From positions 21,778,455 to 21,842,454 of the forward strand of contig CAIIXF020000002.1 in the NCBI GenBank assembly GCA_903813345.2: DNA of 64,000 nucleotides, given 5' to 3'. The translations under genes were made by a program, and so were the position numbers. Of the stretch, positions 1-64,000 are shown piece after piece. This stretch comes from Owenia fusiformis (Eukaryota; Annelida; Polychaeta; Sabellida; Oweniidae). The notes beneath the pieces are model-generated. The model did no database searches. It was not told where the DNA came from and worked only from the letters and a program-made list of their open reading frames with translations. How positions within the stretch are numbered: position 1 is the stretch's first letter; every line of letters starts with the position of its first letter.

Positions 1-143
1 TATTGCCAGCCTCGTCAACTCCTTTGCCTTCTTCCTCAGTATGGAACCTAAGGTTCTCAAGCAGAATGATCGATCCCGCTGCTGGGTTTTTGCAAGCCTT
101 CTCTACCTCTGCTCCCACACAGTCATTTAAAAACAGGACATCC
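1..143 (-). CDS. PGK1: PGK coding exon 3, truncated by the window edge
   Basis: Acceptor cag at 146-144, then an open frame to base 1 encoding [20 protein letters not shown] and [16 protein letters not shown]. The exon probably continues left of base 1. Confidence 0.92.
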
Positions 144-3100
144 CTGAAGAAAAAATGTGACAATTTTGAAAATATAAATGTTACCCTCTATAGCTGAATT
201 TATACATAGGTTTTCTCCATTTCTGCTCAATATTAATTGTTTTTGTTTGTTTTTGATCATTGTAGTATACGGTGAATTTTAATATATTTGACATATACCA
301 CACAATGACATCATAATCTTCAGACAGTTGGATTTAATAAGCATTTTGCTGGCACAAAGAACATTAAAAAAACATACAGGATATCTAAAAGGTAACAGGA
401 CGACTGGTGCTGGCATAGCATTGTGTTAATTTCTGTTCAAATTTTCCAATTTTCATACAATCACTGTACATATATATCTACTTTATATTGACTAAATCGA
501 TGATGTCCTGAGTGGTACATGTAGGTAGAAATCTGACCATGTGCAAAACCAAGATTAACTTATTGCTTATTTTAAAAAACATCAACCTTGCTGATATTAT
601 ATGTATCATAATTTTTGGGCCTCAATTGTATTGGGAGCCCTCATGTAATTTGGGGTCAATATCCAGATGTAATAAATCTACCGAATCAAACATCAGATCA
701 AAACAATCAAATCAAAACCAAACCAGAACAACGGCAACGCCAAAGCGTAGCGAATCCCATCGAACAGAAATGGCTGGCATTTTTACAAACGAAGCGCAAA
801 TATCATAAAACAACACACAAGAAAGGCCACCATTTTCAAAATGGTTGCTCACTAGCCAAGTTGCCATCAGAAGAAATAATATGCTTTTAAGTAGCCACCT
901 CTAAAATTTTTGAAAAATCGCACACGTACTTGTAAAATAACACACATAAAAATGGTGGCCATTTTTCAAAATGGCCGACTACTCCCCAAAGTTTTATTAG
1001 ACAATGTGCCATGCTTAAAGTATTCACATATTAAATATGAACAAAATCGCTCCACTACTTTTCGAGTTACAGTAAAATACGTTAAAATGGCTGCCATTTT
1101 TCAAAATGGCCACCTTCTACCAAAAGCGTCATTAGAAATAGACAGTGTGCCATGCTTATAGTATTCACATACCAAATATGTACAAAATCGCTATACTACT
1201 TTTCGAGTTATAGTGAAATATGTTAAAATGGCGGCCATTTTTCAAAAATTGTTTTCAAAATGGCCCCCTTCTACCAAAAGTGTCATAGGACAGTGTGCCA
1301 AGCTTATAGTATTCATATACCAAATATGAACAAAATCGCTCTACTACTTTTCGAATTATAGTAAAATATGTTAAAATGGCGGCCATTTTTCAAATTTTTT
1401 TTCAAAATGGCCGCCTTCTACCAAAAGTGTCATAGGACAGTGTGCCAAGCTTATAGTATTCACATACCAAATATGAACAAAATCGCTCTACTACTTTTCG
1501 AATTATAGTAAAATATGTTAAAATGGCGGCCATTTTTCAAAAAAAAATTCAAAATGGCCGCCTTCTACCAAAAGTGTCATAGGACAGTCTGCCATGCTTA
1601 TATTCACATACCAAATATGAACAAAATCGCTCCACTACTTTTCGAGTTATAGTAAAATACGTTAAAATTTGAAAAATGGCCGCCTTCTACCAAAAGTGTC
1701 TTTAGACAGTCTGCAATGCTTATAGTATTCACATACCAAATATGAACAAAATCGCTCCACTATTTTTTGAGTTACAGCAAAAATCGTAAAATGACGAGAA
1801 AAGGCCGCCATTTTTCAAGATGGCTGCCATGTGCTTTTCTAATATCTACATTTGTAGCATTATTAATGTCCTTTATAATTTTCTTACATTTAAAACATAT
1901 TGCTATTACAGTTTTACATATTGCACCTAAATTACTGTGAAATCGTCAGTAAAATGGCCGCCATTTTGAAACGAGCGGCCATTTTGAAAATCGACTTTCG
2001 AGCAGAACTTCTACCCTCATAGGGTATATGTGTACAAAATATGAACAAAATCGGGCCAACGGTATTTGAGTTATTGCCCGGACGGACGTACGTACGGACG
2101 GACGTACGTACGTACGGACGGACGGACGTACGTACGGACGGACGGACGTACGTACGGACGGACGGAGGCGTTCCCTATATCCCTCCGAACTTCGTTCGAT
2201 GGGATAATTAAGAACAAATATTACTGAATAAAAATAATACTAATACTTTGACATACTTTCCGAGTAGTTTTTTCAGTTCAGCTGCCACAGGAGCAAGTGA
2301 GAATTTGTCCTGTCTGCGGCCATCAGGTCTTCCTAAATGGCTCATCAACACAACAGACTTGGCTCCTTGATCCAGGGCATATTTGATAGTAGGTATAGCT
2401 GCTACAATCCTCTGGTTGTTAGTGATATCTTTACCCTTCAGTGGAATGTTAAAATCAACCCTGTAATAATGAGATTTACAAGTCCAATAAGATTGAGTTT
2501 GTAGCGCAAATGAGTAAATACGAATCATATGAAACAGGATACAAATAGCCTGGGACAGAAGTAGTGGTAGATCTCCAGAGCTCTCCAGATCACCCCCCCC
2601 CCCCTCTAGACTATATCCTATTTAGTCTGAATTATATTCAGACTATAAGGCACCTATGTTAAAGTTTGGTAATTTCAAATATTTGTTTACATAGGAAGTG
2701 CTATTCAAAATGGCCGATTGGGTAAAATTAATTTGCACATTTGTTACTTCAACTAGCTTTATTTCCACTTGACAATATGCTGTGTTTCTTTTTATCGCAT
2801 TTAATTGTACCTTACTAATTCATTGAAATTTTGTAATGCTTATTTTATTGAAGAAATGGTTCCCCTAATTGATAATTTTGTGCAAAAAATTTCACTGCAA
2901 TTTCCACAGGAAAGTAGTACATCATAACAGACTGACTTCTAGTCAGTCTGTTGGATACATACTACACCCCCCCCCCTCCACCCCCTTGATATTGAGACCC
3001 TATCTGTTGCAAGACTAACGCCTGGCGTAACCGTCACCATGTTATTCGGTGTTTTTTAAGTAGCACAAGGATCCTGCCATGACCGTGGTAATGTTATCGT

Positions 3101-4215
3101 GAAAGCCTGGTATAACCGCGACAATGCTGTATTATATTAAATGCCTGCCATGACCGTGCTAGTGTAATCGTGTAAGCCTGGCGCGACCTTTATATGACAT
3201 TAATGACCTTCATGTTTCGCCCGTTGCTGTTGGTATTTTTTATGGATAAATCTTATTTATTGATCATTATAGAAAGTATATGCTTTCGAATCGAAGCTCC
3301 TTGAATGAGAGTAGAGATATAGTTTGTTCGCAAATTATTTATGAGTAAAAATTAGGTTTTCGTTGTGAAATTAATACACATTTTTAGAAGTCTTTATTTA
3401 CATATTTAAGGTAGTTAAACACGAAGAAAAATTGTCATTACAGTGTTCCCATGCTACTTTAAATACAACCACGGTCATGAGAGGCCTTGCAACTATTGTC
3501 ACGGTCATACGGGGCTTTAACATTACCACGGTCATGACAGGCCTTATAAGCATTGTCACGGTCATATTAGGCTTTAACATTACCACGGTCATGACAGGCC
3601 TTGCAATATAATACAGCATTGTCACGGTTATACCAGGCTTACAAAATAACACTGCCACGGTCATGGCAGGATCCTTGCGCTACTTAAAAAACACCGAATA
3701 ACATGGTGACGGTTACACCAGGCGTTAGTCTTGCAACAGATAGCATGTGTTGATATTGCATAATAAAAAGCTTTCAAACATGTAAAAACAAAGTATTGAA
3801 GGTATCTGCATGTGCTGACATATCAATATGAACACTCTTTTGAGGTAAGTAGATTATGTAAAGTTGCCATCTGGGGTCGCCATTTCAAAAAATGGCTCAA
3901 AGGATTCTCTGACCTTGAGTGACCTTCGAACAAATACATTCACCTTCAGCCAAGATGCTACAAGACTTCCCACAGTCCCAACTTATGCGAACTCCTTATG
4001 TTTAAACCCAATCTAGCTTAACTGCTCTAAACACTATGCAAGGCTGCATGAAATTAAATTGCAGATCTGAAAACTGAAAAAATTTAAAAGAAAAAACAAT
4101 GCTGCAATATTTTTGATTCATTTGACTGTACTATTTATGCAAACACCACATACCTTATTAACACCCGTTTATCTTTCAGGTCCAAAGCATCAATGGGTAA
4201 TTTTTTCAACGCCAT
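1..4215 (-). CDS. PGK1: Phosphoglycerate kinase, 5' part (three coding exons, continues past the left edge)
   Basis: Cytosolic glycolytic enzyme that transfers phosphate from 1,3-bisphosphoglycerate to ADP. Read on the minus strand, coding exons are 4154-4215 (start [20 protein letters not shown]), 2257-2460 (VDFNIPLKG, then SHLGRPDG) and 1-143 ([10 protein letters not shown], then LLENLRFH). Phases join exactly: exon 1 ends AG and exon 2 supplies G (Arg); exon 2 ends AA and exon 3 supplies G (Lys). Donors gtatgt follow exons 1 and 2. The pieces match the first ~135 residues of animal PGK in order, including the substrate-loop motifs RVDFN and SHLGRPDG. The remaining ~280 residues lie outside the window. 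The start is the first in-frame ATG and gives the usual N-terminal length. No frame damage is seen. Confidence 0.95.
610..2212. repeat. Tandem-repeat element in PGK intron 2, ending in a (CGGACGGACGTACGTA)n block
   Basis: Fills most of the intron between PGK exons 2 and 3. From about 930 to 1800 a unit of roughly 125-150 bp repeats six or seven times; each unit has AAAATGGCGGCCATTTTT, TACCAAAAGTGTCAT and AACAAAATCGCTC. It ends in about 85 bp of CGGACGGACGTACGTA microsatellite (2080-2165), then ATCCCTCCGAACTTCGTTCG. AATCCCATCGAAC near 750 is inverted relative to CGTTCGATGGGAT near 2195, suggesting a mobile unit with degraded inverted ends. The short open frames at 512-1161 lie inside it and look non-coding. 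Confidence 0.75.
2257..2460 (-). CDS. PGK1: PGK coding exon 2
   Basis: 204 nt. Acceptor ttattacag, donor gtatgt. It encodes [42 protein letters not shown] and [10 protein letters not shown], the N-domain that binds 3-phosphoglycerate. Confidence 0.93.
2995..3749. mobile_element. Long-inverted-repeat DNA element with 9-bp target duplication (Mutator-like, inferred)
   Basis: Lies in PGK intron 1. Arms of about 139 bp (3000-3138 and 3605-3743) are nearly exact inverted repeats, sharing CTATCTGTTGCAAGACTAAC at the outer end. TTGATATTG flanks both sides (2986-2994 and 3750-3758), a 9-bp duplication. The interior holds short tandem repeats built on CACGGTCATGACAGGC and CATTGTCACGGTCAT, which create a spurious MTVxML-repeat frame on the minus strand. 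There is no transposase, so it is non-autonomous. Long arms plus a 9-bp duplication are typical of Mutator-like elements; the family assignment is inference. Confidence 0.7.
4154..4215 (-). CDS. PGK1: PGK coding exon 1 (start codon)
   Basis: 62 nt, 20 codons plus AG; donor gtatgt. It encodes the N-terminal strand ending in RVLI(R). The codon split after the Arg preceding VDFN matches, as I recall, the first intron position of vertebrate PGK1. It was recognised by frame continuity with the next exon. Confidence 0.9.
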
Positions 4216-5166
4216 GTGTTCAGTTATAGTCTCCAAATTGGTTGATAAATGTCAAAACTTTTCAATTTTACACTTTCACTTCTATTAGTTCATCCGGCGC
4301 CCGGTAGGAGTGGTTTCTAAATGTCAAATCTTGGTGAAACGAAATATTCAAGATAATTTAAATCAACGAATAAATTTATGTAAAATCAATGAGTTAATAA
4401 TATTTCAATAGTTTTATAAATTCAACCTAAATTTTTCTTTCGGGGAAATAATAAAATAAATATCATAATGATAATTTCATATGTAATATTTTTAGCAGAA
4501 TGACAGGTGAGTCATCGTTTGGCGTGTCATGACATCACATGATTGGTCACATGATCCAGAAAGAAACAACAATATAGGTAAGAAGGAAAATAATGTTAGG
4601 TTTACTCAATTTTCGCTGCTTTCTCTGCAACAATTGGTATTATTCATGGTTCACTCTTTGAGGTAAATAATTAATGACAAATAGACAGTTTTCCACTAAG
4701 CTACACCTGCAAAGTTTCACATTGCTTTTGTCTAAGTTTCACATGCAAGCAGATCAAAAATCCCTCCCCTCTGCAGGGGGGAGATTTCCCAAAGATGCCC
4801 TATCATATTTGCACGTTCGAAAACAAATTTTATAAACAGGCCTCAATTTGCCATTGAAATGGATCTCCAAATGTTCACTGTAGTTTTATGAGTATTCTCT
4901 ACAAGTATGGATCGAGTAACTTCAATAGTATTACCGTAAGTTTGAAATGATGATGTTGAACTGATGTTAACGCCATTCCCACGATTCTAAATTTAACTCT
5001 GCGCATGCGCAGCACTGAGAGAGCACATGCTCATGATTGTTCACGTGATCGAATCCTGCAATTTGATTGGAGATGATGCAAGAGATGATGTAATGGGGAA
5101 TCCCCGAATACGATAGAATATGAAAGAATTATGGGAGCTACTCACTCCTCCTGTCCCCTCTGTATA
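4216..5166. promoter_or_regulatory. PGK upstream region with an NRF-1-like palindrome
   Basis: Contains no gene I can support. It should hold the PGK 5' UTR and promoter. GCGCATGCGC at 5001-5010 matches the NRF-1 consensus palindrome, about 790 bp upstream of the PGK start. No clear TATA box is placed. The assignment to PGK rather than to another transcript is inference. Confidence 0.35.
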
Positions 5167-6816
5167 CTACTTTTTGCAAGGCCTGACTTCGTCGCTAACA
5201 TGCTAAATATAAGAGTTAGCTGACGTTTGGGAGTCTGACTTACCTTCTAAAGGTTAGAGCCCGAATCTTAATGAAACCATATCACCTTTGTTCCGTCAAC
5301 CATGGAGCATTTGCCACAACATCCAACATTCTCAAAATTCATTTCGTTCGTTGCGTACCTTCACTACATGTACCTCTCTGACGTTGTTAAAATAGTTCTA
5401 AAATTCCCGGGGTTAGATCTTAGAAAGCTTCAGAAATTAGTACTTTCTTTATTACGAAATCAACAACGCCAAAACTTTGATATAACATTAATCATGACGT
5501 TTACAAATGATTTTACCATCAAAATGGGTAATCAATGTTGTATTTGATGTGTCTTTAGGTAAAAATCTCCGCGGAGCAACAAATTGTAAAATGCCAAGAT
5601 CGATAATCACTGGGTTCAAACATTACTACACGATTTCAAGATGGCGGTGTCAAAATTTTCTAAAAACGCTTCAAATAATATTATGTTAATTTCTGGCGAG
5701 TTCATCAATATCATAACTTGTTATCTACTAACAAGATAGAGAAATATGTAAGAAATTCAATTTTATCGATTAAAACATCACATCGACACGTGGTATTCGT
5801 TTATTAGACGATTAAGATTACGAATATGGGGATGACGTCACTTCAAAACGAACTGCATAGCAATGGTGTTAATAAACAATTTCTGTCCTTGCAAATTCCA
5901 AAGTATTCGTTTTTAACAGTTTGTTACGAATTACTTAATATTTTTCTTATGAATGAATTCTAACTACATTAGAAATAAACATTTTATAAAATATAACGAA
6001 TAAAGTCAGCAGCAAACGCAAAGAAATATATTTTTTGAAGCAGGTCAAAATAAAAAGGGTAAATTTCGCGGGAAATTAAAGTACTGCATGAGGTAAGGCA
6101 CAGGAGGTACGGATGGCACTGGATGAAAGGCTCGGAGACTGAACATCCAAGAGGTAAATCATGGACCGAGAAAATGAATGAATTCCTTGTAAGTTCCGGA
6201 AGTTTCAATACGAAAAATTACCGAACATATATGAAAACCGAATATTTGTTCGTTGTTTTCACGATTTACAGGTTCGTATGTTCTTCAATGTTTTGGTCTA
6301 AATTATAAAGCATCACCAACAGGTCTTACTCTATTAATCGACTAATACAGCAGACGGCTCATATTTCTACGTAGCATTTCGTTCAGACAAATAGTGGGAC
6401 TGTAGATCACGCAGTTTCGTTCGTTTCGTACTTCACTTGAAATTGGTAATTTTGAATATTGGCTACTTCACTTAGCTTGGCGGATGTAGAACATTGCTTA
6501 ATATTCTTTTAATTTTTACACCAGACATGCTTGGTTGACACGTCAACAAAGTAAAGTTCAAGGGTCAATGCGCTATTTCGTGATAACTACAACGCCTTCC
6601 CGGATTCAACATTGATGAAAAATGAAAAAGTCGGAAAAGCATTTACACTAATTTCTATCAAATGCTATGTTTATGCATCATCATCGACGCAACAAAGGTG
6701 ATATGGTTTCATTAAGATTCGGGCTCTAACCTTTAGAAGGTAAGTCAGACTCCCAAACGTCAGCTAACTCTTATATTTAGCATGTTAGCGACGAAGTTAG
6801 GCCTTGCAAAAAGTAG
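5167..6816. mobile_element. Element with 131-bp terminal inverted repeats
   Basis: 5167-5297 and 6686-6816 are inverted copies of equal length with only a few mismatches; the outer end reads CTACTTTTTGCAAGGCCT. Bases TA flank both ends, compatible with a TA duplication. The 1.39 kb interior has only short open frames (81, 60, 74 and 61 codons) with no transposase motif that I recognise. Probably a non-autonomous DNA transposon; superfamily not determined. Confidence 0.6.
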
Positions 6817-6913
6817 TAAGAGAAAATATACAAAGTGTAAAATGCTAAACTTATATATTACCAATAAGCATGGCGTTTTGTATAGTTTAGCGATAACGCA
6901 TGTACATTTATCC

Positions 6914-7170
6914 CGTGCCAGGACTGTAGTCCTGTAACGAGCGCATTCTTTTGCCTGTACGATTACAACTTGGGAGAATTATCTACGCCCCCTACACTTA
7001 GGATACCTACTTCAATAGATTCCTGGATTCAACTACACGAAAAGAATGCTAAAATACCAAGGAACCTATTGAAATAGGTATCTTAAGTATAAGAAGCGTA
7101 GAAAATTCTCCCATGTTGTAATCGTACAGGCAAAAGAATAAGACGTTCGCAGGACTATAGTCCTGGCACG
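6914..7170. mobile_element. Foldback element, ~105-bp arms
   Basis: The two halves are inverted copies: CGTGCCAGGACTGTAGTCCT on the left pairs with the mirror ending AGTCCTGGCACG on the right. Each arm also carries CTTTTGCCTGTACGATTACA or its complement. The arm tip is itself a palindrome (CAGGACTATAGTCCTG in the right copy). It lies upstream of the glycosidase gene and has no coding capacity. Confidence 0.6.
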
Positions 7171-7702
7171 AGATTCCTGATTCGATCAGCCGTTTAAGCA
7201 AGACACGATTGCCTAAAGTACTTCAGTGTTTGACTGAGTAGTCCACCCATATAAGTCCACCGCGGTACAAATAAACAGGGAATTGATTTTATTATTGGGA
7301 TTTGAACCAATAAAATTCAGACCTATGGAATTCGGACCATTGCTATTTGAACCATTTGGCTACGGGCCTGCTTATTGTTACACTGAGGAATGCAACAAGT
7401 AGTTATATAGTTGTTCCTGGCATGATTAGAACTTTAGCTTATGTGTGATTTGTTGAAGATATACTGATTTGCCTGTGTAAATCTGATTCAATTTTTTAAA
7501 ATCTTGAAGTGATAAAACGGGTTACTATAATTGTGAAGCAACAAATGGATTTAAAATGATTAACGTGGATGTGTGGGTGATTAAAATAAACCATGTATGG
7601 TTTCTTTGTTTCTCATGATCTTTTATATGATTTGGTATCACATTCTTCATCATTTGGAGGCCAGACGCTAAACCAGAAATTTTACTTTTTATTTTCAGAA
7701 TC

Positions 7703-7851
7703 ATGTTACGGTTGATTTCATTAATCTGCATGCTTGGTGCTTCTCAAGCGTTAGACAATGGTCTTGCTTTGACCCCACCCATGGGTTGGTTGTCATGGGA
7801 ACGGTTCCGCTGCAACACTGACTGCAAAAATGACCCAGACAATTGCATCAG
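7703..7851 (+). CDS. Glycosidase exon 1: signal peptide and N-terminus
   Basis: Encodes [16 protein letters not shown] (likely signal peptide) and then [19 protein letters not shown], the conserved start of the mature GH27 barrel; the Trp of MGW is a sugar-binding residue in human GLA (W47). It ends in phase 2 (AG) with donor gtaaga. The first ATG gives a normal-length signal peptide. Confidence 0.92.
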
Positions 7852-10800
7852 GTAAGAGTTAAGAGTACTCAATCAACATCATGATAATCTATGAAGATGT
7901 ATAGAAATAACACAAGAATTCTTTATCTATTTTTTGTACAACGGTTTTTATCAAGGACCCTTCAATATGCAGATATTTTACTCTTTATCTTGATATTTAG
8001 ACATTTTAACCAATATAATTGTTGTCTACGCATGTCTCAAGTATCATTTCCTCATCCCAGGTCGTATTTGTTTGTGAGTCAATGTTTTTGAATTATAACT
8101 GATAATGCCCAGTCATATGACCGTTTGATTGCTTCTCATGGACAAATTGAACAGACATGAGATGGGTAAAAACTAAGCAGACTACATGTTATACCATAGT
8201 CACTGTTCCACAGCTGGATGACTCTAACTGCAGTTAGCTTCACTCAAGATGGTTCATCAAGAATTTTGTCAACCATCTTGAATGAAGCTAACTGCAGTTA
8301 GAATCATCCAGCAGTTAAACAGTGATAGTACTGAGTGTGAGGGGAACTTTCGAGATAAATGTTTAAACATTCTACTGTTTTCAATGTGCTTTTTTTATGC
8401 CACAAAGTGGCGACATATTGTTATAGGGTTCAGCGGTTGGCATATGTAACAAATGGTATGTAGTGACATTTTGCAACTTAATGCCTTGTTTTTTATCCTA
8501 GTGAAAATCTCTTCAAAACCATGGCAGACCACATAGTATCTGAGGGTTATAAGGATGCAGGTTATGAGTATGTTAACATAGATGACTGCTGGCTGTCACA
8601 CGAACGTGATGCTCAGGGACGATTACAGGCTGATCCAGATAGGTTCCCCAGTGGTATCAAAGCTCTTGCTGATTATGTAAGCATTTCAAGGGGATACATT
8701 TTTTCATTTTAAATAGATCACCCACCCTGTCTCCAATATTTGCATTGTATTTTATGAGGTGATACAATAATGTCCTTTTAAAATAATCTGAAAATATTTG
8801 TCTTGCACTAACAGGGATATATTTTGTAATTTTATGAAGTGATAGGGTTAGCATTGATTCAGTTTGAAAGCACATTTCATCAACAAAACTTTATTTATTA
8901 AGTTGACTGTTTTTCTATGCAATCTCATACATAGATGCACCAAAGAGGTTTAAAGTTAGGAATTTACGAGGACTTCGGCTATCACACTTGTGCCGGCTAT
9001 CCAGGTAGTGAATATACCATGGCACTAGATGCACAGACATTCGCCAGCTGGGGTGTGGATTACTTAAAGTTTGATGGGTGTAATTCAGACCCACATGAAT
9101 CTAAATATGGTAGGTAGGAATTCTGGGATTGATGTATGACCTTCTTCATCCAAGAGCTTCCATTTTTCGACATTGCCTAGCTAATATTTCAAAATGTGAA
9201 TATTCAAATGGAGGTTCTCCGATAAAGGTCAATCAAAATGCAGAGAATTTTCCTGGGCATCTTTCGAAACTACTTTTTCCCATACACAAGAAATACAGGG
9301 AACTACTTTGGAAACTACTTTTTCTTTGCACATATAATTTCTCTCATAAGAGACAATGGCCTATAGCTACATTCCAATATGTTCCAGAACAATCACTATA
9401 TCACAATTAATCCCTTTCCCTTTTTTTTCGTGTAATATATTATTAATACTGAACAGGAAAATTCTCTGCTCGTCCCATATCTCTAAAATAAAATAATATT
9501 CTGTAAAGTCTTGAAACATTCGTCCTCAACTTTCAGATTCATGACAAAGGCCTTAAATTTGGCATCTATGAAGATATAGGCACACACACATGTGGAGGTT
9601 ATCCAGGGGTAGAATATTACTTTCAACAAGATGCCCAACAATTTGCCGATTGGGGTGTAGATTTTGTTAAGCTGGATGGGTGTTACATTGATAGTAAAGA
9701 ATTTGATACTGGTCAGTGAGTGCAAACTAGCGGCCATTGTACATCCTGGTATTTTTGAGGGGTATGGGTTGATATTTATGTATTGGTAAGCAAGCTGTCA
9801 GAGCAATTATAATTTTTTTTTCAGTGTTTACAAAAATAACTCTATAATTATCTGTTTGCAATAAAATGAAAGGTCTGTGTTATGAGAACTAGATTTACCT
9901 TAATTATTGAATTATAACATATTTTAATGAGAAATCACACAGAAAATTAAACCCATTAATTACTTAAATGATCACTTGGGTACAGAGTTTATAATTAATT
10001 CCCCATTTGTTTTTATTTTTATTTCATTTTTCCACTACATCTGTTTCTAAAAGAGGCTGGATTTCGTTATATCTTGCTTGTTCCAGTTTAGGCCTACTTC
10101 TTGCTCGCTCTTCGCTTATGTGTACATGTATTATGTACTTTGAATTTTATTTTATAATGTATATTGCATGTACACCCATCCACCTTCCCAATCCACCCCA
10201 ACCTTCATATAAAATTTACTTTATGCATTATGTAGTTTTTAGACTCTTTCGGAAATTTTCCCAGAATGTAGCAGATAAGTAATCTCTATTTTTTCAATGA
10301 AACTAAATGACTTTGGAATTTATGGATTTAATGTCATCAATAACACAGATGCAAGTAGGTAGTTACCAGTTTCACCACCAGGTGGCTCATTTGGGTCAGA
10401 TAGCATGGCTGGTATAGTAGAAAGTTCCCTTAATTGAATTACATCTGCTTTAGTGGTTCAATTTTCCTATAACCCTTATGTATCTAATAGTCAATTAGAT
10501 TAAAATATGTCCAGTAAAAGAAAATGTTATATGTAAAATACAAGAAAAGATATTTCACTTTTTGTGATTTTGTAACATGTAACATTTGTAACATGGGGTC
10601 TATGGGGAATCAACCCGAACTAGAAGTCACATTTTCACAGAAAATTCAATTTTCGAAGTTGATAAACAATTTTCGAAATCTACATGTACTTTCACATGTA
10701 GATTTCAAATATGACATAGGTTTGACTGAATTTTGAATATTTAACGACATAAATCAAGATTATTTCTACTCACATCTGGTCTATTGTCAACATATTAATA

Positions 10801-13800
10801 TAGCCACCTTTTTTTGACAAGCATATTACATCATCATTCTGCATTCATAACAAATTGTTATACTTTTCTCTATAATTAAGATTGAAACACTCGTGTATCC
10901 TTATTTCCCTGACAACTCTAATAATAATTTTATTTATGTAGTGGTCATAATCTGAGTCAAGACCTCAATGGGCATACATGCAAACCACCAGCAGTAAAAC
11001 CCTTAAAGCGGAACACCATTGCTTCTGTTAAAACTAAAAAGTGTTCTACTAAGGAGGTGTTATACTGTAGAGGTGTTCCACTTCTAAAAGTGTTCCACTA
11101 TACAGGTTTTACTGCATTTATCAAGATTATTTTTCTCCATTAGGTTATCCTGCAATGGGGCTTTATCTGAATAGAACAGGGAGGCATATACTCTATGAAT
11201 GTGAATGGCCTTATTATGATCGTTTCTTTGACAAGGTTAGATGCTGCAAAACTTGATGTAGCGAAATAGTATAAGAGCTTTTATGAAATTATGAATGAAG
11301 ATGGAATGCTTCCAGAAACCCTTTTATTGATAGGATGCCTTTATGCAGGCTCTTCAAGTTTACAAAATTATTAAGCTTCCTTAACAGTTGTCTTGCCTAA
11401 AAGCCTTTGTACACCCTCTCTGTCTGTCATGCTATGATTTGGGAAACGAATTCAAGACAGGAGATGATGTGGGGGGAAGGACAAGTGTGATCCCCAATGT
11501 AAATGGGCAGTGGTGTTCTGTGCCAAATTGTGTGTCAACTGTTGGTGTAAGGATATATATATATTGTTTTAGGCTACCCCACAATGAGTAGGTACCTGAA
11601 CCTTACTGGGCATAAGATCCTATACTCTTGTGAATGGCCTCTCTATGACCATGAACATGTAAGATTAAGCTTTTAACCTGTAATATGCAGCCTACAGTTA
11701 AACCCAATAAAGTGAACACCTTTTTAATGCGATTAGTCTGGAAAATTGTATAGTACAGTATTCAGTGATCTCCCCAGCATTAAAGCAAGTGGGCACAGCA
11801 CCCACCTGAAAATTCATTTGCACCCACTTGAAAATGAGAAAAATCATGAAAAATAGGCATATTTTGGGCAGAATTGTGAAAATTAGAACTTTGCACCTTC
11901 CTGAGAAAAAATCCTTGGGAGATCACTGGTATTGTATGTCAAAATCAATATTCTAGTAATTTTTCAGATTTTTATTGATCATATATCTAGGTGTTTATTT
12001 CAACTGGTTTAACTATATCACTGAATGTGCTGTTTGCTGGTACACGTTGCTCAACTGCTATTCTGTTCAATCCCACCCTAACAGCCTCGTCTGTATGCAT
12101 GATTTTGTCCCATCTCAAAGCAGGACTGCAAGGTAGGAAAAACTGTCCATCTCCTCTGCAGTCCTGCATTTGGGGAATGCCCATATACTAATCACCTTGA
12201 GAATTAGCTTTGATTATGTACAGTAAAACATCTCACATTTGCATGCAGATCAAGGAGCACTGTTAATCCAAATACCGTATTCTCTGTAATTACCGCCCAC
12301 TCTCTAATAAGCGCCCACCCCGCTTCACAAAGTTCAAGAAACATCGAGGAATCAACAAGAATTGAAGAATATATCAGGAAAAAAATATTTCTCAAAATCC
12401 AGGAGCGGGCGATAATAGAGTACTTACCCTAAAACTGCTGTAAACACGACGCGTTTTGTAATTCTATGCATCCTCTCGATACATATCTATCGATGGGTGC
12501 TTCCCACACCATACCATGCTAATATTGTCTCCAAATAGTCCATAATGAATGAAGGAATTGTTCTTTATCGTCATTCAGAAATTTCAAAAGCTACTGCGCA
12601 GATGTTCTGCGCATGTCAAGGTCGTGAACTTTCTGGTTTCTTTTTAATGTTTCTCGACTTTTACACGACTTTTGCACGAATAATGATGATCTCTCATCAA
12701 ATTAGAAATAATGTATAACTTTAGATCGATATCCAGCAGTCTCTAGTGGAAATATTGAAGGTAATCGGCGATAATGACAAAGTGGGCGTGCCGGAAATAA
12801 ATTAGACATAGGCGGGTCTTCAACCACTGTCAATATTGTCTAAGCGATCTTTACCGTATTCTCTCCAATAACAGCACTTGTCATATTATTATAAAAATAT
12901 GTTGAAGAAAATGCATTCTTGTCAAGAAAAATTGCCATACATGAAATTCCTCGGGATTTCTGATTTCTTTCATACATGGGCGCTTATTAGAATGGTCTAA
13001 ATAATGTATTTTCAATTTTCTAAACGCCCCGGGCGCTAATTACAGAGAATACGGTAATTACACTCTTTAAGATGATAGTCATCTTAAATACAAATTGATT
13101 TTGTATTCTTCCATTCAGAACCTCACCATCCAGTATATTACCATCCAACACGTCACCTCATCAGCATGCTTAAGTGAAAATATATTTTTGATTTTATTTT
13201 CATGAATAAGATATGCAAATGTGATATGTTTTGCTGTACATATTATAAGCTTGCATGGCTGCTTCTTCATATTTTAGTTTTTTTCTATCACAGGGTACCC
13301 CACAATGTCCTTCTATTTGAATCAAACAGGGAGAAAAATAGTATATTCCTGTGAATGGCCTAATTATCTGCAACAAGAAAAGGTCAATATTATGATTTTA
13401 TTTATTTTAATTAATTGCACCGACAGCTTGCAGTTTATCTATAGCACTAACTCCACATAATGTATTTCATATGTGAAGTCTTTTCATGCACAAAACTGAG
13501 ATGAAATGGGAATATGGGAGATTGATCCATTGCTTACGAATGCATAAAAAGACATGAATAGGTTGAAATATGTGTATTTAGCCCTTAATATGTTTAACAT
13601 CTCTTTTAATTAAATTATTATCTTGTTTCATATTTAACAAAATCATTCTAAATCATTGATTTTTCTTATATTCTTATCACTGACTGACAAGCTTTTTTAT
13701 TTTTGCCACTTGAAAAATGAATATTGATAAATAATAAAAAATAAACTCTTCTATTTTTTTTTTTTGGGGGGGGGGGGTATTTGAAAGGATTTACCTGAAT

Positions 13801-16800
13801 AACTGGTAGATTAATAACGAGTAGATTTACCTTAGAACCATGCAAAAATACCAGGATGTACATTGACTAGGATTAAAAGTTGTAATATGTAAACAATATT
13901 TAAATGTAGTTTTCTGATATCGAAACAAATCCATTGGCTTAAATGTTATGGTTAAAACTAAAATAAATCAGATAAGAAGGTTGTTATTGAAATATTTGAA
14001 TAAATTAGTATGCCTTATTATAAGTGCAATTTACGAATAGTTAATGTAACAATAATTATCGCAATTTGTGCTCAAATATAAATGTTCCACTTATTATGGC
14101 CCTTCCTGTACTTTGGTCGGTCATGTATGCAAGGAACATGTTTAATACCTTTTAGCTTATCCTGCATTTGGACATTGGATGAACAAAACTGGTAGACACA
14201 TGGTATACTCCTGTAGTTGGCCAGCGTATCAGAGCGGCCATATGACGGTAACGTCTTTGTGAATTCATTTCATGTCCTTTCATTTAAGAACTGAAAGTAT
14301 GGCATGATGATACTGTTATTAGTAAATACATTTATCTGAGAGAATTGAATGAAATCTGTGGGTAAAAGCTAGCATTAAGTTACATGATTTAGGCTAATAT
14401 AGTTTTGTTTTGTTTACTCATCGTTAAGCATGGTCATGTGATGGCAATGTAAATGAAAAGCATCTGTTGTTGTGGCCATTTTGGAAACTTAAATTCAAAA
14501 TGGCAGACCTAGCAGGTTTTTGAATAATATTATTAAACTAGCATACGATGTTATATTTAGAGCAAAACCTGAGACAATTGGTGATATCAGTAGCCTAAGG
14601 TCTCTTGATACCCAATGAAATACGCAATTTACTTCTATTAATTTAAATGTGATCATATGATATCATCATACCACTTATTGTAAATGCGTAAAGTCACAAT
14701 TCCGCGTATATGTTTGTCACCAGTCAGTGCTTGTGAAAAGTGTGGTACCCTAAGGCATTGTCTCAAGAGTAAGAGTATACATATTACACAAAATCCAATT
14801 TTATGACCTGTTAGACCAAGCCAGGAGAAGAGGTGCACTAAAAAGATTAGAGATGCTGCCTGTCATAACCTGCCCACTAAAGAAAAACAATTTGCACTGA
14901 TAAACCCCCTATGGGCATCTAGTGCCAATCCTGTAAATGTAGCACTAGATAATTCTACTACATGAATAAAAAAAATATGTAAAATGAATGCAAAACAATT
15001 GAGACAATGCCTAGTTGTAGACTAGTTGTTGATCACTATTTTAATATTAGGTATATAAAGGGAACATGCTCTTTACTCGTTTACTTGATTAATGGGTGAT
15101 ACTTAGATTCTTTATTACTCTCCTGTATATAAATTCATCCTTGGTTTTAGTTTGTAAAAATAACAATTTTTATTTACTAATAAATAACAGTTTGTAGAAT
15201 TAGATTAGAATTAGAGCTTTTTGCATAACGAAAATATATTTGAAAAAGTTATAAAGCTGGGTTTGATAAATATTGAAGTCATTAAAGTTAACAGTACCAT
15301 CTTAAAAAAGTGAAAGCAAATTATAATGAATTTTTTCATGTTATTTTGTCTATTGCCGTTTTAAGCTAATTTACCCCTTATTTTCCAGCCGGATTATCCT
15401 TCAATTGCCAAGTACTGTAACTTGTGGCGTAACTATGGCGATATCCAGGACTCATGGGATAGTGTCCAAGATATTATCACTTGGTTCGGGAAAGATGCTG
15501 GCAACTTCAGTGCTGTAACTGGTCCCGGGGCATGGAATGATCCTGACATGGTGTGTACTAAACATTGATAATTTCAAGCTCTAAATAGGCCTTGACACCA
15601 GAGGGTTTTTATGTCACCACCACAAGTGATGACATTGTTATAGTCTCCAACTTCTTTTGTGGATGGTGTTCAGTGTTTTGTGGTTTGAGTTCAGTGTTTG
15701 GTATCCAGTATTTGGTTGTTGGTGTTTGATGGTTGGTGTCTGTAACAAATGGCAGGTGGTGACATTTTGCATGTCTATTCCTTGTTCATTTCTGGGAGTG
15801 CTTGCTATTTTACTAGCCAAATGTGCATAATGTGATATTCTCGACTTTGTAAATGTAGTCCTATTACAGAAATTTTAAACTTAGTTTGTGAAAATTTGAT
15901 AAAACAGGAAAATTTCTAGGACAGAAATATCCAGATTTGGTGATTTGAAAAATTTGCACATTTGCATAGAATTGCCCTCCAAATGGTGCCATTTTCTACA
16001 CCTTGATATGGTGGAAAGTCCTGTTGTTTTTTCAGTTGATTATCGGAGACTATGGTTTGAGTATTGACCAGCAAAAGGCGCAGATGGCCATGTGGGCAAT
16101 GATGGCAGCACCGTTGATCATGTCGACAGATCTGCGTAACATCCGTCCCGAATCTAAGGCTATCCTGCAGAACAAGGGAGTCATAGCTATTAACCAAGAT
16201 CCCATGGGAAAGATGGGCAAGGTTGTTTACACTGTAAGTACTTCCTTGATTATCTCTGAAGGTCTAAGCAACTAGCATTAGTTAAGTAGGTATGTACAGG
16301 GTGGTCAAAAAAGTTAAAAGCTACAATTCTACGTTCTAACAATTTTTGACATATATAGAACCTATAACCTGCATGTCATGTGCATGTGTAGACTGTTCTT
16401 CTTTTAGTTCATATCAGAACATAACCTTTGATTCGATTCCCAGGGCTCGATTCAATAGTTTCTACTTAGTTCTACTTCTTCTATCTGAGCAAAAAATGTA
16501 ACTTTATGTGAACTATGTAGTACATATTACCTAAACACATCATGCACTTTGTGTGAACCACCTTAATTAATAAACAAATAACTCTGTATAAATTGCATAA
16601 ATCTATAATGTACTTGGTTTATATATTACTATGATTATGTCTAATGCATTTTACAAGTACAGGGTGGTCCAAAAAATGGTACACTTGCATTTTAAAAATG
16701 AATATTGCATTATCAGAATCAGAATGATTACTGCACTTAGTGTATATCTTAATATGTAAATGCACTTAGTTAAACCATTGACACATTCTCCTTTACAGCA

Positions 16801-19074
16801 ATCAAATGTGCAATTGTGGTCTCGACCCATTCTACCAGAGGGCAGCGTAGCCTTTGCTTACCTCTACACTGGAACGGGTGGCACCCCATCACATATACAA
16901 GATGTCGTTACAAATGCTGGACTCACGAGCTCTAGGGGTTACAATGTCACATGCGCTTTTACAGGGAAACATATTGGATATTTCAAACCTACGGACAAGT
17001 TTGATTTACATGTGGACCCTACTGGGGTTTTCCTTGGAATTGCAAAAATCTTTTAAATCACAACGAACAAGTGCCATAATGTTGGTTTAGATATGCAAAT
17101 TGCGATAATGATTTTCCCCATTGTATTGAAATTTCTCAATTTTGTATCTGTGATTGTCTCAAAACAACAATTTTATGGGTGCAATGAATTTTCACGTGGT
17201 GCCTATTTAATGTGATCACTGATAGAAGCAGTGATTTTGAAGTAATTAATGCAGATTGGATATTCAATCTACACTATAAATGTATAATATAAGAGTAATA
17301 CAATCACCATGTAGACTTGTTCAGTATTAGTACTTTTAAGTAATGATTAAACAAATGCCTTTAGAATATTGGATGCACTTCAACATAGAATTAAAAAGTA
17401 ATTTTAATGTACTGCAGTATAAGAACCCCAATAAGAACACACTTTATGTATTTTTGTGTTTGTTGAGATAGGGTAAGGGTATCTAAAATTGCAACAACAT
17501 GATATACCTATAGTATATAATATAACATGAAGTACAGTAATATGTCTTACTCAAACACCACAGGGACTAGCAAAAAATGCTCAGAGTCAGAACAATCGGT
17601 GTTCACATTTCAAGGTTCCTTCAACAAAGGAGTCAATTGGAGATAACAAAATTGAAAGTCACTTTTATGTCACCAAGTTGGTATTTAGTTAATAGTAGTT
17701 TTCAAGTGGAGTACATTGGACCACAGCTGCTTTGCATTACAGCTGCTTAATAAAATACAACTGCTTAAAAAAACACAGCTACGTTACTTTTTATACCAGA
17801 AACAGCTCAATTTGACATATTATTACATTCCAGTTGTAATCTGAAGACCTATACATTTCATTGTATTAATATAATTATGTGTAATCCTTTAAAAGGGATT
17901 AATATTATGTGTACAAAATGATCAAGATATTTAAATAAAATATTAATTTTGAAATATAATTTATAAAAGTCTTTCTTAATTAATGATGCAGTTAAGCCTG
18001 TATAAAACATTGATAACATTGCAGGTATAGTAAAAAAAATTCCCCTAAACTTGGATATTCGTCAGTTTCAATGGATCTTTTTGGTGCTTAATAACTGTAC
18101 AATTGATAATGTGTTGAATAAAACATTATCTGTCCAATACAAGATAAGATATTTCACTTTTTGTGATACCATAACATTTGCTCTATCTATCTATGGGGAA
18201 TCTGCCCATCCTAGAAGTCACATTGTCAAAGAAAATTAAAGGAGGGGGAGTTGTTTGTAGAATGAATCGGGGGAGTTTTTTCATGTGTTTTGCTTCTGTT
18301 TTTCATTCAAAAACATCAATACGCTTTATAACATTTTATTGACTATAAGATTGCACCATATAATCCCAGAAAATATTTTTCACTTTTATAAGGATTATCT
18401 TTGGATTAACACCCAGGTATTTTCATTTTTCAAGCCTCAGAGGACTAGGAATCCTTGTGCTCAACGCTTTTGAATTATATAAATACTGTTTCAAATAGGT
18501 TTCATGTATGCCAATAATTTCTCAAATTGTGTAAACTGAACACATTCCTTAATCCCTAGAATTTTCTCTTTGAGGAATTTCCCAAAGAAATCCAATGGTA
18601 CAGTTCCAAGCAGATTTTGAGATAACGAGAAAGTAAATCTTTAATACACACCTTATTGGGTTGCGATATAAACCAAAACAATTTCAATATACTGTAAATG
18701 AGTATGGAATAAGCCATAATGAATTTAACTTTGTCGATCTTATATAACTCTTATGACTCTGACTCGTATATTACACTTATAATTTCCATTCCTTGTTTCC
18801 CCAACAGAACAAAGACAAGATACAAGTGTGGCACAGGTATCTCGCAGACAGCAGCTCAGCTATAGCCATACTCAACCCCCGCACAGATGGGACCCCCTAT
18901 GAATTCACGGATACACTCTCTAACATGGGAGCCAACATGCAACCTGTGTATATGGTACATGATGTCTTCACTGGGAAGAAATTTGGACAAATTAATGTGG
19001 ATGAACCATTTAAGATTCAAGTTAACCCTACAGGGGTGGTTTTGATCAAGTGCCTCAATCAGCACCCTGTTTAA
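7703..19074 (+). CDS. GH27 alpha-galactosidase / alpha-N-acetylgalactosaminidase with alternative exon cassettes
   Basis: Secreted or lysosomal retaining glycosidase removing terminal alpha-Gal or alpha-GalNAc. Constant exons: 1 (7703-7851), 2 (8502-8676), 5 (15389-15550), 6 (16036-16233). Alternatives: exon 3 as 8935-9109 or 9537-9711; exon 4 as 11144-11235, 11573-11658, 13294-13382 or 14156-14247; exon 7 as 16799-17056 or 18808-19074. The path 1-2-3a-4d-5-6-7a gives 402 residues (human NAGA about 411, GLA 429). Signal peptide (residues 1-16), [18 protein letters not shown], nucleophile in LK(F)DGC, acid/base Asp in [16 protein letters not shown], then a beta domain. A cag just before the start (7696-7698) suggests a 5' UTR intron. 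It is closest to GLA and NAGA together; I cannot choose one name because the specificity residues vary by exon. Confidence 0.92.
8195..8330. repeat. Intronic hairpin, ~60-bp arms
   Basis: In glycosidase intron 1. The left arm 8195-8254 and right arm 8271-8330 are inverted copies with a few mismatches and a 16-base loop; the core CTAACTGCAGTTAG is palindromic. It could be a small foldback element or an RNA structure in the pre-mRNA. Confidence 0.65.
8502..8676 (+). CDS. Glycosidase exon 2 (constant)
   Basis: 175 nt, phase 2 to phase 0; acceptor tcctag, donor gtaagc. It encodes [20 protein letters not shown] and [20 protein letters not shown]. The two Asp of IDDCW correspond to D92 and D93 of human GLA, which bind the sugar hydroxyls. 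Confidence 0.93.
8935..9109 (+). CDS. Glycosidase alternative exon 3a (GLA-like, LKFDGC)
   Basis: 175 nt, phase 0 to 1; acceptor catag, donor gtaggt. It encodes [44 protein letters not shown]. The nucleophile Asp and the Lys of LKFDGC (human K168 and D170) and both cysteines of the C142-C172 pair are present. It is the same length and phase as exon 3b, 427 bp downstream, which can replace it. Confidence 0.9.
9537..9711 (+). CDS. Glycosidase alternative exon 3b (NAGA-like, VKLDGC)
   Basis: 175 nt, phase 0 to 1; acceptor ctttcag, donor gtcagt. It encodes [52 protein letters not shown]. Catalytic Asp, Lys and the cysteine pair are kept. KLDGC is the form I recall for vertebrate NAGA, while KFDGC (exon 3a) is that of GLA. 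There are no in-frame stops, so it is not a decayed duplicate. Confidence 0.9.
10344..10780. mobile_element. ~435-bp MITE, copy 1
   Basis: Begins CACAGATGCAAGTAGGTAG and ends CTACTCACATCTGG, an inverted pair. A near full-length copy is at 36561-36991 with cleaner ends (CCCAAATGCGAGTAG / CTACTCGCATCTGGG). It contains CCAGTTTCACCACCAGGTGG. Partial copies are at about 18010-18240 and 33703-33955. It lies between exons 3b and 4a. Confidence 0.65.
10995..11115. mobile_element. Small element of the ACAGTAAAACCTG family
   Basis: Inverted ends CAGTAAAACC and CAGGTTTTACTG surround repeats of GTGTTCCACTT. The same ends recur at 22289-22669, 39759-39844 and 42171-42365. It sits immediately 5' of exon 4a. 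Confidence 0.5.
11144..11235 (+). CDS. Glycosidase alternative exon 4a (ECEWPYY)
   Basis: 92 nt, phase 1 to 0; acceptor ccattag, donor gttaga. It encodes [19 protein letters not shown] and [12 protein letters not shown]. The residue equal to human GLA E203 is Glu (11203-11205) and that equal to L206 is Tyr (11212-11214), a pair found in neither human enzyme. The N-glycosylation sequon NRT, equal to human N192, is kept. Confidence 0.9.
11573..11658 (+). CDS. Glycosidase alternative exon 4b (SCEWPLY, galactosidase-type)
   Basis: 86 nt, phase 1 to 0; acceptor gttttag, donor gtaaga. It encodes [19 protein letters not shown] and [10 protein letters not shown]. Glu (11632-11634) and Leu (11641-11643) are exactly the E203/L206 pair of human GLA that admits galactose and excludes the N-acetyl group. 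The sequon NLT is kept. Confidence 0.9.
11765..11932. repeat. Dispersed repeat around a 'cacccac' motif
   Basis: Starts CAGTGATCTCCCCAGC, contains GCATATTTTGGGC and ends near GAGATCACTGG. A second, diverged copy with an insertion is at about 24610-24899. It lies in the intron between exons 4b and 4c. No coding capacity. Confidence 0.5.
12273..13056. mobile_element. 784-bp inverted-end element between exons 4b and 4c
   Basis: Ends are an inverted pair of about 26 bp: TACCGTATTCTCTGTAATTA at the left and its mirror, ending AGAGAATACGGTA, at the right. An extra TACCGTATTCTCTCCAATAA at about 12853 suggests a nested or composite copy. No transposase is seen. Confidence 0.6.
13294..13382 (+). CDS. 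Glycosidase alternative exon 4c (SCEWPNY)
   Basis: 89 nt, phase 1 to 0; acceptor tcacag, weak donor gtcaat. It encodes [19 protein letters not shown] and [11 protein letters not shown]. The position equal to human E203 is Glu (13353-13355); that equal to L206 is Asn (13362-13364), which would make the pocket polar. The sequon NQT is kept. Confidence 0.88.
14156..14247 (+). CDS. Glycosidase alternative exon 4d (SCSWPAY, N-acetylgalactosaminidase-type)
   Basis: 92 nt, phase 1 to 0; acceptor cttttag, donor gtaacg. It encodes [19 protein letters not shown] and [12 protein letters not shown]. Ser (14215-14217) and Ala (14224-14226) are the residues by which human NAGA makes room for the N-acetyl group (S188 and A191). 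The sequon NKT is kept. It is the most diverged of the four copies at the 3' end. Confidence 0.9.
14248..15388 (+). other. Glycosidase intron between exon 4d and exon 5
   Basis: 1.14 kb, AT-rich. I looked for a fifth exon-4 copy (a Cys-x-Trp-Pro codon run with flanking AG and GT) and found none. No repeat with clear boundaries is visible. Confidence 0.6.
15389..15550 (+). CDS. Glycosidase exon 5 (constant, acid/base Asp)
   Basis: 162 nt, phase 0 to 0; acceptor ttttccag, donor gtgtgt. It encodes [20 protein letters not shown], then [11 protein letters not shown]. Arg of LWRN and Asp of YGDIQ equal human GLA R227 and the acid/base D231; Asp-Met of NDPDM equals D266 and M267. Confidence 0.93.
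15608..15790. repeat. Dispersed repeat with the CATTTTGCATG core
   Basis: Starts TTTTTATGTCACCACCACAA, has an internal GTGTTTGGT simple repeat, then TGTAACAAATGGCAGGTGG and GACATTTTGCATG. Related copies are at 8393-8495, 24715-24815 (reverse), 61480-61605 and 63825-63925, so it is a moderately repeated family. All are intronic or intergenic. Confidence 0.6.
16036..16233 (+). CDS. Glycosidase exon 6 (constant)
   Basis: 198 nt, phase 0 to 0; acceptor tttttcag, donor gtaagt. It encodes [53 protein letters not shown] and KVVYT: the end of the barrel and the INQDPLG-type motif common to GH27. It can splice to either last exon. Confidence 0.93.
16799..17056 (+). CDS. Glycosidase alternative last exon 7a
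   Basis: 258 nt, phase 0, ending in TAA; acceptor ctttacag. It encodes [55 protein letters not shown]: the C-terminal beta-sandwich, with the NPTG-type motif as DPTG. Candidate poly(A) signals are ATTAAA at 17346 and AATAAA at 17749. Confidence 0.9.
   Translation, partial: QSNVQLWSRPILPEGSVAFAYLYTGTGGTPSHIQDVVTNAGLTSSRGYNVTCAFTGKHIGYFKPTDKFDLHVDPTGVFLGIAKIF
18808..19074 (+). CDS. Glycosidase alternative last exon 7b
   Basis: 267 nt, phase 0, ending in TAA; acceptor cccaacag. It encodes [59 protein letters not shown] is the usual family form. It is an independent version of the C-terminal beta domain, 1.75 kb beyond exon 7a. An AATAAA is at 19363-19368. Confidence 0.9.
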   Translation, partial: NKDKIQVWHRYLADSSSAIAILNPRTDGTPYEFTDTLSNMGANMQPVYMVHDVFTGKKFGQINVDEPFKIQVNPTGVVLIKCLNQHPV

Positions 19075-19767
19075 GAAGGATTTTGAAACAAAAGGGTTAA
19101 ATCTATGGTGACATGATCTTATCAATTAAACTGATACATGGGCAGCTGTAATGTCTAGCTACACAGAGACATAAACTGATGTTAAATGCTGTTCATGCAG
19201 AAGGAGAAATGTAAGCTGAAACATGGTTATATGTTACTTATACAAGGGGTGGTTCATAAATATTGGGACATATTTTGTAGAAAGTTTCAGAAGTCATCCC
19301 CAGAGAAACAACTGTAAGTATCTGAGTATCGTTATTTTGACTATGGACTTTCTTTTGTTCTTAATAAAGAAAACAAAGAGTGAACAAAAAGGTCCCATGA
19401 TTTGATAATTCATCTGCACTATAATTCATTGATAAGCCCTCAAATACTTATATAATCATTACTTATGCTCAATGTCTAGGTGATGTGATTGTGAATGCAA
19501 CCCATATTTTATTTTTATATCTCTTAAAATGTTCACGATTCAACTGTAGCCAGTAAAATCATGATTGAAATTGCTATATATTTTTTAAAAATAAATATTG
19601 AACAAACACTTTAATAATTATATTTTGACTGCATTGTATTTCTATATTATGTTTAATATACAGTGTAATTCTAAACAAATGTAAGACACTTGTTTTAATG
19701 CCAGGGCCTAATTCTCCAAATTATCAAGAATTATGATTCGTGGAATTCACTTATCGTTTACTGGATT

Positions 19768-19949
19768 GCCATAGCAACCTCATTTATCAAATACAACACT
19801 GCTATAGCAACCTCATTTATCAAATACAACAATGCCATAGCAACCTCATTTACTGAATACAACATTGCCATAGCAATATCATTCATCAAATACAACATTG
19901 CCATAGCAACATCAGTTATCAAATACAACATTGCTATAGCAACCTCATG
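19768..19949. repeat. 33-bp minisatellite, about 5.5 copies
   Basis: Units start at 19768, 19801, 19834, 19867, 19900 and 19933, each with GCCATAGCAACCTCATTTAT followed by CAAATACAACATT. Because 33 is a multiple of three, the minus strand stays open with an 11-residue repeat; this is not evidence of a gene. Confidence 0.9.
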
Positions 19950-22288
19950 AAAATTGCAACTACAGGAATCATAACAAAAGATGTGATCAAAAATTAGGCC
20001 CTGTAAAATATCCATGTCCGGAGATGCATCATAAATATACAATCACCAACAGCATTGTGGTTCCAGTTCAAATAAATAATTTGTTAACAAAAAGCTCTTA
20101 ACTCAGTTTAATAATTATAGTAACTATAGTAACATAGCTAAACAACCCATTGGCAATGTATGTGTTCATTCCTTGTAGCTTTTCATACAAATAAACATTC
20201 CAAATCTTTAGATTGAATTTACGATGACAAGAAATCGAGACCTAAACAATGGAGCCAACCATATCCCATGAATCTTGACTACTTCAAAGCATATGTCAGT
20301 CATCAGGTTTCATGGGAGTGTTGCTCTATTTCCGACATAATTTCCAATTTCAAGTGTATTCCCCTCCACTAAAGTTACATCTATATATTGTTCACAAACT
20401 ATACATATGCAATAACATATAGAAAGCACCAATATATAAACTTAATAAATATAAAGATGCGTTCTCTTTCTAAAACAAAACCCAATTGAGGGAATCAGAA
20501 CCCATTATGGCATAGATAAATATTTGACCTTTTAATAATACAATGATACATACATATAGAGAGTACAGAACATTACATTTTGTTTATAGTTTAACCCTGT
20601 TCCAAACATAAACCAAATAATATGCAAGTACAAACCACACTACTCTAAAGGATAAACATACTTTTAGAACAAACTTCAAAATTATCAAAATCTGATCCAG
20701 AAGCAAATATAAAAGTAAGTGTTGCCAGATTTTCTTGTAATATTACTAATAAGTCCCCCTCATTCATTATCAAAATGAAAGAAAGAGCTTATTCCTGGGA
20801 AATCCCTCTATAAAACCACTTCACTTGGTTATTTTCCAGATAACACCAACGAGCGTCTGGTGAAAACGCAGCATTATTTCAAGAAAATCCAGTTCATGAA
20901 TTCCCAGTTATAGGAAAATGGGTTCCAAATTGTACTAGGGTCTACTATGACTATTTCTTGTATAACATTCAAGGGAACAAAACGTAAGCAGGTGAAAATA
21001 TGTTTATATAGCGGTGTGGGAATCATTCATCATGACAATAATACAATGAGTTCACATATACGGTTGACAATTTAGAATTTAACTTCATGTGTCTTAATCT
21101 TTGTAAACATCTTTCAACAAAGAAAAAATACAATAATTTAGAATTCACAAAATAATACTCTAAAAAATTGGCCATAATATTTGGCATAAATTAATTCACT
21201 CACTGTCAACTTATAGACAGCATCATAATGTAAAGATGGCGGTTGCAATTTCAAATCATTCTGAGGATTTCTACCGCCACATTTTAAAATAAATAGATGG
21301 TGCTACTGTACATTGAGCATTTAGCACCAAAATTAAGAACACAGATACAGTAATAAGTACACAAACATTTACAGTCTCCAAGATGAACACTTTAAAATTT
21401 CAAGGATTTTCTAGATACAGAAATGTTCACCATGGAGAAAATTTTAAGGTACAGTACAGTATACACATGTATGGTAGATCATTCATACATGCGCACTTAG
21501 ACCGGCTTAATTCGTTGCTTGTTAGCTCATTTTTTCAAAAATTCAGGGCTGAAAAATTGGCAAAACAGGTTGAGAAGATTTAACATGAAAAGACAATTTC
21601 CCAAACTTAACATATATGTGCATATAATCAATGATACCTGGTACATGAAATGAATGAACAAATGCAAACAAACTCCCCTGGCAGAATCAGTCTTCAACTA
21701 AGCAGATGTTGAGAACTACTCTGGGAGTTTGAAATGCACAAAGAAAGTCTCAACGAATATACAATAACATGAAGGCCTTTAGAATTTTCAAAATTGAAAC
21801 TTCTTTAAATCAATTGTCCTTCCACAAGGATTTTGAAAAACAATGAGTCTTAATGTTTACTGTAATTAATAAATGTACAAGACAGTCAGGATAATTTACA
21901 AATGTCATTACAATTTTTGTGTGCGTATATGAGTGTATTATGTGCACAATAATTTAGATTTAAAATATTTACAGATTCAATATTCTCATATTTTCACTGC
22001 TCATTTGATGATTTACATAATAACGAGTATATGATGAATTAACATTTAGCAACAATTTCATGTGCAGTTTGGAACTTTTCTGATAATTTTCAACAATGTT
22101 ACATCAAAAGACTCAACATTAATAAATACATGTAAACAACCTAGTAGTACTTCAAAAATACATGAATTCAATGGTTAGTTCTCCAGGTAGCTGTTATTTA
22201 AGGCATTATGTCTAACATCTCTGATGCATATCTAACTTTGTTTTTAATACTTTGGGGGGGGGTTCCCTTTAGCCATTATACTTACATA

Positions 22289-22669
22289 TACAGTAAAACC
22301 TGTATATCGAAACAACTCTCTAATTTGAACATTTCTCAATGTTAATGCTTCCGGCCTCAAGTTTGTTGTTATCTCCCATTGACTCACATACTGTATAAGT
22401 GGTAATTTTGCCTAATCATTTAATTTGCCCTTTTTGCTTTTTATTTTTTGTAATATTTGCCAGGTTCGGAAAATTAAATGTCAGAAATATCATCTTCATA
22501 ATTTATCCAATGGAAAGTTTCTTAAGCATCTGGCATTCGGCAAATTAACCACTCAGATTAAATACAGTTTACAGTTATACAGTATTAAAAACCTTGAAAA
22601 GTGAACACCTACAAATTGTAACACTTGGCTACTCCAAATGGCATTTGGATGAGACAGGTTTTACTGTAT
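22289..22669. mobile_element. ACAGTAAAACCTG-family element
   Basis: Starts TACAGTAAAACCTGTATA and ends GACAGGTTTTACTGTATA, an inverted pair with TA at each outer edge, as in Tc1/mariner-derived MITEs. No coding capacity. Confidence 0.55.
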
Positions 22670-24322
22670 ATGCAAGGCCTGATTGGTAACACCCCATTAT
22701 AAAGGATTTCAAACCAGTTTATACCAAGTCTCCATATACCTTTGCCTTACTTCCAACTTACTAAAATTGTTGATGGATTTTCTAACTGCGTAAGATTTTT
22801 CCTGCCCTAAAGACATTTTTCCTATAATGGTACCTGAACAGTGTACACATACTGCAATTTGAGAATAATACATTCCTCAACTACCACATATTAATCATTC
22901 CAACACATGTGGCTGCAGACAGGTTTTCACAATTTCTAAATATTTTATATTTATGCATTTGTGTATGCACTCCAGACTTACATCAGGACACTTCAGGTAT
23001 GTCAGGACTCAAGAGCTTTATAAACAATGTCTTGTTGGACAGTCATTTGTGGTTTGGCAGTGGTCACATTTGCTTCAATAAATGTGTTATTATGCAAACT
23101 CTGAACTGCTTTGACTGATGATTTGCAGTGATTAACTCCATTACCCTTATCTCCCAATATTTCGAATTCAGGTAAGGATGTGTCCGGGTATATGCCCTTT
23201 TGGTCCCTGAGTCAAATGTATGTGAAATGTGTTTTTTATTACTGTCCTAGTTATATTTCATAAGTATATTTACTTTTTCACGAGTTTTGATGCATAATTA
23301 ACCCCCTGCTGAGAGTCAGAATATAAGTATCTTAACGAAAAAAAATAGTCATTATCATAGAAAAAACACCAATGGCAACATGTATGACTTACAAAGAAGA
23401 AATAAATTAAGACCCATAAAGAATTTAAAAGAAAATCATATTTTTGAAATATATTTAATGATTAAATTTTTTTTCAAATTTTTGAATTTCCCGCCAGTTT
23501 AATTTGAAGGGGGAAAAACAAGATGGCTGCCATTTGATGTAAGAAATATCAGAAAAAAAGTTGCTTCACTTTTAGTTTTCACAATGAGCACAGTTTTCCG
23601 GTTTAGGTTTTTTGACTGATTCTGATTCTTCATCACCAGGGTCATGTATAGAGATTATAAAATTGAAACCAAAATGTTGTGCTCAGCATGAATTTGACTG
23701 AAATATGTGTAACTTCACCAACACAATTGAAGTCTCAAAACTGGATGCTCAGTAACTTTGAGTGACTATTAATCCCTTGATTACCCAGATAAACAGCAAT
23801 TCACTTATCCAGAAATACCATTCAATGTCTATACAAAGAAAGTAAGCAATGTTTTGGAGGATATGTTTCAAACCTTTTGTATAAATAATTCATTTAATAT
23901 TTGCCATTGATTTTTTTCAATTCTGACAAAGTGAAATGCACAATCTTTGATGCCAATATTCTTCATTAATTGTGATACAAATTGATATTTTTGTACTCTC
24001 AGAAGAAGGATAAGATATTGAAGTTTAATAATATGTGTGATTGAGTTGCTTTTTCAGACATTACAATTTTCAATATTTTCTAAGTCGATACCCAGACTCA
24101 TTCCCAGACTCATCCTTTCAATCGTGGTTAAAACTATGTTTTGGCATGTAAGGCTCATTCTATGTGCCCCACTGTAATAATATTATGGTTTTGTGCTTCC
24201 TATGTCGTCTATGTCATTATTCAAGAGATGTTTCTCCTAGCTTTATTCTACCAGACTATGTCCTATAGGTCTATCTGTAAAACTAGACCTTGATCTTTGT
24301 ACAACTAGACCTTGTTCTAGAC

Positions 24323-24407
24323 CTAATAGCACCCATCTTTCCAACTTTCATCTGCCTGCTGCATATGGAGGTTTGCTCTAGGAGTTCTAGGAGATGGGAT
24401 ACCAGAC
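24323..24407 (-). CDS. SLAIN: SLAIN exon 11: conserved C-terminus and stop
   Basis: 85 nt; acceptor actttcag. It encodes SGIPSPRTPRANLHMQQADE and SWKDGCY followed by TAG. The SWKDGCY end is identical to that of vertebrate SLAIN2, and SGIP is a canonical SxIP site. Confidence 0.93.
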
Positions 24408-27400
24408 CTGAAAGTATGTGAAAATGCAGTTATTTCTAATCATATTCAGCTTGGCAACTAAAACAAAGTGATGACAAGGTGTTGACAAAATGTTAACACA
24501 GTGTTGACAAAGTGCAACAATTCAGCATGTTTTATTCACAAAATCTAAATGAAGCTCAAGAGGCTAACTTTTCTTCAACAACCAAGTGCCTAACCCCAAT
24601 CTACCCATGCCAGTGATCTCGCCAGCTACAGAAAGTGGGTGCTGCACCCACGAAGTTTTAGTAATGGGCTTGCACCCAACATTTGCCATTTATTTGCAAC
24701 CACTTGAAAATGTGACAAGGCATTAACATGCAAAATGTTACCACCTGTCATTTGTTACAGACACTGTACGCCAAACGCCGTCACAAATAAGTTGGAAACC
24801 ATAACACCAAAAAGCATGAAAAATAGGCATATTTTGGTCTAAATTGTGAAAATAGGAATTCTGCACTCATTTGAGAAAAAAATCCTAGGTAGAACACTGC
24901 ATGTATAAACCCTACCTTCTAGGTGCTGGAAGTCCTGACTTGGTACCAGGCCGAGGGATGCCTGCTCTCGGGGCCTGGATACTTCTCCTTGGGGATTGTA
25001 TTTGTCTCCCTGGGGACGCTTGTCTTGCTCCTCCATCTACACGAGGGGACACCATGCGCCTGCCAGGGGCCTGCATTTGTCTAGAAATGCACACAGAGAT
25101 TGAATGACAAATACATGCATTTAATATTTACGTACTGGGAGGTTTCAGATAAAGGATTTATCCCAATGGAAGTTTATGTATTGTATCCATCCAAGTTCCA
25201 CTTCTTCAATATAGTACTATTTTATGTATATCTGCATGTATGGGATATGTTCAAAAAATGTGTTTCAAATGTTAATTTATAATGATGTCCAGAAATATAG
25301 GTGCTATAAGTAAACAGGAAATGTGTTTTTTAAGATTTTCTTGTTTTAAGAAATTATAATTAAACCTGCACCTCTCTCTGTAGAAAACAGAGGGTTAATA
25401 ATAATATATGTCCACATATTGCTTTTAATGTGAAAGTCGGTCTATAGATTGGTATTTGCTTTCCGTATTACCTCAATCTTTAAACCTATTATAATATAAT
25501 CTGTCACACAATCTTACCTGGGCGATTCCATGTTTCCCCTGGAGGACATTTGCGACAGTTTAGATTCACTATAGTTCTGTCGTATACTTGATGGCTTTTT
25601 GTTATTTTGTAAATTAGGTAAACTCCCACGAAGTTCTGAAAAAAAAATAAACTTTTGATTTCAGCTAAAGAATGTACAGATGTAAAATCTGGATTCAAAA
25701 TATTTTAATGTGCACAATTCTTATTCTGAATTACTACAAATTAAAAGTCTCCAAAATCTGATAATTTAACAACAATATATTACTATTTCTTGGTAGCAAA
25801 ATAAAAAAAGCAAGAAATTACCTGAATAATCCTCCTGTAAGTGATGCTGACTTCCATACGGACTATCTGAAGGACTTTCACTGGACACAGACTCGGGTCC
25901 ATTGCTTCCATGACTTAGTCTTCTCTGTAGACCATTACTACCATCACCTATAGAGTGAAATCATTGTATGGTTAACCGAATAGCCTAAACTCAGTCAACA
26001 TTACGTTTTGACCTTGCATCAAGTTCTTGTGTTCAGCCCACATTCTTGAGTTTAAGACACTAAAGCCTCAGTCACATTTTCTCTACGATGGGTGTACAGC
26101 AGCCGAATCTTCACAAAATTGACATAAAAATCCACATCATACTGATCATCTCTATATTTTACGCTGTATATTTCTGTCGATTTTAGGAATAGACGACTGC
26201 CGTAGAGTTGCCATAGATCAAATGTGACTGAGGCATTAGGCAAAGTTGGAGGGGACAGTTATTCAAAATTATTCAATTCAATTATTCAAATGTCTCTTCA
26301 ATGAAGATAAGAAATGGGAAACAAAGAACAGGAGGCTAAAGACTTGATGCAAGAAGAAAGTCATACTCTCAAAAACGGTCACTAAAGTTATTTAGTTGCA
26401 CGATCACTAAAACTATTTAGTTGCATGAAACACAGTTATACATCAACAATTCTAAAACCAATACAGAGCTAGAACTATTGTATGTATTTATGAAATTATT
26501 TTTGAGTCGCAAAAAACAAATATCTAAGCCAAGTTACATTAACTGATCAAATTGATAAAAATACTGAACAGATACAGATATCCGTCATTAAACGTCACTG
26601 ATGCGCTAAAACCTTGAATGTATTAAAACAATTGATTTTACCTCGTTTGATCGCCATCAACACATGCAGCACTTTTGATAAAATAGTCAGAGTTACATCA
26701 AAATGTGAAATAGATTATGCAAAAACAACCAAAACTTGTGAATAACAAGAAATATAAAGTTCACACTTGAAACATAAACAAAACAATCAAACAAACCAAG
26801 GAAATACAAGACAAATGAAAGGTGTCTTAACACATGAACCAATATTCCAAAAGGTCAGACAATTTCTAGGATAAAAAACAAACATCACATAAGGATCTTG
26901 CTGATGGTTGCTGATGAGATTAATTAAAAAACAGCAGAAATTATTACAGACTAACACAAAGCAGCTGCTACTCTACTCAATCTAGTTCCTAAAAATCAAA
27001 TGTGTTTGAAAAAATAAAGTGGCTTTCTAATTTTAAGAAAATTTGTAAAGTGTGTTTATTTAGATGAGGATGTGAGAGTGTTATGGAGTGTTAGGATTGG
27101 GGAGGTATTGGTTAAAATAAAATTTAAATAAACAAAGTAATTGCAAAAATCAACATCAATACATTTCACAAACAAGTAAGACATCAAATAAGATTCCAAA
27201 GGGAACATCACAATAAGAGATAAAATGATATGCATTCATGCACATAATGTCCTACAATGGTTTCAAATAATTTTATGACCATACATAGGTCACAAAAAAA
27301 AGTTATCATGCATTGTGATGTTCAATTTTCTATCCAATACTTACTATCAAACCGACAACCAGGTGCGTCATAGCGTCCTGGGCTATCATAGCGTCCTGGA

Positions 27401-30400
27401 CTATCATAGCGACCAGGGCTATCATAACGACTAGGGCTGTCAAAACGGCCGGGACTAGACCTATTTGAGCTATGGGAAGAGTGGTAATCGGTGTCATTGA
27501 GAGGGAGGGAGGGGACCTTGAAATGACCTCGCGCAGATCTGGGGGTTCTATTTGCTGAAAGAAGATAAGCATAGTGCGAACTAAAGCTAAAAGATGTCAC
27601 TCTAGAGGTGTGTCAACGTTCAAACTGCTCCTCGTATAAAATATCACATTGGTACATGATAGTTCCATGTTATTTCTGATCTCTCTGTATGTTTTAGTGT
27701 TTACTTTCAAATTGATAATCAAAAACATGGCTTAATTTTTTTAAAGCATATCCACTGTGATATTTCACTCAGAGTATGGAAATGATTGAATGATTTCCAT
27801 TTTAAAAAAGTTGTGAATTCTCTGAATTTTTACACATTCTTGCGAAATCAAAGCACAGTCAATGTCTTATATCAAGCATATTGATAATTTGAAAATCATT
27901 CACTCATTCTACCTGGTATGCCAATGCCACACAGATGCAGTTGTACTTCTTTAACAAGTTAATTACCCTTGTAACACAAAAAACAATCAAGGGAACCATA
28001 TCCCCCTGCTTAACCCCCCCCCCCTTCTTCAGTTCTCCCATAACAGTGAGCAGACAATGCTTTACTTTGCCTCAGTGAAAGAAATACAACTGTCACATGT
28101 CAACATGTTAACAACTTTTGGCTGCTATTTAGGCATGTCCCCATAGCCAAGTTCACATATTAAAGTATCGGCATGTCCCCATAGCCAAGTTCACATATTA
28201 AAATATTGGGAAATGTTACATGACATGTCAAACTGCCATCACCTCACATGAAAGACATATTTGAACATTTTATAACCCTAAACCTCCATGTTATTTTTAT
28301 TAACATTTTTTGTATTTCTTTATTATGTTATTTGAATATAAGCTACAATTTGGGTGCCATTTCTTGAATTCCCAATGGTTCAACTTTACACTGTACATTT
28401 ATTAATTTTTTCATATATTAATTCAAACATTTTCAAGATTTGGTGACATGTTCAATATAAGCATTATTTTAATTCTACTGATAATAGAGAAAACGCATCT
28501 ATAGATCACCAACAAAAGCATTGAAAAATAGCACGTATGGCATATAATCAATTTCACAAATGGCACAGCCATCACAAAATTAATTTTTATCCTTGAAAAT
28601 ATATTATGCCTAGGTCTGAGTTTTCTGTAAGCTCATAGCTGTATAGAGCTTCTACACATCTGTGACCTACAAGCTCTGCTTGCCATTTAGAGTGTTGTTT
28701 GTATCACCAAGTGCCAATTGTAAAATGAAAATAATTGAAAATATTCCTCATATAAAATTTGGCCTTGGCAGATTAAGAGTTAAAAGTACAGGGTGATACA
28801 AAAAATGAACTTTGAAAAGAGGAGCTTTTTGCCCCACCCTGTATATGAGTGTTTTTCTCAGGCGCCATATCATATTTTTCACACTAAATTCCATGTTTAA
28901 TCACTGTCAACTCCAATAGGGTGCTACATGACTGATTTTGCAAAATATGTTTTGATTTCAGGTCAAAAAATCAAAACTTCACTGGGTGGTTGGTCTAGCA
29001 TTTGAAAATGGATTTTAGAATTTAGAGAGCAGCTTTAGATGATTTGTGGATGGACTAGAATTTAAAAATGGATTTTAGAATTTAGAGTGAAGCATATGAT
29101 ACAGCCCCTAACATGTGTTTGGTTAACATGTGTGTTGTTGGATGTTGTATGAAACTATACTTACATCTCCTAGGTGATGTTAGTGTGTTAGAACTTTCCC
29201 TGCGTAAATCTAGAATAAAGAATACAACACAAATCAATCAACGATTATAGACTTGGAGAGAGGAAGGTATCTGAGCCAACTGAACAAATGCCTGAACATA
29301 AATTTGAGAAACTAAATTTTGAAAATGAGTAATTAACAGAAAATTGACATCATCATCAATTTTTGAAATCTTTCGGAAACAACCACATTTTCCACTTGAT
29401 TGCTTTTGTTTGTACACCATTTTAACATTACACTCAACATTGTTCAAGCTCAATGCCTACATAATATTTATATTTAATTTGATTTACATTAAATAAGATT
29501 ACAATATTGCCAATTGATAAAACGTATGTATGCATTTGCATATGTATGATGTGAATAAAAGCACAGATGTTAGTTAAAATTTCTCTTTTACAAAGCAATA
29601 TAAAACAAATTGAAAGGGTGCAATCAAATTTGGGTCTTTTAACCTTTATTTTTCATTTCAAAACAACATACACAAGTTCTTACTTTCTTCTTGCATCCTG
29701 GCAAGCACCTGTACATCTACAACATCTGCTAGCCTATGCTCCTCTATATCATTCCCCTCTGAAGAAGCATCCTCGTTATTTTGAGCGACAGGCTCCTCCT
29801 GGGGCATCCTAATTTGGCGGGCAACTTTATAGGTGCCATCTTTGTTTTTCTTGGGCCGTGTAAAAGTGCTGGTATCAACCCTACTACCTATAATGTAATA
29901 CTTTAATTAATTTTTTGATAAAGATGTTATTGTATCTACCCGAGGCGCTTCCAAGGAGCTGTAGTGTAACAAGCCTGATACTGGGCATTAAGGGTCCAGT
30001 GTGCTAAATTAATTGCCCCATGTGGGAATCGAGCTCGGGACCTACTACTCCAGGGTCATTGTATCATTAAAACAAGTCTGATATACTTAATGTATGAAAG
30101 ATGCTGACTGTAGAAAAATGCAACTAGAAACAAGAGCAACATCCATGCTGAATCCAAAGATATCAATGGAATTTTAGTAAATGGTTATAATGGAACTAAT
30201 TACAGGCATCTGGACAATTAGGTTCTATTAATGCTAAAATCTACCAATAAGAAAATAAATACTCCTTATATCATTGCAATGAGGTGATGGGGTAATTATA
30301 GCAATTGCTAAGATAACCCAACAATAATTACACAATTTCTCATGTTTTTGCCCAATGTTCAGACATCTGATTGATTGCCATGGAGATCATCTGGTTATGA

Positions 30401-33400
30401 TACGTCAATATGTTACTCTATGACTATGAACATCTCATTGTGAAAAAATTTCAGCTGAAACACCCACCTAATCCATTCAGCTAAACAATCCCTACAAACC
30501 ATAGAGTTAAAACACATCAAAAACCCTTCAGCTAAAACATCCCTTTAAACTTTGGCTTAAACCCCAAATCCCTCTGAAAGCTAAAACACTGCCAAACCTT
30601 CGAACTAGCACAGCCCTTCAAACCATTAAGCCGAACCATCCCTTCAAACTCTGTAGCTAAAATATCCCTTCAAACCCTTCTGCAAAAAAATCCCTTCTGC
30701 CAAAACACCCATTCTAACCCTTTATATTGAAACACCCCTTCAAACCCTTTATACTGATACCCTTCAAACCCTTTATACTGATACCCTTCAAACCCTTTAT
30801 ATTGAAACACCCCTTCAAACCCTTTATATATTGAAACACCCCTTCAAACCCTTTATATTGAAACACCCCTTCAAACCTTTATATTGAAACAACCCTTCAA
30901 ACCCTTTATATTGAAACACACCTTCAAACCCGTTATATTGAAACACCCCTTCAAACCCTTTATACTGATACCCTTCAAACCCTTTATATTGAAACACCCC
31001 TTCAAACCCTTTATATTGAAACACCCCTTCAAACCCTTTATATTGAAACACCCCTTCAAACCCTTTATATTGAAACACCCCTTCAAACCCTTTATATTGA
31101 AACACCCCTTCAAACCCTTTATATTGAAACACCCCTTCAGATCAAAACACCCCCTCCAAAATCTTCAGCTAATAAACATCCAATCAAAACATCCCTTCAG
31201 TGAGAGACTTCAAATGTTACTACCATCCACAAATACAAGTTCTCAATATATACAACAACAACAATAAAGAATGACGAAATACCTTTTTTCCTAAATGTTA
31301 GATTTCTTATGGGACGAGACCCACTATGCGATGCTGCATGATGGAAAATCATCAAAAATTCATATTAAATGTTAAATTCATGAATCTGATCAATGATCAT
31401 GCACTTTACAATATAATATCCATGCAAAAAGGATTTTAATTATTACAACACTACTGTATATGTCAATGACCAAACTGCTACATATACTCAATGACAATAA
31501 AAACACAAATATTAAATATTTGTACAATATTCATGTCGAAAATTTTTTTGGGAAGCATGTTTGCATTTTGTGAGTGCTCGGATAACACAAAGATTACAAC
31601 AAACATATCTAAAGAATTCAGTCTTAAAATAAAATCTATCATGACGTTAAAACATCACAAAAATGATGACAATATGGATGTTACATACAGCATAACAAAA
31701 CTCTTGTGCTCTAATGTACAGGGTGATCCCAAAAAAATGCAACTCTCCATTTCTTAAATATTTTTCATAAATTTGGCACACAAGGACTTCATTCAATGTG
31801 GGATCCTCTGGCAAAGTTTTAATGATCATAGTCTTATATTGATAGAGCTATGGTTGTTCCAAAATATGCTCCAAATGTTGTCCATTTCCAATGTTAGGTT
31901 TTCAGATGAATCACATTCCCTTCTTTCAGAACATGTAAACTCAAGAAATAATGTGTTCTGGGATCACAAATTCCAGATGAAGTGCTTCAAAGGCCCCTTC
32001 ATTCTGTTAAATGCACAGCTTGGGCTGCCAATTTCCAAACATGAAATCATCAGCCCCTTTTGGTTTGAGGTTGATAATGCCAACACTGTTACTGTTAACA
32101 CACAGCGCAATATTTGCGTTCCCAGGAAGTTCTAGGCAATTCTAGAGTGGCATAGAGGCTTCAATAGACAAGAACAGTGGTTCTAAAAGGATGGAGCTTC
32201 TCTTCACACGTCTAATGATAGCATAGCCTGGCTCACTCTAAGTCCTTTCTATGAGAAGATGATCTCTCCTAGGACGGAGAACCCATGGTCATCCCAAAGT
32301 CTTGATCTCAATGCCCCTGACTTCTATATATGGGGTTATTTAAAGGATAATTTGTATGAAAATAACCCTACCGCAATTGCAGAACTCCAATAAGCAATTC
32401 CTGCAAAAATTTGAGCCATACCCATGGGGAAGAATGCATCTGTGTTATGAACAGTTTTCCTTGAACATTGCAAGTTTGTTTTCAGTGAAATTGATGACAT
32501 CTGGAGCATATTTTGAAACAACCATAACTCTATCAATATAAGACTATGATTATCAAAACTTTGCCAGAGGATCCCACATTGAATGAAGTCCTTGTGTGCC
32601 AAATTTCAGAGCAATTTATCTCCATTTAAGAAAAATATTGAAGAAATGGAGGGTTGCATTTTTTGGGTCACCCTGTATTTACAATGCATATATTAATAGA
32701 AAAATTGTAATTTTTATGATTTATGTTGTTCTTGGTCTCTTTCTAATATTGCCCTATGTGCAAAATGCCCTAATAAATGTTTATATTACAACACATATAC
32801 ATGTATTATATTTCTGAGTTTTACATCACAAGTTCAGGGTGCAAACAGTTTTTTTTGTATTTGCAACAAAGTACGATAAATTACAATGTTCAGGAAGCAA
32901 ATAATTAAATTAGGTAGCAAATTTCCGAATTGCTAACTGCTAGAACTGACCCGAAAATTGTTATAAACAATTTCAATTTCTATTTATACTAACATGAGTA
33001 AAATTCTTAGTAAAACTCTCTTGTCAGTGAGGACCAAATGCTTGATCTGCCATGATTCCCGAATGGGTGAGAATGCCTGGTCAGACAAGAACACTTCATC
33101 AGACATGAACACCTCATCAGGCAAGAACACCCGACCAAGCACTAAATCTCAACTACTGTATTAAGAGCTCTATCTGTCAGGCATTCAAAAGTTCATCTCT
33201 CACATATATTTTTACAGATTTTTATGGATCTTCTATGCAATGTAAGAAGAAATATTTTACTTTTAAATAAATGTCTGCGATAGATGAACTTTCGATAAAA
33301 ACCTGCTGTGTTGGTACAATACAAACTCCTTACCTAGACCCTGCATAAGGGCTGGTTTAATACTGGGGACAACAGGAGAAGCATCATTGGTCTCAGGCTC

Positions 33401-36400
33401 ATCAAGCATGTATGACTGTGAGTGGTGGGTAGTATAGAGGGAAGTATCAGATTTTGTTGGTGTTATGGTAGGAGATGTAGTAAGGCTGCCTAATGTGTTA
33501 CCACTAGAACTTCTTGACACTGAAATGCAATAACATTAACATCCGTAAATAGAGCTTTTAAAAGCTTACATGCAACTTTGCCTATCAAAGGTTTTCAGTA
33601 ACCTACTGCTTGCTGTTACTAGGCTCATTATTCCAAAATAACATTCACAAGAGGGGAATTACCCATACTTCATTGGTGAACATTAGCTTATTTGTCAGCA
33701 AAAGAAAATGTTATCTGTCCAATACAAGAAAAGCTATTTCACTTTTTGTGATTTTGTAACATTGGGTCAATGGGGAATCAACGTGAACGAGAAGTCAAAC
33801 TTTCAAAAAAAATTAATTTTCAAGGTTGACAAACAATTTTCGAAACCATGTTTCTAGATGTACTTGTACATGTAGATTTCAATATGACATCACTTTGACT
33901 GAATTTTGAATATCTAATGACGTCAATCAAGATTATGTCTACTCGTATCTAGTCTATTGTGAGTACAGCTGTTTATGTGTTCATCTGACAAAGGAGTAAA
34001 CATTTTGTAAAATAATTCAGTCAAAAAAATTTTGCTTGGAAATTATAACTTCGAATAATTGCTTGGGAATGATCTTCACCGAGAAATTTCCAAATCTAAT
34101 ATATTCCAGTGACTCATAGCATCAATGCCTAGAGAACAAAGACTTAAGAATTTTTTAATTTAGGAATGTTTTGTCTTTGAGAGATGTAAATTGTGCAAGT
34201 GCTAGCAGGTTAAAGCAATGCAATAACCAACCAGCTTAGAGTATGATGTGACACCTTGAAGAACATTGGCTGACAAAAACACAGTTTTGCAAATGTGAAT
34301 GCCACTCTCAAAGCAATCATTCCTCATATTAAAGTAGTGTTCTCTCCTTTTAAAAAAGTAATATACTAATTGCATGAAACAAAATATTAGATACAGTATT
34401 GTAGCTATTGTTGTTAATAAAGGAATAGGTGATTGACTTCTCAAACTGTATTTGCTAATAATCTTTTTTGATTTGTTGCTATGGTATCACGCACCTCTAC
34501 ATGTTTTGTCTCAATTTTTGTAGCTATTGTTGTTAATAAAGCTAATTGCCTAAAATTATCAGAGGGATTATTAAGTGACAGTGACTTCTAAAGTAATTGT
34601 GTATTTGCAAAAGATATTTTGATTTGTTGTTATGGTATCAAACACCTCTACTAAGGACTCAACAGGAAAAGTATATTTTATCAAGGTCAAGACAAATGGT
34701 CAAGATCAATGTCAAGACAAACGGATAATGTCAAGGCGAAATTTGAAAAATGTTTCTCAGAGTTTGTTTATACATTTCAAGATTTTTAGCTGAAAGTTGG
34801 GCAACAAAATAATGATAATAGATATTGCTCAAACATGTATAATCACTTGTGAACAAAAGCTTGTCGTTATTGTTAAAAACATATCATTTTATTGAATTAC
34901 ATGTATGTACAACTAATAAAGATATTGAACTTACTTGGCCTCCGTGAGACTTCATCTAATTTAAATATAAGAGATCTTTTTGCAGTTTGCACTTCCGGAC
35001 TAGGGTGTTCAAAGTCTTTACGCACCCACTTCAGGGGACTTTGTCGTCTTTGCTCAGCGCTTGGCGCTTTTGGCGATGAAAACAGCCTGAAAAATACAGA
35101 ACATTGCAATTTTAGCGACAAAATTTCAGTTTAATATATATTTACAGTGAAACTCACGGTGCCCATGTCAAGCTGCGCGCCTACTTAGGCGCGCAGTTTG
35201 TTTCGGTCACAAACTGCGTGCCTAACAACATTGCATCATTTAAGTTGGAGTCTGTATTTTGAAACGTAATTTAAAGACATTTATCCTGCATTGTTTTCTT
35301 GTTCAATGCGTTCATTCTGTGGCGAATATAAGAATCTTGCAAATACTAGCAAAAACTATGTCCAAATGAATCTAAGTTTTAAAACATAAGCAGATTAATG
35401 GCATTTTTGTCACTGATTTAACGGGAATTTATACGTAAATCGATCTAGCACTTTAAACATAAATGACAAATACTTTAGACTCCTTCTATTATATTTAATT
35501 CCTTACACATTTATAATATATAATTCAAAATATTTCGAGATAAAACAGATAATCAGGAGATTAAAAAGAAATAAACCACAAACTGCGCGCCTATTTTAGC
35601 CAGAAATTACAAACTGTACGCATACAAATATTAAAACTACATATTATCATTGGAATTTCTACAGAGGCACGTGTAGGTGTTTTTCATGTAACTTTGGAAA
35701 ATTTGCTTTATCGTCAGATTTTATGAGATTTTCATATTGAAAGTCAAAATGTATATAGAAGTGACAATTAAGTTGGGAACGAAAAAACTTTTATTTTCAG
35801 ATCACCATCTTGGTGGATGGACTATCATAGTGGTTTAATTATGGGGTTCTACTATTAGACACATATGTGCCTTACATATGGCGCTTATGTTTTCTAATAA
35901 TACAAAACAAGCGTGGATAGGCAAGCAGTTTGGAAATATTAGGCACGCAGTCTGGGAAATACATGTGAATATAGGCGCGCAGTTTGACAAGAAAAATGTT
36001 TAAATCACGTTTATGGCGTATTATCGTTTTGAACACAAACTTTGCTGCTTTAATCAGATGGAGTGATCCTATATATTCTAGCATACACAGACACAATGGC
36101 TGAATAAACGGCAAATGACGATAAAAAGACATAGATATAACTTTACACTGTAAATTTTGAACACAGAAGTTACTTAAGACCCTTATATTGAGATAACTAG
36201 GTTTACATCGGGAAAAACATTGAGTACTATGAGTAAATTAAGTTCATCTTCACAGAATGGTACTATCTTTAGAACGAGACTAACCTTGTATTTTTCGTAT
36301 TTTGGCTCTTTTTGGGAGTCGTGTCCTCCCCGTCTCCCATTTTGAAATATGCGCGCAGTTTGTCAGAGTTTCAAACTGCGTGCCTAGTAGGCACGCTGCT

Positions 36401-39400
36401 TGACATGGGCATCGTGAAACTTGTCTCAGTGGAACATACTTGGTACCTCTTCCACTTGGGAGGTGTTCTACTTATAAGAGACATTAAGTAAGTTGGTTTT
36501 GGGACCCCACTTCAAGAAGTGTTTCACTTTACAGGTTTTACTGTACCTATCTTGTAATTACCCAAATGCGAGTAGGTAGTTACCAGTTTCACCACCAGGT
36601 GGCTGATTCGGGTCAATTAACATGGCAGGTATATAAGAAAGTTCCCTTAAACTTGAATATTATCAATTTAAGTGGCTCAATTTTCATATAACCCTTATGT
36701 GTCTAATACTTATACTAATGAAAATATGTCCAGTAAAGCAAAATATCATCTGTCCACTAAAAGAAAAGATATTTCATTTTTTGTGATTTTATAGCATGGG
36801 GTCTATAGGGAATCTCCCCGAGCTAGAAGTCACATTTTCGAAGAAAAGTAATTTTTTCAAAGTTGATAAACACTTTTTAAAACCATATTTCTAAATGTAA
36901 TTTTACATGTAGATTTCAAATATGATATTACTTTGACTGAATTTTGAATTTTTAATGACGTAAATCAAGATTATTTCTACTCGCATCTGGGTTATTGATA
37001 ATTTAGATGTTACAGAAAAGCTATAAGCAGTTAGCATTTCCCCAATTAAGAACTCTTAATCTGATTGGCTGTCGCAACACTGCGACAGAAATCATGTAAA
37101 AGTCATTGCGCATAATTAGATCACGTGATTCAGTTTAATCAGGCACTTTCAAATTGGTTATCGCAGGGGGAAGAAGGAGGTACGGATTCTGGATGCCTGC
37201 TTAGGAAGCTGCAGAAAAGCTGGCTTTTGATAATCTAAAAATCAATTTAAAAATACCAAAGGATAAAACTGTCCACCTAATAGCAGCTTTATTACATGAA
37301 ACCATTTTCTGGTAGTAATAATAACAAAAACATCAGTGAGAGATCATGAACTTCTCTAAGTTTCTCTTCTCAATAGATTTCTCAACCTGTTAAAAGTTGG
37401 AATTGTTGCCAGTTGCAAAAGAGAAACGATGACCATTTTCAAAGATAGGCAAAACTTGGGATCAAAAACAAGCTAACTTGCTTGTTGCTTTCTAGTGATA
37501 TTCCAATAAGCAATCTAAAGAATTTTCACTATTATATCTAATGCTCTATAATGATTGATAGATTTTCTATGCTACATAAAAATAAGTTGTTTGATATGTC
37601 AAGATCTAATGTCAAGATATTTTTTGTCAATTTATTATTCAATATTATCTGCTCAATAGTACAAGTATATTGCTTTTGTCTTTTTTAGGTTGAATATTCA
37701 CATGATATAAGATATATGTATGATTTTTGCATCTTAAATAACAAATTTTGATAACAATTTCATGGGCTAACTCTGTGTACTTAGCACATATTTTGGAAGT
37801 TGATATATTAAATATACAACTGCAATATACATGTAGTTTAAAGTCCTAGATTAATATAATTTACACTGTATATATAAACCATAAGTTGTATTTTTTAGTT
37901 TATCCCATGATTAATGTGTTATCTGTACAATAACAGCTATTGATCTTTCTGATATTATTGAAATCCGTGTGATATTTTCCAGAAAATCGTTTATCAAACT
38001 CATATGCGTGTGATATCTCACCCATATCCGTGCGATATCACATTTGCATTTCGCGCCACAATATTGTTGGAAATTAGGTCAGATAATTTATTCTCTTTTG
38101 AGAAAATAGGTCCGTTAACTTATTCTCTTTAAGTTTCATTGGTGTATATAATTTGATTAGAAGGCTGCTAACTAACGATTAAAAAATGGTTAAATGACGA
38201 ACTATATCATGTTATTTACTTTTAATTATTAAAATAAAGTGTTTCAAAAATTAAATTGATATTCTTATTTCTAGTTTATATTGTCTGCCAATGTCCTGAA
38301 AATTGGATCAGAACATCACAAGGTGATTGTAATCATGGGATAAACCCAATATCACATAATTTCTCGTGATATCATTTTATCTCCTCATAGATATCAAATA
38401 TCAAAACTCATTCGCTTCGCTCACTCGTGTTGATATTTGGTATCAACTTGGCGATAAAAATGATATCACTCAAAATGATGTGATATTCTGTGCATATTAT
38501 ATTACTTCTGCAAACTGTTTTGATATATTTATCTGAGCAGCTTGCAAGTTATGTATAGATACAGTTTCCAGATAAGACTGCAAATGGGCTATTTTGCAGA
38601 GGATTCATCAATACAGCCACTTACTACTCCAGATTCATCAACAGATATCAAAAACCCTTACAGTAAATCTCAGATAAACCAAATACCCCCTTACAGATTT
38701 CTAGAAAAGTAAGATATCAAAGTACAGTATAATATTGCAAACATATCACAAACTATGCTTTAAAAACACATGGTAGAAATCTAGGTATATTGAATATTTA
38801 AAGATTAAATCAAGAAAAACTTTAAAAAGTTTTGGAAAGGTAATTAATGTCCAGCTAGCTATTAAAAAATCAATATGTTGTAGAATTTCAGATAAAAGAG
38901 AAGCTATCTACTATAATACCAAACATCTATATCTAATGGGAAGAACTGGATATTTCAAAGTAAATACCCTAGGGGCAAAAATTGATACATTTGCACCCTG
39001 TTTTACCATTCTGCTTTACTGAGTCCCCCTCTTTAGTTATCCCTTGGAAAGATTGAGACAAAAAGGGGGTCTGGTATTATAATGCAGTCTTACCCTTTTC
39101 AATCTTAAAATTCAATACTTCAAAGTGATTAGCATATGAAAATGCTACTTTGACAACTACTGATTAATATAAGGGGAGGCATCAAAAGTTCGATGTCGGA
39201 TAGAAAACTAAATAAATCTAGTTAGGGGGGAGGGGGTTCAAATCCATTTCAGTTTACTATCCGACAAATTTCAACATTTCAAATTTTTGGCAATTTCGAC
39301 TGAGAATGCCTTTGAATGGTTTAAAAATAAAGATTTTACCTGAAGCGTTCCTCGTCAAGATCATTCCAATTGATTCTATTCTATCAATACAGTTGTTAAA

Positions 39401-42400
39401 AGCCGCAAATTACGATAGGAATTAACAAAAACTAGATCGTGTTTAGCAATAATTTTTCAAATTCTCAAACCGGAAGTCAGCGATCAACTTTCATGGTATT
39501 TAGTTTTTTGGGGGAGGGGGGGTCAGAGTCAAAACTAGATTTATTTAGTTTCTGATCCGACATCGAACTTTTGATGCCTCCCCTAACTGTACAGAACATT
39601 CATTATCATGAAAAATAAATTTCACTTTGCTTGTTTTAAAAAAGACAAAACTTCTACTTTTTGCAACTTCCTTCAAAATTGAGCTAGAAGCTTCAAATAA
39701 AAAGTATTTAAAGCTCTTTTCTTCTTCTATCTCATAGTTATATTTTCATGAACATTACTACAGTAAAACCTGTCTAATCCGAATGCGTTCAGATTGGGAG
39801 GTGTTCGGATTAGCCAGGTGCCCCAATATACAGGTTTTATTGTACATGGTAGTGATATAACTTCAATCTTCCAGGCCCCTAGGGCATCCCTTGTATACTA
39901 GGTTAAAATAAAAGCTCCAGAATGACCCATTAGTGTTCTACAATGTAAAAGTATTTTCAAACAGCCTATCCATTGTTATTTTTCATTCTCATATTCTATG
40001 CAAATATTTAACTGATCAATTTTTTGTAGCAGGTTGATCAATAATGGGTCTCTAAGTCTTAAGATTTTTGCTAGATTAGATGTATTGATTACATTCTCCA
40101 ATCTGTTCTTATGAATGCTACAAATTTCATATTGGTTTTATATCGTTTTAATGTCTGATGTCTCGGCTGAATTATATGAGGCATTTTTCGATATATCGCA
40201 TTTATTGGACTTAGCTTGATATAATATATATGATCATTTCCTTTAAGTCATTGTTTACCCAGAATTAATCAACATTACAACATGTTTTTCTATCTGCTCG
40301 CTTAGGAAATGTTGTTAGATTTATGACCTGGGATTTGATATTCATCGGCAGTGGGGGTAGGGCCACAAAACTGGAAATTGTTGTAAATATTCAGAGGTTA
40401 CTTCAGAACTAACCTCTGCATTCAGGGTGTGAAATAATAATGAAATAATAAACTTAAATATTAAATAGTAATAGTCAATGTTCTCATCTTTATTGCACTT
40501 TGATAATCACATCGTATCTCATCTCAAGTCTAAAAACTCAGTTGATAAAATGTTCTCTAAAATACAACACTCTGCTCTACTACATGCATACATGTCTTTC
40601 ACTCCACTAATACTTTCAAACTAAACTCAACTCAGTCAACCTATTCACGCACTACTGAATAATCCATTCACTCAATCACTCACTCACTAACTTGATAAAA
40701 CAATCTAATTATGAAAGTAAACTCTAACATCTCACACTATTGCATCATAATACCTTACATCCTCCCCCTTCAGGAGATTATTTTTGTTCAATAAATATTG
40801 AACCATCCCTAGAAAAATTGAAACAAAAATAATGAATTCTTATAAATCAAAATGTCTCTGAAAATCAAAATCTCAATGTCTCTCAAAATGTCACATTCTC
40901 TGCTTAAAATAATGTCTGGGGAGATTTAATTGGTTGATAGTAACAGCGACTGTTCCTTAACGGTTGAAGTTGTTTCTCAATACAGGTTTGAATTCAAGTG
41001 CCGCAAAATGTCTCTATTGATGAACTCCAAAACATCAGTATTGTAGATTCTCAGCTCAATAAATATCCATTAGATGATCTTTCTCTCTAAGGTCATCATA
41101 GGATCCTAAAAAGGACCATGTGTCCCCCTGGACTGGTCCTTAAATATCCAAAACACGAACCAACTCCTTATGGTCATGATAGGATAATCTCAGCTCAACT
41201 CAATATATTGATGTCCTCCTAAACATCGGTATAATGTAAATTCTCAGCTCAACTCAATATATCCGTAGGATGATCTCTCTTAGGTCATCGTAGGATGCTC
41301 AATAGGACCATGTGTCCCCCTGGACTGGTCCTTATATCCAAAACATTAACCAACTCGTCATGGTTATGATTGGACAATCTCGGCTCAACTCATTGTCCAC
41401 ATTTGGAATCTCATTCCTATTATGGACGGTTCTCATTTTGATGCGCTCCTCTTCCATCATATAATAAATGTTCGAGATCATTTTATGCAACCCGTCATTT
41501 TGGCCGTATACTGGATTCAATGGTCTTGGATCTAGTCCGCTATGATTGGCTCTTTCTGATACTAACTCAACTTGATATCTCCATCTCATCTCAATACCTG
41601 TCTTTTATCTCCGAATTTTATGTAAATGTCATTCGACAACGTGAGCTTCGTAGTTCCGCTGCCATCATGTAAATTAATAATAAAATAAATAGTTTATCCC
41701 ACCGCTGCCACCATGTGAAATAATAATGAAATAATAAACTTAAATATTAAATAGTAATAGTCAATGTTCTCATCTTTATTGCACTTTGATAATCACATCG
41801 TATCTCATCTCAAGTCTAAAAACTCAGTTGATAAAATGTTCTCTAAAATACAACACTCTGCTCTACTACATGCATACATGTCTTTCACTCCACTAATACT
41901 TTCAAACTAAACTCAACTCAGTCAACCTATTCACGCACTTCTGAATAATCCATTCACTCAATCACTCACTCACTAACTTGATAAAACAATCTAATTATGA
42001 AAGTAAACTCTAACATCTCACACTATTGCATCATAATACCTTACACAGGGTTATCATTAAGTAAATTCTACCCCTCCCCCCTCTGTGTTGGTAAAGTAGA
42101 TAAGGGGGGGGGGTCCAGAGTCATGAAGCAAGATTAACCATATGGAAACAATTATCATATTTCATGCTAGTACAGTAGAACCTGCTAAGTGGAACACCTC
42201 TGTAAGTGGAACACCTTCCAAGTGGAACACCTTTTGTGGTCCCAAGGGTATTCCACTTACACAGGTTCTATTATACTGTAAAAGCTGTGTAAGGAGAACA
42301 CCTTTAGTAGCTCTAAAAAGTACTCCATTTATAGAAGTGTTCCACATTACAGGTTTTAACTGTATATTGAGAGGTGATGCTGCCACTCATGAGTTGTTAG

Positions 42401-45400
42401 ATACAAGTTCTACACAAGGTGGCTAAATCGAGTCAGATAACATTGCATGCATACAAAATGAGTCCTTAATATAATAAATTCTCAGGAACAATTTCTGCAT
42501 TCAAATATGATGAATTTACTGTTATGATTTCTACAGACTGACAATTTAAATCGATTTATCTGGAAATTCACAGGCAAAAAACGAGATAAAATATCACAAT
42601 ATCATTGCTTTTTATGTATGATAAAAATTTTAGAGTGGATAAAGAAATTTTAACCACATTAAAGATGTAATTTTTTATAAACACTTTAAATATGACAAAC
42701 ATTGAAAAATATTCAATCATTAAAATCAAGATTACTTCTGCTGGCATTAAGTCCATTAATCTACAAATAAATGTACTACTCTATCCTTATACTATTCATT
42801 CACTATCTATTCTGCAAATGACAGGTCACCATGACCTGAGAGAACCAATACAAGGTTCTATCTAAGGCATTTAAGTGTAATCTGAACAATTTCACGAGTG
42901 TCATATTAATTTTATCAAGATGATGTAAGAGACACTACACTCGACAGCTAGCTATCATCTGACTCAGATTTTGATATGAGACCCAAACAGAGGAACATTG
43001 AAATGAAACCTCCATAAATAGTATATCTGCATCAATGGTGAGATCCTAATGAACATATGAGCAGAAAAATATAATTTTTGAAGCTTAATATGTACTTAGA
43101 TACCCTGACCGCAGAGGTTGCATATAGTTTAACCTCTACAATTTTACAGTTCAGTAGTCCCCCCACTACTGGTTGCTGTCTCAACAAGGGTCATAAATCA
43201 ATTCAAACAAACCAAATGGTCAATAGTACTGGGTAAACAATAGCCTGAAGGAAATGACCATATAGAAAATCATCATTCTTCATTGACAAGCTACAGTTAG
43301 CCCATCGAGTTCAAAGGTTCGAGTGAACCCCCTCCCCCTAGCCATTTATTTCAATTTCATGCAGTCTTTCACCATTCTGAGCACTTTTCAAGTGATTCTG
43401 ACCCTTTCGGGTCAAAGTAGTCAAAACCAAAACCCCCTGGAATTTTTAAAAAGTGACCCCCTGGCAAATCCTTGCTACTGGTCTGAAGAGTATGTAGACG
43501 AAACAGTCGAAGTTTTCTTTTAAGAAGCTTAATTACACGAATGTGAAGGGTAATACTTCGAGAAATGATGGAAGCACAGATACAATCAGTATTAATGAAA
43601 TGAGTTTTTGTGTAAGACATGGATGCTGACTGCTACAGACACTAAGGGATAGGGATATTTTGGTTTATTTTATAAACAATGAAGGGTGGGTGGCCCTTGC
43701 AAATATTGTATAACACTTGAATGAACCAGATACTAGCCAACCAATACCTTGATTCATCAAAATGTTTGTAGAAAGCAAAATCAACATTATCTTTTCATAA
43801 AATGTAACTAAGATGAATGAATATATAGCTAAACAGTAGTAGGTTTTTTGCAAACTTAAATATCAACTTTATGCTTAAATCATTTTATAATTTTTTTTAG
43901 CAAGGGTCTATACTGACACCTGTGTAGCAATTTAAATCACCAATTGAGGCCAATATAAAAAATTATGTACCCATTAATAGTAATCACCACAAATTTCACT
44001 TTTTGCCAAAGGTGAAACGCTGATTCATATTAGAAACCCTTACAATATGTTCAGTCATTGGTGCTATTAATCGATATGACCATAGGGGTAATTTAATATA
44101 AGGGTATTAATGATTTATTATGCATATGTGTACTGATAAAGCTAGAAGTATAAGATATGAGAAGTATCAGATGAAAAATATGGTAGAGTATTAACTATTG
44201 ACCAAAGTAAAATAATTTGAAGGTGATACATTTATATATCAATAAAAAAGTACCTTTGATTTGAAAAAGTGAAAATATTGCTCAACTTCTATTTTACTGT
44301 TAAATAACACAGAGCGTTGTTTTAGTGTTACCGTGACAAATACAGTAGTCTCTCGCTTAAGACAGTCGCTTCATTTATAAAGGAAATGGATGAAATTTTA
44401 TTGAAGGGCTAAGGTCTGAGGGCCAGGTAAACATGAAACAAAATAGTTCTCTCATCTTAAATCTGAACACCTCAGTGATTAGAAACAGTTTCTCCACATC
44501 AGATAAATAAAGCCCCCTTTCCCCTAAAATTGACAAGCCTTGAATCGAACTTCTTAACAAGCTCTTAAACTGAAATCGTAAAGATGGAGGAAGTACAAAT
44601 GGTGAGCGAGATTGACAAATCTAAAGCCAGTTTTGGTATATCACTTTCAACATGAGAATGGGTATAACAGTTAAATTAAGCATACAAATTAAATGGTTTA
44701 ATGATAAGGGTTTGATGATAAGGCAACAGCCTACTTTGTAAACCATACCCTTCTGATTTAGCCTTTTTATGATTTCTCTTTTCTCTATATGCTAATATAT
44801 ATATACATTGGTATACCTGAGTGTTTTGCAATATAAACCATATCTATTACTCGACTGCTTGATAAATGATTAGCAATTTAAAATACAGGGTGGTCCAAAA
44901 AAAGTGAACCCCTGCAACAGTCTACATTTTTCTTAATACATGCATGAATTGGCTCATATTATCACATGTTGTAGAGAAAGGTCTAAAATTTTGGTTGATG
45001 CCATAATTTATTCTCAGTCTTAAATTTTGAAGAAATTACAAGCGTTTAACAAACATGCCTGGAAATTAGATATTGTACAAAAGTTTACAAATGTGATTCA
45101 CGGAAATTGTTGAAACACATTGGATGATCTAGCCTGGCTAACAGCTTTCAATTAGAGATACAATTTTAAAACCCTACCATATGACAAAGGGGACACTATT
45201 CAAGCAGAAAACACATTTCACACTTTCATTGGTCATTTTGAAGCATTTTTAACTGTTCAACAGTTCAGGGGAATGTTACCTACACCAACAATTAGAGGAG
45301 GCCTCTTATGGAAGGAAGTTGCCCCCTGTGACCAGGAATCTGATAACCCCTTCATCAAATATCTTTAAGAAATCAAAAGAAAATCCAATGTTCAATGTTT

Positions 45401-48400
45401 TGAGCCATATATCATTAGAATTGGTCCATGATTTATGAAGATATTGACATTTCAAGATCATATAGGGGTATGTTCATGATTTTACTGGAAAATGTTTTCG
45501 TCTGTGGAAGCTTAGCACATCTCTGGATCACAATAACTTTGCAATTAACAAATGTAGGATGCTAGTTTCAAGCCATAATGTGCAGGATTTAAAATTGAAC
45601 AAAGTCAGAAAATATTAGTTCTTTAAGACTGCAGCTTAAAAAATATTCAGGGGAAAGGTGTTAAAGGGTTGAAGAATCGCGGATATTGAAAATCACAATT
45701 TGACCATTTTCAGTAATATTTGGTTAGGGCTTTTAATTTCTGCAAATTTCAAGAAGTAGAAAAATGTATGGTACCAACATAAATTTTAGACCTTCCTCTA
45801 TAACATGTGAAAATAAAAAAGAATTCCTGCAAGTAATAAGGGAAATATGGCCAGTTGCAGGGGTTCACTTTTTTTGGACCACCCTGTACATAAGACCACA
45901 ATGATCAAAACAAAACATTCCTTTTCAAATTCAGTAAATAGCTTACTAAATACTTTTTTGTGTTTGATTGAAGACATCCACCACAAAAATATTACTTTTG
46001 GAATTATCCCTATGATTATAAAGTTTCATAAGAGCAAATGAGGTCATACAAACAGGATTGATAGCTCTACCATGATTGATGGTGTTATCTAATATTATTC
46101 AATCATAAGTGTGTTTATCTAATAATTTGATAGTTTTACCCCAGGATTGAACAATTTGTTTGGAAGGGGTAGAACTGACAATATAGTGCTACAGTGCTCA
46201 GATGTCGAATTAAGGATGCAGTACCGGGTCGGTTTTCATGTCTGTTTGCGCAGGTTTAACTTCCGGTTTGAGAAAGCTAGCTCCCAAGAACGTCATTTTC
46301 GCATTTAGTCTTATTCAAAAATTATAGTTTATTTCGATAATGGTGTTTCCAGAAAAGAATTAAATTGCAAACATTTTATCAAGCATATTTTATCCCTTTC
46401 ACTTTTATGGGAAAATTTGTTCTTGAGACGCAATTAGTGGATACGAAAACCAGGGTTCGAAAGGTGCCAGCTCTATTGAAAACTCAAAAAAGTAAAAAGA
46501 TTCATTTTGGGTGGGTAAAATAATTTTTTTATTTTGTAATTACCAGACGGTGAATCCTTTTCGTATTGCACTTGGATGATGATAACATCATAGTGATACA
46601 TTGTAAAAAATATGAGCAAAATCTAATGTCTGGAACTTTTTCTACGCTTACCTGGTACTGCATCCTTAAGTGATCCCAAATCAGAATTGAACAATGTGTT
46701 TGGAAGGGGTAGAACTGACAATATAGTGCTACAGTGCTCAGATGTCAGTCATGGAATTTAGTGATCCCAAATCATGGGTAGCCCTGTGGAATTGACATAT
46801 TTTCTGAATATGAATACTTGAGTCCGCTTTACCTCAGTATTTTGATCATTTTTGCAGTCGAAAAACACTCCAAAATACCCCCAAAAATATATGAAAAATA
46901 AGTTTGTATTGTTTTCATTTTTCTCTCGCAAGATGACAGCATGTGTTATTGACCTATATTGAAATTATTTTCAAAATCATAATTCTCCATGATTTAATCA
47001 GAAATGAAGGCATAAAGAAAAAGTGTACCATATATATTTTAATTTGTTACTCTGCATGGATAACACCACTGACATTAAAAACGACCAATATTTAGCATAG
47101 ATGGACATAATACCACTAACAAATTTTAATCAACTTTCTTGGATTGCTTCTACTTTGGCTTATAAAGTGTGTGGCCTCTTATATTTGGATGTTTCTCTGC
47201 CATGTTATTTTCAATAAGATTAACATGGCTGAAATTCTTCAAATTACAAGACGGCACAGGCTTATTGCACAAAAAACTAAAAAATCTGAAATATACAAAT
47301 GTCATTCATGTACATTATGAATACACTTTTCCATATATTATTGCACAATGGTCTCCCAATTTCTTATTTTTGCCGTTCTACTGACGAAATGAAGCAGTGA
47401 AATGGACTCTAGATGTAACTTCATTGATTTTGTATGTAATCTAGAAAAAGTGTCACACCCACCAAGAACTCCTATTTAAAACAATCACTCAAAGCCAGAA
47501 TTTAGAGAAGACTCTGGACCTAAGTAACCCTAAACCACGGATAGTGGGAAGTCCTCCATCTAGGAGGTATATATACACCAGGTAATGTTAGTAAAAATAA
47601 AAAAAAAATGAAAAAAACATCGTCACCTGTACTCTAGATTCAATTTTTGAATGAATCGTAGTTAAATGTACAGATTGTTTGATATCATGCTATTCTTGAA
47701 TCATTTATACGCAAAAATAATTGGGTCGCTCACCTCTTATGCCTATATGTGTTCAGTAATCATCAATTATCGTGAGTAGAATTTCTCCAGGCCATTGAAG
47801 GGTCCGCTCAGTAAATTGACAATTTCTACTGCGCATGTGTGAAACACTGAACGAAATGGTTTGGTAAATTTCAAGCTATTTGATTGGTCGAAAAAATCAC
47901 GCGCCTTTGCGTGATTTGCTTTATTCTCGCGAGATGGTGTGTGATTTGCTTTATTCTCGCGAGATAAGGCGGAGCGTCCCCTTAAATTTTTATTTTGAAC
48001 AACCATTATAATTTGGTGCATTATCTGACCAATAAAGCAGATTTGGAGGTATGAATATTTTTTTTATTTTTCTGTTTAGTGTTTTCTACAGGCCCTATGT
48101 GTCTCAGGATATTTGTTTAACGAAAACTAGACAAATAATCTATTTTAAAAATACATATTTTTTATTTTGGATGGAAGATGCGTAACCTGAGAAATATAAT
48201 ATAAGTAATATATGGAGGACTTCCCATAACCGTGCCCTAAACCACTTGTGTATTGAAATTTTGTGGTTTTCAAATGAAGTCACTCATTGATACAAAGCTG
48301 AATTTCATCTAGATAACCACTAATCCTGCTTATCTTCAACCCCAAGATTTCGATATGCAAAAAATTTAGGCCAAAGGGGGGTTGAAAAAACCCTGAACTT

Positions 48401-48707
48401 ACCATTCAAACTCATCTTCATACGGTTGCTCCTTTTCAACATCAACTTCATCAATGTTTTCTAAACTAATGTCTAGAACATTGTCACTGTTATTATGTAA
48501 ATTATTATTTATATTTACTGCTTTCTGAGTCACATCTTGACCAGTGTTCGAATCCGTGTTCTGAATTAAATTTTTTGAATGATTTTGGGTTTGCTTCCCT
48601 CGAAGTACTTCATTCTGACGTTCGAGTTTCTTCACTAAATCTTGTAATTTTTTCACCTCCAAATGAGGGTCTATTGATGAGTCATCTGGTACAAGTACAT
48701 CACCCAT
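24323..48707 (-). CDS. SLAIN: SLAIN-motif microtubule plus-end protein, complete, 11 coding exons
   Basis: Coding exons in order: 48403-48707, 34935-35086, 33334-33519, 31283-31333, 29684-29887, 29165-29209, 27345-27554, 25822-25947, 25518-25635, 24916-25080, 24323-24407. They join in phase to 548 residues plus TAG (human SLAIN1 and SLAIN2 are about 570-580). An N-terminal coiled coil (about residues 16-40, VKKLQDLVKKLERQNEVL) is followed by SPLKWVRKDFEHPSPEVQTA, DVQVLARMQEE, LRGSLPNLQ and the C-terminus SWKDGCY, all diagnostic of SLAIN. SxIP-like EB1-binding sites occur near the C-terminus (AGIPRP, SGLPAP, SGIPSPR). In vertebrates SLAIN links EB proteins to ch-TOG at growing microtubule ends. 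It is head to head with ATRX. Confidence 0.93.
24916..25080 (-). CDS. SLAIN: SLAIN exon 10
   Basis: 165 nt, phase 2 to 2; acceptor tttctag, donor gtaggg. It contains AGIPRPGTKSGLPAPR, EB1-binding-type motifs in a basic Ser/Pro context. If the intron were retained, a TAG follows at once and the protein would end ...GLPAPRR, losing the conserved tail. Confidence 0.9.
25518..25635 (-). CDS. SLAIN: SLAIN exon 9
   Basis: 118 nt, phase 1 to 2; acceptor tttttcag, donor gtaaga. LRGSLPNLQNNKKPSS matches LRRSLPNLSR of SLAIN2. Confidence 0.92.
25822..25947 (-). CDS. SLAIN: SLAIN exon 8
   Basis: 126 nt, phase 1 to 1; acceptor ctatag, donor gtaatt. It encodes LQRRLSHGSNGPESVSSESP and DSPYGSQHHLQEDYS. 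Ser-rich linker assigned by phase and position. Confidence 0.85.
26065..26234. mobile_element. 170-bp MITE with GCCTCAGTCACATTT ends
   Basis: In a SLAIN intron. GCCTCAGTCACATTT at the left and AAATGTGACTGAGGC at the right are a perfect inverted pair, and inner parts (CTACG...CGTAG) also pair. No coding capacity. Confidence 0.7.
27345..27554 (-). CDS. SLAIN: SLAIN exon 7 with RYDSPG repeats
   Basis: 210 nt, phase 1 to 1; acceptor ctttcag, donor gtaagt. It contains NRSSPGRFDSPSRYDSPG followed by more RYDSPG units, six in all counting variants; the DNA is a short tandem repeat of 18 bp. Vertebrate SLAIN has a Ser-Pro-Arg-rich segment here (SPRNSPR-type). Confidence 0.9.
28789..28841. mobile_element. 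53-bp CAGGGTG...CACCCTG remnant
   Basis: TA-flanked, inverted CAGGGTG ends, the same ends as the mariner-type elements at 31719 and 44886. It is probably an internally deleted copy reduced to its tips. Confidence 0.5.
29165..29209 (-). CDS. SLAIN: SLAIN exon 6 (45-nt microexon)
   Basis: Phase 1 to 1; acceptor attctag, donor gtaagt. It encodes LRRESSNTLTSPRR, aligning with LRQEY...TTSRR that follows ARMQEES in SLAIN2. It is too short to find from open frames alone. Confidence 0.85.
29684..29887 (-). CDS. SLAIN: SLAIN exon 5
   Basis: 204 nt, phase 1 to 1; acceptor attatag, donor gtaaga. It ends in LADVVDVQVLARMQEE, matching VTDVQILARMQEE of SLAIN2, which fixes the strand, frame and gene identity in this region. 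Confidence 0.93.
30450..31200. repeat. 27-bp minisatellite in a SLAIN intron
   Basis: From 30715 to 31135 a 27-bp unit (CCCTTTATATTGAAACACC plus CCTTCAAA) repeats about 15 times, with some units shortened; from 30450 it is preceded by degenerate CAGCTAAAACA...CCCTTCAAACC units. Because 27 is a multiple of three, both strands stay open (FKPFILKHP on plus, FQYKGFEGV on minus); neither looks like a gene. Confidence 0.9.
31283..31333 (-). CDS. SLAIN: SLAIN exon 4 (51-nt microexon)
   Basis: Phase 1 to 1; acceptor catgcag, donor gtattt. It encodes SHSGSRPIRNLTFRKK, a short basic segment. Recognition rests on splice signals and phase only, so it may be alternative. Confidence 0.65.
31719..32675. 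mobile_element. Decayed mariner-type transposon, ~165-bp inverted repeats
   Basis: TA-flanked; ends CAGGGTGATCC and GGGTCACCCTG. The arms (31719-31880 and 32500-32675) are inverted copies. The interior (about 31920-32395, plus strand) keeps transposase signatures of the Tc1/mariner DDE class: a WF.KDGA..HT block and then a SQSLDLNAPDFYIWGYLKD block. Stops interrupt it (for example between W-F and K-D-G at about 32185), so it is a pseudogene. It lies in the SLAIN intron between exons 3 and 4. Confidence 0.8.
33334..33519 (-). CDS. SLAIN: SLAIN exon 3
   Basis: 186 nt, phase 1 to 1; acceptor gcatttcag, donor gtaagg. Ser/Thr-rich: SRSSSGNTLGSLTTSPTITP, then SQSYMLDEPETNDASPVV. Low-complexity linker, assigned by phase and position. 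Confidence 0.85.
33703..33955. mobile_element. Truncated copy of the 435-bp MITE
   Basis: Matches the 3' two thirds of the elements at 10344 and 36561 (ACAAGAAAAGCTATTTCAC, ATGTAGATTTCAATATGACA, TCTACTCGTATCTAG) but lacks their 5' end. Confidence 0.6.
34935..35086 (-). CDS. SLAIN: SLAIN exon 2: core SLAIN homology
   Basis: 152 nt; acceptor tttttcag, donor gtaagt. It encodes LFSSPKAPSAEQRRQSPLKW, VRKDFEHPSPEVQTAKRSLI and FKLDEV, the best-conserved block of the family. A mobile element begins only 68 bp upstream of the acceptor. Confidence 0.93.
35155..36416. mobile_element. 1.26-kb inverted-repeat element with many AGGCGCGCAGTTTG motifs
   Basis: Ends CACGGTGCCCATGTCAAGC and GCTTGACATGGGCATCGTG are inverted copies; AAACT flanks both sides (35150-35154, 36417-36421), and the flanking match extends to GTGAAACT if the last GTG is counted. 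About ten copies of a GGCGCGCAGTTTG-like motif in both orientations occur at the ends and inside, resembling subterminal transposase-binding sites. No transposase frame exists. It ends 68 bp from the acceptor of SLAIN exon 2. Confidence 0.7.
36285..36340 (-). other. Possible 5' coding exon inside the inverted-repeat element
   Basis: On the minus strand ATG opens MGDGEDTTPKKSQNTKNT and ends AG at a gttagt donor. It lies just inside the right end of the element at 35155-36416, where a transposase first exon could sit, and could also be an alternative start exon for SLAIN. It ends in phase 2, the phase SLAIN exon 2 accepts. Evidence is only an ATG, a basic/acidic peptide and one donor. Confidence 0.25.
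36561..36991. mobile_element. ~430-bp MITE, best-preserved copy
   Basis: Ends CCCAAATGCGAGTAG and CTACTCGCATCTGGG. Shares its whole length with the copy at 10344-10780. No coding capacity. Confidence 0.7.
37000..39170. other. SLAIN intron 1, AT-rich stretch
   Basis: No gene seen. AGTTTATCCCATGATTA near 37898 and TAATCATGGGATAAAC near 38330 form an inverted pair that may bound another small element. GTGATATC-type motifs recur around 37960-38480. Otherwise nothing distinctive. Confidence 0.4.
39172..39584. mobile_element. 413-bp MITE with AGGGGAGGCATCAAAAG ends
   Basis: AGGGGAGGCATCAAAAGTTC at the left and the mirror ending TTTTGATGCCTCCCCT at the right; pairing extends through CGATGTCGGAT and TAAATAAATCTAGTT with small gaps. 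No coding capacity. Confidence 0.65.
40428..40759 (-). repeat. LTR (3' LTR in element orientation)
   Basis: 332 bp, TGTGAAATAATAATG at the plus-strand left edge and CATAATACCTTACA at the right. It differs from its partner at CGCACTACTG versus CGCACTTCTG. Confidence 0.9.
41696..41713 (-). other. Primer binding site, tRNA-Leu type
   Basis: Plus strand reads ATCCCACCGCTGCCACCA, identical to the last 15 bases plus CCA of metazoan tRNA-Leu (AAG/UAG) as I recall them. On the minus strand it is the complement that would pair with that tRNA. Confidence 0.85.
41714..42045 (-). repeat. LTR (5' LTR in element orientation)
   Basis: 332 bp. It directly abuts the tRNA-Leu primer site at 41696-41713. Confidence 0.9.
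42171..42365. mobile_element. ACAGTAAAACCTG-family element
   Basis: TACAGTAGAACCTGCTAAG at the left, CAGGTTTTAACTGTA at the right, with internal GTGGAACACCT repeats. A shorter relative is at 39759-39844. Confidence 0.55.
44886..45886. mobile_element. 1.0-kb mariner-type non-autonomous element
   Basis: TA-flanked; ends CAGGGTGGTCCAAAAAAAG and GGACCACCCTG are inverted copies, with pairing continuing through GTGAACCCCTGCAAC and, further in, through CATGTTGTAGAGAAAGGTCT. I recognise no transposase inside. Confidence 0.7.
46214..46665. mobile_element. 452-bp piggyBac-type MITE (TTAA target)
   Basis: Ends GGATGCAGTACC and GGTACTGCATCC, exactly flanked by TTAA on both sides (46210-46213, 46666-46669). 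It splits the left copy of a local tandem duplication (about 46145-46210 and 46684-46760) whose intact copy shows the pre-insertion sequence. Confidence 0.8.
47536..48234. mobile_element. 699-bp hAT-type MITE with 8-bp target duplication
   Basis: CCCTAAAC is duplicated exactly at both edges (47528-47535, 48235-48242). Ends CACGGATAGTGGGAAGTCC and GGACTTCCCATAACCGTG are inverted copies with one or two differences. The interior has a repeated GATTTGCTTTATTCTCGCG. No transposase. Confidence 0.8.
48403..48707 (-). CDS. SLAIN: SLAIN exon 1: start codon and coiled coil
   Basis: 305 nt ending in phase 2 (TG of Trp), donor gtaagt. It starts MGDVLVPDDSSIDPHLEV and continues through the coiled coil, an Asn-rich linker and an acidic stretch ending EDEFEW. 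The Trp completed by exon 2 gives WLFSSPK, matching WLYSSPK of vertebrate SLAIN2. Confidence 0.93.
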
Positions 48708-49392
48708 CGTTTTCTAAAACTGTCGTATATCCATTAAAATGAGACTCAAAACAATATTTCAGGAAATTTTGGCAGACATCTTGGAATAATTTACGCATGC
48801 GCACAACACGTTTCCTTGTTTCCTTATTTGCTAGCTCAGACAAACCGATCAACAAGCACATGTTGGTTTGTTTACATTTTGGTCATTGCCAAAAACGATC
48901 ACTAGTATTCATATTTTGAGCGTGTAGAGTCTAGAATTCAGAAATAATGGCATAATTAATACCTGGAAGCTTAAATAAAGTGCTCAGGGAGCGGGGATAC
49001 TCTCCTAGTTAGAAGGAAAATCATTTTCAATTTTCTATCCCCATAACGTGAGAAAAATCATTCACCCAAAAAAACTTTTTAGCCACTAAAGTGAGTGATA
49101 TTCTAGAATATTTTTTAAGTCACGTGCCATATTACGTCAGCATATATTATGTTAATATGATCATGTGACAAAAAAATATCACCCTCCTAGTGACGTCACG
49201 CGGCCTTTCTTTAACAAAAGATGGCTGCCGTAAATGACGGAATATTAGTCGTCACGTTATGCTACTTCGTTTGACTTGTAGAGCCAATGATTGAAATGAT
49301 TACTGCATTCATACACTAGATGAAAAAGTTAGGCGAGTAACTGTGCAATATTGAGCTGATTTGTGCCATCGAAGCCTAGGAAACAGCACTAA
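48708..49392. promoter_or_regulatory. Candidate bidirectional promoter of SLAIN and ATRX
   Basis: 685 bp between two divergent start codons. It contains CGCATGCGCA (48794-48803, NRF-1-like), TGACGTCA (49191-49198, perfect CRE), and AAGATGGCTGCC (49218-49229, YY1-type, often at transcription starts). No TATA box is obvious. The sites are seen; their function is inferred. Confidence 0.5.
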
Positions 49393-49457
49393 ATGGAAAG
49401 TCCGATGGACACGCCATCTACCGGCGATAGTTCCGGCGAAGCACCGCCTGCAAAAAG
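49393..49457 (+). CDS. ATRX: ATRX exon 1 (start codon)
   Basis: 65 nt: MESPMDTPSTGDSSGEAPPA, then K and AG; donor gtaaat. The start is chosen because it is the first ATG joining in phase to exon 2 (SKLDSLVKRLATERSDSPVP). Low complexity, so it is supported mainly by phase. Confidence 0.75.
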
Positions 49458-52400
49458 GTAAATATCTCAGTCTGTATATGTTGCTATCTCTTATACGCGA
49501 TAGTTAGCGAGTCTCTGTATGATAGTGATCAAAATGAAATACAAAAAGCGATGGCAATTTGAGTATTATTGCATTAATCAACCAAAACGTATTTAGCCTA
49601 ATTGAACGAGAGGGCGCTGCAGTCGATTCAAACAAAACATGTGAAAGCGAAAGTGATAACAAATGACTAAATTCGTTTAAAAACAAGTTGCAAAAGTTGT
49701 ATAAGATTGAACGAACTTTTCTCCCCTCGTTCAATTACTGCTTTGACATTAGATCTACAAAATTTTCATACTTGATAGATAAAGTGCTCACCATAAATAA
49801 ACAAATGACACCTTGATTTTCTATCACCATTTCCAGACCATGGTGATTTGAGACTTCATACTTTCCAATAATGTCAAGATACACATCCCTTAAGTTTTGT
49901 ATATTTTACATTTGTATGCTCTCATCTCCTGATGTATAGCCTCACTTCAGCAAATCCAGGTGTCATTTATTTATGGTGACCCCTGTAATCAGTAATCAGA
50001 GGGAAGAATGTGACTGACCGCACAAAAGCTTGTGCTTCAAGTTCAAGCTCTTGTTTTTCCAAAATTATACATCTTCCATTACGGGATATAGGATCATTAT
50101 GCTGATGTCCTAGGCTGTTCAAACTCCAAATGCCATTTTGGCAGTCATTGCTGGTAGATCTGGATTTTCAAAGGGTTCAGTCAATTTTGAGAAGACCTGG
50201 TCAACATGACTGGTATTGTATTTTGATACAGAGACCAACCAATTTTGAAAAATTTTGCCTGCTTGACAGGTGGGGGATACTTTCTTAGGGTTTGCACTGG
50301 TCCTAGGGCAGTTATAGGGCTCGATAGCAGTAGTTTACTTGAAGACCATCAGTAATCTGGTGCCAGGACAATAGTCCTGAAATCATCCCAATAGATTGTC
50401 CATATGTAGTAGTAGATATATCTTTGAAATTAGAGATTAGATTGTCTTAACTTGCTAAAGATATTTTTCACAAAGCTGAAATATCAAAATTCTAACTGGG
50501 ATGATCGAGATAATTTAAACAAAAAGAAATAACTTGGAAACAATATTGCATTTATTTCATTATATAAAACATGTATTTTCAGCTCAAAGCTAGACAGTTT
50601 GGTAAAAAGATTGGCAACTGAAAGATCAGATTCTCCAGTTCCTTCTCCTAAATCTGCAGTAAGCATACATATTTTCTATATTTGACCAGTTTAAAATATT
50701 AAAAACCAATCACTATTAGAATGGATGACATATTGACTTATTTACTAATTTTACAATTTAATGAATCCTTCATTATTGTTATAGTACATGTCAAACTTTC
50801 TGAGATGAGTAAGAATTGATTGTAAGTATTGGTCCATATTCATAGTTTATGTGTGGCTGCCAATCAAATCAACTTTATTTGGCCCTCCCATATATATTTT
50901 GTTGATTAGAGTCTCACATGTCATCTTTGACTTCAAGCCACTTTGAAGAACACAACGTGGCATTGTTTTTTCATTATGTTTTTCATATTATTTTCAGGAT
51001 GCAACTGCTAGCAGAAGTGGGGCATCAAGAAGGTATATTCAGATTCTTTTCTTTATAAATTCATTTATTTCATTTCTCATTAGTATACATTTGAAGTTTC
51101 AATATGATGATTGATGAAAATGCACAAATGGCAACATTAGAAAAACACCAATGTGCAAAAATGAACTTATATTTGTTTAAGTTAATATAATAAGCATAAT
51201 TATGAAGTTATCATAACATTATTTACTGTATAGCAATATACATCCTTGCTATTGAAATGATCCCCTCTTGTATTAAGTGCATGATTTCCTCCTTGATTCA
51301 GAAAAGCTAAGGTGACTCACAAACACATTGAGGATGAAGATGCTCTGCCAGATAGTGAGCCATTTGCTCCCCCAGAAGATGGTGCTGCAGAGATAACCAG
51401 CCCGGTCCAAAGTAGAGAGAATTCCACCCCTGCAAGCCCAGAGCCTGGCCCCAGCACAAGAGAGGATAATATAGATGTGGACGAGTCTGGCAATCTGATT
51501 TTGCCTGAGGGTAAGTAAAAATGTTTGCTACCAAGGGGTCAATTTTGGAACTGTCGTAACCTATGATTTCGTTGCAAATCATTGTTTGTCAAAAAGTAAA
51601 CAATGGTTTTCACAGAATTGAAAGTTACGATCGTACCTAAAATGAAACCCAGGGGCCAGCCTTTCATTCCTCCCAGCCTTCCATTTCTGCAGAGTGCAGA
51701 CAGAATTGTGAAGCAGACTGCTTTGCCATATATGCCTAATATCAGTGAAAGGAAAGTCATGTCCTTGTATTACTGATTAAATATAGCCTTTGCTTCAAGA
51801 CTGTGGACTTATCTACTTCACAAACACAACACACGTCTTGTAGATGGAGGGGGGCCCACAAGGGCTAGACTTGATTAAATACCTAGTACACTGTATGTAT
51901 TTGTAGAAAATAGAAACTGTGTTAAGTGCCAGTTGTGCAGTCAGTTACCCATTGGGAACCCACGACCCCTTGCTATCTAGGCAAGGGTTCCACCAATGAA
52001 CTACAGAAGTGACTGACTTTTCCATGTCTACATTTCTGTTTTTTTCCTTTTAGGCACTGTAGTTGTTCAACCAGAAGCTGTCGATGATAAAGACGCCTTC
52101 AAAGGACCAGAATTCCGAGGCTCTGGACGCAAGAAACAGGAAGTCTCCACATTGCCTATATGTGGTATGTGGCTTAGGATACTCATTAAAAATATCAGAC
52201 AAATTGTGTAGTGCATCGTGATACACACTGTCACTTTGTCTTGAACTTTCCAATGAGAAAGATAAGAGGGGGGGGGTCTAGTAATCAGAATGTGTATGGT
52301 GGATTTGTAAAGATATCAGACAAATTGTGTAGTGCATCGTGGCAGTGTGTATCATGATGCACTACACAATTTGTCTGATATCTTTACAAATCCACCATAC

Positions 52401-55400
52401 ACATTCTGATTACTAGACCCCCCTTCTTATCTTTCTCATTGGAAAGTTCAAGACAAAGTGGCAGTGTGTATCACGATGCACTACACAATTTGTCTGATAT
52501 CTTTACAAATCCACCATACACATTCTGATTACTAGACCCCCCCCCCCCCTCTTATCTTTCTCATTGGAAAGTTCACGACAACGTGACAGTGTGTAAAGAT
52601 ATCAGACAAATTGTGTAGTGCATCGTGATACACACTGCCACTTTGTCTTGAACTTTCCAATGAGAAAGATAAGAAGGGGGGTCTAGTAATCAGAATGTGT
52701 ATGGTGGATTTGTAAAGATATCAGACAAATTGTGTAGTGCATCGTGATACACACTGCCACTTTGTCTTAAACTTTCCAATGAGAAAGATAAGAAGGGGGG
52801 GTCTAGTAATCACAATGTGTATGGTGGATTTGTAAAGATATCAGACAAATTGTGTGGTGCATCGTGATACACACTGTCACTTTGTCTTGAACTTTCCAAT
52901 GAGAAAGATAAGAGGGGGGGTCTAGTAATCAGAATGTGTATGGTGGATTTGTAAAGATATCAGACAAATTGTGTAGTGCATCGTGATACACACTGTCACT
53001 TTGTCTTGAACTTTCCAATGAGAAAGATAAGAAGGGGGGGGTCTAGTAATCAGAATGTGTATGGTGGATTTGTAAAGATATCAGACAAATTGTATAGTGC
53101 ATACTGCATAGTGATACACACTGTCACTTTGTCTTGAACTTTCCAATGAGAAAGATAAGAAGGGGGGGGTCTAGTAATCAGAATGTGTATGGTGGATTTG
53201 TAAAGATATCAGACAAATTGTATAGTGCATACTGCATAGTGATACACACTGTCACTTTGTCTTGAACTTTCCAATAAGAAAGATAAGAAGGGGGGGGTCT
53301 AGTAATCAGAATGTGTATTGTGGATTTGTAAAGATATCAAATAAATTGTGTAGTGCATTGTGATGCACACTGTTTGTCTTGAACTTTTCAAAGAGCAAGA
53401 TAGAGAGGTTCTGATAAATCAGACTGTGTATGGTGAATTTGTAAAGATATCAGACAAATTGTGTAGTGCATCGTGATACACACTGTCACTTTGTCTTGAA
53501 CTTTTCAAAGATGTATAGTGCATACTGCATAGTGATACACACTGTCACTTTGTCTTGAACTTTCCAATAAGAAAGATAAGAAGGGGGGGTCTAGTAATCA
53601 GAATGTGTATTGTGGATTTGTAAAGATATCAAATAAATTGTGTAGTGCATTGTGATGCACACTGTTTGTCTTGAACTTTTCAAAGAGCAAAATAGAGAGG
53701 GTCTGATAAATCTGACTGTGTATGGTGAATTTGTAACTTTAATTACCGTTTCAAAGTGCTATATTATCATTGTCTGGATTGACTGCTTTCTGCCATATAA
53801 AAATTGTTATCAAAATTCCAGCATACTCTGACAGGTCAATCCTTATATTGAGGTTGACATTTCAAATAATTTTATGTTTTTTTTGTTTGTTATAAATAGA
53901 GTCATCGGGGCTCATGAATAAGATATGAAAAAATTTGAAAACACATGTTTTTATTTTCAGGTGGATTTGCAGTGACCCAGTCTATATTCTGTACAGCATG
54001 CAACAAGCAGATTAACCCTAATGGTGCTGGTAACATCAAGAGACACCCTGTATTGAAGGTTCTTGTCTGCAAGGTAAGAACAATGAACCAATCAAATTAC
54101 ATGTAACAAACAGATCAACCAATCGAATTACATTTCACAAACAATCAACCAATCAAATGATATCTAGAGAGATCAACCCCAATTGTGTGTTCCATAACCA
54201 TTTTCGAAATCAAAGTTGTTTAGGTTTGGAATTTCTATAAAACTCCTGCTTCTCCACTTCAGAGATGCTATAACTGGTACACAAGTGCTGAGATAGACCA
54301 GGACAGTGATGGGATGGATGAGCAGTGTCGCTGGTGTGGAGAGGGAGGAAACCTGCTTTGCTGTGACACGTGTAGTAATGCCTTCTGCAAGGGATGCATC
54401 AAACGCAACTTGGGAAGAGCTGAATTATCAGCTCTAATGGACTTAGGTGAGTGACTACTAATAAGAGAGGGAATATCCCAGAATTCAGAGATGAACCTAT
54501 CTTCATGTGAAGGTGAACCTCTAAATTTTCATTTTTGTACCAGTATATATTCACAATTCTTTTCAAATTAAATCATCAACATTTTCACTCAATGTCAGAG
54601 GACAGATATAAATTGTAGAAGACATGGTAAATTTTTAAAAAAAGTGGAAAGAACAATGCAATACAAATTACTTTTGCTACTACATGTATATTGAAATTAG
54701 TTTACCAACATTCAATAATACACAAGAGACCGAAAATGTAAATCAAGTAACATTAAAAAACCAAGCAGCAAAATGATGTATTGTGAACTGTGAACCATTA
54801 TGTGCATTAATCTACCCCTTTTTATTAGCATAAAATTTGGGATATGTGTGGGCTTTTAAGATTTCATCCTGCTTCTTTGTGATTCCAGATGACAAAGAGA
54901 AGTGGAAGTGCTATGTCTGTAATCCTATCCCATTGGCTGGCCTCATCAAGAAATGTGACGAGATCCTGAAAGAATTCACAAAGTACCACATGGAGCAGGA
55001 ACGTAAACGAGCTGCATCAGCTCAGGTCCACGAAGTAAAGAAGAAGCCTCTTCCTGGTAAACCTTCACCTGTACCTAATAGGCCACCTGGTCGTGTTCAA
55101 ACTGGGAACTTGAAGGTTGTTTCAGGCCCCAGGCAAGTCATTATGGCCAACCAGGCTACTAGAGGTGGTATGCAACCGCAGCGTGGTGGAATCCGTCCTG
55201 GAATGCCACAGAGAGGAGGTATCCAACAAAGAAATTTTTCTCCTCGACAACAACAGCAGCAGCAACGTCCTACAGGGCAGGTTAGACCAGGACAGGTTAG
55301 ACCAGGACAGAATATACCACCTGGCCAAATTAGACGTGTCAATAACATGCCTGCAACCAGCATGGTAACGCCATTTAGAATAAATGAAAGCAATTTGGGA

Positions 55401-58400
55401 ATCTCCTTAGAGAAATTCCTAGCAGCTACCCAATCTATGATGATGCTGCTCCAGAGTCTTAAAAATGACTACAATGGTACCAAAATCGCTAAATCAGAGG
55501 TTGTGAATCGATTACGTCGTGCTCTTGCCTCATATAAGGAAAATATCCGTCTTATTGAAACCTGCCAAGTGAAGCCGGCAATGAGGAATAAACAAGGACA
55601 ACCAGTAGGAGTTAACAAGCAGACTTTTACAGTTGGGAATAAACAGTTCCAGTCAATTCCAGGGACTAGACAGGTCGTTACAACTGGAGCAGGACGAGGA
55701 GGTAGAACTGGTCGACCCACAGTAAGGTCAAATGTACAGAAAGTTGCTCCAGCAAAACCAATACGGCCAGCGGGTGAAGTGATCAGTGAATCTCACCGTT
55801 TAGATGGATCTTATCTGATTGTTAGTAATGGTAAAGGAGGCACCGTTGAGGTCAAAGTTGATGAGAATACATTGCAGAATCTTGCGGCAATTACAAGTGC
55901 CGCAGCCAAAGATCAGCAACGGGAAGCAACAAAGCCAAAACCTGCCAGTGATCCTGATGAAATCATCATCCTTGAATCAGATGAAGAAGACGAACCCAAA
56001 AAGGCTAAAGCCTCCCCTAGTGAGGTTGGAGATGGTGATGCAAAGATGACCAATGGGACAAAAGGTGGAGAAGATGACACCAAGAAAAACTCTGAAGATG
56101 ATGTTGTCACAAACGATGATGACGATGATGGAGATGACAATGAGAAGAACAAAAAAGATGGAAATAAATGGAAAATGAAGCTTAATTTTGGTACCAAAAG
56201 GAAACGTGAAAGTGGATCATCAAGTGAATCTGACACCAAAGATAACACTAAAGAGGACAGCGATGAGGAAGAGGCAGAATCAATGAGAAAAGTTCGTCCG
56301 GGACCAAAAAGTTTTAAACTAAGAAATAAGAACTCTCCAATGAAAAAGGCTACTTCTGCCAAACAGGCTGTTCTGAATAAGGAACACGAAAATACAGAAA
56401 CAGTAAAAGAAGAACCCAAAGATGAGGCAAAAGATGAAGAGATGAAAGAAGAAAAAGATATCTCTGATGTTAAAGAGGAAGATGATGCTGTAAATGATAC
56501 CACCGAAAATGAAGAAGTGAAAGATATCACAGAAGATACACATGAAGAAGTTAAACAAGAAGGTGACACAATGGAAGATGACCCTAGTGAAGTATTAGAA
56601 GAAAGTGAAGAACATAAAGAAAATGGTCACAATGTGGAAGAAAATGCTGATGATGTAGATATGATTGATGATTCAGAAGATACACATGAAACAATAAAAG
56701 AGAAAGTCAAAGAGAAAATGGAGGATGAGTTAGGACAGGCTGATTATGTAGATGGTACAAATGATCATATGACTTTACTATGGACCCCAGATGATATAAG
56801 CAGTGATCATAAAGGTATTAATAGTGGACAAGGGCCATCATCAGATTATTTAGATGGAGTAAATGACAATGTCACAATTATAGCCAATCCTATAGATACT
56901 CAAAAAGAACTGTTTACATCATCAGAAGATGAATCTGAAAGTAGTGGAAGTATAAATAAAGTTATTACTGGAATAACAGTTAATTATGACAATAGTCAAC
57001 AATCATCTAGTGATCCAGAGAGTGATAAAGAAAGCATAAAAGAAAATGGAATTAGTACTGAGGACTCAAGTAAAGAGGATGAAGAAAACACAAAAACTAA
57101 CCATGATAGTGAAAGGGAAAATATTGACAATGGAAATGAAAATAATGACAGTGGAAAAGAAAAAAATAATGACAATGAAAGTAAAATATCTGACAGTGAA
57201 AACACTACACCTGGTGCTGAGCAAACATGTGAATCTGAAAGTAAAACTGAAAAAGAACAATCTGATATGAAAGAATCAACTGAACCAAAAGTCACGAAAG
57301 AACTTGATAATAATGATGACAGTGATACTATGGATCAGGATATTAAATCTGTAAAAGATGATATCAAAGATGATGATGATAATGAGAAAAGTGAAAAACC
57401 TCAAAAGGTTTGGAAGGAGGTTAATATACAAGATGACAGTAGTAGCAGTGATGATGATGATGATGTTACCCCTACCCCTGTCAAAGCTTTCTTCAAGCAA
57501 TTTAAATCCACCCCTGAAGAAGAGGAAACAGTTGATGCGGGAAAGGTTGAGGTACAAGATGACCCTGACAACTACAGAATTGAAATGGATGATTCCGATG
57601 CTAATGATGACACTGAAATGATGGACACTAGTGTTGTCAATTTAGAATCTGATCAGTTAAATGAAGATGAAAGTTTAAATGTCGATAACCCTGATAACTA
57701 CAGAGTTGATATTGATTTAGAAGAGGAAATCGAACCTAAGAAAACACCACCAAAGAAAAAATGTGGTCCGAAATCTAAGCGTAAAAAAGTTGATAGCGAG
57801 TCTGATGATGAGAATGATGATCGTACTTTGGAAGATGTAGAAGCACAGAAAGAGCTCTTAAAAGAGATGCTTGATTCTGAGTCCGAGTCCGACTCTGAGT
57901 TTGAGTTCTCTGACTCTAGTGAAGATGGAGTTGATAAATCTTCAGGTGATGAATTCAAACCTCAGAACAGCTCAACGTCCAAGAATTCAAAGAAACTTAA
58001 AGGTAAGTCAGATTTTCCACACAAAGCAACTAATACCCAGGCCTCTGCCCATTGTGATAAACGTATCATTGAAAATAACATAATCTTAAAATTAAAATTA
58101 ACATTTTCTCCAGTAGTCTACAGTGATTGCTGCTACTCAAAATGGAATTGATGAAGGGATAATTACAATCAGTTCCTGGATATACCTAAAATTGCCATAA
58201 TATTTGAAAAAATGCTGAGGATGCAATATAGCCAATATCACTAGAGAAATTGGGAGTAATTTTTTATTTTACGTTTTTGATTTGCATTTCAGGAAAGGAT
58301 AGGTCCAAATTGAAAGATGGCAAGAAATCTCTAAGAAAGCGACACAAAAGTTCAGATAAAAATGACAGTAGCCGTGATAAAATATCTGAGAAAAGGCGAC

Positions 58401-61400
58401 GGAGAAGTTCAAATTCTGAGAAACACAACAGTGGTAAAGACAAGTCCATTAAAAAGCCAATAAGACCTTTAAGTAAACAAAAGGATAAATTAAAACTACC
58501 TGCTAAAGTGGTTCTTGTTCCTATAACAGACAGTGATATCTCTGATTGGTCGAGGGGAGTTAGCCCAAATAGATCAAAACCAAAACCAAAAAGTCACCAA
58601 AAGTTGAAGAAACCACGTCGTGAATCCTCATCATCCAATCACGATTCTGATTTAGAGGATGAGATAGAACGCCTATCTAAGATGCCAGCTAAAAAGGGTA
58701 AAAGTCGGCAAAAGAAAAGTGATGGAATGGAAAAATCAAAAAAAGAATCCTCAAAAAAAGAAAAAGGTAAGAACACATGTTATAAAAATAAAACCCGTAT
58801 TTTGATTATATCAAAATTATCACTTCAGAAGAATAAAATGGTATGTACTTGTGTCAACTTGAAATGGATTATCACTCCATCCAAAAAGGGAAAACTTGAT
58901 TTTCTTCCCTACATTGGAATTGAAATATGTATATGCATGGCAGACAGAAATGAAACTTTAGTACATTTTTGTCAATTTGTAAATGATAAAAACCTGTGAA
59001 TTTTTCAAGGTGATAATTGTAAAATGACCACTTAAAGCCTTTGTATATCTAGTGCAAGGGTTTAATATGTGCATATTGGGAATATAAGCCTAGGGGGCAA
59101 AACATACCCACTGAATATCAACATGCATCAGAAAATATAATTATTTTGATTTGAACCCCATCCTCCCCTCAAAATTAAACCATATCAATATAATGTTGCA
59201 ACCTACATGAATACTGCACTTGATGAAGAGTAAATAATGTTGGACAAAAGGAAATTGAATGTTACCCTCACCCCAAATGCACACAATTTTGACATAGCCC
59301 CTGAACTACCATTCAAATTAGCATGTGCAGTAGAACCTGTCTTATTGGAACTCCACTAAGGCATTTGGTCATCTATTGTGAATTAAAAGAATGGGATAAA
59401 AAAAAGTGTTCAAAAAGTGTTCACATTGAGAGGTGTTTGAGTTTTGTTGGGATAAACATGTTTTACTTGCATAAGAAGGTTTCATAAACTCTGTGGCACC
59501 TGGATTTGAAAATAGCAATTTTGAAAACAGGTATCACATCTTTTCAACGCTGCACCTAGAATTACTGACAGAATCATATGAGAAAATGGGTTTCTGACAA
59601 TTTAATAGCAATCTTGACTTGCGATGACAAAATGAGCAGTTATCGAGTTTCAGTTGCATTAATGTATCTTTACACCTCTTTATATCTTTGTAAATGTGAA
59701 AATTAAATGGGGATCACAATAAGACTCAGCGTCACACACAAAACCAATCAACCTAATATGGGATAACTGAGATATTATAACAGTGAGAAAAGGCATATGT
59801 GATTGACTTATTCCTCCTTGTGTTCCAGTTAAAAGATTACCTGGCAAGAAGAAAAAGAAGAAAGAAGAGAGTTCAGACTCTAGCAGTAGCTCAACAAGTG
59901 AAGAAGACGAAGTCAGCCTCAGTGACTCAGTGAGTAGACTTTTTCTCTGTTATTACCACATTTGAGTGGTGAAACTCTTGAAAACACTCGTGAGACTCGT
60001 GAAAACACTCGTGAGACTCGTGAAAACACTCAAGTGGAAATGGGTCAAATCACAATAAAAAAGTCAAATCACAATAAAAACATTTCTTAGGAGAAAATTT
60101 TAAATTATGGGTGGGTGCCACACAAATCTTGTCATCAAAATTCCGGGAAAATTGCTCTTCTGGACAACTTAATATACATAGCATTGATATATAGGAATGT
60201 TGATTAGAGGTATTTCACTTATAGGAAGACAGATCTGATGTTGATATGAAAAAGTTGAAATCTAAAGTGCCATCTGATGACGAGAATGCAAGAGCCAAGA
60301 GAGCCATGCTTGCAGAGATGAATGATAGTGATACAGAGGAAGACTCGGACACTGTTGATGAAGATGCCACATCCGATTCAGGTAATGCAGGGTTCTTTCA
60401 AAGATTTAGTTGCTTAAATGGGTGCCAAGTAAATGTTACCTATACTGAATATACTATGCAAAGGTAATCACTCATGACCATGTGAACATTTGTAATAGAG
60501 GTTTTCTATAATGCAGATATGTCAGGGGTATCCCCAGGATTTATTCAAGAGGGTGTATCTACATTTAAAGAAAAAAAACTTCATAATTCTGACTTGAAGC
60601 CTAGCTTCTCTAGATAGCAAAGTCCCATACATTTATGTTATTATTAGTTATAAATCACCCATTTTGATAATTTTGATTATGGTATTTTCAGATATCAAAA
60701 AAGTTAAGAAGAAATCTGCAACTAAAGACTCGAGTAATACAATGTCAGATTCAGATGATTCTATAGGAAAGCCCAAGAAAAAAGCGCCATATCAAGACCC
60801 CTTACTCCGACAGGGTCTCTCCAGTTCTGATTCGGATTCCGACTTTATGGCTACACCTGTGAAGAAAAAGTAAGCAATTTTTAATGTTGACCTTCAGAAT
60901 ACATGTAACTTAATGTCTGATTCCTTAATACTGTTAATTGCTTTATTTTGGTAAATTTGGAGAACTAGAAAACATACCAATTTACATCTTTCGCCAAAGT
61001 TTAGAAAAAAAAACAGGAATATTACTGACTTAAATATTTCATTGAAAAATATGTTTTCAGTCGTAAAAGGACCAAACGATCCAGTTCCTCTGATTCAGAT
61101 GAACTAAACGAAACTGAAAGTGAGAGTGACAGTGATTTCAAAACAAAGAAGCCAAGCAGAAAGAAGAAAAGGACATCGACATCTGATAGTGACTCTGAAG
61201 AAGACACCAAGAAGAAAAAGAAAGGAAAGGGCAAGGGGAAAGGGAAAAAGAAAAAGCGACGACGGATAAAGCGAATGAAGAACTCCAGTGATTCTGATAG
61301 CAGCAGTAGTGATAGAGACAAGGGGAGCTCAGATGTATGTATCGCGTCTTTTTATGTCCAAATATTACAAGTTTTTAAAGAAGTGGTTTATCATATTGTG

Positions 61401-64000
61401 ATATTTTGTGACTGGCATTACGAGTTAATATTTGGCGGCTGTTTATCAAAATGTTCTTCACTTTTGTCACTGAAAATTTTGTCAGTTGGTGTTTGGTGGT
61501 TGGAATTCAGTGTTTGATGATTGGTGTTTGGCATTTAGTGGTCATGACTGTACCAATTGGCAGGTGGTGAAATTTTGCATGTTAATGCCTTGTTACCTCA
61601 TGCAATATTATTCTTAAGTCAGATGATTCAGTCCTCTCTTCTTCTTTACAGGAATCTGGCTCTGGTTCGGACATTCCAGGGAGTGCCAAGAAAAGAAAGA
61701 AGATCCGTAAACTTCTGAAGAACAAGAGTCTGAAGGATGAGACAAAGAATGCCCTGAAGGAAGAACAGGACAGGAGAGAGAGGATAAAACTTAAACAGAG
61801 TAGGGTAGGTTGTCTTCTGAGATACATGTAATAAGAAAGGGAGGAAGGTTATCTATTGGGATATCCAGGAGGGAGAATCTCATCTTCTGGAATACCCAGG
61901 AAGGTAGGGGGAGGATATATATTGGTATTCAGGAAGGAGGCGGGGAGCTTACTGGAATATTCAGGAGGGAGGGAGGTTATCTATTGGAATATTCAGGAGG
62001 GAGGGTGTGGTTATCTATTGGAATATTCAGGAATGATAGAGAGGTCATACTGGAATGCAATGTAGATTATCAAAATATTTTTTTTTAAATGTTTCAGCTT
62101 ATATTAATAAGATTTTTTTAATATCCTCTTTTACATTGCAGTACAATAGAGTGACCCAGATAGAAGATTCCAGCTCCCCAACCAAGTGCCCAATCACAAC
62201 TGAATTAATCCTTGAGAAGGATGAGGAAGATGATAAGGTCTTAGTTAAGGTGGACAAAACTCTGGTCAGGTGTCTGAAACCACATCAGGTTGAAGGTGAG
62301 CATTTGCATCATTCATTACTGATCCCAGTTTCTGTTTTTGATTAACTTTCTCAGTTAGTAACGATGATAGGAGGTTGTACATCTGTATGTATCATTGGAA
62401 AGGTTATTCAATTCCCAGTATTTTTAGCTTACTTTTACTATTTAATCATTTTTGAAGAAATAATTTGTTTTCATATTTCTACGTACCATTCGCCCTGTAC
62501 TTATGTATGCCTCTAATGGGACTCAACTCATTACCAATGATTGATGTGACAGAATGCACATGTTGTTATTTCCACTTGTTCTGTTTTTTCAGCTGTTCAA
62601 TTCATCTATGACTGTACAGTGGAAAATGTGAAACGTCTGAAAAAAGAGGAAGGATCTGGCTGCATCTTAGCTCACTGTATGGGTCTTGGCAAAACTTTAT
62701 CTGTAAGTTTGACACTCTTGTTTATTTTTTGGGTCTTGGCAAAATTTTATCTGTTAGTTGGATATTATGGGAATATCATATGGTTTTGAAATATATGATT
62801 TATATCCATGAGTGGATGTTGATATCTTCAACAGTGAGCGCAAAAAAATTGGAAAAAAGTTAAAATTTTTGAAAAATCAAAACCATCGAATATCACTTTT
62901 GATTATTCAGTTACATTAATATTACATTTTCCTTATGTCTTAATCATACCTGATGAATCATGTGAAATTCCAGTTTGAGAAAACAGTTTTTCATTAATTT
63001 CTTATTTGAACACTGCTGTACACTTGGATCCTTCAATCTATTTTTAATATCTGAAATTATAGAGTAATTTAACTTAATTACGAAAATAATTAAACTATTC
63101 TATTTATTAGACTGTTACATTCGTCCACACAATGCTTACTACAAAGATCGCCAAACAGCGGACCTGTCTGGTTGTTTGTCCCCTCAACACTGTCCTGAAC
63201 TGGGTGAATGAGTTCGAAATTTGGATAACAGAAAAACTGGATGAGAAAAAACACTTAGATGTAAGTATATGAAAATATGCATGACATTTACTGGTGAGAG
63301 CAAAAATAAATTGTAATTTCTACATTTTTTTCAAAATTTACTCTAAACTTGTTCTTTCTATTTCCTTAAAAAGATGCCGTGTGTGTTTCAGATTTATGAG
63401 CTCTCCACCATCAAGAATGCCACAGAGCGTGCTGACTACCTCGAACAGTGGATGGAAGGGGGTGGAGTTATGGTCATTGGTTATGAAATGTTTAGAAATC
63501 TTGCCAGTGGAAAGAATATCAAAAAGAAAAAAGTTAAAGAAAGTTTTGCAAAGTCTTTACTCAATCCAGGTTTGTGAACTAAACTCTTTCAAAGAGTTGT
63601 AATTTAAAACATAATTACATTATTGCCTATCAAACAATTCTGTATGGCACCATTATTTCAGTTTTGAATTGGATGGATGTGGATTGTCTAATTAGACGAG
63701 ACAGTTAAGAGATTGCAGTGAAGAGACCATTTAGCCATTGTCAGTTTCTATTCCATCTTTAATAGCGATTTGTCATAAATGTACTATATTTTGCCATACT
63801 TAAGTCCTTGTATTATGTTGTAGTGACATATTTTGATAACTTTTTTGTGAATGGCAGTTGGCATTCGAAGTTTGTAACAAATGGCTGGTGGTGACATTTT
63901 GCATGTTAATGCCTTGTTAGTATTATGTGTGACTCACTGCCAACTATACTTGACTGTATGTGTATGTGGCTTGCTTCTTCTTTCAGGTCCAGATATTGTT
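49393..64000 (+). CDS. ATRX: ATRX chromatin remodeller, 5' part (19 coding exons, continues past the right edge)
   Basis: Nuclear SNF2-family ATPase that with DAXX deposits histone H3.3 in heterochromatin. Exons: 49393-49457, 50583-50658, 50998-51032, 51302-51510, 52054-52164, 53961-54073, 54263-54446, 54889-58002, 58293-58766, 59829-59929, 60225-60381, 60692-60869, 61061-61334, 61652-61804, 62142-62295, 62593-62702, 63111-63260, 63392-63569, 63987-64000. All phases join, giving 1950 residues to the edge. An N-terminal ADD zinc domain (about 165-285), a long acidic/basic linker (to about 1700), KKRKKIRKLL with NALKEEQDRRERIK, then the helicase start with Walker A HCMGLGKT. SPTKCPITTELIL and LKPHQVE match ATRX rather than other SNF2 proteins such as RAD54. 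Confidence 0.95.
51302..51510 (+). CDS. ATRX: ATRX exon 4
   Basis: 209 nt, donor gtaagt. KAKVTHKHIEDEDALPDSEP, then a Ser/Pro/Glu-rich segment ending DVDESGNLILPEG. Comparable to the unstructured N-terminus of vertebrate ATRX. Confidence 0.85.
52173..53735. repeat. Tandem array of ~120-129-bp units with an inverted block, ATRX intron 5
   Basis: About ten units, each with AAAGATATCAGACAAATTG, GTGATACACACTGTCAC, TTTGTCTTGAACTTTCC and a G-run before TCTAGTAATCAGAATGTG. At about 52330-52590 two units are in reverse orientation. The G-run varies from 6 to 9 bases. Some right-hand units are diverged (TGCATACTGCATAGTGA). Confidence 0.9.
53961..54073 (+). CDS. ATRX: ATRX exon 6: GATA-like zinc finger of the ADD domain
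   Basis: 113 nt, acceptor ttttcag, donor gtaaga. SIFCTACNKQINPNG, then RHPVLKVLVCK, aligning with SCTACGQQVN and RHPSLQVLICK of human ATRX. The CxxC pairs bind zinc; the ADD domain reads H3 K4me0/K9me3 tails. Confidence 0.95.
54263..54446 (+). CDS. ATRX: ATRX exon 7: PHD part of the ADD domain
   Basis: 184 nt, acceptor cttcag, donor gtgagt. RCYNWYTSAEIDQDSDGMDE, then QCRWCGEGGNLLCCDTCSNA and FCKGCIKRNLGRAEL. All zinc cysteines of the PHD fold in this segment are present. Confidence 0.96.
54889..58002 (+). CDS. ATRX: ATRX exon 8: 3.1-kb linker exon
   Basis: 3114 nt, acceptor attccag, donor gtaagt. It begins DDKEKWKCYVCNPIPL, the last zinc ligands of the PHD finger, then a Gly/Arg/Gln-rich stretch (about 55080-55340), a helical block ISLEKFLAATQSMMMLLQSL, a SUMO-interaction motif DEIIILESDEED (about 55960-55990), and some 600 residues very rich in Asp, Glu, Ser and Lys. 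Vertebrate ATRX also has one giant exon (exon 9, about 3 kb, from memory) at this place. The open frame begins upstream at 54837, but the ADD frame requires splicing at 54889. Confidence 0.95.
58293..58766 (+). CDS. ATRX: ATRX exon 9
   Basis: 474 nt, acceptor atttcag, donor gtaaga. Lys/Ser-rich. SSSSNHDSDLEDEIERLSKM matches NYDSELEKEIKSMSKI of human ATRX. PAKVVLVPITDSD resembles an HP1 chromoshadow-binding motif (inference). Confidence 0.9.
60225..60381 (+). CDS. ATRX: ATRX exon 11: candidate DAXX-binding helix
   Basis: 157 nt, acceptor cttatag, donor gtaatg. DDENARAKRAMLAEMNDSDT resembles the human ATRX DAXX-binding segment PENRIAKKMLLEEIKANLSS in helix pattern and in the following acidic Ser tract. 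Confidence 0.88.
60692..60869 (+). CDS. ATRX: ATRX exon 12
   Basis: 178 nt, acceptor ttttcag, donor gtaagc, phase 1 to 2. Encodes SDSDDSIGKPKKKAPYQDPL and LSSSDSDSDFMATPVKKK; casein-kinase-type acidic serine sites. Confidence 0.88.
61061..61334 (+). CDS. ATRX: ATRX exon 13
   Basis: 274 nt, acceptor ttttcag, donor gtatgt. Basic stretch of Lys/Gly/Arg flanked by DS-rich tracts, just before the conserved KIRKLL block. Probable nuclear localisation signals. Confidence 0.88.
61652..61804 (+). CDS. ATRX: ATRX exon 14
   Basis: 153 nt, acceptor tttacag, donor gtaggt. AKKRKKIRKLLKNKSLKDET, then NALKEEQDRRERIKLKQSR, closely matching human KKIRKILKDDKL...NALKEEEERRKRI. Confidence 0.94.
61830..62060. 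repeat. GATA/GGAGG-rich minisatellite in ATRX intron 14
   Basis: Units of about 30-36 bp with CTATTGGAATATTCAGGAGG repeat six or so times with variation. No gene, although frames of 92 and 69 codons stay open across it. Confidence 0.75.
62142..62295 (+). CDS. ATRX: ATRX exon 15: entry to the SNF2 domain
   Basis: 154 nt. QIEDSSSPTKCPITTELILE, then VDKTLVRCLKPHQVE, matching ASPTKCPITTKLVLDEDEE and IKLKPHQVDG of human ATRX. Donor gtgagc. Confidence 0.95.
62593..62702 (+). CDS. ATRX: ATRX exon 16: ATP-binding motif I
   Basis: 110 nt. AVQFIYDCTVENVKRLKKEE, then GSGCILAHCMGLGKTLS. The Lys of GLGKT is the catalytic Walker A lysine. Donor gtaagt. Confidence 0.96.
63111..63260 (+). CDS. ATRX: ATRX exon 17
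   Basis: 150 nt. KIAKQRTCLVVCPLNTVLNW (motif Ia, VVCPLNT), then VNEFEIWI. Acceptor tttattag, donor gtaagt. Confidence 0.95.
63392..63569 (+). CDS. ATRX: ATRX exon 18
   Basis: 178 nt. IYELSTIKNATERADYLEQW, MEGGGVMVIGYEMFRNLASG, aligning with WQEDGGVMIIGYEMYRNLAQ of human ATRX. Donor gtttgt. Confidence 0.95.
63987..64000 (+). CDS. ATRX: ATRX exon 19, truncated by the window edge
   Basis: Acceptor ctttcag, then GPDIV, which in ATRX leads to the DEGH box (motif II) just outside the window. Confidence 0.85.

Follow-up and report, generated by a model that had tools for sequence, protein, structure and literature searches.

The locus described here raises the question whether a single gene could, through alternative exons, supply the enzymes for which vertebrates use two separate genes, GLA and NAGA. 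It is well known that these two genes arose by duplication and then specialised at two residues of the pocket, GLA positions 203 and 206, the pair that tells alpha-galactosidase A from alpha-N-acetylgalactosaminidase. The GLA enzyme is the one missing in human Fabry disease, the NAGA enzyme the one missing in Schindler disease.

The stretch of Owenia fusiformis DNA that was analysed (64 kb, hereafter the window) contains a single GLA/NAGA-type GH27 gene spanning 7703-19074 on the forward strand, with exons 1, 2, 5 and 6 constant, exon 3 present in two alternative copies, exon 4 in four and the last exon in two (Table 1). The Melibiase_2 catalytic domain was recognised in both of the isoforms scanned, out of 16 (484.9 and 480.1 bits, cut-off 23), and Melibiase_2_C scored 64.2 bits with exon 7b and a marginal 24.1 bits with exon 7a, against a cut-off of 22.5. 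The boundaries that were checked, 2/3 to 5/6, match those of human GLA, whose exon 4 starts with Gly183 and is 92 bp long, and whose exon 5, of 162 bp, covers Pro214-Met267. The N-terminus of this putative lysosomal-type enzyme is signal-peptide-like, as judged by eye, and the sequon N192/T194 is kept in all four exon 4 copies. Since an acceptor of good quality, TTTATTTTCAG, ends 4 nt upstream of the ATG, a leader or a 5' UTR exon probably lies further upstream, and 7703 may not be the true start. Searches of both strands of the whole window, using tblastn with all exons and group profiles of exons 3, 4 and 7, returned no convincing further exon copies.

Table 1. Exons of the GH27 gene and ATTAAA/AATAAA motifs after its last exons (positions within the window; residues in GLA numbering unless stated).
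Feature	Positions	Strand	Remarks
Exon 1 (coding part)	7703-7851	+	ATG at 7703; constant; mature N-terminus LDNGL...; signal-peptide-like start by eye
Exon 2	8502-8676	+	Constant; IDDCW (D92, D93)
Exon 3a	8935-9109	+	Alternative; keeps Y134, C142, K168, D170 (nucleophile), C172
Exon 3b	9537-9711	+	Alternative; keeps Y134, C142, K168, D170, C172; 34/58 identity with 3a
Exon 4a	11144-11235	+	Alternative; pocket pair E203/Y206
Exon 4b	11573-11658	+	Alternative; pocket pair E203/L206, as in human alpha-galactosidase A
Exon 4c	13294-13382	+	Alternative; pocket pair E203/N206
Exon 4d	14156-14247	+	Alternative; pocket pair S/A, as in alpha-N-acetylgalactosaminidase (human S188/A191)
Exon 5	15389-15550	+	Constant; C223, R227, D231 (acid/base), D266, M267; 162 nt, same in human GLA
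Exon 6	16036-16233	+	Constant
Exon 7a	16799-17056	+	Alternative last exon, own stop; C-terminal beta domain barely above Pfam cut-off
Exon 7b	18808-19074	+	Alternative last exon; C-terminal beta domain clear
Motifs after exon 7a	First ATTAAA 17346, first AATAAA 17749	+	
Motifs after exon 7b	ATTAAA 19125; AATAAA 19363, 19590	+	

All 16 combinations with a single choice from each class are open, with 400-405 codons and one terminal stop each. Among the 128 inclusion sets tested, 18 were open: besides these 16, only two sets without any copy of exon 3 or exon 4. Because the exon 3 copies are 1 mod 3 in length and the exon 4 copies 2 mod 3, sets that do not take one of each stop prematurely unless both classes are skipped; of the 64 sets ending in exon 7b, nine are open and the other 55 all place a stop more than 55 nt upstream of the last junction. 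Exclusion between the last exons follows from the stop that exon 7a carries itself. Adjacent homologous exons, equal phases and a frame broken by double inclusion, the features of a mutually exclusive cluster, are found together. The initial annotation had listed the versions of exons 3, 4 and 7, with AG/GT sites and matching phases, and every exon that it named is present; its figure of up to 16 enzymes is correct as coding capacity.

For the catalytic residues of GLA, D92, D93, Y134, K168, D170, Y207, R227, D231, D266 and M267, all ten computed columns are kept with any copy of exon 3 or exon 4. The residues at GLA positions 134, 142, 168, 170 and 172 are retained in both exon 3 copies, those at 202, 204, 205 and 207 in all four exon 4 copies, and the cysteines in every exon copy. 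Both specificity residues fall in exon 4, and one copy is of NAGA type, the central feature of the locus and one that the initial annotation had missed. At the aligned columns, human chain numbering gives E203/L206 for GLA and S188/A191 for NAGA; the NAGA-type Ser/Ala pair occurs in one of the four copies, 4d, and the Glu/Leu pair only in 4b, while Glu is combined with Tyr in 4a and with Asn in 4c. Larger C2 substituents are excluded from GLA by L206 and E203 (PMC7918333), and the replacements S188E/A191L in human NAGA increased alpha-galactosidase activity, by a factor that varies among reports (PMC5478728). The pocket change from 4b to 4d is also the one between PDB chains 1r46 (SCEWPLY) and 3lx9 (SCSWPAY), the latter labelled alpha-galactosidase A. 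Chain 3lx9 is presumably an engineered pocket swap. Position 183 is Ala in exon 4d, which counts against the reading favoured below; G183A in human GLA is disease-linked, with a reported activity of 22.4% (PMC9737616).

The likeliest reading, to which we assign a probability of about 0.8, is that mutually exclusive splicing of this single gene would produce a family of GLA/NAGA-type enzymes in which GLA-like or NAGA-like specificity is selected. One exon 3, one exon 4 and one last exon would be joined to the constant exons; choice of 4d would give the Ser/Ala pocket of alpha-N-acetylgalactosaminidase and choice of 4b the Glu/Leu pocket of alpha-galactosidase A, and the forms with 4a and 4c, in which Glu is kept and residue 206 varied, would probably be alpha-galactosidases with changed tolerance around C2. 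The exon 3 swap may alter the surroundings of the same nucleophile, the exon 7 swap would exchange the C-terminal beta domain, and the reading frame could police the choice, wrong sets running into a premature stop. We infer that all of the exons are used in splicing, that their choice is regulated and that wrong products decay, and likewise the substrate of each form. More tentatively, a single pre-mRNA might encode the Fabry enzyme as well as the Schindler one, splicing making in nature the two-residue pocket change by which protein engineers interconverted the human enzymes, with 4a and 4c adding a third and a fourth specificity and up to 16 freely mixed glycosidases tuned by tissue or stage.

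In a narrower form of this reading, which we regard as plausible at a little under even odds, only a few coupled forms would be made, for example 3b-4d-7b as NAGA-like and 3a-(4a/4b/4c)-7a as GLA-like enzymes. Few forms would do biologically, and both 4d and 7b are nearer NAGA than GLA (17/31 against 12/31 for 4d and 26/78 against 19/82 for 7b, with chicken NAGA). However, exon 3b is no nearer NAGA than exon 3a (34/58 each with chicken NAGA; 30/58 for 3b and 33/58 for 3a with human NAGA), and the junction phases are all interchangeable.

Alternatively, some copies might be unused relics of exon duplication, leaving a gene that yields one or two proteins. The divergence of exon 7a, with its 24.1 bits, fits such a view, as does the weak U1 pairing of the exon 4 donors (-4.1 to -5.6 kcal/mol), though the donors of the constant exons 2, 5 and 6 are similar (-4.2 to -4.9 kcal/mol). 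Over eight exon pairs, pS was 0.58-0.83 against a pN of 0.24-0.43, which places the synonymous sites near saturation. In Fisher tests on rounded counts the synonymous excess was clear for exon 3 (p 1.3e-7) and exon 7 (p 2.6e-6), and p ranged from 6.5e-5 to 0.089 in the six exon 4 pairs, five of them being below 0.05 and the 4b/4d pair (p 0.089) not significant; an invariance test on exon 7 gave no significant constraint (p 0.094). The copies therefore look old and under constraint rather than products of chance. That all eight alternative exons keep their frames and splice sites despite such saturation, and that the active-site residues are kept in every copy of exons 3 and 4, makes it unlikely that some copies are relics.

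A fusion of ancestral tandem GLA and NAGA genes, with later loss of the duplicate constant exons, would account for GLA-like and NAGA-like exons lying side by side in one gene. We consider it very unlikely, as the order 3a 3b 4a 4b 4c 4d ... 7a 7b is by class and not by two gene blocks, the tblastn search of the window found no second copy of exon 1, 2, 5 or 6, and the constant exons, summed, are about equally near GLA (131/212) and NAGA (128/212 chicken, 125/211 human). A tree of these exons with six rows did not separate the branching order of GLA, NAGA and the Owenia gene. The 498 Mb assembly yielded no second gene of the GLA/NAGA type, though runs of N could hide one, and the initial annotation's proposal that one gene was diversified at the level of exons rather than of genes agrees with this result and with the exon copies seen. 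Two further GH27 genes in the assembly look like another subfamily and could supply alpha-galactosidase activity. Least probable of all are separate transcripts starting inside the cluster, without competition of exons on one pre-mRNA: the acceptor before the ATG implies an upstream exon not seen, but exons 1 and 2, with the signal-peptide-like start and D92/D93, were found once in the window and lie upstream of all alternatives.

As to how mutually exclusive splicing might be enforced, U2/U12 incompatibility and too-short introns are ruled out, since none of the ten donors is of the U12 type, all being U2-type GT, and the shortest introns between copies measure 337 and 427 nt. Pairing between docking and selector RNA sequences is the Dscam-type route to exon exclusion. 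Here, 13 of the 14 intron pairs paired no better than shuffles: within the exon 4 cluster none of ten pairs beat all six shuffles, one tying with the best, and for each of the four pairs in the exon 3 and exon 7 clusters 5 to 22 of 40 shuffles did as well. The introns flanking exon 4b (4a-4b with 4b-4c) gave -76.2 kcal/mol, reached by one of six and then by none of 80 shuffles. This pairing, not significant after 14 tests and seen in one genome, is a lead only; if real, it would loop out exon 4b. Of seven splice-factor motifs tested, TGCATG occurs 7 times in the introns, where shuffles gave 3.1 on average and 4 of 100 had as many; this is likewise only a lead.

Human GLA and NAGA share with the Owenia gene the family, the catalytic residues and the pocket pairs E/L and S/A, and GLA also the boundaries 2/3-5/6, but they are two separate genes. 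In C. elegans the single gene gana-1 stands for both; worm homogenates showed the two activities, and RNAi reduced each of them (PMC548690). RT-PCR, in the account given there, revealed no alternative splicing, a feature described as similar in the human and mouse orthologs, and gana-1 was proposed to encode one dual-activity protein (PMC548690), whereas the Owenia gene has alternative exons. With a separate NAGA gene not found, the locus lets one ask whether the two activities are split by splicing or combined in one enzyme, as proposed for the worm.

The initial annotation knew of no described example for a lysosomal glycosidase, and a search of the open-access literature found none for a GLA/NAGA-type enzyme either; the kind of mechanism is already known from coq-2 and CYP4F3. 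In the latter, a P450 and not a glycosidase, substrate specificity is switched by splicing (cited in PMC7434440). The coq-2 exons 6a/6e, found in helminths, annelids and molluscs, use a mechanism that their authors call rare (PMC7434440). As the Owenia exons would do, these mutually exclusive exons rebuild the core of an enzyme, in coq-2 with a switch of substrate; coq-2, however, is a prenyltransferase with two exons of one class and RNA and genetic proof (PMC7434440), whereas the Owenia gene, analysed as DNA, has three classes (2 x 4 x 2) and encodes a glycosidase of lysosomal type. Compared with GLA and NAGA, it appears to take an alternative route to the same outcome, in which one exon of about 90 nt was duplicated instead of the gene, and its four natural pockets on a single scaffold bear on the evolution of C2 selectivity and on the enzymes considered for Fabry replacement therapy.

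A single GH27 gene lies on the plus strand at 7703-19074 of the window, and its exon anatomy is solidly established. Exons 1, 2, 5 and 6 are found in one copy each; between and after them, as the initial annotation had described, lie two copies of exon 3, four of exon 4 and two of the last exon, each with AG/GT sites and a compatible phase. Translation of the one-per-class combinations gave frames of 400-405 aa without internal stops in 16/16 cases, so the "up to 16" enzymes proposed there hold as coding capacity but not as a result, free mixing of the copies being capacity only. The two isoforms scanned (of 16) both matched Pfam Melibiase_2 with >480 bits, and the solved structures nearest to them are chicken NAGA (alpha-N-acetylgalactosaminidase) and human GLA (alpha-galactosidase A). 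A strong acceptor-like site (TTTATTTTCAG, 7688-7702) ends 4 nt 5' of the ATG, which implies a further 5' UTR exon upstream or a leader added by trans-splicing. Intron 1 carries a long inverted repeat (8208-8330, recognized by eye) resembling a hairpin-type mobile element. Repeat pieces that are 82-84% identical and in the same order occur in two introns (10518-10649 and 18117-18240) and are probably copies of one mobile element. A tandem array with a 33-nt period (19714-19977) lies just 3' of the gene.

Both positions of the specificity pocket map to exon 4 (see the table). In chain numbering, E203 and L206 stand inside SCEWPLY of human GLA (1r46), and S188 and A191 inside SCSWPAY of human NAGA (3h53). 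L206 and E203 are described as keeping larger C2 groups out of GLA (PMC7918333), and S188E/A191L in human NAGA as raising alpha-galactosidase activity (PMC5478728, which cites Tomasic et al., 2010). Since PDB chain 3lx9, labelled alpha-galactosidase A, reads SCSWPAY, exchange of exon 4b for 4d would amount to the same two-residue pocket swap, among other changes. Exon 4d is the sole copy nearer to chicken NAGA (17/31 identical residues vs 12/31 to GLA), the others being slightly GLA-ward (GLA vs chicken NAGA: 4a, 19/31 vs 16/31; 4b, 17/29 vs 16/29; 4c, 19/30 vs 18/30). We strongly infer from the sequence that splicing chooses among the copies and that the exons thereby switch the enzyme. The residues which we take to be the GLA catalytic set (D92, D93, Y134, K168, D170, Y207, R227, D231, D266, M267) are present under any exon choice, as are cysteines 142, 172, 202 and 223, and the sequon N192-x-T194, presumably with a part in lysosomal targeting, is retained in 4/4 exon 4 copies.

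Exon 4 copies of the GH27 gene and other GH27 genes in the assembly (L001 and L002 are stretches of that assembly)
Feature	Location (strand)	Pocket pair
Exon 4a	11144-11235	E/Y
Exon 4b	11573-11658	E/L
Exon 4c	13294-13382	E/N
Exon 4d	14156-14247	S/A
Other GH27 genes (contigs C8, C11)	L001 4611-5846 (-); L002 4364-5539 (+)	

Because the exon 3 copies measure 175 nt and the exon 4 copies 86, 89 or 92 nt, inclusion of two copies or none of one class shifts the frame. Only 18 of 128 inclusion sets are open, namely the 16 one-per-class sets plus two lacking both classes, whose products would have no nucleophile. The distance from stop to junction was sorted for the sets ending in E7b, the second version of the last exon; 9/64 were open and 55/55 of the remainder have a stop >55 nt before the last junction, for which nonsense-mediated decay would be expected. 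Neither U12 incompatibility nor too-short introns were found when the donors and the lengths of the introns between copies were checked. RNA pairing exceeded that of shuffles in one of 14 intron pairs, the introns flanking exon 4b (11336-11485 with 12059-12208, -76.2 kcal/mol, reached by 1/6 and later by 0/80 shuffles); this pairing might loop out exon 4b, although after 14 tests it is a lead only. The last exon would be chosen by splicing together with polyadenylation, and AATAAA/ATTAAA signals lie downstream of both versions.

In eight pairwise exon comparisons, differences between copies affect 58-83% of synonymous and 24-43% of nonsynonymous sites, the synonymous excess being significant (rounded counts) for exon 3, the last exon and five of six exon 4 pairs. 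Invariance between copies tracks GLA-NAGA invariance in exon 3 (p 1.1e-5) and exon 4 (p 0.033), and falls short of significance in the last exon (p 0.094). Comparison of the copies thus indicates that they are not due to chance; a search of the whole window on both strands revealed no additional convincing copy of any exon. In human GLA, exons 2 and 3 end at c.369 and c.547, respectively, exon 4 comprises 92 bp (c.548-639, Gly183) and exon 5 162 bp (Pro214-Met267) (PMC10432374). In GLA numbering, Owenia exon 2 ends at Tyr123, the exon 4 copies (86-92 nt) begin at position 183, and exon 5 (162 nt) covers 214-267. The boundaries compared, 2/3 to 5/6, point to an ancient exon frame, and the match at exon 4 implies that the duplicated unit is an exon common to human GLA.

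The 498 Mb assembly was searched with PF16499, with one isoform and, separately, with chicken NAGA, and besides this locus two further GH27 genes were matched, on contigs C8 and C11. The top single-exon score belonged to C8 with PF16499 and chicken NAGA, because the C8 exon is long. Catalytic exons of the window gene are 51-61% identical to chicken NAGA vs 38-45% for C8/C11, short exon 4 matches (43-61%) being the exception to this lead; relative to the isoform, C8 and C11 show 28-51% identity. Their ORFs have Melibiase_C matches and a ricin-type lectin stretch between the catalytic and C-terminal domains (under cut-off on C8, barely over on C11), with no Melibiase_2_C match in the Pfam scan and, by eye, no C-E/S-W-P pocket motif. 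Both genes look like members of a different GH27 subfamily, and may still be alpha-galactosidases. No second GLA/NAGA-type gene was found in the assembly, where gaps could conceal one. Elsewhere in it, contig C262 (stretch G000) has four homeodomain matches within a single 1717-aa open frame (14791-17163). The window itself also holds an acidic- and serine-rich open frame of 1104 codons (54837-58151) with no Pfam match, whose start is reminiscent of the end of an ATRX ADD domain.

Fusion of two genes, as a source of the copies, is less favoured, since the copies are clustered class by class and the constant exons are similarly near, in summed identities, to GLA (131/212) and NAGA (chicken 128/212, human 125/211). 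An origin by successive duplications of single exons within one gene is preferred, and the class-wise copies, with no second GLA/NAGA-type gene found, agree with the proposal of diversification at exon rather than gene level. A tree of the constant exons did not resolve GLA, NAGA and the Owenia gene, and the S/A pair of exon 4d could either be inherited or have arisen convergently with that of vertebrate NAGA.

Among the open-access matches listed (titles and starts of abstracts, with subscription papers and preprints outside the scope), no description appeared of mutually exclusive or alternative exons in an alpha-galactosidase, NAGA, lysosomal or glycoside hydrolase gene. C. elegans has the single gene gana-1, for which a dual-activity enzyme was proposed and RT-PCR gave no alternative splicing (PMC548690). 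Another related case is COQ-2, whose substrate is switched by mutually exclusive exons; the exon occurs in helminths, annelids and molluscs, and the authors, who also cite CYP4F3, consider core switches of this kind rare (PMC7434440).
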